Below are positions 1 through 64,000 of a stretch of DNA of 64,000 bases, piece after piece. This stretch comes from Lentisphaerae bacterium WC36 (GTDB taxonomy: Bacteria; Verrucomicrobiota; Lentisphaeria; Victivallales; SZUA-371): the NCBI GenBank assembly GCA_020683205.1, contig CP085689.1, positions 3,342,230 to 3,406,229 on the forward strand, written 5' to 3'. Position 1 is the first letter of the stretch; every line of letters starts with the position of its first letter. The notes below the pieces were generated by a model, which was not told the origin of the DNA, did no database searches, and was given only the letters and a program-made list of their open reading frames with translations. The position numbers and the translations under genes were made by a program.

Positions 1-85
1 ACCAGTTGTGATGGTGAATGATAAAGTTTACGGTAATGTTACTACTGATATGGTCCCACAAATTATTAACGATTGTAGCGAATAA
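1..85 (+). CDS. NuoE-like (24 kDa) hydrogenase subunit, C-terminal end (partial)
   Basis: Only the last 27 codons are in the window (reading frame from base 2, stop TAA at 83-85). The visible end, PVVMVNDKVYGNVTTDMV and on to NDCSE, is typical of the C-terminus of the thioredoxin-fold [2Fe-2S] NuoE/HndA/HydC family ('P-x-x-x-V-N-D-x-x-Y-G-x-x-T'). It lies 86 bases before a NuoF-like gene and a [FeFe] hydrogenase gene, which is the usual HydC-HydB-HydA order of NAD(P)-linked trimeric hydrogenases. The iron-sulfur cysteines are outside the window, so the call rests on the tail and on context. Confidence 0.75.
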   Translation, partial: PVVMVNDKVYGNVTTDMVPQIINDCSE

Positions 86-171
86 GAAAAGAAAATATAA
101 ACTAAATTGTGTCATAAAAATAGAAATTCGGTAGCAAAGTTTATATTTAAAAATTTAGAGGTAATTATATT

Positions 172-2010
172 ATGATTAAAGATGCAAATGGGTTAATTGA
201 CTACACTGAGGCTTTGAAAAATCAAAGCAGTAGTGAGTTGAAATTGTACGTTTCAATGGGAACGTGTGGAATTGCTGCAGGAACGACACCTGTATTAAAT
301 AAAATTTACCAAACAATTGAAGAAAAAAATTTAAAAGATATTATTGATGTTGTTGAAGTTGGTTGTATGGGATTGTGCCATAGTGAACCATGTATTTGCT
401 TAGAAAACAAGGAAACGAATGAAAAAGTATATTATGGGAATTTAAGCGAAGAGCAAGTTGTTCAAATTTTAGAAGCTAAATTTGATACAGAGTTGGCTGG
501 AGCTAAAGTTTTAAATAAGACGTGGAATACTCCGGAAGATGAAGAAATCAGCGATCAAATTCAAACTCGTATTGTATTACGTAATAGCGGAGTAATTAAC
601 CCTGAAAAAATTGAAGATTACGTGATGCGAGACGGTTACAAGGCTTTAGCTAAAGCTTTAACAGAGATGAAACCTGCTGGAGTTGTGAGTGAAATTGAAT
701 TGTCAGGGCTTCGTGGTCGTGGTGGCGGTGGCTTCCCTACTGGAAGAAAATGGCAATTTGCTGCAAGCCAAGATGCCGATCAAAAATATTTAATTTGTAA
801 TGCTGACGAAGGTGATCCAGGCGCATTTATGGATCGTGCTGTTTTAGAGGGCGATCCGCATTCAGTTCTTGAGGCGATGGTGATTGCTGGGTACGGGATT
901 GGTGCTGATAAAGGATATATTTATATTCGTGCAGAATATCCACTAGCAATTAAACGTTTAGAAATTGCGATTGCTCAAGCAGAAGAATTAGGATTTTTAG
1001 GAGAAAATATTTTAGGAAGTGGTTTTAATTTCACTATTGAATTAAAATATGGTGCGGGAGCATTTGTTTGCGGAGAAGAAACAGCGTTAATTCATTCAAT
1101 TGAGGGTAAACGTGGTGAACCAACATTTAAGCCTCCTTTCCCTGCAATTAGTGGACTTTGGGGAAAACCAACGATTGTAAATAATGTTGAAACATTTGCG
1201 AATGTTGCAGCAATTATCCGTAATGGTGCAGATTGGTTTAAAAGTATCGGTACTGAAGGTTCTCCTGGTACGAAAGTTTTTGCTTTAGCAGGAAAAATTA
1301 ACAAGGTAGGTTTGGTTGAAGTACCTATGGGAACTGTTTTACGCGATATTATTTATGGACTAGGTCATGGTATTGTTGATGGACGTGAATTTAAAGCAGT
1401 GCAAACAGGAGGGCCATCTGGTGGCTGTATTAAGGCTGATAAATTAGATACTCCAATTGATTACGAATCATTAAAAGCATTAGGATCGATGATGGGATCT
1501 GGTGGTATGATCGTAATGGATGAAGATGATTGTATGGTTGATATTGCGAAATTCTTTTTAGATTTCACTTTAGAAGAGTCATGCGGAAAATGTACTCCAT
1601 GCCGTATTGGTAATACTCGTTTACATGAGTTACTAGAAGATATTTGTAGCGGAAATGGTACAATGGAGACGATTGAAAAATTAAAAACTTTATCAGCAGC
1701 GATTAAGGATACTGCACTTTGTGGACTTGGGCAAACTTCGCCAAATCCAGTTATTTCTACATTAAATAATTTTTACGACGAATATATGCAGCACGTTGAC
1801 CGCAAAAAATGTCCTGCAGGCGTATGTACTAAATTAGTTTCATATACAATTAACGACAAATGTGTTGGCTGTACATTGTGTGCTCGAAATTGCCCAGTTA
1901 GTTGTATTAGTGGTGAACGAAAAGAGTTGCATCATATTGATCAAAGTAAATGTATTAAATGTGGTGTTTGCTATACTGCTTGTAAATTCCACGCAATCGA
2001 CCGCACTTAA
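172..2010 (+). CDS. NuoF-like NADH-binding subunit of [FeFe] hydrogenase (HydB/HndC)
   Basis: The 612-residue protein is the flavin/NADH module of a multimeric [FeFe] hydrogenase. Domains in order: an N-terminal thioredoxin-like [2Fe-2S] region (about 20-100, cysteines in GTCG and GCMGLCHSEPC); a NuoF core with the FMN/NADH glycine-rich GLRGRGGGGFPTG near residue 179 and CNADEGDPGAF; a [4Fe-4S] site starting at C471 (CGKCTPC) completed by the cysteine in LCGLGQ; and a C-terminal 2x[4Fe-4S] ferredoxin domain starting at C564 (CVGCTLC) and C594 (CIKCGVC). This is the full arrangement of the electron-bifurcating HydB type. The start has an AGAGG site 11 bases upstream. It is followed after 24 bases by the catalytic subunit. 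Whether it bifurcates with ferredoxin or uses only NAD(P) cannot be read from sequence alone. Confidence 0.93.
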   Translation: MIKDANGLIDYTEALKNQSSSELKLYVSMGTCGIAAGTTPVLNKIYQTIEEKNLKDIIDVVEVGCMGLCHSEPCICLENKETNEKVYYGNLSEEQVVQILEAKFDTELAGAKVLNKTWNTPEDEEISDQIQTRIVLRNSGVINPEKIEDYVMRDGYKALAKALTEMKPAGVVSEIELSGLRGRGGGGFPTGRKWQFAASQDADQKYLICNADEGDPGAFMDRAVLEGDPHSVLEAMVIAGYGIGADKGYIYIRAEYPLAIKRLEIAIAQAEELGFLGENILGSGFNFTIELKYGAGAFVCGEETALIHSIEGKRGEPTFKPPFPAISGLWGKPTIVNNVETFANVAAIIRNGADWFKSIGTEGSPGTKVFALAGKINKVGLVEVPMGTVLRDIIYGLGHGIVDGREFKAVQTGGPSGGCIKADKLDTPIDYESLKALGSMMGSGGMIVMDEDDCMVDIAKFFLDFTLEESCGKCTPCRIGNTRLHELLEDICSGNGTMETIEKLKTLSAAIKDTALCGLGQTSPNPVISTLNNFYDEYMQHVDRKKCPAGVCTKLVSYTINDKCVGCTLCARNCPVSCISGERKELHHIDQSKCIKCGVCYTACKFHAIDRT

Positions 2011-2034
2011 TATTTAAAGATGGAGAAAATTAAA

Positions 2035-3771
2035 ATGTTTAATTTAAAAATAAATAATATTGATGTTACTGTCGAAGAAGGTTCGACGATATTGAATGCC
2101 GCTGAAAAAATTGGTATTAAAATTCCTACACTATGTCATATGTCTTTGGATTGCTTCGATGTGGAAAATCGAACAGGCTCATGTCGTATTTGTGTTGTTG
2201 AAGTTGCTAATCGTCCAAATTTAGCACCTGCGTGTTGTACGCCTGTTGTTGAAGGAATGGAGGTAAAAACTAATAGTATTCGTGCTATTAATGCACGCCG
2301 TACTATGCTTGATTTATTATTGAGCGACCATCCAAAAGAATGTTTGACATGTGCTAAAAATGGTAATTGTAGTTTGCAGGATTTGGCGGCTGAAATGGAT
2401 CTTCACCATGTTATGTATGAAGGCGCAATGTCAAAATATGAAATAGATTTAGCAAGTGAGGCAATTGTTCGAGACCTGAATAAATGCATTATGTGCCGCC
2501 GTTGTGAGACAGCTTGTAATACTATGCAAACAGTTGGTATTTTAACTGGAGCAAATCGCGGTTTTGAAGCAGTTGTTTCTCCAGCAAGCGGTAAGTCTTT
2601 AACAGAAACAAAGTGTGTGTTCTGTGGTCAATGTGTTTCAGCATGTCCAGTTGGCGCTCTAAGCGAAATGAACTACAAATATGATGTTTGGCGTGCAATT
2701 AATGATGAAAGTAAAACTGTTGTTGTTCAAACTGCACCTGCTGTACGTGTGGCAATTGGTGAAGAGCTTGGTCTTGAGGCAGGAGAAATTGCGACTGGTA
2801 AAATGGTTACAGCATTGAGAATGCTTGGTTTTGATAAGGTGTTTGATACTGACTTTGCTGCAGACTTAACAATTATGGAAGAAACTCATGAATTAATTGA
2901 GCGCGTTAAGGCTAACGAAAATTTACCAATTTTAACATCATGTTGTCCAGGGTGGGTAAAATTCTTTGAACATCAATTCCCTGAATTAATTTACATGCCT
3001 TCAACCGCAAAGTCTCCACAGCAAATGTTTGGAGCGATTACGAAAAGTTATTACGCTGAAAAAATTGGTAAAAAACCAGAAGATATTGTGGTGGTTTCAG
3101 TAATGCCATGTTTGGCAAAAAAATATGAAGCTTCACGTCCTGAGTTTGCTCCAAATGGTGTTCGTGATGTTGACATTGCGATTTCAACTCGTGAACTTGG
3201 TGATATGATCAAAGAGGCGGGTATACAATTCTCTAAACTTGATGATAGCGAATATGATAATCCATTAGGTGAATCTACTGGCGCTGCGGTAATTTTTGGA
3301 GCTTCAGGAGGTGTTCTTGAGGCGGCATTACGTACGGCTGCAGATTGGTTGACAAATGAAGATCTTAAAGATATTGATTTTGAAGCGGTGCGCGGACTTG
3401 AAGGTTCTAAAGAAGCAACGGTTAATGTTGCGGGACTTGATCTAAAAGTTGCAGTTGTTTCAGGTCTTGGTAATGCTCGTAAGTTATTGGAGCGTATTAA
3501 AAATGGCGAATCAGAATACCATGCAATCGAAATTATGGCATGTCCAGGGGGTTGTTTAAATGGTGGAGGTCAGCCATATATTCATGAAGATACTTCAATT
3601 TTAGAAAAACGTAAAGAAGCTATTTATCGTGAAGATTCAGGCAAAGAAATTCGTAAATCTCATGAAAATCCGTATATTAAGCAGTTATATAGCGAATTTT
3701 TAACTGAGCCAGGAAGTCCTCTTGCTCATAAATTGCTTCATACTAAATATGAGGCACGTGAAAACGTTTAA
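2035..3771 (+). CDS. [FeFe] hydrogenase catalytic subunit (HydA/HndD type)
   Basis: Reversible H2 production at the H-cluster in the cytoplasm. The order is a plant-type [2Fe-2S] domain (cysteines in TLCHM, TGSCRICVVEV, CCTPVV), the His-Cys3 cluster (HPKECLTCAKNGNC), two [4Fe-4S] sites (CIMCRRCETAC, CVFCGQCVSACP), then the H-cluster signatures TSCCPGW (C303/C304), MPCLAKK (C359) and MACPGGCLNGGGQP (C503, C507), and a small-subunit-like tail. An in-frame ATG at 2020 exists, but the ATG at 2035 has the ribosome site GGAG 9 bases upstream and gives the usual N-terminus, so 2035 was chosen (578 residues). The size and domains match the group A3 trimeric or tetrameric NAD-linked enzymes. No maturases (HydEFG) are in the window. 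Confidence 0.95.
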   Translation: MFNLKINNIDVTVEEGSTILNAAEKIGIKIPTLCHMSLDCFDVENRTGSCRICVVEVANRPNLAPACCTPVVEGMEVKTNSIRAINARRTMLDLLLSDHPKECLTCAKNGNCSLQDLAAEMDLHHVMYEGAMSKYEIDLASEAIVRDLNKCIMCRRCETACNTMQTVGILTGANRGFEAVVSPASGKSLTETKCVFCGQCVSACPVGALSEMNYKYDVWRAINDESKTVVVQTAPAVRVAIGEELGLEAGEIATGKMVTALRMLGFDKVFDTDFAADLTIMEETHELIERVKANENLPILTSCCPGWVKFFEHQFPELIYMPSTAKSPQQMFGAITKSYYAEKIGKKPEDIVVVSVMPCLAKKYEASRPEFAPNGVRDVDIAISTRELGDMIKEAGIQFSKLDDSEYDNPLGESTGAAVIFGASGGVLEAALRTAADWLTNEDLKDIDFEAVRGLEGSKEATVNVAGLDLKVAVVSGLGNARKLLERIKNGESEYHAIEIMACPGGCLNGGGQPYIHEDTSILEKRKEAIYREDSGKEIRKSHENPYIKQLYSEFLTEPGSPLAHKLLHTKYEARENV

Positions 3772-3797
3772 AATGCATTTAGCTTAATTTTTATAAG

Positions 3798-3845
3798 AAA
3801 GCATAAAGCTATTTTGTGTATGGGATAGCTTTATGCTTTTGTTTT
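3798..3845 (+). terminator. Rho-independent terminator after hydrogenase operon
   Basis: A perfect 15-base-pair stem (3798-3812 with 3825-3839) and a 12-base loop are followed by a T-rich tail. It lies 27 bases after the hydrogenase stop. The run of A before the stem means it could also stop the convergent tail-fibre operon from the other strand. Confidence 0.85.
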
Positions 3846-3868
3846 TCATAAAAAGGAATTGAATTTTT

Positions 3869-4249
3869 TTATGATAAATCTTTAGTTAATTCTTCAATAA
3901 TAATTGCTGTTGTTAGATCATTGTCTTCATCATTAATAATTTGTAATGCCTCAGCCGTTATTTCATCATTAAGATCGATTTCATTTGCGTCAGCCCAGTC
4001 TTTTGAAAATTCAAGGTGGCTTGCTAACAATTCATCAAGAACATTTTCTTTATTTAATGCCCGAAATGCCCGCCTAATATGCAATTTAGTAAAAATGGTT
4101 TGTTGTGGTTCGGTTGGAGGATCTAGGAGAGTATTGCCCTCGGATAGCCACTTTAAATAATTTTGATAATCGGCATTACGTTCATCAATTGGAATTATTG
4201 CTCCGTCATTAATTCTTTCAATTTGTGTATTATTTAATTTTTGATACAT
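3869..4249 (-). CDS. Small phage tail-fibre-associated protein (putative chaperone)
   Basis: 126 residues, acidic, no signal or membrane segment. The N-terminal half carries the pattern IPIDERNADYQNYLKWLSEG followed by NT and a proline-rich stretch. This ('D-x-x-N-x-D-Y-x-x-Y-L-x-W-x-x-E-G-N-T') is common in short proteins encoded directly after phage tail fibres and often called tail-fibre assembly proteins. The C-terminal half (FTKLHIRRAFRAL, KDWADANEIDLNDE) resembles small tail proteins. It begins 15 bases after the tail-fibre stop with its own AAGGAAAA ribosome site, so the two are co-transcribed. The function is inferred from context and the short motif only; it may be a fibre-folding chaperone or a minor tail component. 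Confidence 0.6.
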   Translation of the reverse strand: MYQKLNNTQIERINDGAIIPIDERNADYQNYLKWLSEGNTLLDPPTEPQQTIFTKLHIRRAFRALNKENVLDELLASHLEFSKDWADANEIDLNDEITAEALQIINDEDNDLTTAIIIEELTKDLS

Positions 4250-4264
4250 AATATTTTCCTTCTT

Positions 4265-6310
4265 TTAGTATTGTATTTCTGAATTATATAAATAGTTGTC
4301 TCCGTGAGCAGTAATAGTCGGCGTTGCTCGCATATTTGTTCTTAAGTCGACATCTTCTACGTTATTAGAACTTCTAATTTGAGTATATTTTTGGCATCTT
4401 AATACTTCTAAAGTTTGTTCAACTTCAACAACTCCACAATACTTTTTACCATCATTGACAATTAAATTTTCAATCTTATTATTAGCTTCAGAACAATTAA
4501 ATTTAAACCAAATTTCTTTGTAGTCGTCAACTGATAAATTTGTTAAATCAAACAATGCTGAACTGTCCTCTTGTGAAGTAGGATCTAGTACTGTATTGCT
4601 GTTATCATTTGCTTTTAAAATAATTTGCTTACTCATTAATGCGCTTGAAATATTAGTTAAAGTGCAAAAATTGCCAAATAAATTTGCTCGGTCAATACTA
4701 TCAAAACCTTGCAATATGTCATAATTACCATTTTGTTCTTCGAAAGTATAACCTTCAAGCTCTCCTACAGCTACGGTTGTAGCATAACTAGAGGTTATTT
4801 TTACTCCCCAAGCTGTAGCATTAGATGGTATTGCTGTATCTAAAAACCACTCTTTAGATTCGTTAGCCGAAGAAAAACCAGTAACATTGATAGTCAAAGC
4901 CACAATGTATTCCTCAGTTAATAACGCACTATCAACATTATCAAAGTTACTCATGTTTGCCATAGTATATATAACTTGAAAACTTTTTGGAGCATTATAT
5001 GAGCCTGAATTACGAGTAGTTAATTTGATTTTATCTATCTTTTTTCCTTCACATGCTCTTAATAATACTGCTGTTGTCTTATTGCTAGCACTGTTCCAGC
5101 TATTACTATTACTATTATCTTTATTAAAGGCATTTATTGGTAATAGTGTGCTACTATAAGAACTACTAGCCCAACATTTAGAACTATTACTCATCGCATC
5201 AGGATAAGCGTCAATAATTGAACCCGTTTTAACATTATAGCCCGTTTTATCCAAATTCTCACTTATGAGAGCTGAGTTACCATCAGGAATATTCCATAGA
5301 TGTCTATCTCCCCAGTACTCCAAAACGCCTGATAACTCTTTACTTTTTAAATTATCAACATTGTATTGATTGATAGCTCGATTAGGGTTTATCCATAAAT
5401 TATGTTTTGGCGCATGATAACTATTTTGGTGAGCTTCAATTTCAGTGTTTAAATCACTGTGCGAATGCTCTTTAGTTGCGTAACGTTGGTCATTTTCGCT
5501 ATTGTGGTTATGTGAATGTGTAGCAATTTCTGATTTTTGCTCTTCGGTCATGTCATTAAAAGTAAAAGGATCACCTTTATCACCTTTTTCTCCGGTATCG
5601 CCAGTATCGCCTTTTAACCCCAAAAGTTGTTCAGGTGTAAAATCCTCATAAATAAAAGGATCACCTTTGTCACCAGTTTCCCCCTTGTCGCCCTTTAATG
5701 ATTCTTTTTGTTCTTCTGTTAGATCAGAAAAAATCATAGTTCCATCTGCGCCTTTGTCTCCTGTATCACCTTTATCACCTTTAAGTAAATTGAGTTCAAC
5801 TTTAGAAGTCCAACTAGCACCTGAGTCAAAACTGAAACGAACAAATTTTGTTCCAACGCTACTAGCACTAGAGAACCAGTTTGTTCCATCGAAAGAATAT
5901 TCAATTAATGGTGTGAACAGCACTGTTTGATTATCTAGTTGCTCGTAATTGAATTTATTATTTTGAATTAGAATTTCATCATTAATCAGTAATTTTTCAT
6001 TAGAAACATCCCATAATAAAATATTAAAATTTAATGTTGCAGAAATTTTTTGATACTTAAAAAACTCGGCTATTTCAAGTGAATCTAGTTTCATATCAAA
6101 ACTTATTATATTGCCAAGACAACTTTGTTCATAAATTGCTACAACTTTATTACTTTTTAGTATCAATAATTTAAATGTGTTGCTCTCCGTAATGTTTGTT
6201 GAATTATGGAAATTCATGATTATTGATTCATTAACAGCACATACTCCATCAGTTTTGGTTATTTTTCGCTTAAATGTGTCGCAAAAAAAGTTAATAACTT
6301 TTTTTTTCAT
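4265..6310 (-). CDS. Phage-type tail fibre / collagen-like repeat protein
   Basis: 681 residues, no signal peptide. Residues 1-170 form a domain of unknown type. Three collagen-like Gly-X-Y blocks (about 174-188, 204-218 and 231-247: KGDKGDTGDKGADG, KGDKGETGDKGDP, KGDTGDTGEKGDKGDP) alternate with repeated linkers (DLTEEQKESL, DFTPEQLLGL, DMTEEQKSEI). A His/Asn-rich segment (HSHNHNSENDQRYATKEHSH), characteristic of phage fibres, follows. Residues about 367-520 resemble a discoidin-like carbohydrate-binding fold (CWASSSYSSTLLPINAFN). The C-terminus (LEVLRCQKYTQ, DVDLRTNMRATPTI) matches the end of many receptor-binding tail proteins. The ATG has AAGGAG upstream. No other phage structural, integrase or lysis gene lies nearby, so this is an orphan pair. 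It could be a prophage relic, a fibre for a tailocin or contractile system encoded elsewhere, or a cell-surface collagen-like protein. Confidence 0.7.
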   Translation of the reverse strand: MKKKVINFFCDTFKRKITKTDGVCAVNESIIMNFHNSTNITESNTFKLLILKSNKVVAIYEQSCLGNIISFDMKLDSLEIAEFFKYQKISATLNFNILLWDVSNEKLLINDEILIQNNKFNYEQLDNQTVLFTPLIEYSFDGTNWFSSASSVGTKFVRFSFDSGASWTSKVELNLLKGDKGDTGDKGADGTMIFSDLTEEQKESLKGDKGETGDKGDPFIYEDFTPEQLLGLKGDTGDTGEKGDKGDPFTFNDMTEEQKSEIATHSHNHNSENDQRYATKEHSHSDLNTEIEAHQNSYHAPKHNLWINPNRAINQYNVDNLKSKELSGVLEYWGDRHLWNIPDGNSALISENLDKTGYNVKTGSIIDAYPDAMSNSSKCWASSSYSSTLLPINAFNKDNSNSNSWNSASNKTTAVLLRACEGKKIDKIKLTTRNSGSYNAPKSFQVIYTMANMSNFDNVDSALLTEEYIVALTINVTGFSSANESKEWFLDTAIPSNATAWGVKITSSYATTVAVGELEGYTFEEQNGNYDILQGFDSIDRANLFGNFCTLTNISSALMSKQIILKANDNSNTVLDPTSQEDSSALFDLTNLSVDDYKEIWFKFNCSEANNKIENLIVNDGKKYCGVVEVEQTLEVLRCQKYTQIRSSNNVEDVDLRTNMRATPTITAHGDNYLYNSEIQY

Positions 6311-6491
6311 GATTGCTCCTTAAATATTTACACCCCTGCAAAATAATTAAAGAAATTATTATTAATATATTATACATTTGTATATATTCAAGATAATTTT
6401 CTTTTTTTTTGAAAAAATTGTAATGAATAAATAATTATGATATATTAAAAATATTAGTTATTATCTGTGGAATTTTAATTGGGAGAAATTT

Positions 6492-9023
6492 ATGAAAAAG
6501 AAATTTTTTATGGTCGGGAGTTTTATAAGCTTATTATTGGTGGCTTTAAGTCTCAATGGGGAACAAATATCATCTGATAGTACGGTTGAGCCATGGTCTT
6601 CAACGCCAACACCTAGAAAAATGATACTAACAGAGACAGAGTCTAAATTAGTTGCAAAGTTACGTGTTTTGGAGCAAGATTTACAGCAATTAAAAACTGA
6701 TCATACTACTTTTGTAAAAGAAAATATTTCTTACAGTAAATTTGCCATATATAAACTACTTCTAAGTAATCATTACAAGTTTTATGAAAAAATATTACAA
6801 AAAAGAAAAAGTGTTTTTGAAAAAAAATTGACAGAACATGCCGATGTTAAATATTTAAATGAAGAATTTGCATATCGTTATCAAAGAAAGTTAATTTCAG
6901 TATGTCATAGCTTTTATGACAAACCTTCTTTCTTACTAAAAAACTTTAAAAGAGAAGGGCTTTTTTTTAGGAAGAAATTTCAAGAAAATTTAAAGACCCC
7001 AAAAAGTAATAATTCTAATAATAAAATTGTGATAGTGGACTTTTTTAATGAAAATGATACGCTAATTAAAAAAGCTGCACAATTAGATTTTTTAACAAAA
7101 ATATGTGATAAGGTGCTAAAAAAAGAAAGTATTGATAGTGCTAATAAGTTCAATGAAAAAATAACAAAATTTAATAAACAGCTATTTGCATTAGATAACG
7201 AATTTGATTTGAAAAAATCTGATGATGCGAACATTCGCGAAAATCTTCGTGCTAGATATTGGAAGATTTGTTTAGAAACCATTCCGCTGTTTTTAAACAT
7301 TAAAGGTTTTAACACTTTTATGATAGATGACTATACGCTATATGGTTTTAATATTTTATTGCAAAGAGATGATATTAAAAAGGCTATAGCTGAAGATGAA
7401 TGGTTGCAAAAAGTGATAATTTTTACTTTTCATCGCCTAGATAAAAAAAATGAAAGCTTTAATGGTTCAGCATTGTTAAATTTTGAATACCCAACAGCGA
7501 ATAGTATCGCCCATCTCAATAATATGGAATTATTAGCTGCTTACCACAGTGACTACTATAATGAAGTAAATAATTTTTCGCAACTAAATCATGAACTTCT
7601 TAAGAATTTTAATCAAAGATTAAATTTAAGCTCTAAAAATGCACTTCAACCTCGTGATTTGATGCCAATTGTAAGAGTTGTTAAAAGGAAATCTTCGGCT
7701 ATTATTGAAGCGATGTTTCCAGATATTGATGCCGATGTTGAGAATTTATATAGCAGAAAATTAACAAATAAATTTAGAAAAAAAAGTCAAGTAAGCAAAA
7801 ATAGAAAAACAAAAGGTGTAGAAAATTACCAAGCGAATTTGCAGGATAATTTTTATTATGATTCAGTAAAGTCATTTTGTGAGTTTATTAAACATAATTA
7901 TGCTTTCTTAAAATATAAAAACATTGATTGGAAGTCAATTACAGAGAAAGCCCTTGAAGGTGTTAAGAAAATAAAAAATGATCAAGATTTTGGAATTTTT
8001 ATGTTAGAATTGGTGGCAAAACTTGAAGATAGTCATTCACATTTATTACCAGGTAATAAAAAAATTGATTTCAAAATTGAATTTCCTCGCTATTCAAGCG
8101 GGTTTGCTTGCTTAGAAGATAAAGATAAAAATTTGGTAGTTTATTTTATTAATCCAAATAGTAGTGCGGCTCGTTCATCGTTGCAATATGGTGATATTAT
8201 TTTAAATATTGATGGGGTCGATGTAGCAGAATTAGTCAAAAATTTTGAGCAAAAATTAAGCAAATACTCTGGTTGGTCGAGTGAAAGATATTTACATTAC
8301 AGCGCGATTCGTTGTTTTAACAGAGTAGCAGATTATAATCAAGAGCAAGAGATAGTCGTTAAAAAGATCGATGGTTCGACAAAAAAAATGACACTACAAA
8401 CTGATTGTAAAGTTGGTTATATTAACCGTTTACCTGTGCAGATTTCTGGGATTTATGACTCAGGAAGTGTTTCTTGGGTGAAATTACCTAACGAGAATAT
8501 TGGTTATATTTATGTGCGCAGAATTAGAAACGATTTAGAAAAAAGTCTAGATAAGGCATTACAAAGTTTAGAAGATATTGACGGGCTTATTATTGATGTA
8601 AGAGGAAATTCAGGGGGTGGGTTTGATATGCAAACTGCATATGTTAATTTTGATTTGGAGAATAAAAAAAATCAGCAAAATAGACCTGTTTATAAAGGGA
8701 AAATTGCTATTTTAATCGATCAACGCTGTATTAGTGCTGGAGAAGGGTGGAGTTCATGGTTTAAAAGACATAAAAGAGCTAAATTTTTTGGAAAAACTAC
8801 AGCAGGAGCTTCTGCACGTAAAACGGTTTATAAACTAGAGAATGGACTTTTTAAAGTACGAATGTCGGTTAAAGGTTATTGTGGCTTCTTAGATAGATTA
8901 ATTGAACGTCGTGGAATTGAGCCTGATGTTGAAGTCGATTACCTTGCCAGCGATATTGCGATTGGTAAAGATTCAATTTTAGATGCTGCAAAAGAGTGGT
9001 TAGTTGAAAATAAAAATAGATAA
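6492..9023 (+). CDS. Secreted S41-family peptidase with PDZ domain
   Basis: 843 residues. A signal peptide (about 1-24) is followed by some 500 residues of lysine-rich, mostly helical sequence that I do not recognise. Then come a PDZ-like domain (about 530-610, containing NPNSSAARSSLQYGDIIL) and a C-terminal S41 (tail-specific/C-terminal processing type) peptidase domain. Core motifs are DGLIIDVRGNSGGGFD (from 697), the putative nucleophile S748 in QRCISAGEG and K768 in FGKTTAG. The protein ends with the family's typical GIEPDVEVDY. A GGGAG site precedes the ATG. It probably cleaves or senses envelope proteins. The long N-terminal part is unusual, since most CtpA/Prc enzymes have a short one. 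It stands alone, with a weak hairpin after the stop. Confidence 0.85.
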   Translation: MKKKFFMVGSFISLLLVALSLNGEQISSDSTVEPWSSTPTPRKMILTETESKLVAKLRVLEQDLQQLKTDHTTFVKENISYSKFAIYKLLLSNHYKFYEKILQKRKSVFEKKLTEHADVKYLNEEFAYRYQRKLISVCHSFYDKPSFLLKNFKREGLFFRKKFQENLKTPKSNNSNNKIVIVDFFNENDTLIKKAAQLDFLTKICDKVLKKESIDSANKFNEKITKFNKQLFALDNEFDLKKSDDANIRENLRARYWKICLETIPLFLNIKGFNTFMIDDYTLYGFNILLQRDDIKKAIAEDEWLQKVIIFTFHRLDKKNESFNGSALLNFEYPTANSIAHLNNMELLAAYHSDYYNEVNNFSQLNHELLKNFNQRLNLSSKNALQPRDLMPIVRVVKRKSSAIIEAMFPDIDADVENLYSRKLTNKFRKKSQVSKNRKTKGVENYQANLQDNFYYDSVKSFCEFIKHNYAFLKYKNIDWKSITEKALEGVKKIKNDQDFGIFMLELVAKLEDSHSHLLPGNKKIDFKIEFPRYSSGFACLEDKDKNLVVYFINPNSSAARSSLQYGDIILNIDGVDVAELVKNFEQKLSKYSGWSSERYLHYSAIRCFNRVADYNQEQEIVVKKIDGSTKKMTLQTDCKVGYINRLPVQISGIYDSGSVSWVKLPNENIGYIYVRRIRNDLEKSLDKALQSLEDIDGLIIDVRGNSGGGFDMQTAYVNFDLENKKNQQNRPVYKGKIAILIDQRCISAGEGWSSWFKRHKRAKFFGKTTAGASARKTVYKLENGLFKVRMSVKGYCGFLDRLIERRGIEPDVEVDYLASDIAIGKDSILDAAKEWLVENKNR

Positions 9024-9357
9024 AATTTAATTTTTGCATCGTATTTATAAAATATACGAAAAAAAAGCTAACGAATTAAATCGTCAGCTTCTTTAACTTT
9101 CTAAAAATAAATTTTGTAGAGAGAAATAGCTTTAAAATGTAAAGGCTATATTATGAAATTTTTAGAAATGTCCTATTTTACTATTATAAACTGAGATAAA
9201 AACACAATCTTAACAGTTTTTAATAAAATTTTTAGAAAAATTAAAAACAATTAGCTTTTTATAAATTTTTTTATGACTTAATACCATAGCGGCAACGTTA
9301 AAATAATCACTATTTAGGAGCGCAAATCTTAAAATAATGCTATAGAAAGTTGAAGAA
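9024..9357. other. Intergenic region between convergent genes
   Basis: 334 bases of very AT-rich sequence. Apart from the hairpin at 9058-9090 I see no open frame above about 15 codons with a ribosome site, no tRNA and no repeat. Confidence 0.5.
9058..9090 (-). terminator. Hairpin terminator, best on minus strand
   Basis: A 10-base-pair stem (9065-9074 with 9081-9090, one mismatch) has an eight-base T run on the minus strand and a weaker CTTTAACTTT tail on the plus strand. It sits between the S41 gene and the convergent acyltransferase gene and could serve both. Confidence 0.55.
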
Positions 9358-9984
9358 TTATCGGACTCTTATAGCTGGAGTGCCGAAGTAGGTCCCAGCT
9401 TCGATAATATCTCTAATTACTGTTGATCCTGCACCAATTAAGCACAATTCACAAATTTCAATATTATTGATAATAGTAGCACCTATACCACACCAACTTA
9501 AGTTGCCAATGCGTACTGTTCCTGCAAGGTTTACGCCTGGGGATATATGTACATAATCACCAATTTTGCAATCATGATCGACAGTCGCACCTGTATTTAT
9601 AATAGCTCCTTTACCAATAATTGTGTCGCAATTAATTGCTGCATTGGCAACTACAACAGATCCTGCTCCAATTTTTACTCGACTACCGATTGTTGCTGTT
9701 GGATGAATCAAAGTTGCAATTTGAAATCCATCCATTGTTAACTGTTCTGTAATGCGCTGGCGGATTTCGTTATTACCAATTGCGACAATAAATTCGTAGT
9801 CTTCTTTATATTTAGGAATTTTTTGGAACTCTTCATCATTGAATACTTCATAAGGGAAAAATTTTTTATCATCAGCCTTGATATCAAAAAAAACAACTTC
9901 ATCGTATTTAGTTGTTGCCTCTGCTACATCGGCAACAACCTTGCCGTGTCCGCTTGCCCCAATAATAGCTAAATCATTATGCAT
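9358..9984 (-). CDS. NeuD/PglD-family sugar O/N-acyltransferase
   Basis: 208 residues. It has an N-terminal PglD-type Rossmann-like domain (IIGASGHGKVVADV, residues 7-20) and a C-terminal left-handed beta-helix of hexapeptide repeats (about 95-205: IGSRVKIGAGSVVVANAAIN and onward). The likely catalytic base is H137 in TVDHDC, as in PglD. Relatives transfer acetyl groups from acetyl-CoA to nucleotide-activated amino sugars or sialic acid for glycan or envelope polysaccharide synthesis. The neighbouring divergent gene is a GT8 glycosyltransferase, which supports a role in surface glycan assembly. The acceptor cannot be read from sequence. The start lies after a GGGAAAA site. Confidence 0.85.
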   Translation of the reverse strand: MHNDLAIIGASGHGKVVADVAEATTKYDEVVFFDIKADDKKFFPYEVFNDEEFQKIPKYKEDYEFIVAIGNNEIRQRITEQLTMDGFQIATLIHPTATIGSRVKIGAGSVVVANAAINCDTIIGKGAIINTGATVDHDCKIGDYVHISPGVNLAGTVRIGNLSWCGIGATIINNIEICELCLIGAGSTVIRDIIEAGTYFGTPAIRVR

Positions 9985-10205
9985 AAAATTTTCCCTAGGT
10001 TAATATAGTTAAAGCTTTATAGTGAATATTATTCACAATAACTTCTTAAATGTTTAAAATCAAGAGAAAATCCTTGATATGCCATTTTCTTTGTTTATTT
10101 TATTAGTAGCTTTACTTGTTATAAAGCAAAAAAACTCTATATTAATTAAATTAACTCAAAAATATAACCTTGATAGGCTCTTGAAATAGCCTTTTGATAT
10201 AACTT

Positions 10206-11135
10206 ATGAACAAACAAACTGTCAAAATCGCAATGGCTAGCGATGATAATTATATAAATTTATTAATCATCGCACTTACTTCAGTTATCATGAACTCTTC
10301 TTCAAATGTGCATTGTTATATTTTGACGACGGGTTTTAGTTCTGAAAATTTAGCTAAACTTGAAAAGTTGAAAAAATTAGGTAACAGTGAATTTTCTTTT
10401 GAAATTATCACAATAAAAGAAAATGACTTTAAAGAGTTTCCAAAGGTTAGAAAACTTGGGTTAATGACTAATGCTCGACTGAAAATTCATAGGTTTATTC
10501 CAGATATTGATAAAATTTTATATCTTGATTGTGACATTGTTGCTATTGCAGATATTGCTGAATGTTTTAATCATGAATTTGCTAATGATGAATTATTTGG
10601 AGCGTGCATGGATTATGTTTCACCACAAAAAGCGGAACGTATCAAAGTAGATTATCACTCTTATTTTAACGCTGGAATTTTACTCATGAATCTTAAAAAA
10701 ATGCGTGAAATTAACTTTTCTAAGCTTTGTGGTGATTGCTTAAGCGATGAAACTTTGACGGTAAAAAATGATCAAGATCTACTAAATGCTGTCACTTCTA
10801 GAGCCAATTTAAAATGGTTGCGTTTGGCTGCTCATTGGAATGTGTTTGCTGATGTGAGCTTTAGAAAAATAAAAAAAACTAAGCTATACCACAATGAATT
10901 ATATTTGATAAAAGAAGCGCTTCAGTCCCCAAAAATTATTCATTATACAGGAATAAAACCTACAACCTATAATTATCGAGCTCGGTTTAAAAATATTTTC
11001 TGGGATTATGTTAGAAAAAGCCCAATTGCAGATTTATCTGAAACTGATAAAAACTTTAAAAATTTTATCTTGAAGTATTTTTCAACTCCAAAGTTACAAC
11101 GCAAATTTCGTTCGCTTACCAAAAGATTAAGATAA
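10206..11135 (+). CDS. Glycosyltransferase family 8 protein
   Basis: 309 residues with the GT8 (LgtC/general stress protein A) layout: an N-terminal nucleotide-binding start (VKIAMASDDNYINLLIIALT), the metal-binding DxD in ILYLDCDIV (D108-C-D110), FNAGILLMNL, KNDQDLLNAV and the C-terminal HYTGIKPTTYNY. It likely transfers glucose or galactose from a UDP-sugar to lipopolysaccharide or another glycan on the cytoplasmic side. It is divergent from the NeuD-like gene. No clear ribosome site precedes the first ATG (the preceding bases are TATAACTT), so the real start may lie a few codons downstream (for example M11) or the gene may be translated from a very short leader. Confidence 0.9.
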   Translation: MNKQTVKIAMASDDNYINLLIIALTSVIMNSSSNVHCYILTTGFSSENLAKLEKLKKLGNSEFSFEIITIKENDFKEFPKVRKLGLMTNARLKIHRFIPDIDKILYLDCDIVAIADIAECFNHEFANDELFGACMDYVSPQKAERIKVDYHSYFNAGILLMNLKKMREINFSKLCGDCLSDETLTVKNDQDLLNAVTSRANLKWLRLAAHWNVFADVSFRKIKKTKLYHNELYLIKEALQSPKIIHYTGIKPTTYNYRARFKNIFWDYVRKSPIADLSETDKNFKNFILKYFSTPKLQRKFRSLTKRLR

Positions 11136-11240
11136 TAAGAGAGCTAATTTAATTTTTAGACTTTAATTTTTAAACTTTTGTTGTACATTATTAAGTTTTT
11201 TGAAGAATAATAAAATAATCATATATAGGAATAAATTATA

Positions 11241-12533
11241 ATGAGTTTGTCAATTCCAACTTATTTAGAATGTGTGTCATGTGCGAAACAATATGACTTA
11301 AAAGATATTCGCTACAACTGTGAATGTGGCGGGATTTTAGATGTAAAACGTGATTTCAGTAATGTCAATGGTGAAGAATTAAAGGCGCTTTGGGAGAGCC
11401 GTTGGGGAGCTAAAAGTGGCATTTATTCGTCAGGAGTGTGGCGTTATAAAGAATTAATTTTAGACATCGATGAAAAATTTGTAGTAACACGTCAAGAGGG
11501 GAATACTCGTCTTTATGATGCTGGTAAAGCTGCTGATTACGTAGGTGTTAATAATTTTATGTTGAAACATGAAGGAGAAAACCCGACAGGTTCATTTAAG
11601 GATCGTGGTATGACTTGTGGTGTGACTGCTGCAAAAATGTATAATGCAACTTCTGTGGCGTGTGCATCAACTGGTAATACTTCGGCAAGCATGGCATCTT
11701 ATGCTGCTGTTTGCGGTATGAAGCCAGTTATTTTTATTCCAGAAGGAAAAATTGCTTATGGTAAATTAGCTCAAGCGTTAGCATTTGGTGGCGTGACATT
11801 ACAAATTGCGGGTAATTTTGATGATGCGATGGAATTAGTTCAGGATGTGTGTAATGAATTAAATATTTATTTAGTAAACTCAATTAACCCATTCCGTATT
11901 GAAGGGCAAAAAGCGATTGGTTTTGAAATTCTTCAACAGTTAGAGTGGAATGTTCCAGATTGGATTGTGATTCCAGGTGGTAATTTAGGCAATAATAGTG
12001 CATTAACTAAAGGACTTCAAGAATTACACGAACTTGGTATTATTAATAAAATTCCTCGCGTGGCAGTTATTCAGGCTGAAGGTTCTGCTCCATTATCAAA
12101 AATGTGGAAAAACAAAACTCCATTTGAAGCGGTTAAAGATCCTGATACGATTGCGACAGCTATTAAGATTGGAAACCCAGTTTCATGGGAAAAATCACTG
12201 CGTGGCTTAGAATGGTGTAATGGCGTAGTTGAAGATGTTACGGAACAAGAAATTATGGACGCCAAAGCATGGGTTGATGCGTCAGGTATTGGTGCAGAGC
12301 CTGCGTCATGTTGCTCGGTTGCTGGCACTAAAAAATTAGTTGATGCTGGCGTGATTAAGCCAGAAGAGTCAGTAGTTGGTATTTTAACTGGTAATGTTTT
12401 AAAAGATCCTGATGCGGTGATTGGTTATCATAAGGATGAACTTGGTCATATGAATATCAAGGGAACATATTCAAATAAACCTCAATTAATTGAGGCAACT
12501 CTTGAAGCTGTGAAGAAAGCTTTAAGCAAGTAA
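11241..12533 (+). CDS. thrC: Threonine synthase
   Basis: 430 residues. Converts O-phospho-L-homoserine to L-threonine with pyridoxal phosphate. A short N-terminal cysteine motif region (CVSCAKQY and CECGG) of the Thr-synthase N-terminal type is followed by the PLP fold. The cofactor lysine is K120 in ENPTGSFKDRGM and the phosphate-binding region is STGNTSASMASYAA. The glycine-rich phosphate cup GGNLGNN is also present. Length and motifs fit the short bacterial/archaeal class. An AGGA site lies 11 bases before the ATG. No other threonine-pathway gene is adjacent. A terminator follows 25 bases after the stop. Confidence 0.95.
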   Translation: MSLSIPTYLECVSCAKQYDLKDIRYNCECGGILDVKRDFSNVNGEELKALWESRWGAKSGIYSSGVWRYKELILDIDEKFVVTRQEGNTRLYDAGKAADYVGVNNFMLKHEGENPTGSFKDRGMTCGVTAAKMYNATSVACASTGNTSASMASYAAVCGMKPVIFIPEGKIAYGKLAQALAFGGVTLQIAGNFDDAMELVQDVCNELNIYLVNSINPFRIEGQKAIGFEILQQLEWNVPDWIVIPGGNLGNNSALTKGLQELHELGIINKIPRVAVIQAEGSAPLSKMWKNKTPFEAVKDPDTIATAIKIGNPVSWEKSLRGLEWCNGVVEDVTEQEIMDAKAWVDASGIGAEPASCCSVAGTKKLVDAGVIKPEESVVGILTGNVLKDPDAVIGYHKDELGHMNIKGTYSNKPQLIEATLEAVKKALSK

Positions 12534-12558
12534 GCTTGATATATAATTTTTTGATTAT

Positions 12559-12594
12559 AATGCTTTTGAATGAAATTTCAGGAGCATTTTTTTT
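12559..12594 (+). terminator. Terminator after thrC
   Basis: AATGCT (12559-12564) pairs with AGCATT (12583-12588), with further imperfect pairing inside. An eight-base T run to 12594 follows. Confidence 0.65.
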
Positions 12595-12655
12595 GTAATC
12601 TTTTTGTCGTGTGCTAATTTATATTCACTGAAATTGTCAAGGAGAAATTAAAAAA

Positions 12656-13474
12656 ATGATGAAAAAACAAAAATCAAAGTACTATTTTTATTGTAAACCA
12701 TTGCAAATATTTTTGCTTGTTATAGGCTTTTTTTTGATTGGAAGCTCATGGTATAAAGAATTAATCAAAAGTGTGGCCCTTGGCTATAATGAATGGTTAA
12801 ATTTTTTACCTTTGTTACTCATATTACAGATTTTTCTGCATAAAAATACACCTCAAAAGTGGAGAATTAGCAAAGTAATCGATAAAAATTTTACTTGCTA
12901 TGGGTTAGTCCTATTGGCTTTCTTTTCATGTTATAATGTAATTGTTCTTTTTCTTAATAGTTTTTGCAACGATTTTATCGTTGCAGAAATAATCATCAAT
13001 GTGATTACTAATATTATTAATTTAGCGGTCTTGAGTTTTACAATTTATTATTTAAAGAACGAGATTGCGCTATTTCAAAAACATCAAAAGTTTTTCAAAA
13101 GTTTTTCGATTCTTTTTATTGGAACCGCTATTTGCGGGATGTTTTATGGAATTATTGAAAATTTAGCGATGGTCGTGTGGCCGTTGTTTTTGTTTGCTAC
13201 GCTATTTGTCTTTGAGCTATTTTGGTTCATGCAGAGGTTGTATCATTTTATTTTCTTAAAAGAATTTGATGAAAGTGAATACGCTGAATATAAGATTACT
13301 GAAACTCAAAAAGAACCTGTTAAGTTTAGCATCAAATTTGATAAAGGTGTGTTGGTGCAAGTTATTATGATTGCAATAATATTGAGTTGTGTTTATGTTT
13401 TATATAAAAAACATGATGAACCTAGAAACATTGAGCAACAACAATTGGGCAAAGAAATATCTTTAGCAATGTAA
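12656..13474 (+). CDS. Unknown multi-spanning membrane protein
   Basis: 272 residues; not recognised. Six or seven hydrophobic stretches can be seen, including about 18-35 (FLLVIGFFLIGS), 50-65, 83-105, 112-135, 153-180 and 182-200. A hydrophilic stretch rich in Glu and Lys (about 215-238) follows, and a final membrane segment near 246-262 leaves a short charged C-terminal tail. There is no signal-peptide cleavage motif or known catalytic motif. AAGGAG lies 11 bases before the ATG-ATG pair. A strong hairpin follows, so the gene is probably monocistronic. Confidence 0.7.
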   Translation: MMKKQKSKYYFYCKPLQIFLLVIGFFLIGSSWYKELIKSVALGYNEWLNFLPLLLILQIFLHKNTPQKWRISKVIDKNFTCYGLVLLAFFSCYNVIVLFLNSFCNDFIVAEIIINVITNIINLAVLSFTIYYLKNEIALFQKHQKFFKSFSILFIGTAICGMFYGIIENLAMVVWPLFLFATLFVFELFWFMQRLYHFIFLKEFDESEYAEYKITETQKEPVKFSIKFDKGVLVQVIMIAIILSCVYVLYKKHDEPRNIEQQQLGKEISLAM

Positions 13475-13483
13475 TTAACAGTT

Positions 13484-13513
13484 AAAAATTTCATAAAAAA
13501 TTATGAAATTTTT
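13484..13513 (+). terminator. Hairpin terminator after membrane protein gene
   Basis: A perfect 13-base-pair stem (13484-13496 with 13501-13513) has an AAAA loop, and the right arm ends in five T. It sits 10 bases after the stop codon. Confidence 0.6.
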
Positions 13514-13769
13514 AATAATTATAATATTTTATTTTAATACTTCACGCAAGCTTTAACATAATTCTAACATAATTTAATACTACTCTAACAATTCCTTTAT
13601 TTTGATTTAACCATAAAATACTAAGTTATGCTCCAATAATTTTAGAAGTTATAAAAATTACTTTTTAACTTCTTTATTATATTATGGGAATTTAAAAAAT
13701 ATTTCAATAAAAATATCGAGCATGAAAATTTTGGACTTTGTTGCTCGAAAATAAGGAATCTTAGTAACT

Positions 13770-15374
13770 ATGACAGAGATCAAACGTGAAATTTTAGAAA
13801 ATCGTTTAAAAGAAGTAAAACAGCGCTTAGAAGAAACGGAAAAGCGTTTGGAAAACTATTGCTCAGCAGAAGAAATGAAGGATATGGTTAACAAGTTATC
13901 TGCCGAAAGGGCGAAAGCTGAAGAAGAGATGATGGATTTGCTTGTTGAGCTAGAAGAGCCATTTCGTGTTGAAGCATGGCAAGGATTTAAAAATGGACTT
14001 TTAACAACGATTAAGCAGGCTGAGAAATCTCTAAAAAATAGCATTGAAAAGCATCGCAAAGTTGAATCTGCTAAACCTATTGTTGGTCCAATTTTAGAAA
14101 AAATTACTTCTAATAAGTTTGTGGCATGGTTTTCGATTGTGTTGCTGGTGTATTTATTATTGTTGTCAGTTGGAGGATTGAGTGCTGGTTTCAAGTGGAT
14201 CTCTGGCGGCAAAGAACAGGCTGAACAACTTTTTAAATTTGCAACGAACCCATTTATGGGTTTGATTATAGGTATGTTGGCGACTGCGTTAGTGCAATCT
14301 TCGTCAACAACAACTTCAATTATTGTTACACTGTGTGCGGGAGGATTGCCAATTAGTGCGGCTGTCCCGATGGTGCTTGGAGCTAATATTGGAACTACTG
14401 TTACAAATTCTTTAGTTAGTTTAGGGCATATTGGCAATGCTCGTGAATTTAAGCGTGCGTTTGCGGCTGCAACAGTTCATGATTTTTTTAACCTTTTAGC
14501 CGTGTTAATATTTTTACCGCTCGAAATTATTTTTCATCCGTTGGAGAAAGTTTCAGGATATTTATCCCAGACTTTAATTGGGAGTAGCTCTTTTAATGTA
14601 AAAGATTTCAATTTTGTAAAAACGGTTACCAAACCTGTAATAGGAGGAGCTAAAAGCCTGTTTAAAATGATCCCTGGAGAAAATTGGATTGGAGCTAGTT
14701 TATTTATTATTGTTGCTGTAATATTAGTTTTTACTGCTATTTTATTACTTGGAAAATTATTACGTACTATGATGGTTGGTAAAGCTGAAGAAATTTTCCA
14801 CAAAGCTGTAGGTCGTTCATCAACTACTGGTATTGGAGCAGGAGCATTAATCACAGTTTTAGTACAGTCTTCTTCGACCACAACGAGTTTAATCGTTCCT
14901 TTAGCTGGATCAGGAATAATGTCTTTAAAACAAATTTACCCATTTACTTTGGGTGCTAATATTGGAACGTGTGTAACTTCCTTGCTTGCTGCGATGGCGA
15001 TTACTGGAAGTGGGGCAGTTGAAGCGCTACAAGTTGCTTTAGTTCATTTATTATACAACAGCCTTGCCGTAGTTGTAATTTACGGTGTAGTTTTCTTGAG
15101 AACAATTCCATTATGGTGTGCAACAAGTTTAGCACGTATTGCCTCTGAACGTAAAAGTTTAGCATTTTTATATATTGTTGGAATTTTCTTTGTGATGCCT
15201 GCAATTTGCCTGGGAACATATAATAAGCTATATAGTAATAAAACTCAAAAAGAGTTATCGACGGACGTTTTACAATTAGAAACACAAGTAGCTGGAACAA
15301 GTAAACAAAAAACTACAGCAATTAATTCAGTTGTGTGTCCTAAGTGTAGTACTAAGGTGAAAATTCATAATTAA
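13770..15374 (+). CDS. Na/Pi cotransporter family protein with coiled-coil N-terminus
   Basis: 534 residues. Residues 1-105 are a charged, probably coiled-coil cytoplasmic segment (KREILENRLKEVKQRLEETE). The rest is a sodium-phosphate symporter fold with two inverted PF02690-type repeats, each with the signature QSSSTTTS (Q176 and Q366), about nine membrane segments and a C-terminal soluble tail. The tail ends in CPKCSTKVKIHN, a single CxxC knuckle. In the usual bacterial NptA/YjbB proteins the regulatory PhoU-like helical domain is C-terminal; here the helical part is at the N-terminus. It likely moves phosphate, although some family members act mainly as exporters. The start follows an AAGGAA site. 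Confidence 0.85.
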   Translation: MTEIKREILENRLKEVKQRLEETEKRLENYCSAEEMKDMVNKLSAERAKAEEEMMDLLVELEEPFRVEAWQGFKNGLLTTIKQAEKSLKNSIEKHRKVESAKPIVGPILEKITSNKFVAWFSIVLLVYLLLLSVGGLSAGFKWISGGKEQAEQLFKFATNPFMGLIIGMLATALVQSSSTTTSIIVTLCAGGLPISAAVPMVLGANIGTTVTNSLVSLGHIGNAREFKRAFAAATVHDFFNLLAVLIFLPLEIIFHPLEKVSGYLSQTLIGSSSFNVKDFNFVKTVTKPVIGGAKSLFKMIPGENWIGASLFIIVAVILVFTAILLLGKLLRTMMVGKAEEIFHKAVGRSSTTGIGAGALITVLVQSSSTTTSLIVPLAGSGIMSLKQIYPFTLGANIGTCVTSLLAAMAITGSGAVEALQVALVHLLYNSLAVVVIYGVVFLRTIPLWCATSLARIASERKSLAFLYIVGIFFVMPAICLGTYNKLYSNKTQKELSTDVLQLETQVAGTSKQKTTAINSVVCPKCSTKVKIHN

Positions 15375-15421
15375 TGAAATAATTATTAATGATATTTTTT
15401 TTAAATAATTTTATTTTATAC

Positions 15422-15452
15422 AACACTGCAAAAAAAATTGCAGTGTTTTTTG
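15422..15452 (+). terminator. Terminator after Na/Pi cotransporter gene
   Basis: AACACTGCA (15422-15430) pairs perfectly with TGCAGTGTT (15439-15447). The loop is eight bases and a T-rich tail follows. Confidence 0.85.
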
Positions 15453-15577
15453 TTTTTTGACAATATTTTTATTTTAGTGTACGTTATATAAAAGAAGGAA
15501 AAATTTGATTAATCACTCTATGAAACTTCAATTTATTATATTGTGATATTCGTGAAAAGTAAAACCAAGGGAAAATT

Positions 15578-17155
15578 ATGAATTTAATAAGAAGAATAAC
15601 TCCATTATGTGCCTTAGGTGCTATTGGATTGATTGGAAATGCTAATGCCAAAGAAGATGTTACTAATCGTCCAAATGTAATTTTAATTATTGCAGATCAA
15701 TGGCGGGGTGATGCTGTTGGGGTCGTTAATCCAGAAATTAGAACGCCAAATATTGATTATTTGGCAAGTCGTGGTGCAATGTTTGTCAATGGCTTTTCGG
15801 CGGTTCCGTCATGTATCCCTGCTAGAGCCATTTTAATGACTGGTTTGAATCAGTGGCATACGGGTTTGACTGGGTATGGTGGTGGCGGAGTGCCTTCAAA
15901 TCGCTATGCAAAAACTTTACCACAAATTTTTACTGAGGCTGGTTACAATACACAGATGGTTGGGAAGGGTCACTTTAAGCCATACACTGCTAAGATGGGT
16001 TTTGAAAATACCTTAATTGATGAAGCAGGCGATATGGTTATTGATAAATATTTTCATAAAGGTAAAGCAAACAATGATTACCGTAAATGGTTTTACGCAA
16101 ATCGTCCATCAGAATTTATTACCCCTGAAGACCATGGGGTTGATTGGAATAGTTGGCATTCACGCCCATGGCATATGGCTGAAATGTATCACCCAACCGC
16201 ATGGACGATGACTACAGCAATCGAATATTTGGAAAATCAAAAGAAAAATAAAAAGCCATTTTTCTTAAAAATTTCATTTCATCGTCCGCATTCGCCATTT
16301 GTTCCCCCAAAGTATTATTGGGAATACTATGCTAATAAAAAATTAAGTCAACCTAAAGTGGGTGATTGGGCAAAAATGTACGATAGTCCAATGACAGCAT
16401 TTGATCCAAATGCTTCTCATGGAAAACAATCTGCGGAAAGTAACCGTTTAGCGAAAATTGGTTATTATGGAGAAGTTAGTTTCATTGATACTCAAGTTGG
16501 AAGATTAATTAATTATATGCGTGGAAGTCGTGGAAATGATTTTAAAAATACTTGGATTATTGTGACTAGTGATCATGGAGATCAACTTGGCGATCATAAT
16601 TTATGGCGTAAAACTTATCCTTATCAAGGTAGCGTGCGTATCCCATTTATTGTTGTGCCTCCTGCCAAATTAAGAGGTAAATTCACCAATGGTAAAGATT
16701 TTATTCGTAAGGAAGTTGTCGAACTACAAGATATTATGCCAACATTGTTAAGCGCTGCTAATTTGGACGTACCAAAGTATTTGGATGGACTTGATATAAC
16801 TAAAATTATGAAAGATAAAGATGCGAAGTGGCGCGAGTATTTACATGGAGAACATAGTCGCTGTTATTCAGCTCCTCAGGCAAATCATTTCTTAACCGAT
16901 GGGAAAGTTAAATATATTTGGTTGCCTCAAGTTGGACAAGAGCAATTTTTTGACTTAGAAAATGACCCAGATGAATTAATTGATTTAGCGCAACAAGCTG
17001 AATATCAAGAGCAAATCGCATTATGGCGTCAACGCTTGATAAAAGAATTAGCCCCACGTGGAGAAAAATTTGTAAAAGATGGTAAATTAGTAAAAGGAAG
17101 ATCTTTTACTTTTACTCCATGGTATAAGAAAACTTATACAGGACAGGATAAATAG
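15578..17155 (+). CDS. Secreted sulfatase (formylglycine-dependent, Cys type)
   Basis: 525 residues. The signal peptide runs to about residue 24 (ending GNANA). The alkaline-phosphatase-like sulfatase domain begins with the metal-binding IIADQWRGDAVG. The activation signature is C79-I-P-A-R83 followed by ILMTGL, the cysteine form that must be oxidised to formylglycine. Further motifs are GKGHFKPY, SFHRPHSPFVPP and TSDHGDQLGDH with metal-binding Asp/His. It acts outside the cytoplasm on sulfated glycans, a common trait of Lentisphaerota and Planctomycetota. The substrate (fucan, mucin, glycosaminoglycan and so on) cannot be inferred. AAGGGAAA precedes the ATG. A lipoprotein with a glycan-binding-like fold follows after a terminator. 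Confidence 0.93.
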   Translation: MNLIRRITPLCALGAIGLIGNANAKEDVTNRPNVILIIADQWRGDAVGVVNPEIRTPNIDYLASRGAMFVNGFSAVPSCIPARAILMTGLNQWHTGLTGYGGGGVPSNRYAKTLPQIFTEAGYNTQMVGKGHFKPYTAKMGFENTLIDEAGDMVIDKYFHKGKANNDYRKWFYANRPSEFITPEDHGVDWNSWHSRPWHMAEMYHPTAWTMTTAIEYLENQKKNKKPFFLKISFHRPHSPFVPPKYYWEYYANKKLSQPKVGDWAKMYDSPMTAFDPNASHGKQSAESNRLAKIGYYGEVSFIDTQVGRLINYMRGSRGNDFKNTWIIVTSDHGDQLGDHNLWRKTYPYQGSVRIPFIVVPPAKLRGKFTNGKDFIRKEVVELQDIMPTLLSAANLDVPKYLDGLDITKIMKDKDAKWREYLHGEHSRCYSAPQANHFLTDGKVKYIWLPQVGQEQFFDLENDPDELIDLAQQAEYQEQIALWRQRLIKELAPRGEKFVKDGKLVKGRSFTFTPWYKKTYTGQDK

Positions 17156-17197
17156 TTATGACTTTTTTTGTGAAATAAAGTAATTCATTAAATATTT

Positions 17198-17234
17198 AAA
17201 CTATTAAGTTGAAATAATACTTAATAGTTTTTTT
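17198..17234 (+). terminator. Terminator after sulfatase gene
   Basis: A perfect 12-base-pair stem (17198-17209 with 17219-17230) has a nine-base loop and is followed by a T run to 17234. Confidence 0.85.
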
Positions 17235-17319
17235 ATTAGATGTTAAAAGGTGTAATCGTAAAGAAATATTTTTTTGAGTTGAAATAGGACGAAAAAAATG
17301 ACATAATAAAATAATATTT

Positions 17320-17348
17320 TACAAACAGCGCTTATAGTTTTATATTAA
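17320..17348 (+). promoter_or_regulatory. Possible promoter for the lipoprotein gene
   Basis: TTTACA at 17320-17325 and TATATT about 17 bases later lie some 40 bases upstream of the lipoprotein start. A second candidate (TTGAAA at 17279, CATAAT at 17302) lies further upstream. The choice is uncertain. Confidence 0.35.
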
Positions 17349-17388
17349 TAGAGTTTAAACGCCTTTTTTTAATATGGATGGAGTTAAA

Positions 17389-18186
17389 ATGCTTAAATTA
17401 AATAAAAAAATGATGACAGTGCCATTGTCTGGGGTATTGTTTTTACTTGGACTATGTTCATGCAATATGAGCATTGATTTTGATGGTTCAAAAGACGGGA
17501 TGAGTGTTATTATTCCAAAAATTAGTTTTAAAGAACAAACACAGTTTATTGCTGATAGACTTTTGTATACTGATTTTTTTAGTAGTTTAAATGACTGGGT
17601 AATTCAACAACAAACGCCAAATAGTGTAAAAGTTGAAGACAATGTTTTAAAAGTTTACGAACCAAAAGGCGCGACCGTATGGTTCAAAAAAAAATTAACT
17701 GAACCAGTTATGATTCAATATGAAGTAACAATGCGTGAAAATGTGCGTGTTTCGGACATGAATTGTTTCTGGATGGCAAGTAATGCTGATGGCTCTGCGC
17801 CATTTAAGCCAGACCGTAAAAAAGGTGAAACGCCAATGCGTAATGGTGCATTCAGTGAATATGACAATATGAAAACGTATTATGTTGGCTGTGGCGGCCA
17901 CAATAATACCAAAACACGTTTTCGGCGTTATGCTGGTAATGGTGAAAAACCATTATTTTTAGAGCATGATTTAATTGCTAAAAAATATCTTTTAGAAGCA
18001 AATAAAATCTATAAAATTCAATTAGTCGTTTTTGGAGAGACTATTCAATATTTTCGTAATGGTGAACTTTTTTATGACTTTAAAGATAGTAAACCATTCA
18101 CCAAAGGTTATTTTGGCTTTAGAGCATACAACGCTTCATACGATGTAAAAAATTTCCGAGTTTTTTCATTGAAGCGTAATAAATAA
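17389..18186 (+). CDS. Lipoprotein with DUF6250/concanavalin-like domain
   Basis: 265 residues from the chosen ATG. An upstream in-frame ATG at 17374 overlaps the ribosome site (GGATGGAG), so 17389 is preferred. The lipoprotein signal ends in the lipobox LCSC at about residue 26. Residues about 65-265 look like a beta-sandwich (DUF6250-like: NDWVIQQQTPNSV, WFKKKLTEPVMIQYEVTM, NCFWMASN, TRFRRYAGNGEKPL, GYFGFRAYNASYDVKNFRVF). Such domains occur next to sulfatases and polysaccharide lyases in this phylum group. A role in binding or cleaving a glycan is inference; no catalytic pair can be assigned. It is anchored to a membrane facing the periplasm or outside. Confidence 0.75.
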   Translation: MLKLNKKMMTVPLSGVLFLLGLCSCNMSIDFDGSKDGMSVIIPKISFKEQTQFIADRLLYTDFFSSLNDWVIQQQTPNSVKVEDNVLKVYEPKGATVWFKKKLTEPVMIQYEVTMRENVRVSDMNCFWMASNADGSAPFKPDRKKGETPMRNGAFSEYDNMKTYYVGCGGHNNTKTRFRRYAGNGEKPLFLEHDLIAKKYLLEANKIYKIQLVVFGETIQYFRNGELFYDFKDSKPFTKGYFGFRAYNASYDVKNFRVFSLKRNK

Positions 18187-18228
18187 TTGTAAATTTGCGA
18201 AAAACAAAAGCTTAAGACAACTGAAAAT

Positions 18229-18256
18229 TTGAAAATTTGAAAATTTTGTCTATATT
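18229..18256 (+). promoter_or_regulatory. Possible promoter of yebC
   Basis: TTGAAA at 18229-18234 and TATATT at 18251-18256 (16-base spacer) lie about 50 bases before the yebC start, next to a threefold GAAAATTT repeat. Confidence 0.4.
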
Positions 18257-18304
18257 TAACAGATTACAATTAGAAAAAAATTAAGATAAGGAATTTTTTA
18301 TATT

Positions 18305-19057
18305 ATGGCTGGACACAGTAAATGGGCTAATATTAAACATAAAAAAGCCGCGACAGATAAAAAGAAAGGTAAAATTTTCTCTCGCTTCGCTAAAGAAATT
18401 ATGGTAGCAGCTAAAGAGGGCGGTGGTGACATCGATATGAATCCTAAATTAAGAACTGCTGTTGCTGCCGCAAAGGCGCAAAATATGCCTAATGATAATA
18501 TTGATCGTGCAATTAAAAAAGGTACAGGAGAACTTGGAGATGTAGTTTTCGAAGAAATAATGTACGAGGCATATGGTCCAGAAGGCGTGGCAATGTTAAT
18601 TGAGTGTCTAACCGACAATCGTAATCGTTCAGCAAGTGATGTGCGTGCTACTTTAACTCGTGGAAATGGTAGTCTAGCAGGGAGTGGCGCTGTGGCATGG
18701 ATGTTTAAACGTATGTCTCATTTTATCGTAACAGGTGATAATGCTGATGAAGATATCTTAATGGATGTTGTTTTAGATGCAGGAGCTGAAGATATTGAAG
18801 TAGAAGATGGTATCGCTGAAATTTGGGGTCCAGCAAGCTGTTTTGAAGATTGCATGAAGGCATTTGAAGATGCTAAAATTGCAACTGATACGGCTGAAAT
18901 TATTTTTAAAGCAGAAAATGACACTGAATTAAAAGATGCAAGTGTTGCAAATAAAATTTTAGCTTTAGTTGATAAGCTTGAAGATTTAGACGACGTTCAA
19001 GCTGTTCATGCAAATTATGTAATTGATGATTCAATTGCTGACCAAATTGATGGTTAA
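18305..19057 (+). CDS. YebC/TACO1-family translation/transcription factor
   Basis: 250 residues, a full-length YebC/PmpR protein. It starts with the hallmark MAGHSKWANIKHKKAATDKK and has the internal motifs NPKLRTAVAAAKAQNMPNDN, YEAYGPEG, LTDNRNRSASDVR and GSGAVAWMF. Family members help ribosomes through proline-rich stretches and some act as transcriptional regulators; which applies here is unknown. It precedes ruvC, a neighbourhood seen in many bacteria (yebC-ruvC-ruvA-ruvB), although ruvA and ruvB do not follow here. AAGGAA lies upstream of the ATG. Confidence 0.95.
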   Translation: MAGHSKWANIKHKKAATDKKKGKIFSRFAKEIMVAAKEGGGDIDMNPKLRTAVAAAKAQNMPNDNIDRAIKKGTGELGDVVFEEIMYEAYGPEGVAMLIECLTDNRNRSASDVRATLTRGNGSLAGSGAVAWMFKRMSHFIVTGDNADEDILMDVVLDAGAEDIEVEDGIAEIWGPASCFEDCMKAFEDAKIATDTAEIIFKAENDTELKDASVANKILALVDKLEDLDDVQAVHANYVIDDSIADQIDG

Positions 19058-19080
19058 TTTGAATTAACTTTATGATTATA

Positions 19081-19115
19081 AAAAGCATTCAGTAGCAACA
19101 CTGAATGCTTTTTTT
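19081..19115 (+). terminator. Terminator between yebC and ruvC
   Basis: A perfect 13-base-pair stem (19081-19093 with 19100-19112) has a six-base loop and a seven-base T run. It ends only about a dozen bases before the ruvC start, so it acts as a terminator for yebC and perhaps an attenuator for ruvC. Confidence 0.88.
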
Positions 19116-19127
19116 CTAGAGGATAAG

Positions 19128-19637
19128 ATGATTATTTTAGGAATTGACCCAGCTATTCGTTGCACTGGATATAGTGTGATTGAAGTGAAAAATGTTAGCA
19201 GTATTAGGATACTCGACTGTGGTGTCATTAAAAATAAACCTAAAGATTTACATTCAGAATGTTTGCGTCGCTTGAGTGGTGGAATAAATGAATTAGTTCA
19301 CCACTTTTCTCCAGACTACGCTTCATTAGAGGAGGCGTTCTACGGTAAAAATATTAAAACTTCAATGGTTTTGAGTTTAGCTCGAGGTGCAATTATTGCC
19401 AGATTAGCTGAGCATGGCGTTAGTTGTTACCAATATTCTCCTAAGACAGCCAAAAAATCTATCACAGGGTCTGGGCGTGGTAGTAAAGAACAGATAGCTA
19501 CATTAATTGCTAGTATTTATAACTTAAACATCAACGATGTTCCACTTGATGCAACTGATGCTATTGCACTTGGGATATGTCATGCAAATTTCTATTTTAG
19601 TTTGGGCCCTGAAAATTTAACTGAGTATCTAATTTAG
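19128..19637 (+). CDS. ruvC: Holliday junction resolvase RuvC
   Basis: 169 residues. Structure-selective endonuclease that cuts Holliday junctions with RuvAB. Residues fit the four-acid active site: D7 in GIDPAIRCTGYS, E68 in LEEAFYGKN, and D141/D144 in DATDAIALGICH. Length is typical. The ribosome site GAGG lies 8 bases before the ATG, directly after a strong terminator, so expression probably relies on read-through. Neither ruvA nor ruvB is adjacent; the next gene is unrelated. Confidence 0.94.
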   Translation: MIILGIDPAIRCTGYSVIEVKNVSSIRILDCGVIKNKPKDLHSECLRRLSGGINELVHHFSPDYASLEEAFYGKNIKTSMVLSLARGAIIARLAEHGVSCYQYSPKTAKKSITGSGRGSKEQIATLIASIYNLNINDVPLDATDAIALGICHANFYFSLGPENLTEYLI

Positions 19638-19658
19638 AAAGTTTGTTTTATTAAATCT

Positions 19659-19686
19659 TTGACATTTTTTTGTTTTCAACTATATT
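19659..19686 (+). promoter_or_regulatory. Promoter of the HzsA-related gene
   Basis: TTGACA (19659-19664), a 16-base spacer and TATATT (19681-19686) lie about 60 bases upstream of the start codon. Confidence 0.7.
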
Positions 19687-19747
19687 TTTATAAAAACAAG
19701 AAGAGAAATAGTAAAAAGAAAACAAAAGTAGTAGAAAGGGAAAGATA

Positions 19748-22339
19748 ATGAAAAGAGAGATTGCTTCAAAATACGTTAATGCAGTTTTTTTAATGCTAAC
19801 AGCATTAGCAACTAATGTAAAAGCTAATAGCGAAAATCGCAAATTAATCGCAGAAATTCATAAAATAAGAGCAGAATTTCAAGAAGATAATCAAGTAAAG
19901 TTTAATAAAGCTGTTATTTTTAAAAGACTTTGTAAGGTTTCAAAAAACGCCCCTGTTTTAAGTGATTGGTTATTGCAAGATTTAGCCACAAATTTCCACC
20001 TTTTATTTAGTCACGAGAAAACAGAGAATTTGAAAGCTGAAAAACAATTATTAACCCGAATTGCGCAAACAATATCAAAAAATAATAGTAAGTCGCAAAC
20101 GCAAACGATTGCTGATAACTCTGAGAATCGTTTAAAAATGTATTTTGAGCTTTGTGAAGAGCGTCGTCAACAACGATTAGCTTCTTTATATCAAAAGTCC
20201 TCTGAAATTTTATATATTTTGCGTCGTCCAGTTGAACCATCTTTTTATGCTTATACCGAAGGGCAAAGCGATGCGCAAAGTGAACGGCACTTTAAACCAA
20301 ATTCAAGTTTTAGAAAAATTTCCTTTTCCAGTGATAAAATATATGGGGTTGATAGTGAAATTTTAACTGATAAACATGGAGCGATTCGAGATATTGATGT
20401 TAGTTATGATGGGCAAAAAGCACTATTTGCGTGGAAAAAAAGTAATCGTAAAGACGACTTTAGTATTTATGAAATTGATTTTTCTAACAACAATAAAATC
20501 ACTCAGTTAACAGGTTTAGGGGCTGATAAAATTGGTGTAGCTGATTATGAAGCGCGTTACTTACCAAATGGTAAAATTATTTTTGCTTCAAGTCGTTGTG
20601 TGCAAACCGTTGATTGTTGGAAAGTAGAAGTTAGTAATTTATATACCGCAGATGCCGATGGTAAAAATATTATTCGTCTAGGCTATGATCAAGTGCATAC
20701 CAATTATCCGACTGTCACAAATGAAGGAACGGTAATCTATACTCGTTGGGACTATAATGACCGTGGTCAATTATTCCCTCAACCGTTGTTTCAAATGAAT
20801 CCAGATGGCACAAATCAAACTGAATTTTATGGAAATAATAGTTATTTCCCTACGGTAATTGCCCACGCGAGAATGTTACCAAATTCACATAAAGTTTTGG
20901 CAGTGTTACATGGGCATCATACTTGGCAGGCAGGTAAGATTGCAATTATCGACCGTGAGAAGGGAACTCAGGACGCAAGCGGTGTGGACTTTGTTTCGCC
21001 AATTCGTAAAGCAAAAGCAGTACGTGTTGATCGTTATGGGCAAGATGCTGATTTATTCCGTCACCCATTTCCAATTACAAATAATGAATTTATTACAGCA
21101 TATTCGCCATTGTCTTCACAAGAAGTTGGAGGTCGAGGTCGAATTCGTTTTGGTCTTTATTATTTTGATTTTGATGGCAACCGTGAACTTTTAGTCCCTT
21201 CAACAGAAGAGTTGTCGGTAAATACTCCTGTGCCATTTGTTGCGCGTAAAAAAGAACCATTAAAACCTTCAAATGTTGATTACGCAAATCAAACAGGGGT
21301 TTATTATCTTCACGATGTATATTATGGACCTGGTTTGAAAGGAGTTAAGCGTGGAACCATTAAAAAATTGCGTGTGGTTGAAATAGAATATCGTGCGGCA
21401 TACGTTGGTCATAACTCAAATGCAGGAGAGGCCGGTAGTGCGTTAGTAAGTACACCAGTTGCGACTGGAAATGGTACATGGGACCCGAAAATCATTTTAG
21501 GAGAAACTCCTGTTTATAGTGATGGATCAGCTATGTTTAAAGTTCCAGCAAATACACCAGTATATTTTCAATGTATTGATGAAAATGGTAATGTTGCTGC
21601 AACAATGCGTAGTTGGTCAACTTTAATGCCAAACGAATATTTTAGTTGTATTGGTTGTCACGAAAATAAAAACCAAGCTCCACCAATGCGAGGGGTTTCA
21701 TTGGCAATGAAAGCAGGAGCTAAGGATTTAACATCATTTTATAATGTCAAGGGTGGTTTTAGTTTCAACAAATATATTCAACCAATCCTTGATAAAAGTT
21801 GTATTAGTTGTCACAATGGTGTTAAAAAGAACAAAAAAGGCAAGTTGTTGATGGATTTAACAAATAAAATTGTTAAAGACAAAACTTCTAAAAGAAATTG
21901 GACTGTAGCATATATGAATTTAACTGAAAGTTACCTTCGTCATGGTAATTACTTTAGTAAAGGTAATGGTAAATTGGTAAATTGGATTACTACTCAGTCA
22001 AGACCTAGCATGTTGCCGCCTTATTTTGCAGGTTCTGCTAAATCAAATTTAATAAAGTTAATAAAGTGTGGTCATGGTAGACCTGACTTAAATGAAGCTG
22101 AAATAAATATCATTAGTGCATGGATTGATCTTGGTGTGCCTTTTAGTGGTGATTATGTTGAAGGTAATGATTGGAGTGATTCTGAACTAAGAAAATATAT
22201 CAAATTTCAACGCAAACGTGAAAAGTTTTTACAAGAAAACGTTGAAAATATGGAAAAGGAGTATAGTAAAAATCATGGCGGTGCTAAATTAGAATTACCT
22301 TCAATTAAACCACGCTATATGCAGTATTTAAGAAAATAA
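19748..22339 (+). CDS. HzsA-related secreted di-haem protein with PD40-type repeats
   Basis: 863 residues. A signal peptide (about 1-26) is followed by a helical charged region (30-160). Next is a TolB/PD40-like beta-propeller (about 195-500: DVSYDGQKALFAW, YLPNGKIIFASSR, NEGTVIYTRWDYNDRGQ). Then comes a domain resembling the middle domain of hydrazine synthase alpha (LGETPVYSDGSAMFKVPANT). Two c-type haem motifs are CIGCH (C634-H638) and CISCH (C685-H689). The C-terminus has a further cytochrome-like part (SAWIDLGVPFSGDY). Proteins of this type are frequent in Planctomycetota, Verrucomicrobiota and Lentisphaerota and their function is unknown; the name does not imply anammox. It is exported and probably works in periplasmic electron transfer or sugar oxidation. 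A propeller lipoprotein follows after 37 bases. Confidence 0.82.
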   Translation: MKREIASKYVNAVFLMLTALATNVKANSENRKLIAEIHKIRAEFQEDNQVKFNKAVIFKRLCKVSKNAPVLSDWLLQDLATNFHLLFSHEKTENLKAEKQLLTRIAQTISKNNSKSQTQTIADNSENRLKMYFELCEERRQQRLASLYQKSSEILYILRRPVEPSFYAYTEGQSDAQSERHFKPNSSFRKISFSSDKIYGVDSEILTDKHGAIRDIDVSYDGQKALFAWKKSNRKDDFSIYEIDFSNNNKITQLTGLGADKIGVADYEARYLPNGKIIFASSRCVQTVDCWKVEVSNLYTADADGKNIIRLGYDQVHTNYPTVTNEGTVIYTRWDYNDRGQLFPQPLFQMNPDGTNQTEFYGNNSYFPTVIAHARMLPNSHKVLAVLHGHHTWQAGKIAIIDREKGTQDASGVDFVSPIRKAKAVRVDRYGQDADLFRHPFPITNNEFITAYSPLSSQEVGGRGRIRFGLYYFDFDGNRELLVPSTEELSVNTPVPFVARKKEPLKPSNVDYANQTGVYYLHDVYYGPGLKGVKRGTIKKLRVVEIEYRAAYVGHNSNAGEAGSALVSTPVATGNGTWDPKIILGETPVYSDGSAMFKVPANTPVYFQCIDENGNVAATMRSWSTLMPNEYFSCIGCHENKNQAPPMRGVSLAMKAGAKDLTSFYNVKGGFSFNKYIQPILDKSCISCHNGVKKNKKGKLLMDLTNKIVKDKTSKRNWTVAYMNLTESYLRHGNYFSKGNGKLVNWITTQSRPSMLPPYFAGSAKSNLIKLIKCGHGRPDLNEAEINIISAWIDLGVPFSGDYVEGNDWSDSELRKYIKFQRKREKFLQENVENMEKEYSKNHGGAKLELPSIKPRYMQYLRK

Positions 22340-22376
22340 TTTTTTATAGATTTGTATAAAAATAAAGGAAAGCATC

Positions 22377-23474
22377 ATGAAAAAGAGTTTAATCACATTA
22401 GGCCTTTTAGTAAGTTCAGCACTATTTTTTAGTTCATGTGTTACTGAAGAACCATATTATAGAAATTGTGGATGTAAAAATATAGAGGCAGTTAAATTAA
22501 AAAGAACTAAATTATATGTTAGTTTACCTGATTATGCGCCAACTCCTGATGCTTTTGCAGTTGCTCCTAATGGTGATATTATTTTATCTTGTCCCAATTT
22601 TGCCGATACTTCTAAGACGGGGTGTTTGTTACGTATTACCAAGGATAAAAAGATAATTAAAATTGCCAATGCACCAGTTTTAGAATCCACGCAAAAGGCA
22701 TATTTTATGGGTTTAGCTTTTGACGATGATGGATATTTATATGTTTGTGATAATCAAGGCTGGACAGGTACAAAAGAAGGCCAAAACAAAGGGAGATTAT
22801 TGCGCTTAAAGCTAAAAGATAATAAAATTATTTCAACAGACGTTATTGCTTATGGAATGTGTCATCCAAATGGAGTACGCTTTTATAATGGTTATTTATA
22901 CGTAACACAAAGTATGTTACCAGAATTTAAGACAAAAAAGCTTAGTAGTGGCGTTTATAAATTTAAAACGACAGATCGAAATATTAGGGTGAAAAATCGA
23001 TCAACGGATGAAAATTTAATTTTTACAGCTCAAACTCAAAATGAAAAATGTCAATATGGTTTGGATGGACTTGTCATCAATAATGCTGGAAATTTGTTTG
23101 TTGGTGACTTTGGAGATGGAACTATTTATAGGTTAATTCTAAACGATCGGGGAGATTTGGTAATTAGCACTATTTATACAAAATGCCCTAATAATGTGGG
23201 AATTGATGGTATTGATATTGATGCAGTTGGAAATCTTTATATTGCAGGATTTTCACGCAACAGTATTTTGAAAGTTACTCCAAGTAGAGAGGTGCAGATT
23301 ATTGCTCAATATCCTGATAATGACGGTTCAAAAGGTCAAATAGATCAATGTGCTGACGTTATTGTTTATGGGGACAAATTATTAATTTCAAACTTTGACT
23401 GCGTAACAGACTCAGGTAAGACTAACCGAAAGCACGATAAACCATATACAGTTTCATACCTTAAATTAGATTAA
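22377..23474 (+). CDS. SMP-30/gluconolactonase-like beta-propeller lipoprotein
   Basis: 365 residues. The lipoprotein signal ends with FSSC (lipobox, cysteine about residue 21). The rest forms repeated blades like SMP-30/NHL proteins: PDAFAVAPNGDIILSCPN, GLAFDDDGYLYVCDNQG, CHPNGVRFYNGYLYV, GLDGLVINNAGNLFVGDFGD and GIDIDAVGNLYIAGFSRN. Family members are lactonases or metal-dependent hydrolases, and many are only scaffolds. It shares a transcript with the HzsA-related di-haem protein (37-base gap, AAGGAAAG ribosome site), so the two may act together on the same extracytoplasmic substrate. The substrate is unknown. Confidence 0.8.
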   Translation: MKKSLITLGLLVSSALFFSSCVTEEPYYRNCGCKNIEAVKLKRTKLYVSLPDYAPTPDAFAVAPNGDIILSCPNFADTSKTGCLLRITKDKKIIKIANAPVLESTQKAYFMGLAFDDDGYLYVCDNQGWTGTKEGQNKGRLLRLKLKDNKIISTDVIAYGMCHPNGVRFYNGYLYVTQSMLPEFKTKKLSSGVYKFKTTDRNIRVKNRSTDENLIFTAQTQNEKCQYGLDGLVINNAGNLFVGDFGDGTIYRLILNDRGDLVISTIYTKCPNNVGIDGIDIDAVGNLYIAGFSRNSILKVTPSREVQIIAQYPDNDGSKGQIDQCADVIVYGDKLLISNFDCVTDSGKTNRKHDKPYTVSYLKLD

Positions 23475-23503
23475 ATTGTGATTTTATATTAGTAAAATAT
23501 TGT

Positions 23504-23531
23504 TTTACAGTTATTGTAAACGTACTATATT
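23504..23531 (+). promoter_or_regulatory. Likely promoter with overlapping inverted repeat
   Basis: TTTACA (23504-23509), a 16-base spacer and TATATT (23526-23531). The -35 box is the left arm of a 6-base inverted repeat (TTTACA/TGTAAA), which might be an operator. Confidence 0.5.
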
Positions 23532-23582
23532 TTTTTTATTTTATAGAAATCAAATTTAAAAATTAGATTGAAGGAGAAACCA

Positions 23583-24497
23583 ATGAAAAAATTATTTGGG
23601 AAAATAATTAAGGGAATTTTAACTGTATTATTTACGCTATCACTACTTTTACTGTTTTTTTTCATTGCAAGTTATTATAAAATTTTTAGCGTTGGCTTTG
23701 ATAACTTAAATGATAGGGCATGTGCATTGTTTGGAGGTATTATTTTTATTCAGTTTTTTGGGACTGCTCTTTATTTAATGAATAGTAAAAAATATAGTAA
23801 GATTTTAATGCTCATTAGTTCTGTTTGTGTGATTAGTAGTTTGTTTTTTATTTATAAAGTTGAAAAAAATAAAAAAAATTATTTGAATCAATACACTACT
23901 ATTGAAAAGTATATCGCTGTTTTTGAGGGTAAAACAAAAAAAACTTCGTTCAATGTTGAAATGAATTCAACTGATTTAAGTGAAAAAATTATTGATAACT
24001 TTGCTATTGTTAATTTTAACTTTAAGCTAAATTGCCATGCAAACTCATGTTTATCAGAAGAAGACATTACAAAAATAAAAGAAAGTATTAAGGATGGAAA
24101 AGAAATAGTTCTTGACTTAGATACGCCAAGATATCCTTTAACAACTTTGAATCTACAATTAATCAGAAAGCGTGATAAGAAAATTATTGATAATCAGTTT
24201 TTTATTTTTGGTGGAGATATCAGAAGATCATTAAAAGATATTTCTTTTGAGAATATTGGCTATCAGATCGATCAAAGTGAGAATTATCAACTTAAATTAA
24301 AACTAAGCAATCCTAATGGGGATTTGAAAAACACTTTAACAATAAGTGGTTGTTATGAAGATTATTTATATGACTCACAGAATCTCATTTTATGTTTTGC
24401 ATTGAATTTAATTCTTATTTCTATGCTTCTGCATTATAAAAAAACAACTGTAAACTATAAAAATATACCAAATAATGGCAATAACATTGCAAAATAA
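23583..24497 (+). CDS. Unknown membrane-anchored protein
   Basis: 304 residues; not recognised. The ATG at 23583 follows AAGGAG directly; a longer frame from a TTG at 23568 would place the ribosome site inside the gene, so it was rejected. Three hydrophobic segments lie at the N-terminus (about 12-32, 44-62, 70-86). A soluble, mainly beta-rich extracytoplasmic domain of about 180 residues follows (FNVEMNSTDLSEKIIDNFAI, EIVLDLDTPRYPLTTLNLQL) and a last membrane segment lies near 270-288. It probably sits in the inner membrane with the central domain outside. A strong terminator follows. Confidence 0.65.
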   Translation: MKKLFGKIIKGILTVLFTLSLLLLFFFIASYYKIFSVGFDNLNDRACALFGGIIFIQFFGTALYLMNSKKYSKILMLISSVCVISSLFFIYKVEKNKKNYLNQYTTIEKYIAVFEGKTKKTSFNVEMNSTDLSEKIIDNFAIVNFNFKLNCHANSCLSEEDITKIKESIKDGKEIVLDLDTPRYPLTTLNLQLIRKRDKKIIDNQFFIFGGDIRRSLKDISFENIGYQIDQSENYQLKLKLSNPNGDLKNTLTISGCYEDYLYDSQNLILCFALNLILISMLLHYKKTTVNYKNIPNNGNNIAK

Positions 24498-24560
24498 ATG
24501 CATATTTATAGTTTTATATCAAAAAAAATTAACTGTAATTATTTTTAGTAATATTATACT

Positions 24561-24610
24561 AAAATATCGCAAAAATGCTCTAAAATATGGATTTTTTTGC
24601 GATATTTTTT
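24561..24610 (+). terminator. Strong terminator
   Basis: A perfect 15-base-pair stem (24561-24575 with 24594-24608), an 18-base loop and a T-rich end. Confidence 0.85.
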
Positions 24611-24689
24611 AGGTAAAAATTAGCTTTATTTTTTTTATACTATTATAAAAAAGATAGATATTTTTTTATCTTTTTTTTCACCCTTACTA

Positions 24690-24718
24690 TTGTTTTTTCA
24701 TTCATCCTTTACTATAAT
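24690..24718 (+). promoter_or_regulatory. Promoter of the prepilin-like gene
   Basis: TTGTTT (24690-24695), a 17-base spacer and a perfect TATAAT (24713-24718), about 70 bases before the start codon. Confidence 0.65.
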
Positions 24719-24786
24719 TCTTGGCATAGAGACTTTGATAATCTCTAACTAAAAAAAAAGACAGTTTAAATAAAAGGTTGTGAAAA

Positions 24787-25719
24787 ATGATGAAAATTAA
24801 AAAATTTACTTTGATAGAATTGCTAGTAGTAGTAGCAATTATCGCAATTTTAGCTGGAATGTTAATGCCTGCATTATCTGCGGCTCGTGAAAAAGCACGT
24901 ACAACAGACTGCTTAAGCAAGAAAAAACAATGTGGTACTTATCTTGCAATGGAGCAAAGTGACTTAAACGGTAGAATTTTACATGCTGCTGCTGGAGGTA
25001 GCTCTAGTTCTGCTACATTAGACTGGGTTTTAGCTCTTGCAAATGGTCCAATGTTGAGTCATGCTACTCACTATGTACCAGGTCACACTGGTTTTGACCA
25101 AGGAATCCATGATAGCGCATTAAAAGGTTTAGGTTACATTACTGTTTATGGTAACCATAAACAAGCTGAGATTTTCCGTTGTTTAAAATCTCCTTACTTT
25201 GCTTCTCATACTCGTGGTTCTGGCGTTTATACTGAGTTTGAAGGTAAAAACCGTTACAACTCTGCTAATAGTTGGTATTCATTTGCAATGCCTGTAGGTG
25301 ATGGTTTAAGTGGTGGTAACTATAACTTTGGTTTACAAGGTGGTTGGAATTCAAATTACCCAAATAGTGTACAATCTTCTTCAACATTATACACTGAAAA
25401 ATACCCTGAAGCAGCTTCAACGGTATTATTAACAGAAGGTGCAAACCAAAGCAGATCATACCAACGTCCTTATAATACATTAAAACCAGGTACTTCTTCA
25501 TCTGTTGGTGGCGGAAATAACTCAATTATTGATTTAATTCATAATGGTAAAGCTACAACATTATTCAGTGATTTACACGCAGAAACTACTGATAAAAATG
25601 GTTTAAAAAGCATTTGGTATAAAAAGAATAATCTAGGACATACTGATGCTAAAGAAGGTATGCGCTTTGAAGAGTACTATAATGCTCAACAAAATGCTGC
25701 AGCTCCTATTTCTTTATAA
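24787..25719 (+). CDS. Prepilin-type (type II pseudopilin-like) secreted protein, H-X9-D family
   Basis: 310 residues. It has a short basic leader MMKIKKF, then the prepilin peptidase site and hydrophobic helix [17 protein letters not shown] with the required Glu at +5, followed by [14 protein letters not shown]. The globular part is rich in Gly, Ser, Tyr and Asn. Near the end, [15 protein letters not shown] gives the spacing H-X9-D of the large 'prepilin N-terminal, H-X9-DG' family, but with Leu in place of the Gly. These proteins occur in dozens to hundreds of copies in Lentisphaerota and Planctomycetota and are thought to be exported by a type II-like apparatus; their functions are unknown. 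The codon choice is more regular than in neighbours (many GGT, GCT, TTA), suggesting high expression. Confidence 0.88.
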
Positions 25720-25753
25720 TAAAATAAAAATTAATAAATAAAACTGTTTTTTT

Positions 25754-25892
25754 CTAAAGAGGATGAAAGTCCTCTTTAGATATTAAGTTCGCTACTATTG
25801 TGGTGAACTTTTGCTATTGCAAAATTTCCTATTTGCTTTGAAGAAGTGACTAGTCTGTAAATAAATCATTTTTTTGATGCAAATAGGTTTTT
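25754..25892 (+). ncRNA. Candidate structured RNA or 3' leader-terminator region
   Basis: A run of hairpins follows the prepilin-like gene. The first is a perfect 10-base-pair stem (25754-25763 with 25770-25779). The second is AAGTTC/GAACTT (25785-25810) and the third is TTGC/GCAA (25811-25822). The last is a 9-base-pair inverted repeat CCTATTTGC/GCAAATAGG (25828-25836 with 25879-25887) followed by TTTTT. It may simply be the operon's 3' end, or a small RNA made by processing. No coding frame is present. Confidence 0.35.
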
Positions 25893-25911
25893 GTTGGCTA
25901 TATTTTTTTGT

Positions 25912-25942
25912 CAAAAAAAAGCCCTCAATTAATTTGAAGGCT
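25912..25942 (-). terminator. Terminator of the S4-trmH-thioredoxin operon
   Basis: On the minus strand AGCCTTCAA pairs with TTGAGGGCT (one G-T pair) around a short loop, and eight T follow. Confidence 0.8.
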
Positions 25943-25970
25943 ATAATACTATAAAAATAAAAGTTATTTA

Positions 25971-26930
25971 TTATTTTGCAGTAATTTTTTTAAGAAAAAT
26001 ATCAATATTTTTGACTTCTTCTGCATTGAAATTTTTTACTACTTTACCATTTAAATCCAAAACTAATAAAGATGGTTTTGTGATATTATATTTTTCTGCA
26101 AGTTTAGCGTCATTTTTAATATTTAAACGAGTTAAGACCAAGTTCTTTTTTACATATTGTTTGAATTTATTTTTTGAGAAAATATTTTTTTCAAATTCTG
26201 GAGTCGCATGATCTTCTTTAATTGCTACATTGTTTGTTTTTTTGCTTTGATTAACGACAAATTCAACTAAGACTAAATTCTTATTTTCCTTTGCCATTTT
26301 AGTTGCAATTTCTAAATCTCTTTGCCAAAAAGCGTCATAAAAAGCATCAACTCCCGTGCTCAACTGGTCAATATAGCTATCAGTTGACTCAATCCCACCA
26401 GTATAACCATAAAGTTTTTTCTTTAAACTAGGTTCTAACATAATTCCAGTTGGCCAGCCGCTAACTTTAAAAATTTCTGATAAAGCCATATTTTGCTCTT
26501 TTAATTTATCTTCAATTTTTACGTCTCTTGGTAAATCTACAAGCATCAAGACTAAATTTTCTTTAGCATAGGCTTGAAATTTTTTAGTTGTAAAAACATC
26601 TTTAATTAAAACCATACATGCTGGACACCAATTAGAGCCAACAAATTCGATTAGTAGTGGTTTATTCTCTTTTCGAGAACGTGCAATAGCTTCATCAATA
26701 TTATCAGTGAAAACTTTGTCATTAACTAATTTAACTGCAATATTGTAAATAGCATCTTTATCAATATTTTGAAACCATAGCTGACTTTTTTGGCTATTAG
26801 CCTCTTCCATTGTAACAGCTCTTTTGCTGACGTTATCTTTTTTTTCATTTTTATTTTCGGCAAATAAATTTGTTGAAGATATGATTCCTAACCCCATTAA
26901 AGTGCTTAAAAATAAATGTTTATTTTTCAT
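25971..26930 (-). CDS. Exported protein with two thioredoxin-like domains
   Basis: 319 residues. A signal peptide (about 1-24, ending NLFA) is followed by a thioredoxin-fold domain (about 60-190) with the active-site motif WCPAC (C102, C105) in IEFVGSNWCPACMVL, and by VDLPRD and GWPTG (cis-Pro). A second thioredoxin-like domain (about 200-319: LVLVEFVVNQ, YVKKNLVLTRLNIKND, YNITKPSLLVLDLNGKVV) has no CxxC and is probably non-catalytic. It resembles periplasmic thiol-disulfide or DUF255-like proteins. It is the last gene of an operon with an S4 protein and TrmH (20-base gap, GAGG ribosome site). The redox partner is unknown. Confidence 0.8.
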   Translation of the reverse strand: MKNKHLFLSTLMGLGIISSTNLFAENKNEKKDNVSKRAVTMEEANSQKSQLWFQNIDKDAIYNIAVKLVNDKVFTDNIDEAIARSRKENKPLLIEFVGSNWCPACMVLIKDVFTTKKFQAYAKENLVLMLVDLPRDVKIEDKLKEQNMALSEIFKVSGWPTGIMLEPSLKKKLYGYTGGIESTDSYIDQLSTGVDAFYDAFWQRDLEIATKMAKENKNLVLVEFVVNQSKKTNNVAIKEDHATPEFEKNIFSKNKFKQYVKKNLVLTRLNIKNDAKLAEKYNITKPSLLVLDLNGKVVKNFNAEEVKNIDIFLKKITAK

Positions 26931-26950
26931 TTTTAGACCTCAAAAATTAA

Positions 26951-27646
26951 CTATTTTTGTTGTTTTTTGTCTTGGTAAAAACGTCGTGTTAATGCCTCAA
27001 CATTTTTTACGCTACTTTTGGTCCACTCGTCCAAAATAATCTCTTTTTCTTTTTCCGATAAAGACCAATACTCAGTTGGAAAATTATTTCTAAGTTTTGC
27101 CACAAAGTGACTCAAGCACATTGCCGCAGTAACTGAAATATTAAAACTTGTTGTAAAACCATACATTGGTAAAGATAAATAATAATCTGCAACTTCGTGA
27201 GCGCGTTTAGAAAGACCTGTTTCTTCTGTGCCAAGCATTAGAGCAATTTTTTTATCACCTACTGGAATGTCTTCTAACGTTGTTTGTTTGTATGAATCTT
27301 TCAATGTCGTTGCTACTATTTTATATCCTTCTTGTTTTAATTTGTCAATGCATTCTTTGAAATTATCTTTGTGCTCATGATAGTGATGAATTGTCGTCCA
27401 CTTTGCAGAGCCTTGTACTACTTTTTTGTTTGCCTTTTTAAAGAATCCAAATTCATCAATAAAGTGAATGTCTTGAATTCCAAAGCATTCACATGTACGA
27501 ATAACCGCACTAGCGTTAGGGCGGTGGTAAATATTTTCTAAAACTACCGTTATACTTCTAGTGCGGTCTGCTATTACACTTGCAAATTTATCTTTTCGCT
27601 CAGTTGTTAAAAACTGTTGTAAATAATTATATAATTCTAAATCCAT
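26951..27646 (-). CDS. SpoU/TrmH-family tRNA (guanosine-2'-O)-methyltransferase
   Basis: 231 residues. A SPOUT (alpha/beta-knot) SAM-dependent methyltransferase. Motif 1 is RPNASAVIRTCECFG (the catalytic Arg and Asn), motif 2 is LMLGTEETGLS and motif 3 is LPMYGFTTSFNISVTAAM. A short helical N-terminal extension and a C-terminal basic tail (TRRFYQDKKQQK) are typical of TrmH, which makes Gm18 in tRNA. It lies 7 bases after the S4-domain gene, so translation is probably coupled. Assignment to Gm18 rather than another SpoU substrate is likely but not proven. Confidence 0.88.
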   Translation of the reverse strand: MDLELYNYLQQFLTTERKDKFASVIADRTRSITVVLENIYHRPNASAVIRTCECFGIQDIHFIDEFGFFKKANKKVVQGSAKWTTIHHYHEHKDNFKECIDKLKQEGYKIVATTLKDSYKQTTLEDIPVGDKKIALMLGTEETGLSKRAHEVADYYLSLPMYGFTTSFNISVTAAMCLSHFVAKLRNNFPTEYWSLSEKEKEIILDEWTKSSVKNVEALTRRFYQDKKQQK

Positions 27647-27653
27647 AAGTTTA

Positions 27654-27881
27654 TTATACTACTACTTCCTTAACCACTTCAATTGCGATATCTTCAATTG
27701 TCACTAGTTGACCAGGATAAAGTTTGCGGCGTTTGCGAAGTTCAACAACTCCATCAACTGCAACCATTCCTTCTTCAACTGCAATCTTGGATTCTCCGCC
27801 AGTTCCGCAAATGCCAGTTACTTTTAATAATTTAACTAACTCAATGTAATCGCCTGTAATCGGAAACATTTCTGTACTCAT
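27654..27881 (-). CDS. Small S4-domain RNA-binding protein (YbcJ-like)
   Basis: 75 residues consisting of a single S4 RNA-binding domain: ITGDYIELVKLLKVTGICGT, GGESKIAVEEGMVAVDGVVE and LRKRRKLYPGQLV. It matches the YbcJ/YaaA-like short S4 proteins linked to ribosome or tRNA biology. It is the first gene of an operon with TrmH and the thioredoxin-like protein; AAGAGGTAA precedes the ATG. The function is not known precisely. Confidence 0.88.
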   Translation of the reverse strand: MSTEMFPITGDYIELVKLLKVTGICGTGGESKIAVEEGMVAVDGVVELRKRRKLYPGQLVTIEDIAIEVVKEVVV

Positions 27882-28214
27882 AACTTTTACCTCTTAATTA
27901 CCCTACCTTATATGTCGATTTTGTAACAACCTCTCAGTAATAATTCTTTAAAAAATTATAGAAAGTTACTAAAACTAAAAAATTGTTACATTAAAGTTCT
28001 ATAGAATTAGTGGTCATTTTAACTTTCATATTTTACTAATCCATTAGAGCCGTATATAATATAACTCTAAAAAGATATTTCTCAAAATATTTCTGTAATT
28101 AAAAAGACAAAATAGTCGTAAAGTTATCCTAAAAATAGAGTTTTCGCTATAAATGATTACTATAAAACTCTATTTTTGGATAAATGTGGAAATTATTAAA
28201 TACCTGTGGATTAG
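27882..28214. other. Intergenic region, upstream of the S4 operon and downstream of the RND operon
   Basis: 333 AT-rich bases with no convincing frame. They hold a TTAGAG/CTCTAA hairpin near 28048-28073 and the long inverted repeat listed at 28127-28181. I could not pick out a clear promoter for the S4 operon. Confidence 0.45.
28127..28181 (-). terminator. Inverted repeat, likely terminator of the RND operon
   Basis: AAAAATAGAGTTTT (28131-28144) pairs perfectly with AAAACTCTATTTTT (28164-28177), extended by TCC/GGA with a bulge. It lies about 35 bases after the pump gene on the minus strand and can form in both directions. Confidence 0.6.
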
Positions 28215-31200
28215 CTATTTTCTTCGTGCTTTTGGAGAACGCGCTTCTAAAACTTCTCGATCAACCTTTTCCCAATACCACAGCATATGAAAAATTCTTT
28301 TAATGTCATTAATGATAAGAATTAAGCAAGGAATCAAAATTAATGTCAATAGAGTAGCAAATAGTACCCCAAAAGCAATTGTAATCGCCATTGGAATTAA
28401 GAATGCTGCTTGTCTACTTTTTTCATAAATCATTGGAATTAATCCAAAGAAAGTGGTAACTGTAGTTAACAAAATAGCTCTGAATCGTCGTTTCCCAGCA
28501 TATATCAACGCTTGATACATAGATTCGCCTTTTTCGAGCCTTGAATTGTATGCTTCAACAAACACAATCGCATCATTTACAACAATTCCAGCTAAAGCAA
28601 TCATAGCAAAAATACTCATCATGGAAATATCAATGCCACGAATAATATGCCCTAAAATTCCACCAATTAAACCAAATGGGATGGTAATCATAACTACAAC
28701 AGGTTGAACATAAGATTTGAAAATTGTTGCAATGATAAAGTAGATACCCAATAACGCAATTGGGAACCATTTGAAAATACTTAGCATCGAATTGCGGCGT
28801 TCTTCTTCTTGACCACGCATTTTAATGTTGACCTGATATTCTTCTGCTAATTTTGGTAAAAAATTATCTCTTAATGAGGCAATAATCACATCTTCGCTAC
28901 CAATCGTTTCATTGATTGACGCTGTAACACTAACTGCACGTTGACGGTCAACTCGATTAATCACGGATGGACCATCAATTAAGTTAATTTCAACGACACT
29001 TTTTAACGGTACTCGTTCGCCTGTTGGAGTTTTAATGCGTAAATTTTTAAAGTATTTTATGGAGTTACGTCCTTGACCTTCTGGCAAACGAATCATAATA
29101 TCGATGTCATCACGACCACGTTGAATTGAACACGCCTTGCTACCATAAAAACCTGAGCGAACATAATTAGCAATATCTGATAATGTAAGACCATATTTAT
29201 ATGCAGCAGGTTTTATGCGCAAATCAAATTCACGCTTACCTGTTCGCCAGTCAATTTGAGAATCGTAAACTCCTTCAATCGTTTTTAACTTTGATTCCAA
29301 TGCTGTAGCTGCTCGTTTAACAACTTCATAATCTTCTGCACTAATTTCGACATCAATAGGCTCTCCTCCTGGTTTACCGCCATGACGTACTTTAATTGTT
29401 GTAGCAACAACACCTGGAACATTACCAATGTAGTGTTTCCAAGTGTCAATAATATCTTTGTAATAAACGTTACGCTCTTCAGAAGGAGTTAATTCAAGAA
29501 AAATCTGGAATTGATTTTGGTTTCCTCCTCCAATAAAGGCTTTATAGCTTTTTTCAATTTTTTTGCCTTTAGAATTATATTCTTTGATAGTTTCTTCCCA
29601 TGCACGACGATAAATTTTTGCAATTAATGCAGTTTTGTTAAGTACCGCTCCAGATTCAAGTTCTACAGTCGCTTTAATAGAATCTCCATCGGTGTCAGGC
29701 ATGAATTGAAATTTAATATGTCTCCCTTGGACCATTCCCACCATAATGAATAAAACTGCGATGCTTGCAGATAAAGTAGCATAACGCCAATGCAGTAAAA
29801 ATGCTAAAGTAGGGGCATAAACATGATCAATAAACCATGATAAACCTCTTGCATAAGATTTTTTGAACTGAGAAATTTGGTATAAAGCATTGTAGAACAT
29901 ATTTTTGCTGTTATCAAATAAAAATTGTTCGATGCGATTCTTTTTTGTTAAATCAGGAATATGACGGAGATGAACTGGTAATATAAATAATGATTCAATT
30001 AATGAAAATGATAGCGCCGCAATTACAGGAGTTGGAATTTGACGGATAAAACGCCCAATTACTCCATCGATAAAATATAATGGAATATAAGCAATAATTG
30101 TTGTAAATACTGCCGCAATTACCGATAAAAAGACTTCACTAGTTCCGTTAACAGCCGCTTGGAGCGGCAATTCACCTTTTTCTCGCCTTGTATAGATTGC
30201 TTCACCGACCACAATAGCATCATCGACAATTAAACCTAGTACCATAATTAAACCGAACATTGATAACATATTTAATGATTGATCAACGCAATTCATTACA
30301 AAAATTGCTCCTGCGATTGAAATTGGAATTCCCATTGTGACCCAAAAACTTAAACGCGTATTGAGGAAAATCCACAGCGAAATAAATACTAAAGTTAAAC
30401 CAAATTTACCGTTTTTAATTAATAAATCTAAACGACCTCGCACTGTTACCGAGTTATCATCAGAAATTGTTAAATTAATATTTTTAGGTAATTGTGCTTG
30501 TTTTTTCTCGACAAAGTCATGAATAATTTTTGAAATTTTAATAGAGTCTTCAGTATCTGTTTTTTGAACCACAATTGTTGCTGCTGGTTTACCATTAAAC
30601 GTAGAGTAAAAACGTGAATCAATATCAAATGTATCATAAACTTTAGCAATCTGTCCTAATGTTATATACGTTCCATCATTATTATTAATAATTGGAATTT
30701 TGCTATACTCTTTAGCTTCATATTTTCTGCCAACTCCACGAATACGAAAATCACCAAAATTACTGCGAATATTTCCCGCTGAAACATTAACAGCATTTGC
30801 CTTAATGATATCACGAATTTGTGAAAAATTTAAGCCATACCTTTTCAGCTGTTCTTCTGAAACTTCAATCGAAATTTCATAGTCACGCACTCCCTGAATA
30901 TATGCTTGGGTAATACCATTTAGTTTTTTGATTTCAGTTTCTAGGCTACGAGTTATTTCCTTTAGTTGACGTTCTGGTAAATCTCCCCAAACAACTACGT
31001 CTAAAACATCACTACGACGTTTTACAATTTTTACAATTGGGCGATCAGCAGATGCAGGGAATGTGCTAATTGAATTAATTTCGGTTTCAATTTCATCTTT
31101 AGCTTTTTGAGTGTCATAATTATCTTCTAGTTCCAATGTGACACGCCCTGAACCTTCATATGCATATGAGTACATTGTTTTTATACCATCAGTGTCTTCA

Positions 31201-31415
31201 AGAGCTTCTTCAATCTTTCGGCAGATTGCTTCCTCTGTTTCAGCAGGGTCCGCGCCAGGGTATGATACAGTTACAGTTACATAATTAAAATCTATTGAAG
31301 GGAAAATTTCACGGACAATTGATGTTGAAGCGATAAAACCACTTACCAAAATGAAAACCATAATTAGATTAGCGGCAACAGGATTTTTTAAAAAAACCTC
31401 AATAATTCTTTTCAT
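28215..31415 (-). CDS. RND-family efflux pump inner-membrane permease (AcrB-like)
   Basis: 1066 residues. A proton-driven efflux transporter with the AcrB/HAE1 plan: TM1 at residues 12-30, a large periplasmic loop, TM2-6, TM7, a second loop, and TM8-12. The proton-relay acids D398 and D399 are in GLIVDDAIVVGEAI. Other hallmarks are VTVSYPGADPAETEEAI at the first porter domain and GIVVNDAIVFVEAYN in the second half. It is more like the MdtB/heavy-type HAE1 permeases with many charged loops than CusA (no Met triad seen). The adaptor is 15 bases upstream. No TolC-type outer-membrane gene is adjacent. The substrate is unknown. Confidence 0.93.
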   Translation of the reverse strand: MKRIIEVFLKNPVAANLIMVFILVSGFIASTSIVREIFPSIDFNYVTVTVSYPGADPAETEEAICRKIEEALEDTDGIKTMYSYAYEGSGRVTLELEDNYDTQKAKDEIETEINSISTFPASADRPIVKIVKRRSDVLDVVVWGDLPERQLKEITRSLETEIKKLNGITQAYIQGVRDYEISIEVSEEQLKRYGLNFSQIRDIIKANAVNVSAGNIRSNFGDFRIRGVGRKYEAKEYSKIPIINNNDGTYITLGQIAKVYDTFDIDSRFYSTFNGKPAATIVVQKTDTEDSIKISKIIHDFVEKKQAQLPKNINLTISDDNSVTVRGRLDLLIKNGKFGLTLVFISLWIFLNTRLSFWVTMGIPISIAGAIFVMNCVDQSLNMLSMFGLIMVLGLIVDDAIVVGEAIYTRREKGELPLQAAVNGTSEVFLSVIAAVFTTIIAYIPLYFIDGVIGRFIRQIPTPVIAALSFSLIESLFILPVHLRHIPDLTKKNRIEQFLFDNSKNMFYNALYQISQFKKSYARGLSWFIDHVYAPTLAFLLHWRYATLSASIAVLFIMVGMVQGRHIKFQFMPDTDGDSIKATVELESGAVLNKTALIAKIYRRAWEETIKEYNSKGKKIEKSYKAFIGGGNQNQFQIFLELTPSEERNVYYKDIIDTWKHYIGNVPGVVATTIKVRHGGKPGGEPIDVEISAEDYEVVKRAATALESKLKTIEGVYDSQIDWRTGKREFDLRIKPAAYKYGLTLSDIANYVRSGFYGSKACSIQRGRDDIDIMIRLPEGQGRNSIKYFKNLRIKTPTGERVPLKSVVEINLIDGPSVINRVDRQRAVSVTASINETIGSEDVIIASLRDNFLPKLAEEYQVNIKMRGQEEERRNSMLSIFKWFPIALLGIYFIIATIFKSYVQPVVVMITIPFGLIGGILGHIIRGIDISMMSIFAMIALAGIVVNDAIVFVEAYNSRLEKGESMYQALIYAGKRRFRAILLTTVTTFFGLIPMIYEKSRQAAFLIPMAITIAFGVLFATLLTLILIPCLILIINDIKRIFHMLWYWEKVDREVLEARSPKARRK

Positions 31416-31430
31416 GATAAACTACCCTTT

Positions 31431-33272
31431 TTAAGAAAAATTTATATTGTTAGACTTCTTAATAACTTCTAGAGGTAATTTGATCATAGCTGACTTTGGC
31501 TTTAATTCTTTTTTTGCTGCTGGAATGTTTTGTACCTCACTACTGCTACTATTTTTACTTTTCTTTTTTGCCGCTTTTTGTTTTTTATTTTTTTTATTTG
31601 ATTGTTTTTCTTTATTAAGCTCTGCGATGTTATCTTCTACAAAGCGATTAGGGTCGCTGATTGGTGGTACAACTCGTACTATTGAGCCATTCACAACGTT
31701 GTTTGGTAGGCGTTGAGTAACAATTTTATATCCTTCTGCGTGTTCTAACCCTTGTGAAATTACCACGGAATCATTGTCTGAAGAAATAATTGTTGTTTTT
31801 ACTTCATGCCCACGATTTTCTTTATCTACTAAAAATATCGTCGAGTTGCTCTGGATTGCACTCCATGGTACGATCATTGCATTGTTTACAGAAGAACCAG
31901 AAAATGTAACTCTACAGTACATTCCTGAAACTAAAGGAACGCTTGGAGCATTTGCCGCAATTAATGATTTTGTAGGGTTGACAACTAATGTTACTGTTCC
32001 ATCAGTAGAATTAAATCCTTCAATACGTACAACTTTTCCTAGCCATCGACAAACGCTAGAATCTTCGGTCCATGAAATATTTACAGGAGGTAGATCAGGA
32101 GTTGTCATCCAGTTTTCATAACTTTTAATTGCAGTTGTTGATAACCCTAAGATTCGTGCAACGTCAACAGCGTTTAAAGATACTGGAATTTCCAGTCTTG
32201 AATCATTCGCGATATCAAAAAGTTTGGTTCCAACATTAACATATTCGCCATTTTCTATATAAACATTTAAAATACGACCCGCAAAAGGAGCATAAATTTT
32301 TGAGCGTTGAATATCTAACTTTGCACGCCGTACTGTTGAGATTGCTTTTTGTTTCGACGCATCCAAACTTCTAATTTCAATTTTTGTTTTTGATATTGAT
32401 GACTTTAAGTTAATCAATGCCTTTAACTGTGTAATCATACTTTTTTGAGCATTTTCCGCATCAGTTTTTGAGGAAACATTGCGTTTATATAATGCTAGGT
32501 AACGCTCATAATTTTTCTTTTCTATTTCATAAATTTTTTCAAGCTGAACTACCTCATTTTCAAGGTCTTTGACTGTTTGGCGCTTCATTGCGGTTTCTTC
32601 ATCAAGACGTACAATTTCCGCCTCTAATTGCATTAGATTTTCTTTATAATCAGAGATGTCTATTTCACAGAGCAGATCGCCTTTATTGACAATTATACCA
32701 CTTTTTAAATCTGCTTTTTTGGTGACAATACGTCCTTTAATTTCAGAAGATAGGCAAATTTCTTGTAACGGTCTGACAATTCCAAAACCGTCTAATGACA
32801 TCATTACTGAGTTTAATTTAACGTCTCGACCTTCTAACACGCGCATTGACTGGCTTTGAGGTTTGCTACGAGGTTTTAAACTTTGTGCCTTTAGTACTGT
32901 ATAAGCACTATAGCCAATGCTTAAAATAATAAGGATTGCAAAAATTCTAAAAAATGTGATACCATGACGTTTGATAAAAGTACTATTTGATACGTCTAAA
33001 GAGATCTTGTTTCCTTCCTTATCAAAATTTGCTCCATGTAAAATATTGTTAGTTACTAAAAACCATACTGCAATCGCTAAAGCAATTAATAAAATAATTA
33101 ATAATAATCCAACATAGAAAAAAACTTTAGCCTCAAAAGGAAGCCCTCCAATATAATCAGCAAATGTTTGACCGTTCTTACCATTTTCACCGTTAGCGGC
33201 AAAAGTGGTTACACAAGTAAGACCAAATAAACCTATGGCACAAAATAATTTCTTAAAACTCTTTTTATTCAT
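31431..33272 (-). CDS. RND periplasmic adaptor (HlyD-like) with extra N-terminal membrane segments
   Basis: 613 residues, much longer than usual (350-400). A signal-like start (1-25) is followed by a membrane segment at 50-73 (FFYVGLLLIILLIALAIAVW), a loop, and a second membrane segment near 107-127. Then come the lipoyl/barrel-sandwich (EIKGRIVTKKADLKSG), a long coiled-coil hairpin (about 205-325, for example KDLENEVVQLEKIYEIEKKN), the second barrel-sandwich half (KIYAPFAGRILNVYIENGEY), and the beta-barrel with membrane-proximal domains. The tail (about 560-613) is Lys-rich (KKNKKQKAAKKKSKN). It is 15 bases before the permease and in the same operon. The double membrane anchor is odd for this family. 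Confidence 0.85.
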   Translation of the reverse strand: MNKKSFKKLFCAIGLFGLTCVTTFAANGENGKNGQTFADYIGGLPFEAKVFFYVGLLLIILLIALAIAVWFLVTNNILHGANFDKEGNKISLDVSNSTFIKRHGITFFRIFAILIILSIGYSAYTVLKAQSLKPRSKPQSQSMRVLEGRDVKLNSVMMSLDGFGIVRPLQEICLSSEIKGRIVTKKADLKSGIIVNKGDLLCEIDISDYKENLMQLEAEIVRLDEETAMKRQTVKDLENEVVQLEKIYEIEKKNYERYLALYKRNVSSKTDAENAQKSMITQLKALINLKSSISKTKIEIRSLDASKQKAISTVRRAKLDIQRSKIYAPFAGRILNVYIENGEYVNVGTKLFDIANDSRLEIPVSLNAVDVARILGLSTTAIKSYENWMTTPDLPPVNISWTEDSSVCRWLGKVVRIEGFNSTDGTVTLVVNPTKSLIAANAPSVPLVSGMYCRVTFSGSSVNNAMIVPWSAIQSNSTIFLVDKENRGHEVKTTIISSDNDSVVISQGLEHAEGYKIVTQRLPNNVVNGSIVRVVPPISDPNRFVEDNIAELNKEKQSNKKNKKQKAAKKKSKNSSSSEVQNIPAAKKELKPKSAMIKLPLEVIKKSNNINFS

Positions 33273-33358
33273 TATAGTAATTCCCTTTTAATAAATTTAT
33301 CAATCGATTTTAGCACAGCAATTTTTTTTGCCATTGTTCTGAATAAAAAATCGAAATA

Positions 33359-33386
33359 AATATAATATTAAATTTTTTAATGTAAA
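33359..33386 (-). promoter_or_regulatory. Likely promoter of the RND operon
   Basis: On the minus strand TTTACA (33381-33386), a 16-base spacer and TATATT (33359-33364) lie about 85 bases upstream of the adaptor start. Confidence 0.5.
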
Positions 33387-33514
33387 AAGTAATATAATAC
33401 CTAAAAGGGAATATGACAATTAATCATAAAGCTCAAAACTGTGTTAATTTTGCACACTGTTAATTGAGTATTTTTGCAATTATAGCACAGTTTAAAAGCT
33501 TTTTTTCAATGGAG

Positions 33515-34213
33515 TTATAAATTTTTGATTGTTGATTGAAAACCATATTTGTGACATTTAGCCAAATGTTCAATGACCTCTTCGGCCGAGTCAACAATTG
33601 TATAAAGTTCAACATCTTCTGGACTAATTAAGTTGCGTTTCACAAATTGATCACGCATCCAACTATCCAAAGGTTCCCAAAACTCTTTGCCAACTAAGAC
33701 AATTGGAATCTTATTAATTTTTTCAGTTTGTACTAATACTACCGACTCAAAAAATTCATCCATGGTTCCAAATCCGCCTGGGTATACTACTGCGCCAATT
33801 GAATATTTTAGAAAGCAAACTTTGCGAATAAAAAAGTAACGAAAATCAATACTTTCAGTCTGATAAGGATTTGGTTCCTGCTCCATTGGCAATTTTATAT
33901 TTAAGCCCGCGGAGTATCCTCCAGCCTCAAATGCTCCTTTATTTGCTGCTTCCATGATACCTGGTCCACCGCCTGTAACAACACCATATTTATTTTCTAC
34001 TAATAGTCTTCCCAGTTGCTCTGCGCTTAGATAATAATCATCTGTTGGCTCAGTTCTTGCAGAACCAAAAACCGTTATTAATGGAGGCGCTGAATTCATT
34101 GAATCAAATGAGTCAACAAATTCTGCCATAATTCGGAAAATTCTCCATGGATCTTCTTGCGTGAATTGAGGACAATATTCACCTTGTTTACTAAACATTT
34201 TTGATTCAAGCAT
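33515..34213 (-). CDS. LOG-family protein (TIGR00730, nucleoside monophosphate phosphoribohydrolase type)
   Basis: 232 residues. Its core carries the LOG signatures GGGPGIMEAANKGA and PGGFGTMDEFFE, with a Rossmann-like start ITVFGSARTEPTDDYY. These enzymes release bases from nucleoside 5'-monophosphates; many are mis-annotated as lysine decarboxylases. The protein has an N-terminal extension of about 40 residues (EDPWRIFRIMAEFVDSF), as in the longer bacterial subgroup. The ATG follows GGAGG. It is monocistronic and divergent from the L,D-transpeptidase gene. The physiological substrate is unknown. Confidence 0.88.
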   Translation of the reverse strand: MLESKMFSKQGEYCPQFTQEDPWRIFRIMAEFVDSFDSMNSAPPLITVFGSARTEPTDDYYLSAEQLGRLLVENKYGVVTGGGPGIMEAANKGAFEAGGYSAGLNIKLPMEQEPNPYQTESIDFRYFFIRKVCFLKYSIGAVVYPGGFGTMDEFFESVVLVQTEKINKIPIVLVGKEFWEPLDSWMRDQFVKRNLISPEDVELYTIVDSAEEVIEHLAKCHKYGFQSTIKNL

Positions 34214-34270
34214 ATTTTAACCTCCACATTATATATTATTTAATTAAAGTACAATATTTAATTTTTTGAC

Positions 34271-34292
34271 TAACATTTCGAAAAAAATGTTA
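34271..34292. promoter_or_regulatory. Perfect inverted repeat in a divergent promoter region
   Basis: TAACATTT (34271-34278) and AAATGTTA (34285-34292) are separated by six bases. The repeat lies directly after TTGAC at 34265 between two divergent genes, a position suited to an operator. No T tail follows, so it is not a terminator. Confidence 0.35.
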
Positions 34293-34434
34293 AAACACTA
34301 TTTTCACTATATAAATTATTTTAAGAAAAACAACTTAATATTTGCTAAAAGAGAAAAAAACCTCTATATTTTATGAGTTTTAAACAAAAAAGTTTATTTT
34401 AAAGATTTGGTCAAAACATTATAGGATAACATTT

Positions 34435-35913
34435 ATGACAAATTTATCATATGAACCTTTAAAAACTTATTCTCCTTATCCAAATAAAAAACGCCGAATA
34501 ATTATTTTTTTAGTCGTTATTGCTTTGGTAGTAGGGGGTGTCTTCTATTTTTCAAACAAACAAGATAATCAAAAATCAAGAGATAAAAAAGAAAGTATTG
34601 AAAAAAAGGGCGCTAAAGCAACAGTGCCTGTAAGTAAAAAGAAGACTTTGGTTTCGCCAAAAACAATTGAAAATAAATTGACTCAAGATATCAAACCAGC
34701 TACTGATTTATTAAAAAATATTAAAAAAGCAAAAAATAATGAATCTGAAATTTTAGAAATTCCTGACTTTGATGTTCAACCAAAGAAAGATAGTAATTCA
34801 GAAGAAGTTATTAAAGAGCAAGGAAAGCAAGCTGAGCATAAAGCAAAAACGCAAGCTGAAGCAAGTCCTTCAAAAGAAAAAAAAGAGGAAGGTTCTAAGA
34901 GCAACGTCAATAAGCCCGTCACAAAGCAAAATGAAAAGAATGTAATGCCAAAACTTGATGATGAAATCATTAAACTAAACTTTGAAGAAGCTGACAAAAA
35001 AGCAAAAGAGCTTAAAGAATTTATTAAAAAGAATGAAGAAATTTTAGACAAAGCTAAAAAAATGTATGATAAAAAAGATTATTTTGGAGTTCATGAAATA
35101 TTAGCTGAAATTGTACAAAAAAATAATTTATATACGGGATATTACAGAAAAGTTGATATAAGTGATTCAACAGTAAAAGTTGATTCACAGATTGTTTCGG
35201 ACTCTGAAACAGAAGTTACCGAATTAACTTATGAAGGAGACAATGACTCTAGTAAACGAGTTGCTTCTCTGAAGTTGCCATTTCATTTATGGTTAAAAAT
35301 GGCACGAATTTATAGTGATGCCAATACTAAGACTTTTTTTTCAAGCAAGTCATATGTGCCATTTAATAAAACTTTATATCAAGTTCAACGTGGAGATGCG
35401 TTACAAAAAGTTGCAAAAAAATTTAATAGTACCGTGGCTGCGATTCAAAAACAAAATGGCATGGATAAGTTCAACTTCAATATTAGAGTTGGCGAGAATC
35501 TAAACGTTTATAACGGGCAATGGCGTATTGTTGTAAATAAAAGTAAATTTTTACTAATGCTCTTTGATAAGGATAATCTATTTTCTGCATATAGTATTGC
35601 ATTAGGAAAAAATAATAAAACGCCAATTGGCAACTTTAAAATTGTTTCTAAAGTTATCGAGCCAGATTGGTATTCTGGGACTGAACGTATTGCTTATGGA
35701 GATGAAAGAAATGTTCTAGGTACTCGTTGGATGGAGATTAAATCTACGGATAAGAACAACAAAGAACTTAAGGGTTATGGGGTCCATGGTACATGGGAAC
35801 GCGACAGCATTAATAAAATGCGCAGTAACGGTTGTGTGCGAATGTTAAATGAAAATGTCGAAGAGCTTTTTGATATAATTCCACTGAACACTCCAATAAA
35901 AATTATTGAATAG
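34435..35913 (+). CDS. L,D-transpeptidase (YkuD) with LysM domain
   Basis: 492 residues. A short cytoplasmic head and one membrane anchor (about 22-42, RIIIFLVVIALVVGGVFYF) are followed by a long Lys/Glu-rich linker (45-200). Next come a LysM peptidoglycan-binding motif (about 314-365: YQVQRGDALQKVAKKFNSTV) and a YkuD catalytic domain (about 365-490) with H451 in YGVHGTW and the SNGCVRM signature (S464, C467, R469). It forms 3-3 cross-links or attaches proteins to peptidoglycan in the periplasm. The anchored, linker-containing form is larger than the usual Ldt of about 300 residues. It is divergent from the LOG gene. Confidence 0.93.
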   Translation: MTNLSYEPLKTYSPYPNKKRRIIIFLVVIALVVGGVFYFSNKQDNQKSRDKKESIEKKGAKATVPVSKKKTLVSPKTIENKLTQDIKPATDLLKNIKKAKNNESEILEIPDFDVQPKKDSNSEEVIKEQGKQAEHKAKTQAEASPSKEKKEEGSKSNVNKPVTKQNEKNVMPKLDDEIIKLNFEEADKKAKELKEFIKKNEEILDKAKKMYDKKDYFGVHEILAEIVQKNNLYTGYYRKVDISDSTVKVDSQIVSDSETEVTELTYEGDNDSSKRVASLKLPFHLWLKMARIYSDANTKTFFSSKSYVPFNKTLYQVQRGDALQKVAKKFNSTVAAIQKQNGMDKFNFNIRVGENLNVYNGQWRIVVNKSKFLLMLFDKDNLFSAYSIALGKNNKTPIGNFKIVSKVIEPDWYSGTERIAYGDERNVLGTRWMEIKSTDKNNKELKGYGVHGTWERDSINKMRSNGCVRMLNENVEELFDIIPLNTPIKIIE

Positions 35914-35948
35914 GTAATATTTACAACATAAATTGAGAAGCTCATTTA

Positions 35949-35976
35949 TTGAAATTTTCTTAATTTGTGGTATTAT
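35949..35976 (+). promoter_or_regulatory. Promoter of accA
   Basis: TTGAAA (35949-35954), a 16-base spacer and TATTAT (35971-35976), about 50 bases before the accA start. Confidence 0.7.
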
Positions 35977-36028
35977 ATTTATTAAATATAAAAAATTTAA
36001 TTAAAATTAACATAGGATTGAAGTATAG

Positions 36029-36997
36029 ATGGCTGACATTACTTTAGAATTTGAAAAACCGATTGTTGAGTTAGAGAAGAAGTTAGAAGAGTGGAAAAAC
36101 TTAAGTCAATCAAATAATATCGATGCTAGTGATGAAATTACTGCATTATCAGAAAAATTAGAACATACTAAAAAAGAGATCTATTCAAAGATGACGCCAT
36201 GGCAGCGTGTGCAGTTAGCACGCCATCCTCAACGTCCATATACATTAGATTATATCAATGAAGTTTTTACAGATTTTTTGGAATTTCATGGAGACCGCCG
36301 TTACCGTGATGACGCTGCAATTGTTGGCGGGTTTGCGAAACTTGAAGGTCAGAAAGTAATGGTTGTTGGTACTCAAAAGGGACGTGATACTAAAGAAAAC
36401 GTTTACCGTAACTTTGGCTGTCCACACCCAGAAGGATACCGTAAAGCATTACGTTTAATGCAGATGGCTGAAAAAGCAAATGTGCCTGTTATTACATTTA
36501 TTGATACACCAGGAGCATTTCCAGGTGTTGCATCGGAAGAACGTCATATTGGTGAAGCTATTGCAGTAAACTTACGAGAAATGTTTGATCTAAAAGTTCC
36601 TGTTATTTGTGTTGTTATTGGCGAAGGTGGTAGCGGTGGAGCTTTAGGTATTGGTGTAGGTAATAAAGTGTTGATTATGGAAAACTCTTATTACTCTGTA
36701 ATTACTCCAGAAGGTTGTGCTGCAATTTTATGGAATGATAGAGCATATTCAGAAAAAGCTGCTAAAGCATTGAAATTAAGTGCAACTGACCTTTTAGGAT
36801 TAGGGATTGTCGACGGTGTGGTGACAGAACCATTAGGTGGAGCGCATCGTGATTATGCAAATGCTGCAAATGAAATTAAAAAGTCAGTATTGAGTAACTT
36901 AAAAGATCTACAAAAAATGTCAACAGAACAATTAGTTGAGCAACGTTACCAACGTTTCCGTGGTATTGAATTTTTTAATGATGGGTCTGAAGTTTAG
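36029..36997 (+). CDS. accA: Acetyl-CoA carboxylase carboxyltransferase subunit alpha
   Basis: 322 residues. With AccD it transfers carboxyl from biotin to acetyl-CoA to form malonyl-CoA, the first step of fatty-acid synthesis. It has the AccA start (DITLEFEKPIVELEKKLEEW), TPWQRVQLARHPQRPYTLDY, FIDTPGAFPGVASEERHIGE and the glycine-rich GEGGSGGALGIGVGN oxyanion region. Length and motifs are normal. accD is not in the window, so the two subunits are encoded apart, as in E. coli. A GNAT gene follows after 14 bases and is probably co-transcribed. Confidence 0.96.
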   Translation: MADITLEFEKPIVELEKKLEEWKNLSQSNNIDASDEITALSEKLEHTKKEIYSKMTPWQRVQLARHPQRPYTLDYINEVFTDFLEFHGDRRYRDDAAIVGGFAKLEGQKVMVVGTQKGRDTKENVYRNFGCPHPEGYRKALRLMQMAEKANVPVITFIDTPGAFPGVASEERHIGEAIAVNLREMFDLKVPVICVVIGEGGSGGALGIGVGNKVLIMENSYYSVITPEGCAAILWNDRAYSEKAAKALKLSATDLLGLGIVDGVVTEPLGGAHRDYANAANEIKKSVLSNLKDLQKMSTEQLVEQRYQRFRGIEFFNDGSEV

Positions 36998-37011
36998 AAG
37001 TTTAAATGTAA

Positions 37012-37506
37012 GTGAAAATTAAAAAAATGTGTAAAGATGAACAAATTGACGCAACAGTTCGTAAAGCGTGTTTAGAAGATGCTAAAGCTATTGTAGAGTT
37101 AACAAATATTTATTCTGTTCAGCAAATTGTTTTGCCTCGTACTGTCGAAGATGTAAAAGAGCATATAAAAAATTTTGTTGTAGTTGAGCACGAAAATAAA
37201 CTCTTAGCGTGTTGTGCATGCCGTGATTTTGGTAATGGATTGTTTGAAATTCGTTCGTTAGTCGTTAATCCAGCTTCTGCAGGAAAGGGATATGGGCGCT
37301 TGATGATTGAGTTAATTTTTGCTAATTTACCAGAGAATGCTAATCGTGTTTTTGCATTGACTTATCAGGGAGGCTTTTTTAAAAAGGTTGGTTTTCATCT
37401 AGTTAACAGAGAGATTTTTCCAGAAAAAATATGGAGCGATTGCGTTAATTGCCCAAAAGTTGATTGCTGCGACGAGGAAGCCTATTTACGTCTAATTGAA
37501 AGATAA
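37012..37506 (+). CDS. GNAT-family N-acetyltransferase (ArgA-like)
   Basis: 164 residues from a GTG, or 159 from the ATG at 37027; neither has a strong ribosome site. The fold is GNAT: ATVRKACLEDAKAIVELTN, FEIRSLVVNPASAGKGYGR (acetyl-CoA binding loop) and GGFFKKVGFHLVNR. The end EKIWSDCVNCPKVDCCDEEA is typical of stand-alone N-acetylglutamate synthase-like (ArgA-type) GNATs, which start arginine synthesis. It sits 14 bases after accA and ends in a terminator. The substrate is inferred from the C-terminal cysteine motif only. Confidence 0.8.
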   Translation: MKIKKMCKDEQIDATVRKACLEDAKAIVELTNIYSVQQIVLPRTVEDVKEHIKNFVVVEHENKLLACCACRDFGNGLFEIRSLVVNPASAGKGYGRLMIELIFANLPENANRVFALTYQGGFFKKVGFHLVNREIFPEKIWSDCVNCPKVDCCDEEAYLRLIER

Positions 37507-37574
37507 TTATTAATTTAAAATATAAAATTATTGCTCAAGTTCGTCATTAAATAATATTAAGAGCAGTAAAAGAT

Positions 37575-37616
37575 AATGCACTAAACTAATTTTACTTTTA
37601 GCTTAGTGCATTTTGT
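37575..37616 (+). terminator. Terminator of accA-GNAT operon
   Basis: AATGCACTAAACT (37575-37587) pairs with AGCTTAGTGCATT (37600-37612) with one mismatch, then TTTTGTTTT. Confidence 0.8.
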
Positions 37617-37642
37617 TTTCATAAAAAAGAGTTGTCAAGTTG

Positions 37643-37750
37643 TTATTTATCTGTTACTTTTATTGATTTAACGATTTCTAGAATTTTAGGAATTTCATTA
37701 CGGTTGCTGAAAAATGTCTTATAACTAATCATGTAACCATTGATGCAAAG
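37643..37750 (-). pseudogene. Frame-shifted C-terminal tail of the adjacent unknown gene
   Basis: On the minus strand, a frame different from that of the upstream gene reads INGYMISYKTFF, SNRNEIPKILEIV and KSIKVTDK before a TAA at 37643-37645. This is protein-like and would continue the 157-residue gene if one T were added in the T6 run (37753-37758 on the plus strand shows A6). See the finding. Confidence 0.55.
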
Positions 37751-38202
37751 ACAAAAAAGGCATTGCTAGCTTTTTTATTGTTATTTACCACATAATAACC
37801 ATTGATATTTGAAGATAAGGTTAAAATATTGTCCTCATTTCCGTAGCAAAGTGCGATATATTTTACATAATTTTTTGCAATATTTTCATTAGGATTATTT
37901 AACTTATGGATTGAAAATCGTCCTTGTAATTTATTTTTTTTATCAATCAAATCTAAAATTATTCTCTTTTTGTTAAAAGTGTTTAATGTTGGAATATCGT
38001 TATTTTTATCTTTAAATGTAAAATTACTTTTTGGAGGAAGTAGAATTGAAAACAGAATATTATTTTTTTCAAAATTCAACGTTTTTAGCGAATTATTTAT
38101 ATTAAACTCTTTTTTTGTTGTATTTGATGAACTTGTTAAAAACAATTTAATTGACAATATAGGTATCCAAATAATAAAAATAACTATAAATAATTTCTTC
38201 AA
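37729..38202 (-). CDS. Unknown membrane-anchored protein, probably truncated by frameshift
   Basis: 157 residues as it stands, starting at a TTG that follows AAGGAAG. One N-terminal membrane segment or signal (LFIVIFIIWIPILSIKLF) is followed by a lysine/asparagine-rich soluble domain that I do not recognise (NILFSILLPPKSNFTF, KKRIILDLIDKKNKLQGRF). The frame ends abruptly at ASNAFFVFASMVT. A +1 change at the preceding T6 tract would extend it by a plausible tail to 186 residues (stop at 37643). The predicted location is the membrane with the domain outside. The function is unknown. Confidence 0.6.
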   Translation of the reverse strand: MKKLFIVIFIIWIPILSIKLFLTSSSNTTKKEFNINNSLKTLNFEKNNILFSILLPPKSNFTFKDKNNDIPTLNTFNKKRIILDLIDKKNKLQGRFSIHKLNNPNENIAKNYVKYIALCYGNEDNILTLSSNINGYYVVNNNKKASNAFFVFASMVT

Positions 38203-38361
38203 GATCGACTTCCTTGAGTTAAGCTGTGATTCATCAATATTGCTTATTTAAAAATTGCGATATATATAATTTTAAAATATCATAAAAAATCTTAACTTTT
38301 TTATTGTAACATTATTTATGAATTACAGCTTGCAGTTGTATTTTTCATACTAGAGTTTTGT

Positions 38362-38607
38362 TTACAACATTTTTTTCTGGGCTTGATCTTTAATTTTCTG
38401 ATCAGTATAGATAAGTTCAAGCATAAATTCATTATCAATAGTACGCTCAGTTTTGATGTAAATAGTCCGATCTTCAATAATCAACATAGCATTATTATTT
38501 GCTGAAAATGTCGGCTTCTGAAATTTACGACCATATTTTTTTTCAATTAAACTTTTGATGATGTTCAACTCTTTGCGTATTCTGTGAACTGACTTAAAAT
38601 TTGCCAC
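38362..38607 (-). CDS. C-terminal half of a frame-shifted zinc-ribbon membrane protein
   Basis: 81 residues from a GTG, overlapping the preceding gene by 14 bases in another frame. It has no ribosome site of its own. Residues HRIRKELNIIKSLIEKKYG, ...IIEDRTIYIKTERT and LELIYTDQKIKDQAQK look like the second half of a beta-alpha domain whose first half is the end of the upstream frame (FGIKLGAKF, YYIEITEK). Removing one A from the A9 run in the upstream gene would fuse both through EKKQQIFSIKAVANFKSV, giving a 318-residue protein. I treat it as one broken or slippage-expressed gene; a separate coupled gene is less likely. Confidence 0.6.
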   Translation of the reverse strand: MANFKSVHRIRKELNIIKSLIEKKYGRKFQKPTFSANNNAMLIIEDRTIYIKTERTIDNEFMLELIYTDQKIKDQAQKKML

Positions 38608-39319
38608 CGCTTTGATAGAAAATATTTGCTGTTTTTTTTTCAGTAATTTCTATATAGTAATCACTAAATGATCGAAATGGTTTGGCAACTGCTACTTTAT
38701 AAAACTTAGTTCCATTTTGCATTGTTTGTACTTTTTCTTCAGTGCCAATTTCAAATTTTGCTCCTAACTTAATGCCAAACGCTCCCTTGATAGGATTTTT
38801 GCTATTTAACGCCTTTTTGTAAATGTCATCTTTTTCTTTTGCTTTTTTGGTAGTGTCTTTTTTATCTTTAGAAAAATTATCGTCTTTTTCAATAATTTCT
38901 GCGGATAATTTTTTATCATTTTCGACAGTGACGACCTCTCTAGTTGAAGTTTTACTAAAAAGAAGTAGAAAACTAAAAAGTATAGCTGCTAAGCCAATTG
39001 TAGAAGTTGCGATAATTATGCTTTTTTTATAGTTTTTGGGAGGCTCGCTAAATGATGTTTGCTGAGTTAAGGTTGTAGATTCTTCAATTTGAGAATCATT
39101 TTCTTGTTTGATAAAATTGTCGTTTTCTTCTTGTGGTGCAGCTGATTGAGGCTCTTCATTAGTTTGGGCAAAACTAATTTTCATTGGCTTTCTAGGAGGA
39201 GCTTCGTTAGCATGGTCAAGTGAATTTTCTACGTCACATACGGGACAATTAAATGTTGCTTCACTATATTTATCATCAATATACAACTCTTGATGACAGT
39301 GTTTACATTTCAATTCCAT
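38594..39319 (-). CDS. Zinc-ribbon, single-pass membrane protein (N-terminal part of frame-shifted gene)
   Basis: 241 residues from the ATG at 39319, chosen because AAGGTGAT lies just upstream; a GTG at 39328 would be within that site. It has an N-terminal zinc ribbon (CKHCHQEL and CPVC, about 5-32), an acidic low-complexity stretch, one membrane segment (about 98-117, SIIIATSTIGLAAILFSFLL), a Lys/Asp-rich linker and the start of a compact C-terminal domain (about 175-240). The frame ends shortly after an A9 run (T9 at 38632-38640 on the plus strand), with the remainder of the domain in the next frame. The ribbon is probably cytoplasmic and the C-terminal domain outside. The function is unknown. 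Confidence 0.65.
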   Translation of the reverse strand: MELKCKHCHQELYIDDKYSEATFNCPVCDVENSLDHANEAPPRKPMKISFAQTNEEPQSAAPQEENDNFIKQENDSQIEESTTLTQQTSFSEPPKNYKKSIIIATSTIGLAAILFSFLLLFSKTSTREVVTVENDKKLSAEIIEKDDNFSKDKKDTTKKAKEKDDIYKKALNSKNPIKGAFGIKLGAKFEIGTEEKVQTMQNGTKFYKVAVAKPFRSFSDYYIEITEKKTANIFYQSGGKF

Positions 39320-39549
39320 ATTAATCACCTTGTTTTTCTTTGGTTAATAAAAATAACTTAGCATAAAAGTAAAATTAATGCAAATCTATGATGATACGAA
39401 GGTTAAGTTTTTTAATTAGGCGTTAAGACGTTGGTTTATTAATTATTGCTGAAAAAATAGTAAAATTACTATCATATATGAATAAATACTTTTAAAGCTT
39501 TATTTTATGGTTAATAAAGTTCTTAAATTGGGCTTCATAGGTTTGTATT

Positions 39550-39577
39550 TTGATAAAAAATAGTCTATTTTTATAAT
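39550..39577 (+). promoter_or_regulatory. Promoter of the rml operon
   Basis: TTGATA (39550-39555), a 16-base spacer and a perfect TATAAT (39572-39577). It is the best promoter in the window and lies about 40 bases before rmlB. Confidence 0.8.
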
Positions 39578-39615
39578 GCTAAAAAAATTTATAGAATAAC
39601 GTAAGGATTTTAATT

Positions 39616-40689
39616 TTGAAATTAAATATACTAATTACAGGTGGTGCGGGGTTTATTGGTTCGGCGTTAGTGCGGGAAATTATTAATAACACAGAGCATA
39701 ATGTGTTAAATGTTGATAAATTAACATATGCGGGAAACTTAGAATCGTTGACTTCAATTGAAAATAATGATCGCTATAGTTTTTCGCAAACTGATATTTG
39801 TGATAAAGATGGAATTGAAAATTTATTTAATAGTTTTAAGCCAAACATTATCATGCATTTAGCCGCTGAATCACATGTAGACCGTTCAATTGATGGTCCA
39901 GGTGAATTCATCACAACCAATGTAAATGGCACTTATAATATGCTTGAATGTGCTCGCAAATATTTTAATTCATTATCCGAAGTAGAGCAAAAAGAGTTCC
40001 GTTTTCACCACATTTCAACGGATGAAGTTTATGGCGATTTGGCGGAAAATTCTGATCCTAATGCATTATTTACTGAAGACACACCCTATGACCCTAGTTC
40101 TCCGTATTCTGCATCTAAAGCTGCGAGCGACCATTTAGTTCGTGCATGGGAACGCACATTCAATTTACCAACTATTGTGACAAATTGTTCAAATAATTAT
40201 GGACCATTTCATTTTCCTGAAAAATTAATTCCGCTGATGATTCTTAATGCGTTGGAGTTAAAGCCGTTGCCAGTTTATGGGGATGGCGGTCAAGTACGTG
40301 ATTGGTTATTTGTTGAAGATCATGCTCGAGCGTTATTTAAAGTTGTTACTGAGGGTAAAGTTGGTGAAACTTACAATATTGGCGGGCACAACGAAAAGAA
40401 AAATATTGAAGTTGTTAAAACAATTTGTGCAATTTTAGATGATTTACAACCACGAATTGACGGTAAAAAATATCAAGAATTAATCACTTATGTAACGGAT
40501 CGCCCTGGACATGATCTGCGTTATGCTATTGATGCAACCAAAATCAAAAATGAATTAGGTTGGGTGCCCGCTGAAACATTTGAAAGTGGCATTTTAAAAA
40601 CCGTTCAATGGTATTTAGACAATAAAGATTCATGGTGTAAACACGTTCAAGAAGGGACTTATAGCCGTGAACGTTTAGGTCATTCGTAA
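39616..40689 (+). CDS. rmlB: dTDP-glucose 4,6-dehydratase
   Basis: 357 residues from a TTG start with AAGGA upstream. Second step of dTDP-L-rhamnose synthesis: NAD-dependent oxidation, dehydration and reduction to dTDP-4-keto-6-deoxyglucose. It is an extended SDR with the NAD-binding [26 protein letters not shown], catalytic STDEVYGDL and the [15 protein letters not shown] Tyr-Lys pair. The C-terminal [17 protein letters not shown] is typical of RmlB. First gene of the rmlBACD operon, which has its own strong promoter. Confidence 0.97.
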
Positions 40690-40785
40690 TAATTTAGAGC
40701 ACTTTAAGAGTGTTACAAAACTAATTGCTTAAGGCATTGATGTAGTATTGCGATGCAGAGCCAACGACATAATGAGGAACAATCA

Positions 40786-41661
40786 ATGAGAGGTATCGTT
40801 TTAGCTGGAGGAAGTGGAACTCGCTTATATCCTATTACTGAAGGAGTATCAAAACAATTATTACCAGTTTATGATAAACCGATGATTTATTACCCGATTT
40901 CAGTTTTAATGTTAGCAGGAATCAGAGAGATTTTAATTATAACAACACCAGAAGACCAAGCAGGATTCAAACGTATGCTTGGCGACGGGTCTAAGTTTGG
41001 TATAGAGTTAAGTTATGCGGTACAACCAGAGCCGAAAGGATTAGCTCAAGCGTTTACAATTGGTGAAGAATTTATTGGCGATAAACGTGTTGCATTAGTT
41101 TTGGGAGACAACATTTTTTATGGAGCTAATTTTCAAGAAATGTTTGTTAACGCGGTGAAAAGAAATGAGGGGGCTACGGTCTTCGGCTACTGGGTTAATA
41201 ATCCCGAAGCGTTTGGGGTAGCTGAGTTTGACAAAGATAACAATGTTATTTCGATTGAAGAGAAACCGACCGAACCAAAATCAAACTACGCAGTGACAGG
41301 GCTTTATTTTTATGATAATAAAGTTATCGAAATTGCTAAAAATATTAAACCGTCACCACGCGGTGAATATGAAATTACCGACGTAAATAAGGCATATTTA
41401 GCTGAGGATAATTTACAGGTTGTAAAGTTAGGGCGTGGCTGTGCATGGTTAGATACTGGGACGCATGATTCATTACATGAGGCGGCTAGTTTTGTGCGAA
41501 CGATAGAGAAGCGTCAAGGCTTAAAAGTGGCTTGTTTAGAAGAGATTGCACTGGAAAATGGCTGGTTGTCAAAGGAAATAATTCTTAAACGTGCAGAGGT
41601 AATGAAAAATAATAATTATGGTGGTTACCTGAAAAAGATGGTAAATTTCCATCAGGATTAA
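40786..41661 (+). CDS. rmlA: Glucose-1-phosphate thymidylyltransferase
   Basis: 291 residues. First step of the rhamnose pathway (dTTP + glucose-1-phosphate to dTDP-glucose). Motifs are [39 protein letters not shown] and [19 protein letters not shown]. The ATG at 40786 is preferred over one at 40753 because GAGGA sits just upstream and the protein then begins at the usual MRGIVLAGG. The 96-base gap to rmlB has no terminator, so it belongs to the same operon. Normal full length for RmlA. Confidence 0.97.
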
Positions 41662-41678
41662 ATATTAGGAAGTAAAGA

Positions 41679-42254
41679 GTGTTAAAGGTTACGAAGACAA
41701 AATTAGATGAAGTTTTAATCGTTGAACCAAAAGTTTTTGGCGATAGTCGTGGATATTTTTTTGAAAGTTATAATAAGGAACGATTTCAAGAGGCTGGCAT
41801 TGAAGCAGATTTTATTCAAGATAATGAATCATTTTCAAGTTATGGAGTTCTAAGAGGGCTTCATTTTCAAAAAATGCCATACACGCAAGCAAAGTTGGTG
41901 CGTGTTATTCAAGGAGAAGTTTTAGATGTAGCCGTCGATATTCGTGAAGGCTCTCCGACTTATGGCGAACATGTTGCAGTGAAGTTATCGGCTGAAAATA
42001 AACGTCAATTGTATGTGCCACGAGGTTTTGCTCATGGTTTTGCGGTTTTAAGTGAAGAGGTTATTTTTGCCTATAAGTGCGATAATTATTATCACCCAGA
42101 AGCTGATGGAGGAATTAAGTTTGATGATGAATCATTAAATATAGATTGGTTGATTCCAGCTAAAAAGATGATTTTGTCAGAAAAAGATAAGATTCAACCA
42201 CTTTTAAAAGATGTATCAGTGTTTAATATTAATGATGAATTGAAAAGTTCATAG
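41679..42254 (+). CDS. rmlC: dTDP-4-dehydrorhamnose 3,5-epimerase
   Basis: 191 residues from a GTG start with AGGA ahead of it, 17 bases after rmlA. Third rhamnose step, a cupin epimerase: VFGDSRGYFFESYN, QDNESFSSYGVLRGLHFQ (catalytic His region), LDVAVDIREGSPTYG, PRGFAHGFAVLSE and the C-terminal DWLIPA. Normal size. The product is used by RmlD next door. Confidence 0.97.
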   Translation: MLKVTKTKLDEVLIVEPKVFGDSRGYFFESYNKERFQEAGIEADFIQDNESFSSYGVLRGLHFQKMPYTQAKLVRVIQGEVLDVAVDIREGSPTYGEHVAVKLSAENKRQLYVPRGFAHGFAVLSEEVIFAYKCDNYYHPEADGGIKFDDESLNIDWLIPAKKMILSEKDKIQPLLKDVSVFNINDELKSS

Positions 42255-42277
42255 AATTTGTTGTTACGGAGAAAAAA

Positions 42278-43138
42278 ATGCAAAAAATATTGTTAACAGG
42301 TGGTCATGGAATGCTTGGAAAAACTATTGAAAAAGTTTTTTCTAATAATGACTTTGAAGTTATTGTTACTGACTATCATAACGCAGATATTACAGATTTT
42401 AATTTATTTGATAGCGTTTTAAAAAAATATGAGGTGGATTGCGTAATTCATTGTGCTGCGATGACGGCAGTTGATTTATGTGAAACAGAAATAGATAAGG
42501 CGTATTTATTAAATGCCGTTGGTTCCGAAAATGTTGCTAAAGCGTGTGAAGTGAATAATGTGCGTTTGGTAGCTATTTCAACAGATTATATTTTTGACGG
42601 GGAAAGTGATAGACCTTATAATGAATTTGATATTGGGGGGAATTGTCATAGTGTTTATGGTAAAAGTAAATATGCTGGTGAAGTTGCAGTTAAGACATTT
42701 TGCCGTAATCATGTTATTGCACGGGTTTCATGGCTGTATGGAGCGGGCGGTCCATCTTTTGTTCACACGATGATGAAATTAGCTTACAATGATAACATAG
42801 AGCAACTTAAAGTTGTTGATGATCAAGTTGGTAACCCTACAAGTACTATTGCTGTTGCCAATAAATTGGTTGAAATAGTTAATAAGCATAATTTAACTGG
42901 AGTAGTGCATTTGACCTGTGAAGGGGAAGCGTCATGGTTTGATTTTGTTACTGAAATTTATCGAATTAAAGGTATTGATAAAAAAATTATTCCTTGCGAT
43001 AGTAGCGAATATCCAACCCCTGCTCAACGACCAAAAAATTCACGCCTTGATAAGATGGTTTTGCGTCTTCATGGTATGGAGCCAATGCCTAACTGGCGGG
43101 ACGCTTTGAGTGAATTTTTGGACTCAGAGAAATTTTGA
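42278..43138 (+). CDS. rmlD: dTDP-4-dehydrorhamnose reductase
   Basis: 286 residues. Last step: NAD(P)H-dependent reduction to dTDP-L-rhamnose. It is an SDR with the N-terminal ILLTGGHGMLGKTIEKV, NADITD, CAAMTAVDLCETE, STDYIFDGESDRPYNE, the YGKSKYAGE Tyr-Lys motif and the C-terminal RPKNSRLDKM. A GGAG site lies 9 bases upstream. It completes a four-gene rmlBACD set; rhamnose transferases are not adjacent. A terminator follows 10 bases later. Confidence 0.96.
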   Translation: MQKILLTGGHGMLGKTIEKVFSNNDFEVIVTDYHNADITDFNLFDSVLKKYEVDCVIHCAAMTAVDLCETEIDKAYLLNAVGSENVAKACEVNNVRLVAISTDYIFDGESDRPYNEFDIGGNCHSVYGKSKYAGEVAVKTFCRNHVIARVSWLYGAGGPSFVHTMMKLAYNDNIEQLKVVDDQVGNPTSTIAVANKLVEIVNKHNLTGVVHLTCEGEASWFDFVTEIYRIKGIDKKIIPCDSSEYPTPAQRPKNSRLDKMVLRLHGMEPMPNWRDALSEFLDSEKF

Positions 43139-43148
43139 AGAAAATATG

Positions 43149-43173
43149 AAGGTTGTTGTTTGCAACCTTTTTT
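43149..43173 (+). terminator. Terminator of the rml operon
   Basis: AAGGTTG (43149-43155) pairs with CAACCTT (43163-43169), followed by a T run. Confidence 0.75.
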
Positions 43174-43284
43174 GAAGCAATAATAATGAAATATAAGTTA
43201 TGTTTGGTTATAAAAATTAGTTTTATGTGAAGTTAATATAATTTGGCATTTTTTTATTATGTCATAGATCCTAGGGGGTATAAG

Positions 43285-44727
43285 ATGAAAGGAAAGTTGA
43301 TAAAAATATTTGAAATTTTGGCTGTAGTTTTAATAATTTTAGTATTATTATTGTATGGAGCGTTTGAAGTTTGGATACGTAATTATGCTGATGCTAGTAA
43401 TTTATATAAAAAAGCACGAGTATATAAAGGACGACATGGTGATAAAATATATAAATTATTGATGAATTTATCTGGAAGAGCTGGTTCCCAGAACGCCTAT
43501 AGAGCTTTAGGAGAATACTATTTGTTTGAGAAAAAGGATGCTCAAACAGCCCTTGGTTATTACTTGAAAGCTGTTAAAACAGATACATTTAATAGTTATC
43601 GAGTTTTTCGCTGTTATCAAGACATAAAAAAAGAAAAAGAGGGTATAAAGTGGCTTAAGGAGCAAACGACTAAAGGTAACGATTATGCATACTTGGTTCT
43701 TGGAAATTATTATTTTGACAAGGCCAAATTTAAAATTGCCAAAGATTATTATAAAAAAGGAACAAAAGCTCAAGAATTTTTTTCATGGCTTGGTGTTTAT
43801 AGATGCTCTTTTGGCCAAAAAGATTATCAAGAGGCACGATTAGCCGCAAATAAAATTATTTCAATAGAACCTAAAAATACTGCTGGGTATACTTTTTTAG
43901 GAGAAATTTGTCAAGCAGAGAAAAAATATGACGAAGCAATAAAATATTATATTAAAGTAATTGAGCTTGGAGGAGAAACTGTTGGACGAATTGTGGACAT
44001 GTTTTTTCTGCAAGGTAAATTGTCAGAGGCTGAAGAAACAGTTTTAAAATTACAAAAAAAGTATAAGATTAATGTAGACCTTGCATTAGCAAAACTATAT
44101 TTTAGACAAAATAAATTTAAAAAAGGCTTTGAAATAATTGATTTTTCCCAAAAATTAAATAGTTACGAATGTTATATACTTGGAAGAATGTTGAAAGAGA
44201 AGAACAAGTATCAAGAAGCTTTAAAATGTTTTTTTAAGGCTAGGCAAAAAGGCATGGATACTTTTTCTGAAATTCCCGAAACATACATGGCTTTAGGACA
44301 GTATGATGAGGCAATTTTAGAATTAAAAAAGATGATAGAAGAAGATAAAGCTAATAAAAGTAATAATCTTCAATATAATTTTTATTGTTTATCTAGAGCT
44401 TATTATGGCTGTAAAAAATATGACTTAGCTTTAAATTCAGCTCAAAAAGCTTATAAAATGGGACATCTATATTCTTCAAATGTAATGTTTAATTGTTACT
44501 TAAATTTAAAAATGTATGATAAGGCTGAGCAATTAATAGTAGAGATGAAAAAGAAGAAATATCCTCATTTCGGTGGTGACATTATTATGATTTATGAAGA
44601 GCAAAACAAAATTGACGAAGCCGTAAAATATATTAATAGTCGCTCTGATCTTAATGAAAGTCAAAAGGCTCAAAAGATTGCGAAACTAAATAATCGCCAA
44701 AAAAATAAAGACAATATTAAAAAATGA
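43285..44727 (+). CDS. Membrane-anchored TPR protein, paralogue 1
   Basis: 480 residues from the ATG at 43285, which follows AGGGGG; a longer TTG frame from 43243 has no ribosome site. One N-terminal membrane segment (about 8-28) is followed at once by the shared signature YGAFEVWIRNYAD. Then come about ten TPR/Sel1-like helical repeats (ALGEYYLFEKKDAQTALGYY, LGEICQAEKKYDEAIKYYIK, LALAKLYFRQNKFKKGFEI). The tail is charged (RQKNKDNIKK). It is the first of three tandem paralogues with the same N-terminus. The repeat domain probably faces the periplasm. The partner is unknown; no family name is assigned. Confidence 0.8.
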   Translation: MKGKLIKIFEILAVVLIILVLLLYGAFEVWIRNYADASNLYKKARVYKGRHGDKIYKLLMNLSGRAGSQNAYRALGEYYLFEKKDAQTALGYYLKAVKTDTFNSYRVFRCYQDIKKEKEGIKWLKEQTTKGNDYAYLVLGNYYFDKAKFKIAKDYYKKGTKAQEFFSWLGVYRCSFGQKDYQEARLAANKIISIEPKNTAGYTFLGEICQAEKKYDEAIKYYIKVIELGGETVGRIVDMFFLQGKLSEAEETVLKLQKKYKINVDLALAKLYFRQNKFKKGFEIIDFSQKLNSYECYILGRMLKEKNKYQEALKCFFKARQKGMDTFSEIPETYMALGQYDEAILELKKMIEEDKANKSNNLQYNFYCLSRAYYGCKKYDLALNSAQKAYKMGHLYSSNVMFNCYLNLKMYDKAEQLIVEMKKKKYPHFGGDIIMIYEEQNKIDEAVKYINSRSDLNESQKAQKIAKLNNRQKNKDNIKK

Positions 44728-44746
44728 TTAATGGAAGGATGTTTTT

Positions 44747-46540
44747 ATGAAAAAAAAATTTTTAAAAGTGTTTGAAGTGACAATGGTAATTTTAATTGTT
44801 TTAGCAGTTTTTGGATATGGAGCGTTTGAAATTTGGGTGCGTAATTATGCTGAACATGAAAAAATCTTTTATGAAGCACAAAAAATAGATTCAAAGATAG
44901 CCCCATTTAAGTTTCAGTTTATGATGAAATTAGCATCTAAAGCTGGTTCGAGTAAAGCAAATAGAATATTAGGAGATTATTATCTATTAAAAAGAAAATA
45001 TAAAGATGCTTTAATTTATTTCCTAAAATATTCTGAAAGTCATAAAAATGATTTATGGAACTTAGGTAAAATTTATGAATGTTATAGTAAAGTTAAAAAT
45101 AAGGAACAGGCCATTAAGTGGCTTGAAAAAGAATCTTCTAAAGGAAATTTAACGGCATCGTTGGCACTTGGAAATGCTTATAGAGATGATGATAAATTTC
45201 TCGCAGCAATAAAATGTTATGAAAGAGCGATTAAAAGCTTTCCTGAAAAGGCGTGCATTGCAATTGCAAAAATTTATAGAGTGCAAAAAAAATATGATAA
45301 CGAAATCGCTATTCTCGAAAAGGGAATAAAGTTAGTCCCTGGAAAATGGCAGTTATATTTAGAACTAGCGAGGACTTACCATTATCAAAAAAAATATGAT
45401 TTAGCAATTAATAAATATATAGCAGCAATTGAACATGGTTGCTGGAATAGTGGTAGCTTATTAAGATTAATTATTACTCGATGCGACTATAAAAAAGGAG
45501 AAAAAATCTTTTTAAATTTAGCAAAAAAAATGGGGAAAAACTTTCAACGTGAATTAGGAATCATTTATTTGGCTCAAAGTAAATATAAACAAGCAAGAAA
45601 AGCATTAAAAAGTTCAAATTATAATGAAGAATTCCAATTTGATGACATTGCTTTTAGCTATAAATTTCAACAGGATTATAGTCAAGCCGCTCAATATTAT
45701 TTATTAAAAAATAATGATAACAGAGTTGATGGTTATTATGCAATTGTAAAAATGTATAAAAATATTGGAAAATTTGATCAAGCGTTGTTCTACGCTCAAG
45801 AAGCTGAGTCAAAACAAGGAGCTATGCTACCTGAAATTATAGCAATGGCTGGTGATATTTATTTTGAAAGAAAAGATTACAAATTAGCTTTGGAATATTA
45901 TAAGAAAATATTTCGACGTTCGAATTTAGATAAAATTACCGAATGTTATTTAATTTTAAAAGATTATGATAGCTATGAAAAACTTTTAGTTAAAATGAAG
46001 GAAAAAGGTGGATCTGATTTGTATCTTGAATATAAAATAAAGTTATTAATTCACCAAGGAAAAATAAACAACGCAATCGAAATTATTAATTCTCTAAAAC
46101 ATATACCAGAACATAGTAAAATTTCTTATATTGGCACTATTTACATAAAGGCAAAAAATTATGAAAAAGCTCTAGCGCAATATCAAAAATTAGCGCAGGA
46201 TCCAGAAATTTTTGCTGTCAAATGTATTAAAATTGCCGAACTTTATGAAATTCAAGGTAAATATGAACTCGCAATAAAGAGTTATGAAAAATTGTTAAGT
46301 AAAATTGATGATGACGCAATTGCTGAAAAAGATCCTTTATATAAAATTGGATTGATTTATTATAAACAAGGAAAATATCAACAAGCTTTGGAATATTTGT
46401 TAAAAGATTTAGAGCAAGATTGTTGCACTCAAACATATAAGTATAAAAGTATTGCTGAAGTGTATGGTAAATTAGGCTTGAAAAATAAAGAGCGAGAATA
46501 TTTAGCAAAACATATGTTATTAAGTGAAAAAGTATTTTAG
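44747..46540 (+). CDS. Membrane-anchored TPR protein, paralogue 2
   Basis: 597 residues. N-terminal membrane segment (about 10-28, MVILIVLAVFGYGAF) and the signature YGAFEIWVRNYAE. About thirteen TPR-like repeats follow, for example ALGNAYRDDDKFLAAIKCYE, IAKIYRVQKKYDNEIAILEK, IYFERKDYKLALEYYKKIF and IGLIYYKQGKYQQALEYLLK. It starts 19 bases after paralogue 1 with an AAGGA site, so it is in the same transcript. More repeats than paralogue 1 suggest expansion by internal duplication. The function is unknown. Confidence 0.8.
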   Translation: MKKKFLKVFEVTMVILIVLAVFGYGAFEIWVRNYAEHEKIFYEAQKIDSKIAPFKFQFMMKLASKAGSSKANRILGDYYLLKRKYKDALIYFLKYSESHKNDLWNLGKIYECYSKVKNKEQAIKWLEKESSKGNLTASLALGNAYRDDDKFLAAIKCYERAIKSFPEKACIAIAKIYRVQKKYDNEIAILEKGIKLVPGKWQLYLELARTYHYQKKYDLAINKYIAAIEHGCWNSGSLLRLIITRCDYKKGEKIFLNLAKKMGKNFQRELGIIYLAQSKYKQARKALKSSNYNEEFQFDDIAFSYKFQQDYSQAAQYYLLKNNDNRVDGYYAIVKMYKNIGKFDQALFYAQEAESKQGAMLPEIIAMAGDIYFERKDYKLALEYYKKIFRRSNLDKITECYLILKDYDSYEKLLVKMKEKGGSDLYLEYKIKLLIHQGKINNAIEIINSLKHIPEHSKISYIGTIYIKAKNYEKALAQYQKLAQDPEIFAVKCIKIAELYEIQGKYELAIKSYEKLLSKIDDDAIAEKDPLYKIGLIYYKQGKYQQALEYLLKDLEQDCCTQTYKYKSIAEVYGKLGLKNKEREYLAKHMLLSEKVF

Positions 46541-46565
46541 TTTAGTAATATAACCGGAGACATAA

Positions 46566-48359
46566 ATGAATTGGAGAACGTCGAAGTTAGAGGTTTGGTT
46601 GGTGATAGTTTTTTTTGCTATTATTTTAGGGTATGGTGCGTTTGAAGTGTGGGTTCGTAATTTTGCTGATGGGCATAAATTAATAGAAAAAGCTCATCTC
46701 GCTAAATATAAAAAGCTTGAGAATAAATATCATTTTTATTTGTGGCTTGCGGAGCGAACTAAACATGCTGATGCATTTAATGAATTAGGTTTATATTATA
46801 ATGGAAAAGGTCAATTTGAAGAAGCTGCAAAATATTATCAAAAATCGGTTGAATCTGGGAATAAAAATGGTTTTCATGATGTTTATATGAATTTTCTTAT
46901 GGCAAATAAAGCTGAGCGGGGGGCTAAATGGCTTAAAGATCAAGTCGCAAAGGGACAAAAAGAGGCAAATCATTATTTAGGATTTCATTATGAAGTACAG
47001 AAAAAATATACATTAGCGATTAATTATTATGAAAAAGGTTATGCTTATTACCCAAAAGGAACAATTTCAGCCATCATTTTATGTTATATGCGCATTAAAC
47101 AATATGATATGGCTGAACAATGGATTAAAAAAGGGCTTAAAAAATTTTCCAAAAATGGTGAATTTTATTTCTATTTAGGAAATATTTATGAAATTAAAAA
47201 AAAATATGATTCTGCGATGGAATGTTATCAGAAATCCATAAATGATAACGGTCATTCAATAGAGAGAATCACGAATTTGATTATTAAACAACAAAAATTC
47301 AGTGAGGGTGAAAAAATTATTAAAGATTTAATGGATGAAACAGGATTAAATTACCATGAATATTTAGCAAAAATTTATGCTGCGCAACAAAACTTTAATA
47401 AAGCCATTATTGCGATAAAAAAAAGTGATGGAGATATGAAGCATAAACATTTATTATTTGGCCTCATTTATGAAAGAATGCAAAATTTTGAATTATTAAG
47501 AACTCATTACTTGAAATGTGGCTATTTAGATAATCATTTGGGGTATTTAGCGTTAGCGAATACGTTACGTAAAGCAAAGAATTATAAAGAAGCAGCAGTT
47601 TATATTAAAAAAGGTATTGAACGTATAAATGGTCATGAAGAGTATTTTCTGTTGCCATTATCAGAGCTTTATTTTGAAGAAAAAGAGTATGATTTAGCAT
47701 TAAGCACCTGCCAACAGGCTCTTAATAAGCTTGGGAAAGATAGTTTTTATAAACCTGATTTAGTAAATAGAATTTTTGAATGTTATCTAAAGTTAAATAA
47801 AATTAGTCAATATAAGGATTTTTTGGAAAAGTATGAGAAAAACTATTTGATATATTTTGATAATAAATTGCGACTTCTTGAGCATGGAAATAATTTTTCT
47901 GAGGCTGAAGAATTAATTAGAACAAATTCAGAACTTGATGATAGCGCAAAAATTAATATAATTGGCGAAATGTATTTGCGTAATAAAATGTATAACAAAG
48001 CTATTGAAAACTTTTTAAAGTTAACCCAATCCTCACAGAAAGATAATGATTATTTCGTTGAATTAGGTCGCGCCTATAGAGCTAAAGGAGACTATGACTT
48101 AGCCTTAGAAAGCTATAATCAAGCTGTAAAGAATAGAAATGAAGAAAGAGCTCACTCTGAAATAGCTCATACCTATTTTTTACAAAAAAAATACTCGCAG
48201 GCTCTGGAATGGTACATAAAAGCATATGATCAATATAATCAAAAACAACGCATTGAGGATATTGTTAAGATTTATCAAATTATGGGCAATGAAGAGCAAT
48301 CAAAGAAATGGCAAGTAAAAGTGATTGAAAAACATCAAAAGGCAGTTTTTAACTGGTAA
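46566..48359 (+). CDS. Membrane-anchored TPR protein, paralogue 3
   Basis: 597 residues. N-terminal membrane segment (about 9-27, EVWLVIVFFAIILGYGAFE) and the signature YGAFEVWVRNFAD. TPR-like repeats span the rest (ELGLYYNGKGQFEEAAKYYQ, YLGNIYEIKKKYDSAMECYQ, LGRAYRAKGDYDLALESYNQ, IAHTYFLQKKYSQALEWYIK). It lies 25 bases after paralogue 2 with a CGGAG site. It shares length and N-terminal layout with paralogue 2 but the repeats differ clearly, so the duplication is old. The function is unknown. Confidence 0.8.
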   Translation: MNWRTSKLEVWLVIVFFAIILGYGAFEVWVRNFADGHKLIEKAHLAKYKKLENKYHFYLWLAERTKHADAFNELGLYYNGKGQFEEAAKYYQKSVESGNKNGFHDVYMNFLMANKAERGAKWLKDQVAKGQKEANHYLGFHYEVQKKYTLAINYYEKGYAYYPKGTISAIILCYMRIKQYDMAEQWIKKGLKKFSKNGEFYFYLGNIYEIKKKYDSAMECYQKSINDNGHSIERITNLIIKQQKFSEGEKIIKDLMDETGLNYHEYLAKIYAAQQNFNKAIIAIKKSDGDMKHKHLLFGLIYERMQNFELLRTHYLKCGYLDNHLGYLALANTLRKAKNYKEAAVYIKKGIERINGHEEYFLLPLSELYFEEKEYDLALSTCQQALNKLGKDSFYKPDLVNRIFECYLKLNKISQYKDFLEKYEKNYLIYFDNKLRLLEHGNNFSEAEELIRTNSELDDSAKINIIGEMYLRNKMYNKAIENFLKLTQSSQKDNDYFVELGRAYRAKGDYDLALESYNQAVKNRNEERAHSEIAHTYFLQKKYSQALEWYIKAYDQYNQKQRIEDIVKIYQIMGNEEQSKKWQVKVIEKHQKAVFNW

Positions 48360-48415
48360 TTTGCATGAAATAGTTAAAATTAAAAAAAATAAAAATTAGA
48401 AAGAGGAGAATCATA

Positions 48416-48805
48416 TTGGAATCAGTAAAAAATTTCTTAAATGTTGTACTTAGTATTTTAGCAATCATAGTTGTTGGAGTTCTAGCTTGTTACCTAATCA
48501 AATTTTCTGGAGATCAGAATAAAATAACCATTGCTACTATATTTATGGTAATGGTCATGATAAGTTGTAATCCAATTTCAACTTGGATTGGAAGTAAAAT
48601 GCTTGTTATTGAACATTCACGACGTAACGGTCCGTTATTTTTTAAATTATTAAAAATTAAAGAAGATGATGGATCTATGACAGCAGAAGATAAAGCTGAT
48701 AGACAGTTAAAACTACAAATAGTTGCACAAATAATGGCTATTATGAATTGTTTTGTATTACTTTTTATCAGTACTATGGTATTGTTTGGTAATTCTAGTC
48801 AGTAA
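48416..48805 (+). CDS. Unknown small membrane protein
   Basis: 129 residues from a TTG that follows GAGGAG. Three hydrophobic segments are visible (about 7-29, 37-58, 103-125), with a charged loop (LLKIKEDDGSMTAEDKADRQ) between the second and third. No motif is recognised. It is 56 bases after the TPR cluster and may be part of that transcript. Its 3' end overlaps the convergent membrane-protein gene by 11 bases. Confidence 0.65.
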   Translation: MESVKNFLNVVLSILAIIVVGVLACYLIKFSGDQNKITIATIFMVMVMISCNPISTWIGSKMLVIEHSRRNGPLFFKLLKIKEDDGSMTAEDKADRQLKLQIVAQIMAIMNCFVLLFISTMVLFGNSSQ

Positions 48806-50765
48806 AAACGGTAGAATTAGCATCATCATGGTAGATTGTTGGAGAGTTTTTCACTTTTTCTCTACCATGAAGACCGTTGTTATCTTCGTTATTTCTGCCG
48901 ATATTATAAATCCTAAAGCCATGCCGTTTGCTTTTTATGCCGTTATTTAAGACCGTTAACTCGCCGTTAATATAACGCCATTTTTCATTAAATTTTGGGA
49001 AATCCGCTGAAAACTTTTCCATTTCAGCAAAATCTTTTGGTAAACGATTAAATTTTTGACGAAACAATTCTATATATAAAATGCCAATCAACGCCTCTAA
49101 TGAGTTATCAATTTCAATTTTTTTTATGTACGCTCCATCAAAGTCCATGGCAATAAGATCAAAGAAGGTGTATGATATTGGTGCATCTCGGGTCATATTA
49201 TCAAGAATTTTTTCAGTATTTGGGTTGGTTAAATCAGAGCGAGCAATGAAGAAATCGTAGCAAAGTTTATATTCTTTTTCAACTGCGTATTTGCGTGGCG
49301 CCAATAAATAATTATAGAAAATTGAGGATCTGAAGAAGTTATTTGTTGATTGATAGTAAGAATTATTAAACTCTTTTGGATTAGTTGTCCAGTCAATCAT
49401 ATATTCATCACGCAGTCTGTCTAAACAGTCAATTGCAATGGTAGTTTCGCCACAAAAAGCGGTTTCTAAATCCTCAATATTTTGTTCTTTTGTTTTCCTG
49501 AGATAAATAATTAATTCTTTAACCTTTTTTGCTGGTAATTTTTTTGATGCAACTAAGTTTTCAATTTGCAATCTAAAAATATCCAAACAAGCAATCCTTA
49601 CGAGGTATGAAATTAAAGAAAAATCGCTTGCAGAATATGAAATAACTCGTTGTTGCAGTGGTATTAAATTTATTGCTTCAGCAATTTTTCCCTTATTTAC
49701 ATAGTAAATTGACCTTGATCGATATGTTCTTGCCCATGAACGAATAAAACCATATTCAATTAATGACATCCCATATAGAAGTTCGTTAAAATTACGCCAT
49801 GTACTGCTGAGGCGTAAATGATTATTTTCGGCAATTATTCTGTCTAAATCTTCAAAATAACTTTGATAATCGTTGAACCATTTATTTAACTTTTGTTGCT
49901 CCTCATGAGACATTTTTAATAAAAATGGAATTGGCATATTTTTTATAAGAGTCTCACCTTTATCGCTTGGATTATCCTCATTTATTGGCATAATTGATTG
50001 AAATTTCTGAAAATTAACAGCAATCCTTTTGCCATTACGGCGAATATATTTGTCCTCTAATGACTGTGGAGTCAATGGTGAGTTATAAATTTTTCGTAGC
50101 TTATCTAATGATATTTCAGTTTTTGTTTGTTCAGCATTTGCCAAGTGAATTGGAGTATAAATACATATTGCAACTGATATTATTCCAGCAATAAACAACA
50201 CTGCTGTCGTTTTAAAATGTTTTTCATTGTTATATTTAAAAATTACCATAAAGCTTAAGAAGCAGTTTATTAAAATAGCGCAGATAAAGATAATAATAAT
50301 TAAATCAAGTGCTGAAAAATCATATAATTTTAAGTCTTCTGCAAGAAGTATCTTAATAATATTCTTTAAGAAATATAAAGTTAGAGCAGTAGCGCTAACA
50401 TTTAAAATTTTTAAAATTCCAACAATTTTGCAGAGTTTATTTTTTGCAAAAAAGCCTACTGTAATAAAAGGAAGTAAATTAAAAATAAATTTTGAAGATT
50501 TGTCTAAAAATTGATACTCAAAAATTTCTGAGGTAATTTTTTTAATTGTGGCGCGGTGAATTTTTTGGTAATAAAAAGTTGTCATTAAAAGTAATATCAA
50601 GCATAGTACTACATAAATTATGATAAATGTTTTTTGAGTTAGAGACAGAATTTTCAAATCATTGATAGTATTGAAGGCGACCACCATTCCTCCTCCTAGA
50701 AAAACGTTGAAGAATACGAATAGATAGCACAAGTAGCAATTTATATTATTTTGAAAAAATTTCAT
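48795..50765 (-). CDS. Unknown membrane protein following ftsI
   Basis: 656 residues from the ATG at 50765, chosen because GAGGGG lies upstream; an ATG at 50795 has no ribosome site. The N-terminal part has five to six hydrophobic segments (about 8-30, 40-58, 80-100, 112-130, 150-175, 185-205). A large soluble helical domain follows. Near the C-terminus RQKFNRLPKDFAEMEKFSAD and FRIYNIGRNNEDNNG match a pattern seen at the end of many Planctomycetota/Lentisphaerota proteins of unknown role (a short 'R-x-P' helix followed by a Y-x-x-G-x-N-x-x-D loop). It begins about 48 bases after ftsI and is probably its operon partner. Confidence 0.65.
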   Translation of the reverse strand: MKFFQNNINCYLCYLFVFFNVFLGGGMVVAFNTINDLKILSLTQKTFIIIYVVLCLILLLMTTFYYQKIHRATIKKITSEIFEYQFLDKSSKFIFNLLPFITVGFFAKNKLCKIVGILKILNVSATALTLYFLKNIIKILLAEDLKLYDFSALDLIIIIFICAILINCFLSFMVIFKYNNEKHFKTTAVLFIAGIISVAICIYTPIHLANAEQTKTEISLDKLRKIYNSPLTPQSLEDKYIRRNGKRIAVNFQKFQSIMPINEDNPSDKGETLIKNMPIPFLLKMSHEEQQKLNKWFNDYQSYFEDLDRIIAENNHLRLSSTWRNFNELLYGMSLIEYGFIRSWARTYRSRSIYYVNKGKIAEAINLIPLQQRVISYSASDFSLISYLVRIACLDIFRLQIENLVASKKLPAKKVKELIIYLRKTKEQNIEDLETAFCGETTIAIDCLDRLRDEYMIDWTTNPKEFNNSYYQSTNNFFRSSIFYNYLLAPRKYAVEKEYKLCYDFFIARSDLTNPNTEKILDNMTRDAPISYTFFDLIAMDFDGAYIKKIEIDNSLEALIGILYIELFRQKFNRLPKDFAEMEKFSADFPKFNEKWRYINGELTVLNNGIKSKRHGFRIYNIGRNNEDNNGLHGREKVKNSPTIYHDDANSTVFTD

Positions 50766-50812
50766 ATTTTCCCCTCTACGATTTGATTTTTTCATATATA
50801 TTTTTTAATTAT

Positions 50813-52768
50813 TTAGCGCATTGGTGGCGGTGTTATTGACGAACGAGGCAATCTTCTGCGCCGCGAGTGAGAATTTGTTCTGGGTGAAATACTTCTAATA
50901 TCATCACCTTGTGTTCTTAACCTAACTGCTTTATCTTCATCTTCAAGTTCTTCTGGTCGATCTGGAGCAATATTTAAATATTTAACAACACGCTCACTAA
51001 TTTTTCTAAACGTTGGACCTGCTACAGTTCCTCCGTAATATGCGCCTTGTGGTTCATCGGCAACCACCAACAGTACAAAGCGTGGATTAGTTGCTGGCAC
51101 CATTCCAATAAATGAGGCAATATATTTACTATTTGAATAGCGTCCGTTAATCACTTTTTGTGATGTTCCAGTCTTACCTGCAACGGTATAACCTTTTAAA
51201 CGAGCTTTACGTGCTGTTCCTCCTGCCTCGGTAACGGTAGCCATCATTTGACGAACAATTTTTGCTGTGTTTTTGCGTTGAAAAATATTTTTACCGCGTT
51301 TAACAGGAAAACGAAGAGTTTTTTTATTATCGTGTTGCTTTAGCTGGCTTACTAAATTTAACTTTAATTGCCAACCGCCATTTGCTAAAATACAAAAAGC
51401 TCTCACCATTTGTACAGGAGTAACCGCAACACCTTGTCCCATAGGGATTCGAGTAATTGAAATAGACCACCATTCTTGAGGGTGTTTAGGTGAATATTTA
51501 TCTCGGCGTGGATTTGGCAATATCCCTCGGGATTCAGTTGGTTTTAAAGGCAAACCTGTTCGTTGCCCAAATCCATAGTCCCACAAAGTTTTATATAATA
51601 AATTTTTACCCATTATAATAGCAATTTTTGCAGTGCCTATATTACTTGATTTTTGAACAATTTGTTGCACTGTCATTGGTCCATGAACACTTGAATCACG
51701 TAGTTTATAATCACGCCAGTAACCATTTTCGCAATCAAAAACAGTATTTGGACTAACTAATCCACGGTCGATTGCGCCACTAATTGATAAAGGTTTCATC
51801 GTTGAACCAGGTTCGTAAATATCTGTTGCAATACGCAAGGTCCATTGTTCGTCAGATATTCCACGACGGTCATTTGGATTAAAACTGGGCCGTTGAGCTA
51901 TTGCCAAAATGTCTCCAGTGTATGGATCCGCTAAAATTGCATAAGCAGTTTTGGGACGCCATTTATCAGCGAGAGCTTGAAGCTCCTCTTCAACAAATGA
52001 CTGAATTGCTTCGTCAACTGTTAAATAAACATCAATGCCATCAATTGCCATATTTAATTTTTTGTTACCATATGCTAAAGGTACATTATCAACACTTCGC
52101 TCAAAAGTAAAAGTTCCTTCTGTCGCAGAAATTAGTTCCTCAAGTGCTCGTTCAATACCAATAACTGGAATCTCTTCACCTTTGTTATAACTTGTGAATC
52201 CAATCACATTAGCCAACAGTCCATTTTTAGGGTAATAGCGTTTTGTTTGCTCTGAGAAGGTTATTGCCCCGATGTTATTTTCTACGCACCATTGTTTAAT
52301 TTCATCTCCAACTTCAAAATTAACTTCTCTAGCAATCGATGCATAACGATTTTCAATTTTTATCATTTTGTTATCTTTTGACTTTACCATACGAGAAATT
52401 TTTTTAAATTTTTTAAGTAAAAAATCTCTATTTAAATTGAGTTTTTGAGCCAAATAAGTTGCCGTTTTTTCTCTGTTTTCATCATTTCCAAAATTAATTG
52501 GATCGGCAAATAAAGTGTAGCAGGGTTGATTGCTTGCCAGTAAACTTCCATTACGGTCATAAATTGATCCACGCTGACCACGCACTGTTTTTTTACTGGT
52601 ATAATTGCGTTTTGCTTTAATTAGAAGTTCATCGTGACGCTTAATTTGAAGGTTATGAAAACAAAAAATTACATAACCAAAACCTAAAGTTAGGATTAAA
52701 AAAGCAATAGAGGACATACGCCCTCGCATATTATGACGCTGTTTATCTTTGTTCATCGGATTTGACAT
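50813..52768 (-). CDS. ftsI: Peptidoglycan transpeptidase FtsI (PBP3-type)
   Basis: 651 residues. Septal D,D-transpeptidase. A short cytoplasmic head and membrane anchor (about 18-35, IAFLILTLGFGYVIFCF) are followed by a dimerisation/linker domain. The transpeptidase domain has the class B motifs S322-T-M-K (in EPGSTMKPLS), S374-S-N and K532-T-G (in VAGKTGTSQ). The C-terminus is an Arg/Pro-rich tail (SHSRRRRLPRSSITPPP). It lies in the classic order mraZ-rsmH-ftsL-ftsI, which fixes the identity as FtsI rather than an elongation PBP2. No murE follows. Confidence 0.95.
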   Translation of the reverse strand: MSNPMNKDKQRHNMRGRMSSIAFLILTLGFGYVIFCFHNLQIKRHDELLIKAKRNYTSKKTVRGQRGSIYDRNGSLLASNQPCYTLFADPINFGNDENREKTATYLAQKLNLNRDFLLKKFKKISRMVKSKDNKMIKIENRYASIAREVNFEVGDEIKQWCVENNIGAITFSEQTKRYYPKNGLLANVIGFTSYNKGEEIPVIGIERALEELISATEGTFTFERSVDNVPLAYGNKKLNMAIDGIDVYLTVDEAIQSFVEEELQALADKWRPKTAYAILADPYTGDILAIAQRPSFNPNDRRGISDEQWTLRIATDIYEPGSTMKPLSISGAIDRGLVSPNTVFDCENGYWRDYKLRDSSVHGPMTVQQIVQKSSNIGTAKIAIIMGKNLLYKTLWDYGFGQRTGLPLKPTESRGILPNPRRDKYSPKHPQEWWSISITRIPMGQGVAVTPVQMVRAFCILANGGWQLKLNLVSQLKQHDNKKTLRFPVKRGKNIFQRKNTAKIVRQMMATVTEAGGTARKARLKGYTVAGKTGTSQKVINGRYSNSKYIASFIGMVPATNPRFVLLVVADEPQGAYYGGTVAGPTFRKISERVVKYLNIAPDRPEELEDEDKAVRLRTQGDDIRSISPRTNSHSRRRRLPRSSITPPPMR

Positions 52769-52783
52769 TGCACTTCTTAAATT

Positions 52784-53200
52784 TTAGTAGCTTTGCACGC
52801 TTGTAGAGTGGGCGCTAACTACAGCTCTTTTATTTCCTTTAACAGTATGGCGAGAAGGACCACTATCTATAACGACAATTTGTCCATAGCGCGCAGGCTT
52901 TAATGGAAGTTTAAACTGAACAATTTTCTTTTTTATATTATCCCAGCTTGATAATTCTTCACGCCGAATTTTTAAGTAGGCAATTTCACGCTTTAAAGAT
53001 TTAATTTTTGTATCAATTTTTGCGGCTTCACGACCATTATTATTGATTTCTTCAGTTAAAGAAACCTTATAGCTGACGCCTGTCCCAATAATTAATAGCA
53101 TTAACATGAAGGTAAAAGCCATTGCTAAAACTGATCTTAGTCGTGATTTGTTTTTATGATGATAATATTTTCGATTTGAAATAATTGTTTGCGATTTCAT
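52784..53200 (-). CDS. ftsL: FtsL-like cell division protein
   Basis: 138 residues. A basic cytoplasmic head (about 1-22) is followed by one membrane segment (about 23-43, SVLAMAFTFMLMLLIIGTGV) and a coiled-coil leucine-zipper-like stretch (EINNNGREAAKIDTKIKSLK, REIAYLKIRREELSS). FtsL sequences are poorly conserved; the call rests on this topology, small size and position between rsmH and ftsI. It would act with FtsB/FtsQ to recruit FtsW/FtsI. A GGAG site lies upstream. Confidence 0.8.
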   Translation of the reverse strand: MKSQTIISNRKYYHHKNKSRLRSVLAMAFTFMLMLLIIGTGVSYKVSLTEEINNNGREAAKIDTKIKSLKREIAYLKIRREELSSWDNIKKKIVQFKLPLKPARYGQIVVIDSGPSRHTVKGNKRAVVSAHSTSVQSY

Positions 53201-53214
53201 TTACCTTCTCCTTT

Positions 53215-54177
53215 TTAAAGCTTTTCTGCTACTCGCAACTTCGCACACTTTGCTCTTGAATTTTGAGCGCATTCCTCTGCTGTTGCAACAAATGGTTTAT
53301 TTCGTAGCGTTTTCATCGTTCTTTTGTGATTACATACACAAACTGGCAAACCTGGAGGACAAATACATTCGGTATTTTGCTCTTTAAAATAATTTTTTAC
53401 AATTCTATCTTCTAGTGAATGAAAACTTATTACAGCTAAACGCCCTTGTGGGGCCAACAAATTATGAGCTGTTTTTAATGACCTTTCTAATTCGCCAAGT
53501 TCATCATTGACGGCAATTCTTAAAGCCTGAAAAACCATTGTTGCAACTGGAGGTGCATTTTTTCGAGTCTTTTTTAATGTTTTTTCACATAAGCCAACTA
53601 ATTGATCTGTTTGAGTAAATGGTGAGACTTCACGCTCGTGAATTACTGCATTTGCTAACTTATTTGCACCTTTAATTTCACCATAAAATCTGAAAATATC
53701 ACGTAATTCTTCAAACGAATAATTATTGACGATTCTGCTTGCGGTTAACTCTTTTCTGCGGTCCATACGCATATCTAGCGGTCCTGCAAAACGAATTGAA
53801 AAGCCTCTGCTTGGATCATCAATCTGAGGGGATGAAATTCCTATATCCAAGAGAATTGCATCAACTTTATCCCATGAGTTTTGTTGCGCAAAATCTGCCA
53901 TCTGACTGTAATCGCCACGATAAAAATTAACTCTATCTTCAGCAAAAGCTAGTGTCTGTGCGCTTCTAAATAAAGCTTCTTCATCACGGTCTATACCAAT
54001 TAACTGTGCATTAGGGCAGCGTTCCAAAATTAATTTGCTGTGCCCTCCACAACCAAGCGTCCCATCAATAATTCTTAAGGGGTCATTGGTTCGCTCTTGA
54101 GCAATTAGATTTTCAACGGTTTCATTTGGTAAAACCGCAACATGACTATATTCAGAGTTATTATTATCACAAAACAT
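53215..54177 (-). CDS. rsmH: 16S rRNA (cytosine(1402)-N4)-methyltransferase RsmH
   Basis: 320 residues. SAM-dependent methylation of C1402 in 16S rRNA. It shows the RsmH start (YSHVAVLPNETVENLI), IIDGTLGCGGHSKLILE, LIGIDRDEEAL, ILLDIGISSPQIDDPSRGFS, GPLDMRMD, FQALRIAVNDELGELE and VISFHSLEDRIVK. Normal length. It lies 43 bases after mraZ in the division cluster and is probably controlled by the MraZ operator upstream. Confidence 0.97.
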   Translation of the reverse strand: MFCDNNNSEYSHVAVLPNETVENLIAQERTNDPLRIIDGTLGCGGHSKLILERCPNAQLIGIDRDEEALFRSAQTLAFAEDRVNFYRGDYSQMADFAQQNSWDKVDAILLDIGISSPQIDDPSRGFSIRFAGPLDMRMDRRKELTASRIVNNYSFEELRDIFRFYGEIKGANKLANAVIHEREVSPFTQTDQLVGLCEKTLKKTRKNAPPVATMVFQALRIAVNDELGELERSLKTAHNLLAPQGRLAVISFHSLEDRIVKNYFKEQNTECICPPGLPVCVCNHKRTMKTLRNKPFVATAEECAQNSRAKCAKLRVAEKL

Positions 54178-54220
54178 ATTAAAAAACTTCTCTATTGTGT
54201 TATATTTTTTACAGGTAAAT

Positions 54221-54724
54221 TTAATCGGTTAGTTTTTCTAAAAGACTTTGGAAATTATCCAAAACACTGCTACTTGTATTGCTAATTTTTTCAACCTGCT
54301 GTAATGAATCTTTTGAAATATCGTTTATCTCTTCCCAGCGTACAGGGTTCCATAATTGAATGTTTGTAAAAGATCCCACCATAACAACTGAGTAATCAAT
54401 ATCAGCTTCGCCTAAAATTTGACCCGTTATTTTTATTCTTCCTTGCTTATCACATTTGCACTGTTGAACTTTGGCGCCAATTTGTGCTAGCGCTAATTGT
54501 GCCTTACGGTCAGCAATTGAGACTTTACTTATTTTTTTCAAAAAATCTTGAAAGCTTTGCATTGGTAATAGCATGATAAATTCTTCTCCAGGAAACAGCA
54601 CAAACTCATCTCCATCTCCTGAGCGCCATTGGCTTGGAATAGCCAATCTATTTTGGTTATCAAGAGAATGGTTAAACTCGCCACAAAAAAACGGCAGTGA
54701 TGTCATTTTTTTAATTGTGCTCAT
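54221..54724 (-). CDS. mraZ: Transcriptional regulator MraZ
   Basis: 167 residues. AbrB-fold protein that binds repeats in its own promoter and represses the division/cell-wall cluster. Two MraZ half-domains are visible: GEFNHSLDNQNRLAIPSQWR near the N-terminus and CKCDKQGRIKITGQILGEAD near 90-110, each with the D-x-x-x-R signature. The C-terminal part (NDISKDSLQQVEKISN) is charged. A promoter with three 10-base-spaced GGGGA-type repeats lies 46 bases upstream, fitting autoregulation. A GGTG site precedes the ATG. Confidence 0.93.
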   Translation of the reverse strand: MSTIKKMTSLPFFCGEFNHSLDNQNRLAIPSQWRSGDGDEFVLFPGEEFIMLLPMQSFQDFLKKISKVSIADRKAQLALAQIGAKVQQCKCDKQGRIKITGQILGEADIDYSVVMVGSFTNIQLWNPVRWEEINDISKDSLQQVEKISNTSSSVLDNFQSLLEKLTD

Positions 54725-54770
54725 TAATTCACCATTAATTTATCGTTAAAAAGCTCTCTATAGTTAAATT

Positions 54771-54800
54771 TTACCTAAATTCCCCTAAATTCCCCTATTT
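54771..54800 (-). promoter_or_regulatory. mraZ box: MraZ-box-like operator (direct repeats)
   Basis: On the minus strand the sequence GGGGA-ATTTA-GGGGA-ATTTA-GGTAA has two exact 5-base boxes and one degenerate box, each separated by 5 bases. E. coli MraZ binds TGGGN boxes with the same 5-base gaps. It lies just after the mraZ -10 box, where binding would block the polymerase. Confidence 0.7.
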
Positions 54801-54806
54801 ATAACT

Positions 54807-54834
54807 AATATAGTGAATTGTACTGCTAAATCAA
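54807..54834 (-). promoter_or_regulatory. Promoter of the mraZ operon
   Basis: On the minus strand TTGATT (54829-54834), a 16-base spacer and TATATT (54807-54812). Transcription would start near 54800, directly in the operator. Confidence 0.7.
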
Positions 54835-55023
54835 GGGTTAATAACGATTTATAAATAAAAAAAAGTCAAAAATTGTCAAAATTGCACAGCGAAATAAATT
54901 ATAAATGTGCTTTTTTTGCATATTTGTATTGATACCAATGGTTTATGAATATTTGGCATGGGATATGCTGTAATACGTAAAAATGTTTTCGACATGGATA
55001 AAAATTACAATAAAGAGATTAAT

Positions 55024-55269
55024 ATGAGAATAAATTTGAAACATAAACAAATACAAGATTTGCTATCATCAATTGATTATCAATTATCAAAGCGGGAAAT
55101 GCACAAAGTGCGTGACAATATGGAGCTTTTGGCTGCAGAAGCTATTCTTAAGCAGCAGTTGAAGACTATTCAGCGTTTGCAGCACCAACAAACAAAAATC
55201 AATACTATCTTTTGTTCTGCATTGATTCTATTTCTACTTTTGTTAATTATGAGTTTGTTGTTGTTCTGA
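55024..55269 (+). CDS. Small tail-anchored protein, unknown
   Basis: 81 residues from the ATG at 55024 (weak AAGAG site); the same frame extends upstream to an ATG at 54958 (103 residues), which has no ribosome site. It has an amphipathic, probably coiled-coil first part (LSSIDYQLSKREMHKVRDNM, LLAAEAILKQQLKTIQRLQH) and a very hydrophobic C-terminal end (FCSALILFLLLLIMSLLLF), so it would be membrane-attached by its tail. No family is recognised. It is divergent from mraZ. The helical/hydrophobic logic supports a real gene, but it is short. Confidence 0.55.
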   Translation: MRINLKHKQIQDLLSSIDYQLSKREMHKVRDNMELLAAEAILKQQLKTIQRLQHQQTKINTIFCSALILFLLLLIMSLLLF

Positions 55270-55277
55270 CATTTTTG

Positions 55278-55306
55278 TTGAAATTTTCATTGTTAAAATC
55301 TATAAT
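55278..55306 (+). promoter_or_regulatory. Promoter of the YSC84-type lipoprotein gene
   Basis: TTGAAA (55278-55283), a 17-base spacer and a perfect TATAAT (55301-55306), 35 bases before the start codon. Confidence 0.75.
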
Positions 55307-55340
55307 CAACATTAGAACCTTAAAAAATAGAGGACTAACA

Positions 55341-55913
55341 ATGAATAAATTTATTAGAATTTTTGGTATAACTTTGCTAGCAGTTGTAACGACTTCTTGT
55401 TTGTCTCCCAGTGGAAATAACCTTGAGGAGCAACGAGAAAATGCAAAATTGATGCAGGCACAAGCTTTGGCACAATTTATTAAATCAGATCCACGATTAA
55501 AACTTGCTGTAGACAATGCTGCTGGTTATGCAGTTGTGAATGCGACAGGAGTTGACATATTTTTGCCTTCAACGGAAAGTGGCTGGGGTGTTTTATATTA
55601 TAAAGGAAGTAATAGCTATACTTATACAAAGCTTCTTTCACTTGGAATTGGTTTAGGATTAGGTATTCGTGATTTCAGAAGTTTGTATGTTTTTGATGCC
55701 CCAAAAGATATTCAATATTTTTTAGACCATGGTTGGTTTTTGGGAGCTCAGGCCAATGCTGCATTTAAATTTGATTACGATGGAGCAGGGGGCGCGACTG
55801 CCTATGAAGTCGCCCCTGGGATAAAATTGTACAAGTTAAATAAAACAGCAGTTGTTCTACACGCTACAATTCAAGGAACAAGAATTTGGAAAAATAGTGA
55901 TTTATCTAAATAG
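55341..55913 (+). CDS. YSC84-domain lipoprotein
   Basis: 191 residues from the ATG at 55341 (AGAGGA upstream); the longer frame from 55212 overlaps the preceding gene and promoter. The lipoprotein signal ends with TTSC (lipobox, cysteine about 20). The rest is a YSC84 (lipid-binding SYLF) domain: KLAVDNAAGYAVVNATGVD, GWGVLYYKGSNSYTYTKLL, GIGLGLGIRDFRSLYVF, GWFLGAQANAAFKFDYDG and GIKLYKLNKTAVVLHA. In bacteria such proteins are exported and may bind lipids; the function is not known. Confidence 0.85.
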   Translation: MNKFIRIFGITLLAVVTTSCLSPSGNNLEEQRENAKLMQAQALAQFIKSDPRLKLAVDNAAGYAVVNATGVDIFLPSTESGWGVLYYKGSNSYTYTKLLSLGIGLGLGIRDFRSLYVFDAPKDIQYFLDHGWFLGAQANAAFKFDYDGAGGATAYEVAPGIKLYKLNKTAVVLHATIQGTRIWKNSDLSK

Positions 55914-55927
55914 TTATATTATAATAA

Positions 55928-55964
55928 ACACAAAAAAACCGATTTAGTTAATACTAAATCGGTT
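55928..55964 (-). terminator. Terminator shared by rpmB copy 1 and the lipoprotein gene
   Basis: A perfect 12-base-pair stem (55937-55948 with 55953-55964) with a 4-base loop. The minus strand has a seven-base T run after it, so it mainly ends the rpmB transcript. Confidence 0.85.
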
Positions 55965-55986
55965 GGAAATTCTTCGAAAGTGTTGA

Positions 55987-56211
55987 TTACTTTTCAACTT
56001 TACCGCTTCTAATACATGCAGTACATACTTTCATTTTCTTTACGCCGTGCTCAGTCTTTGCTTTCACAGTTTGGATATTTGGCTTGAAAGTACGTTTATT
56101 ATTTTTTACAACGTGTAAACCAATACCACCAGCTTTTTTCGCAAGACCTTTACGGACAATTGATCCACCAACAACTTTTTTCTTGCCGCAGATTTGACAT
56201 ACATTACTCAT
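55987..56211 (-). CDS. rpmB: Ribosomal protein bL28, copy 1
   Basis: 74 residues. Large-subunit protein with the L28 pattern: MSNVCQICGKKKVVGGSIVR, HVVKNNKRTFKPNIQTVK and KKMKVCTACIRSGKV. Both CxxC pairs are present, so this is the zinc-binding (C+) type. It differs from copy 2 by a single residue (Val instead of Ala before KKMKV), although the DNA differs at many third positions. It lies 135 bases after a tRNA-Lys gene. The leader right before the ATG (GAGGTAAACT) is the same in both copies. Confidence 0.95.
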   Translation of the reverse strand: MSNVCQICGKKKVVGGSIVRKGLAKKAGGIGLHVVKNNKRTFKPNIQTVKAKTEHGVKKMKVCTACIRSGKVEK

Positions 56212-56346
56212 AGTTTACCTCGTTTGCCGTAAATTTATCTTTTAAATTAACCGGCTTTATTTCTGGTATTAATTTTACCGGTCGTAATTTCTTCTATATA
56301 TTACTTAATACTTAAATTTTTTTATTTTAAATTTAAAATAAAAAAA

Positions 56347-56422
56347 TGGTGGGTTGACTGGGACTCGAACCCAGGACCACCGCCTTAAAAGGGCGATGCT
56401 CTACCGACTGAGCTATCAACCC
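56347..56422 (-). tRNA. tRNA-Lys (anticodon TTT), copy 1
   Basis: 76 bases with CCA encoded. The acceptor stem GGGTTGA pairs with TCAACCC. The anticodon loop is CTTTTAA, giving TTT, and the T loop is TTCGAGT. Its body is identical to copy 2. Confidence 0.97.
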
Positions 56423-56447
56423 ACCTAGTATAGCAATTTGAGCTTTT

Positions 56448-56475
56448 AATTTATCATGTTTGATAAAAAAATCAA
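56448..56475 (-). promoter_or_regulatory. Promoter of tRNA-Lys/rpmB copy 1, with hairpin
   Basis: On the minus strand TTGATT (56470-56475), a 16-base spacer and TAAATT (56448-56453). This is the position equivalent to the promoter of copy 2 but with weaker boxes. An 8-base-pair hairpin (TGTTTGAT/ATCAAACA) overlaps the -35 box and spacer and may also end transcription from the upstream rpmB. Confidence 0.45.
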
Positions 56476-56497
56476 ACACAAAATTTTAAAAAGTCAA

Positions 56498-56722
56498 TTA
56501 TTTTTCAACTTTACCACTTCTAATACAAGCAGTACATACTTTCATTTTTTTAGCGCCATGTTCAGTCTTTGCTTTAACGGTCTGAATATTTGGCTTAAAA
56601 GTACGTTTGTTATTTTTTACAACGTGTAAACCAATACCGCCAGCTTTTTTAGCAAGACCTTTACGGACAATTGATCCACCTACGACTTTTTTCTTACCGC
56701 AGATTTGACATACATTACTCAT
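56498..56722 (-). CDS. rpmB: Ribosomal protein bL28, copy 2
   Basis: 74 residues, identical to copy 1 except one Ala/Val change. The four zinc-binding cysteines (CQIC, CTAC) are kept. The DNA differs from copy 1 at roughly 18 positions, nearly all silent, so it is an old duplicate under protein-level selection rather than an assembly duplicate. It lies 83 bases after tRNA-Lys copy 2 and shares its promoter. The leader CGAGGTAAACT is conserved with copy 1. Confidence 0.95.
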   Translation of the reverse strand: MSNVCQICGKKKVVGGSIVRKGLAKKAGGIGLHVVKNNKRTFKPNIQTVKAKTEHGAKKMKVCTACIRSGKVEK

Positions 56723-56805
56723 AGTTTACCTCGTTTACCGTAAAAAATCTGTTACAATTTTTCGCTTTTAAATTATTTTTTTAATTGCTATTTAAAGTGA
56801 AAAAA

Positions 56806-56881
56806 TGGTGGGTTGACTGGGACTCGAACCCAGGACCACCGCCTTAAAAGGGCGATGCTCTACCGACTGAGCTATCAACCC
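56806..56881 (-). tRNA. tRNA-Lys (anticodon TTT), copy 2
   Basis: 76 bases with encoded CCA and sequence identical to copy 1 (acceptor GGGTTGA/TCAACCC, anticodon loop CTTTTAA). It is the first gene of the upstream tRNA-Lys/rpmB unit. Confidence 0.97.
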
Positions 56882-57187
56882 ACTCTGTTTAGCAATTGAG
56901 TTTTTAATATAACATTAAATCTTGATGTGTCAAGTTTAAAATTTAGATATTTTAAAAACTTTATTAAGCTACAATTTTTTAAACAACACCATTCATTTTG
57001 TGAATGGATTTTTAAATTAACACCTGATTTTTGTTTTTCAAGTCAAATTTAAAAAAAATGCTGATTTATTAAATTTGCTGTTGGACTAGCATTATTATTA
57101 AACGTTATCAGCAACGATTTAGAAAATACACTTTAAATTAGAAAATGCAACTTTTTATATGCAAATTTCGCTCTTTTTTTTTGTCTC
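56882..57187. other. Intergenic region between tRNA-Lys copy 2 and patatin gene
   Basis: 306 AT-rich bases. They hold the tRNA-Lys promoter and a 7-base-pair hairpin (CCATTCA 56989-56995 with TGAATGG 57001-57007), which may end the patatin transcript. No open frame stands out. Confidence 0.5.
56906..56933 (-). promoter_or_regulatory. Strong promoter of tRNA-Lys/rpmB copy 2
   Basis: On the minus strand a perfect TTGACA (56928-56933), a 16-base spacer and TATATT (56906-56911), 25 bases before the tRNA. Confidence 0.8.
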
Positions 57188-58303
57188 TTACTGTAGTGGA
57201 ATATTGCTCTTCCATGCTGTTTTTTTCTTAATATCTTGATAGCCAGCTTGATATAGTTTTTCTAGGTCTTTTTTGTTGAAATCCATTTTTTCTGAGTTTA
57301 AGTTAATATCTCCTGCAATAGAGCAGTAATAGTATTCATTTTTGACGTTTCCTTTTAGAGTTATTTCTTTGGTTTCAATTAAGCTGAAATATGCTCTGGC
57401 GTTGATTAAATCATAAATAAATGTTGAAAAAAGAGGGATGAAGCTCTCTTTGATTTCTCTTTTTGGGAGGTTAATAACTTGATTGTTTAAGATAGCAAAA
57501 ACTCTTGTTTTTTTTAGTTCTTGATGTTTTTCAATCATCCAAGGTGCTAAAAACATACTTCTCTTTGTTGAATCGCAGTGTGTGACACTATAAAAGTTGT
57601 CAATTTTTACTTTTGCATTGTAGTAATTGAAACGAACAGGAGGATAGAACCCTGGTACCGAACAGCTTGCTTGCAAAATTTTATAATATAGACGATAACG
57701 TTCTTCGCTTGGTAGGTTGGCTATTTTTCCCATGTCCCATATTGTTAATTTATTAGCATTGAGTTCGGTTGTTGCGACAAAAAGTCTACGTCCTTGATTG
57801 TGTAGCTTTGCCACTTGATCAATCATTTTTTTTGAAATGCTGGAACTGATGATTTTTTCTAATGGAGCTGAAGAGCTGTATGAGCTGCGCCAAATTGTGA
57901 AAAAATTTGGTGAAACGAGATCGTTTCTTGTTATTGAGGTGTAGGCAGTTTTGATTGTTTGCATACTATTTTTATCGTTAATAAAGGCACTTGTTGCAAG
58001 GAGTGCTCCTGTTGAAACTCCAGTTATGATATCGAAGTTTGGCATTCTTTCTTCATGCCAAGCGTTCAGAATGCCTGCGCCATATGCTCCAAAGCCGCCT
58101 CCGCCAGATATAATTAAAATATTTTGCTCAGTTTTTTTTGATTTTGGGATTATGCGTTTTTCAAGCGCTTGTACATGACTCATTGAAATGCTATACTGAG
58201 CATTTAATAAATCGTTTTCATTATATTTTTCTGGAGTTGAACAGCCTGGTAGTATTAATGATGATAGTCCAGTAAGCATTAGAATTAGAGATTTTTTCTT
58301 CAT
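57188..58303 (-). CDS. Patatin-like phospholipase lipoprotein
   Basis: 371 residues. The lipoprotein signal ends LPGC (cysteine about residue 21). The patatin domain has the oxyanion hole ISGGGGFGAYGAGIL and the nucleophile elbow GVSTGA with S97. The usual catalytic DG(G/A) motif is not clear: the expected place reads VKIDNFYSVTHCD, with Asp but no Gly after it. It probably hydrolyses lipids in the periplasm or outer membrane, unless the altered Asp motif has made it inactive. GGAGA precedes the ATG. Monocistronic. Confidence 0.85.
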   Translation of the reverse strand: MKKKSLILMLTGLSSLILPGCSTPEKYNENDLLNAQYSISMSHVQALEKRIIPKSKKTEQNILIISGGGGFGAYGAGILNAWHEERMPNFDIITGVSTGALLATSAFINDKNSMQTIKTAYTSITRNDLVSPNFFTIWRSSYSSSAPLEKIISSSISKKMIDQVAKLHNQGRRLFVATTELNANKLTIWDMGKIANLPSEERYRLYYKILQASCSVPGFYPPVRFNYYNAKVKIDNFYSVTHCDSTKRSMFLAPWMIEKHQELKKTRVFAILNNQVINLPKREIKESFIPLFSTFIYDLINARAYFSLIETKEITLKGNVKNEYYYCSIAGDINLNSEKMDFNKKDLEKLYQAGYQDIKKKTAWKSNIPLQ

Positions 58304-58556
58304 TTTGTTTCTCCGTAAAGTAAAGCATTATAGGGTATTTTTAAAAATAGAGTATTGAATTTAATAATTTTCTAAAAGCTAAAGTCTTTGAATTTTTCTT
58401 CAAAATCAATTTTTAGAAATAATTTTAATGCTTTTATATATGTTTAATATAATTTTAAGAATTACGCTTATGTTATTAAAATAGTGGTTTAAGTGAAAAT
58501 TAAAAGGGGAAAATTATAAAATCATTTATACAGAAGTATATAAAGGTGGTAAAAAA

Positions 58557-58632
58557 TGGAGCGAGTGATGGGATTCGAACCCACGACAATCACGTTGGCA
58601 ACGTGATGCTCTACCAACTGAGCTACACTCGC
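58557..58632 (-). tRNA. tRNA-Gly (anticodon GCC)
   Basis: 76 bases with CCA encoded. The acceptor GCGAGTG pairs with CACTCGC. The anticodon stem-loop is TCACG-TTGCCAA-CGTGA, giving anticodon GCC, and the T loop is TTCGAAT. Confidence 0.97.
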
Positions 58633-58823
58633 AAATCTCAAGCTAAATTATTATTTAGTTGATAAAAGTAACAATACATTAATTTCTATAAAAGTCAAAC
58701 GTAAAAATTAAAAAAAAGTGATATACTTTTGGAAGATAAGCAGGTTTTATTTTGAAATATTAAAACAATTCTTATCAAATGGTTGTGTTGTAATAGTTTG
58801 AGATGTTTGTGACATTACATTAT

Positions 58824-58871
58824 TAAAAGAAACTGCAAGATGATTGCTTTTTGGGCTAATCAAACTTGCAG
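58824..58871 (-). terminator. Terminator of the secreted 455-residue protein gene
   Basis: On the minus strand CTGCAAG pairs with CTTGCAG (58865-58871 with 58833-58839) and GATT/AATC pair inside. TTTCTTTT follows. Confidence 0.7.
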
Positions 58872-58900
58872 AAATGATTTTCTAAAATTAATATTTCTAA

Positions 58901-60268
58901 TTATTTTTTTGTAGTTTTTTCAATAGGGCGTTTGACGAGGACGTTAATGAAGAACTTTTTAGAACTGCTTCTGACGCTCACCTCTACAGAATTCTTTTTT
59001 CCCGCCCAGCTATATTGTTTTTTGTCAGTTTTTTCAGAAAGTTTTCCTTCAATCAATGCACTAGAAACATTAGCTGGTCGAGAAACCATTGGCTCTTCTA
59101 ATTGAGTTGGGAATATTTCAGGGTATCCATAAAAAGCAAAAACTTTGTTTGCATAGTCATGAAGAGATTGGTATGTTTTAAACTCTCTATTAATTACAAA
59201 TTTATACATCTTGTCCCCAATAAAGTAGAATGTAACAAATTGGCCTTTATTTTTGGTTGGGTAATATTTATAGCTTGTTTTATCAGTGATATTAGCTTGA
59301 GCAAATTCTTTTTGAGCGCATAGAGTATATGCTGATTCTAAAGAGCTATTCCAAACAATATTTCCATATCCTGCAATCGCATCAACTCCATAATTTTTAC
59401 TTGAAAGTTCTTTTCTGTATTTTATGGCTGTCGTTAAAAATTTATAATATTCTTTAGGTTTGCTGTTGTTTCTTTCATCCTCTGGTATTGTTGGGCCTTT
59501 TGTTACGCTTGAAATAAGCATCTCACGCTTTTTTATTTTAATCATATAATCGACAATATTTTGCGCAGTAGTCCAGTGTTCATTGTGCCATATATAACCA
59601 TTTTTTAAATTAAGGTTTTCATCGGCTTTCTTTAATTTTGGAATTATGCTTTTTGCATAGAGTTTTTTTGTTAGTTCATATTTTGCAACACTTGTACGAA
59701 TGTAAGATTTTTTCTCTGATTGGCGTTTTTTAGCATCAAACAGATATTGATAGTTTAGATCAATATCATAAAGTTGAATAGTTTTTGCGCCGATTGTTAC
59801 TCCTTTGTCACTAATTGATGTTAATGGACCTGTTAGTTTATAAGGTTTTGTTCCAATCGTGAAGTAGATAGTGACAGTATCGCCAACAGATGCTCCCTTA
59901 AATTTTACATTAGCGACTTTTGCCGCGCGCTCTGTGATTTGTTGTTTGTTTAAGCTATAGCGTTCTTGAGCTTTTTTAAGAGCTTCTGCTTCATAGTCAA
60001 CGGTAGAATCATCACGCATTTTTTTGCTCGGCTTTAGTACGGTGATTTGTTTGACCGCTTGATAGATTTTTGATTGAGTTTCTGCTGCAAAAATATCATT
60101 GCTAGTTGCGATTCGATTAAATTTTTCTTTAATAGAATTAATGATTAGCGTTGATTTCAGGGATTTGGCATTTTGAATTGCAAAACTGTTTAAATTGAAA
60201 GCGAAGAAAGAAACTGCAATTGCAACTAAGAGAACAGCTTGTTGTCTAAAAAGAAAGGGATTTTTCAT
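58901..60268 (-). CDS. Unknown secreted protein
   Basis: 455 residues. A signal peptide (about 1-31, ending NSFA) is followed by a helical region. A small beta domain (about 125-175: VKFKGASVGDTVTIYFTIGT, LTGPLTSISDKGVTIGAKTI) resembles an SH3- or Sm-like barrel. A long basic helical middle part follows. A further beta-rich domain lies near 340-395 (GQFVTFYFIGDKMYKFVINR, YANKVFAFYGYPEIFPTQ), and the last stretch is SVEVSVRSSSKKFFINVLVK. No family is recognised and no cysteine or active-site motif is evident. Monocistronic, ended by a good terminator. Confidence 0.65.
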   Translation of the reverse strand: MKNPFLFRQQAVLLVAIAVSFFAFNLNSFAIQNAKSLKSTLIINSIKEKFNRIATSNDIFAAETQSKIYQAVKQITVLKPSKKMRDDSTVDYEAEALKKAQERYSLNKQQITERAAKVANVKFKGASVGDTVTIYFTIGTKPYKLTGPLTSISDKGVTIGAKTIQLYDIDLNYQYLFDAKKRQSEKKSYIRTSVAKYELTKKLYAKSIIPKLKKADENLNLKNGYIWHNEHWTTAQNIVDYMIKIKKREMLISSVTKGPTIPEDERNNSKPKEYYKFLTTAIKYRKELSSKNYGVDAIAGYGNIVWNSSLESAYTLCAQKEFAQANITDKTSYKYYPTKNKGQFVTFYFIGDKMYKFVINREFKTYQSLHDYANKVFAFYGYPEIFPTQLEEPMVSRPANVSSALIEGKLSEKTDKKQYSWAGKKNSVEVSVRSSSKKFFINVLVKRPIEKTTKK

Positions 60269-60551
60269 TAGTATAATAGTTCCTGCTATAATTAAATTTT
60301 AATTCCAAATTGAAAGAGTGTCGTAAAACTTAAAAATATACCACACTATAATTATTTTAGCAAAAAAAAAGCGAAAAATCAATTAATAAATTACAAATAA
60401 CCTAAAAAATTGCTATATTGTAATTGTTAAAAGAAAAATCGTCTCAAGATGTCATTAGTAAAATTGGCATTATTTATGAATGATAGCTTCTAATTTAGTT
60501 ATGACTAGGAGTTTCCTATGCAACAATAATTACCAAGAGAATTTTAATAAT

Positions 60552-61472
60552 ATGGCAAATGTATATACAAAAGAGATTTCAAAAGAGCAAGCTGCTAAAC
60601 TTAAAGAATATTTGGAGAAAAATGAACACCTTTATGAATTAGGAGAATTGAATTACGGACTGTTTAAAGCAAAAGGTGATGGCGTTGTTATTAATGCTTA
60701 TAACAGTGGTAAATTGGTGGTTCAGGGAAAGAATATGGGTGACTTTATTCAGTTTATTTTAGAGCCTGAAATTTTGCATGAAGTATCTTATGGCTATGAA
60801 ACTGAATTGATGCTAGAGAGTTTTCAGCCACACGCAGGGGTTGATGAAAGTGGGAAGGGTGATTTTTTTGGACCATTGGTTATTGCCGCTGTTTATGTTA
60901 ATCGTGATAATGCTAAAAAATTGATGGAGCTAGGGGTTGCTGACTCAAAAAGCATTAAAAGTGCTAAGAAAATTTTTGAACTAGCAAAAGCGATAAAAGA
61001 AGAGTGTGGTAGTAACTGTTCAGTTATTACGATAGGTAATGACGCTTATAATCGTATGTATAATAGTTTTAAAAATTTAAATAAACTGTTGGCGTGGGGG
61101 CATGCGAAATCAATTGAAAGTATGTTGGAAAAAACTCCTGAATGCGGTTTGGTAATCAGCGATCAGTTTGCCCGTAATAAAAATGTTATAAAAAATGCCT
61201 TAATGGAAAAAGGACAGCAAATAGAATTGCAGCAAATGCATAAGGCTGAAAGCGATATTGCGGTGGCAGCAGCATCTATTCTAGCTCGAGCCACTTTTGT
61301 GTTTCAATTAAATAAATTATCTGAAAAGCTTGGTTGTGAATTGCCACTTGGTTGTGGAAAGAAAGTAAAAGAAACTGCATTTAAAATAGCACAAGAAAAT
61401 GGAATTGAATTTCTTGACCAAGGCATAAAACAGCACTTTAAGACAAGAAGTGAAATTATTAAGCAATTATAA
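60552..61472 (+). CDS. rnhC: Ribonuclease HIII
   Basis: 306 residues from the ATG at 60552; an in-frame ATG at 60480 would add 24 residues that do not look like the family. RNase HIII cuts RNA in RNA-DNA hybrids. The N-terminal TBP-like substrate-binding domain is present (about 1-85, GLFKAKGDGVVINAYNSGKL). The catalytic domain starts at DESGKGD (D98-E99, with G-K-G-D following, the HIII rather than HII form). Other motifs are VADSKSIKS, LLAWGHAKSIE, SDQFA and KAESDIAVAAASILAR. Normal length. Confidence 0.93.
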   Translation: MANVYTKEISKEQAAKLKEYLEKNEHLYELGELNYGLFKAKGDGVVINAYNSGKLVVQGKNMGDFIQFILEPEILHEVSYGYETELMLESFQPHAGVDESGKGDFFGPLVIAAVYVNRDNAKKLMELGVADSKSIKSAKKIFELAKAIKEECGSNCSVITIGNDAYNRMYNSFKNLNKLLAWGHAKSIESMLEKTPECGLVISDQFARNKNVIKNALMEKGQQIELQQMHKAESDIAVAAASILARATFVFQLNKLSEKLGCELPLGCGKKVKETAFKIAQENGIEFLDQGIKQHFKTRSEIIKQL

Positions 61473-61582
61473 ACGTTTGAATTTGCAAAACAGTTAATTT
61501 GTAATAAATTATTATCTTTGAACATTATAAACAATATGTTGTAAAGATTGTTTAGTGTTGAATGAGAGTTAAATTATTTAAA

Positions 61583-61610
61583 TTGAATGGTTTTTAATAG
61601 AATATATAGT
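61583..61610 (+). promoter_or_regulatory. Promoter of metK
   Basis: TTGAAT (61583-61588), a 16-base spacer and TATAGT (61605-61610), about 25 bases before the ATG. No SAM-riboswitch-like structure could be seen between them. Confidence 0.6.
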
Positions 61611-61636
61611 TATAAAATTATTAGGAGATACCAAAA

Positions 61637-62836
61637 ATGAGTAAGATCCATGCAGAGCATATTTTTACTTCTGAATCAGTTTCAGAAGGTCATCCAGATA
61701 AAGTTTGTGATCAAATTTCAGATGCAATTTTAGATGCATGTTTAAAAGACGATCCACAAAGTCGTGTTGCGTGTGAAACTTTAACAACAACTGATTTAGT
61801 GGTTGTTTCGGGTGAAATCACAACAAATAGTGACGTTAATTACGAAAAAATTGCTCGTGAAGTTGTTGCAGGAATTGGTTATACAGATAATAAAATTGGT
61901 TTTTCGGCTGATGATTGCAAAGTTATGGTTTGTATCCACAAACAGTCGAGTGATATTTCACAAGGCGTTACAGAGGGTGCAGGGCTTCATGATCAGCAAG
62001 GTGCTGGAGACCAAGGTATGATGTTTGGTTTTGCATCGAATGAAACTAAAGAGTTAATGCCTGCTCCAGTTTTATTTTCACATAAAATTGTTCAACGCTT
62101 AGCTGAATTACGTAAAGGACCAGATGCTGAGAAATATAGTTATTTACGTCCTGACTCAAAAAGTCAAGTTTCAGTACGTTACAAAAACGGTAAACCAGTT
62201 GCGGTTGAAACAATTGTAGTTTCACATCAGCATACTGATGATATGGATATTAAAGATCTAGAAGTATTAGTAAAAGAAGTTTCTGAAGAAGTAATTCCTG
62301 CTGAATTCATGAATGAAAACGTTGTTTATCACGTTAACCCAACAGGTAAATTTGTAATTGGTGGACCTCATGGAGACACTGGTTTAACAGGTCGTAAAAT
62401 TATTGTTGACACATATGGTGGCGTTGGTTCACATGGTGGTGGTGCTTTCTCTGGTAAGGACTGCACAAAAGTTGACCGTAGTGCAGCATATATGAGTCGC
62501 TACGTTGCAAAAAATATTGTGGCGGCTGAGTTGGCAGAAAAATGTGAAATTCAAGTAGCATATGCAATTGGTTACCCAGAGCCTTTAAGTGTAAATGTTG
62601 ACACATACGGCACAGGTAAAATTGATGACGATGCAAAATTAGAAGCAGTTGTTCGTGAAGTATTTGACTTAACACCATACGGCATTGTAACAACTTTAGA
62701 TTTACGTCACCCTGCGAAAAATGGATGGAGTTATCAGGATACAGCGGCTTATGGTCACTTTGGTCGTGGCCAATTCCCGTGGGAAAAAACTGATAAAGTT
62801 GAAGTTTTACAAACAGCGGCGGCAAAATATCTTTAA
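61637..62836 (+). CDS. metK: S-adenosylmethionine synthase
   Basis: 399 residues. Makes S-adenosylmethionine from methionine and ATP. Motifs: [23 protein letters not shown]-region [60 protein letters not shown] and the C-terminal [11 protein letters not shown]. Full length. AGGAG lies 10 bases before the ATG. The downstream kinase gene is of the adenosine-kinase type, which fits SAM-cycle recycling. The codon use (many GGT, GTT, CGT) suggests high expression. Confidence 0.98.
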
Positions 62837-62854
62837 GATCATTTGAGTAGTAAT

Positions 62855-62894
62855 TTAGCAGTATTGTCTTCAAAGGATAGTACTGCTAATTTTT
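62855..62894 (+). terminator. Terminator after metK
   Basis: TTAGCAGTA (62855-62863) pairs perfectly with TACTGCTAA (62881-62889), followed by TTTTT. Confidence 0.8.
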
Positions 62895-62918
62895 ATAACA
62901 TTATACAAAAGTTTTGAT

Positions 62919-63923
62919 ATGACATTAGAAAAAAAATATAAAATTATAGGCTTTGGTTCGCCAATCGTTGATTACTTGGCATATGTTTCGGAAGATTTTG
63001 TTGCCAGTCTTAATGGAGATAAGGGTGGCATGGTGCTAGTTGATAATGACGAACAAACTAAGTTGATTGATTCAATTGATGGCGAAATTGCTAAAGTTCC
63101 AGGCGGATCGGCTGCTAATACATTATTTGCATTGGCAAAATTAGGCGTAAATAGTGGGTTTTTAGGTCAAATTGGTGGTGATGAAACAGGTGAGTTTTAT
63201 AAAAATTGTTTCGCAGAGCTTGGTGGTGATACTAAAGGTTTTTTTACCGATGAGGATAATGCGACAGGTCGTTGTTTGAGTTTAGTTACTCCTGATAGTG
63301 AACGCACTATGCGTACATGTTTAGGCGCTGCCGCAACATTAGATGCTAATAAGGTTACTGCTGATTTGTTTGAAGATATTACTCATGTTCATATTGAAGG
63401 GTACATGGCATTTTGTGAAGGACTATTTTTAAAAGTTATTGAATTGGCAAAAGCTGCAAATTGCATTATTAGTTTGGACTTAGCATCGTTTGAAGTAGTT
63501 AATATTAAACGTGATTTGTTAGATAAAGTTTTAGCTGAATCCGTAGATATTGTCTTCTCTAATGAAGATGAGGCGGCAGCATTTTGTGGTACTGAAAATA
63601 GTGATGAACAAATTGTTAAATTAAGCGAAAATTGCGAAATTGCTGTTTTGAAACTAGGTAAAGACGGAGCAATGCTTAAAAAGCAAGGCGAAGATGTTGT
63701 TAAGGTTGGAGCAAATGTTGTTAAGGCTGTTGATACAACGGGTGCTGGTGATTTTTGGCAGTGTGGGTTTTTCTATGGCTTATTAAATGGTTTTAATTTA
63801 GAAAAGTGTGGCAAATTTGGATCAGTAATGGGATCTGAAGTTGTGCAAGTTATGGGCGTTGACCTAAGCGAAAAACGCTGGAATGCTGTTGACGAACAAT
63901 TTAAAGCAATTATTGCTGAATAA
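62919..63923 (+). CDS. PfkB-family sugar kinase, adenosine kinase-like
   Basis: 334 residues, ribokinase fold. N-terminal GSPIVDYLAYV, substrate-binding VPGGSAANTLFALAKLG, TGRCLSLVTPDSERTMRTCL, SNEDEAAAFCG and the catalytic anion hole AVDTTGAGDFW with the base Asp. The pattern 'GGSAANT' and 'SERTM' resembles the adenosine kinase/inosine-guanosine kinase subgroup more than ribokinase or fructokinase. Being next to metK suggests phosphorylation of adenosine released from S-adenosylhomocysteine. Nearest specificity is inferred, not proven. No strong ribosome site is visible before the ATG. Confidence 0.85.
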   Translation: MTLEKKYKIIGFGSPIVDYLAYVSEDFVASLNGDKGGMVLVDNDEQTKLIDSIDGEIAKVPGGSAANTLFALAKLGVNSGFLGQIGGDETGEFYKNCFAELGGDTKGFFTDEDNATGRCLSLVTPDSERTMRTCLGAAATLDANKVTADLFEDITHVHIEGYMAFCEGLFLKVIELAKAANCIISLDLASFEVVNIKRDLLDKVLAESVDIVFSNEDEAAAFCGTENSDEQIVKLSENCEIAVLKLGKDGAMLKKQGEDVVKVGANVVKAVDTTGAGDFWQCGFFYGLLNGFNLEKCGKFGSVMGSEVVQVMGVDLSEKRWNAVDEQFKAIIAE

Positions 63924-63944
63924 TTATTGGAATTATAATAAAGA

Positions 63945-64000
63945 ATGAAATTTAATTATATTATTGTTCTTGAAGGAAAAATGCTTGAAAAAGCTGGTGG
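63945..64000 (+). CDS. Start of an unidentified gene (partial)
   Basis: The frame is open to the window end from the ATG at 63945 (MKFNYIIVLEGKMLEKAGG). A second ATG in frame at 63981 has a better AAGGA site and would give MLEKAGG. Too little sequence is present to name a product. Confidence 0.3.
   Translation, partial: MKFNYIIVLEGKMLEKAG

Follow-up and report, generated by a model that had tools for sequence, protein, structure and literature searches.

In the Alteromonas phages V22 (gp26/gp27), A5 and P24, a tail fibre gene is followed by a small gene whose product is a fibre chaperone. The V22 chaperone, gp27, is a DUF4376 intermolecular chaperone that is required for a functional fibre, and its homologue in A5 has been proposed to act as a transient cap. 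Fibre-chaperone modules of the V22 type are common to podo-, sipho- and myoviruses (PMC7289586, PMC10579305). Collagen-like phage proteins are known from E. coli O157:H7, where EPclA and EPclB form trimers and carry a collagen-like shaft between phage N- and C-terminal domains (PMC3368898).

Here, we describe a gene pair that resembles both systems, found in a 64-kb stretch of a bacterial chromosome (the whole stretch is referred to as the window). As in V22, A5 and P24, a fibre gene precedes a small partner gene, and as in EPclA and EPclB, the fibre has a collagen-like shaft between its N- and C-terminal domains. However, EPclA and EPclB have PF08400 and PF06820 end domains, neither of which was matched by the window fibre in Pfam searches, and their genes are located within prophages. 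Unlike the partners in V22, A5 and P24, the window partner has no Pfam match to DUF4376 (PF14301), carries another C-domain and lies outside any phage, and its chaperone function is putative. Judging from sequence comparisons, we give a probability of roughly 70% to the reading that the pair is a stray but intact, stand-alone phage host-recognition cassette, consisting of a tail fibre and its cognate accessory or chaperone-like partner. Such a cassette is most likely of a kind that is already known, namely a horizontally shuffled fibre with its accessory module, and not a new system. The features of the locus are as follows (window positions, strand in brackets).

3797..3840 (.): palindromic terminator-like hairpin with 15-bp perfect arms, between the convergent hydrogenase and fibre operons; could serve both strands
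3869..4249 (-): small fibre-accessory or chaperone-like (putative) partner gene, 126 aa, intact
3881..4093 (-): partner C-domain, aa 53-123, FTKLHIRRAF...DWADANEIDLND; conserved in every copy of the partner in this genome
4097..4249 (-): partner N-module, aa 1-51, IERINDGAIIPIDERNADYQNYLKWLSEGN; common to genes directly 3' of tail fibres in unrelated phages
4265..6310 (-): tail-fibre or receptor-binding-protein gene, 681 aa, intact
4268..4726 (-): C-terminal fibre domain; aa 529-647 share 60% identity with the L018 prophage fibre
4727..5227 (-): candidate discoidin (F5/8 type C)-like domain, an insert with a sub-threshold Pfam match; missing in four aligned prophage fibres
5228..5536 (-): segment common to the L018 prophage fibre, HxH...NLWINPN.AINQYN...DRHxW; 52% over aa 245-361
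5537..5782 (-): three Gly-X-Y blocks of collagen type, interspersed with D-x-T-x-E-Q linkers
5783..6310 (-): fibre N-terminus, aa 1-176; aa 136-173 hold the motif YSFDG..W...RFSFD.G.SW, as in L019/L020-type fibres
6311..6491 (-): AT-rich divergent intergenic region; includes AAGGAG as ribosome-binding site of the fibre, and promoter-like hexamers that are as frequent as expected by chance

Architecture of the fibre

A preliminary description of this DNA had read the larger gene as a fibre of 681 residues with three collagen-like blocks, 'D-x-T-x-E-Q' linkers, a discoidin-like region and a phage-type C-terminus. The ORF is present and uninterrupted, and both the blocks, which are short, and the three linkers (DLTEEQ, DFTPEQ and DMTEEQ) can be read in its translation. 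The same linker type occurs in prophage fibres of this genome (L019 and L020) and in an order-level relative (G031). The C-terminus carries the phage-type motif ...LRCQKY...MRATPTIT, and its identity to the resident L018 fibre agrees with the earlier assignment. The discoidin-like region stands less firmly: Pfam F5_F8_type_C does match at aa 380-461 (E 2.8e-4), but its 21.4 bits fall below the gathering cut-off of 28.2.

The N-terminus could be aligned to the L019/L020-type N-termini within the aa 136-173 motif only, and its overall similarity to that family is marginal (8.5 bits by HMM and 1.9% probability by hhalign). The window fibre joins a largely unassigned aa 1-135, the L019/L020 motif, linkers of a shared type, a discoidin-like insert and a C-terminus that is closest to L018. 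Tail-fibre families of PHROGs match the collagen part of the fibre; as Gly-X-Y repeats match many unrelated models, this match would be weak as sole evidence. An AlphaFold model of the last 380 residues, made as a single chain without alignment, reached a pLDDT of 33, which is too poor for a structure search.

In a phage, the N-terminus would attach the fibre to the tail, and the shaft would be a triple helix made of the collagen-like blocks. Binding of surface glycans would fall to the C-terminal head and the discoidin-like insert. We infer a trimeric receptor-binding fibre that would travel with a small accessory or chaperone protein, and the partner may help to mature or cap the C-terminal end of the fibre.

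The partner gene

The partner starts 15 nt after the fibre, a spacing that includes an AAGGA ribosome site. Relatives of its N-module are encoded directly 3' of fibre genes in Pseudomonas putida podophages, Acidovorax phage ACP17 and Synechococcus phage B23. In B23, the 5.7-kb gene upstream of the partner relative is annotated merely as hypothetical. The small gene had previously been called tail-fibre-assembly-like. Its phage homologues 3' of fibres place it among tail-associated genes, but it matches no Pfam family at E up to 1, including those for Tfa/gp38 assembly proteins and Phage_tail_APC. One phage relative of the partner has a weak match to PF16778 (E 0.027). Both a phage origin for the fibre and a tail association for the partner are well supported.

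A connection to the V22-type chaperones appears in an order-level relative (G136), where the N-module of the window partner is fused to DUF4376 (E 1.5e-6), in a gene with a PF12571 fibre on one side and a sheath-like gene on the other. As the window partner itself lacks DUF4376, its chaperone role is suggested by analogy and not by family membership. An AlphaFold model of the partner without alignment was too poor for a structure search (pLDDT 49), and PDB sequence searches gave nothing useful.

An isolated pair of phage-type genes

The pair is flanked by hydrogenase genes on one side (172-3771, + strand) and by an S41/PDZ peptidase on the other (6492-9023). The peptidase has a hydrophobic N-terminus, in agreement with the hydrogenase genes and secreted peptidase previously named as borders of the pair. 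The peptidase itself has 843 aa with a long N-terminal region, and the relatives that were searched match its C-terminal part only, mostly at ~30% identity. Terminator-like palindromic sites such as that at 3797..3840 are as frequent as expected by chance.

The earlier observation that no integrase, capsid, tail tube, lysis gene or att-like repeat is visible around the pair was upheld. No further phage genes were recognised among the ORFs of the window, and no fragments of neighbouring phage genes in the 97-nt and 181-nt flanks or beyond. None of the 27 integrase-domain hits of the genome lies in the window, and no convincing att-like direct repeats flank the locus. Near the locus there is no tRNA that could have served as an integration site, and positions 3700-6700 have no Rfam match. 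With nothing else of phage type recognised across the 64 kb of the window, the pair is classed as an isolated cassette of phage descent and not as a prophage component.

The source genus is represented by a single genome, and the junction was compared with two relatives from the same family (G002 and G003). These share the hydrogenase genes (77-78%), whereas their downstream genes differ from the window and from each other. Since different genes follow the hydrogenase operon in both relatives, they give no date for the insertion.

Resident prophages carry the same pair

The preliminary description had called for a search for further copies of the pair, and six were found in the genome, which is a single contig of 3.66 Mb. 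Fibre homologues are located at 1.746, 2.309, 1.248, 1.255 and 3.521 Mb and across the contig start, and at each of these six places a partner homologue lies directly downstream, in the same gene order as in the window. All six lie among phage genes, in at least five prophage regions (L018, L019, L020, L021 and L041/L042). The genome is strikingly rich in prophages, and two of its 27 Phage_integrase domain hits are below the curated cut-off.

In L021, a major head protein and Baseplate_J are followed by the fibre, the partner and a tail sheath. L019 encodes an integrase and a tape measure of 1138 aa; no sheath was seen in the stretch that was read. L020 contains a terminase, a portal and an integrase together with two copies of the pair in opposite orientation; these are ~7 kb apart (L020:7483-16963), and the second fibre is frameshifted. 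In L018, a 2346-aa protein that matches phrog_9880 lies directly 5' of the fibre, as in podovirus-like phages. The contractile-type prophage that spans the contig start holds Baseplate_J, a tape measure and a terminase. Its fibre and partner frames (L041:19080-19784 and L042:1-709) are each frameshifted, which may reflect decay or sequencing error. From this gene content, the resident prophages would include contractile tails, tails with a tape measure but no sheath seen, and podovirus-like tails.

Downstream of the prophage pairs come late genes, among them small membrane and lipoprotein genes, which places the pairs near the end of the tail operon. The resident copies share the homologous fibre C-terminus and the partner with the window pair, and sit among tail, late and packaging genes, several of them with recognisable tail-type N-termini. 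In contrast, the window copy stands alone and has the discoidin-like insert.

The suggestion that the pair supplies a tailocin or contractile system elsewhere in the genome that lacks a fibre found no support, as every tail cluster that was found has its own pair. Searches with the Pfam families Baseplate_J and PhageMin_Tail yielded no fibre-less tail cluster in the genome, a census that is not exhaustive, as PhageMin_Tail missed the tape-measure-like gene of L021. Each of the two Baseplate_J clusters has its own fibre and partner, and so has each of the two tape-measure clusters identified with confidence.

Exchange of modules between tail types

Among the prophage fibres, the N-termini vary with tail type, whereas the C-terminal head and the partner are common to them. 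The L021 fibre begins with PF12571 (E 1.8e-47), the L018 fibre has a weak match to the T7-tail family PF03906, and those of L019 and L020 belong to a third family that also occurs in order-level relatives. The L019 and L020 copies have near-identical C-termini and partners. As resident prophages carry these behind different N-termini, exchange of fibre C-termini and partners does happen in this genome. The L018 partner (L018:10244-10825) joins a different N-module to the common C-domain, pointing to recombination within the partner gene.

A single genome thus holds homologous fibre heads and partners on contractile-type, podovirus-type and third-type N-termini. This clear natural case of modules for host recognition passing between unrelated phages says more than the lone copy does by itself. 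What the lone copy adds is that the two genes can survive together as a unit, which is consistent with a mutual dependence of the two proteins.

Age and constraint of the lone copy

DNA matches between the lone pair and the resident copies are short and mostly of 70-84% identity. For the partner C-domain, pS is 0.73 and pN is 0.15 against the resident copies, and for the fibre C-terminus these values are 0.62 and 0.24. Synonymous sites are near saturation, while amino-acid changes are far fewer. The short matches and the near-saturated synonymous sites indicate that the lone copy is an old, divergent member of the group, which did not arise by recent duplication from a resident prophage. As pN is far below pS, the genes of the pair evolved under constraint at the protein level. 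This constraint spans the whole divergence, most of which may have taken place in phages, and is no proof of selection at the present site.

GC3 is 0.218 for the fibre, compared with 0.231 +/- 0.028 for host genes and 0.259 +/- 0.034 for prophage genes. By codon-usage score, the fibre is host-like and the partner phage-like, so codon usage does not separate the possible origins.

Origin and possible roles of the pair

We read the lone pair as a relic or translocated cassette, for which an active role is possible. The pair would most likely have moved as a two-gene unit from a phage that was not closely related to the resident ones. What counts against this reading is that no prophage remnant, integrase or att site is left at the locus to show the route. 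The same observation bears on the idea that the pair is the edge of a decayed prophage, the rest of which was deleted in place. That the genome is so rich in prophages and integrase-domain hits, and that the resident pairs sit near the end of the tail operon, would suit such a decay. However, decay usually leaves more than exactly two intact genes, and with neither a phage-gene fragment in or beyond the short flanks nor an att repeat, we consider this origin doubtful. A collagen-like adhesin on the bacterial surface was a further option raised earlier; the small gene would then encode a factor for its assembly, and collagen blocks with a discoidin-like domain would suit such an adhesin. Yet the weak matches to Scl/Lcl adhesin models in NCBIfam reach 20-29 bits against cut-offs of 325-500 and are due to the Gly-X-Y repeats, and the partner and the fibre C-terminus are of phage-tail types. 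The fibre N-terminus has no hydrophobic export segment (best 12-mer hydropathy 1.26, compared with 2.56 in the adjacent S41 peptidase). As an export signal is lacking, a secreted adhesin is very improbable.

The pair might also be a domesticated or spare cassette with its own expression, whose fibre is built into resident tails or whose C-terminus is recombined into prophage fibres, thereby widening their targets. Exchange of C-termini and partners does occur among the resident prophages, and since the intact pair comes with ribosome sites of its own and with a possible promoter region and possible terminator, it would not need a phage late operon. The promoter-like sites are at chance level, however, and the modest identity to resident DNA speaks against recent exchange, so that we regard a spare cassette as unlikely. 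Supply of the fibre in trans to resident tails is not favoured, as the tail clusters found have their own fibre and partner and the window N-terminus fits no resident tail type clearly. The more specific idea of a retained, independently expressed fibre reservoir, which would give the tails of one or more unrelated resident prophages an alternative receptor-binding tip with an additional discoidin-like lectin domain, seems quite unlikely. Returning to the stray host-recognition cassette, both lone ORFs are intact, whereas two prophage copies are frameshifted, which could reflect selection rather than passive leftover.

Relatives in other genomes

The order-level sample comprised 137 genomes, many of which are fragmented. 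Scans of IMG/VR and GTDB contigs by short peptide patterns confirmed no relatives. Within the same family, a contig of G003 (C251; L076:11218-13101) encodes a 627-aa collagen fibre with an N-terminus of the L019/L020 type. It starts 266 nt from a divergent phosphofructokinase-like host gene, and the contig ends soon after. It could be a further case of a lone fibre, from a different genus of the same family.
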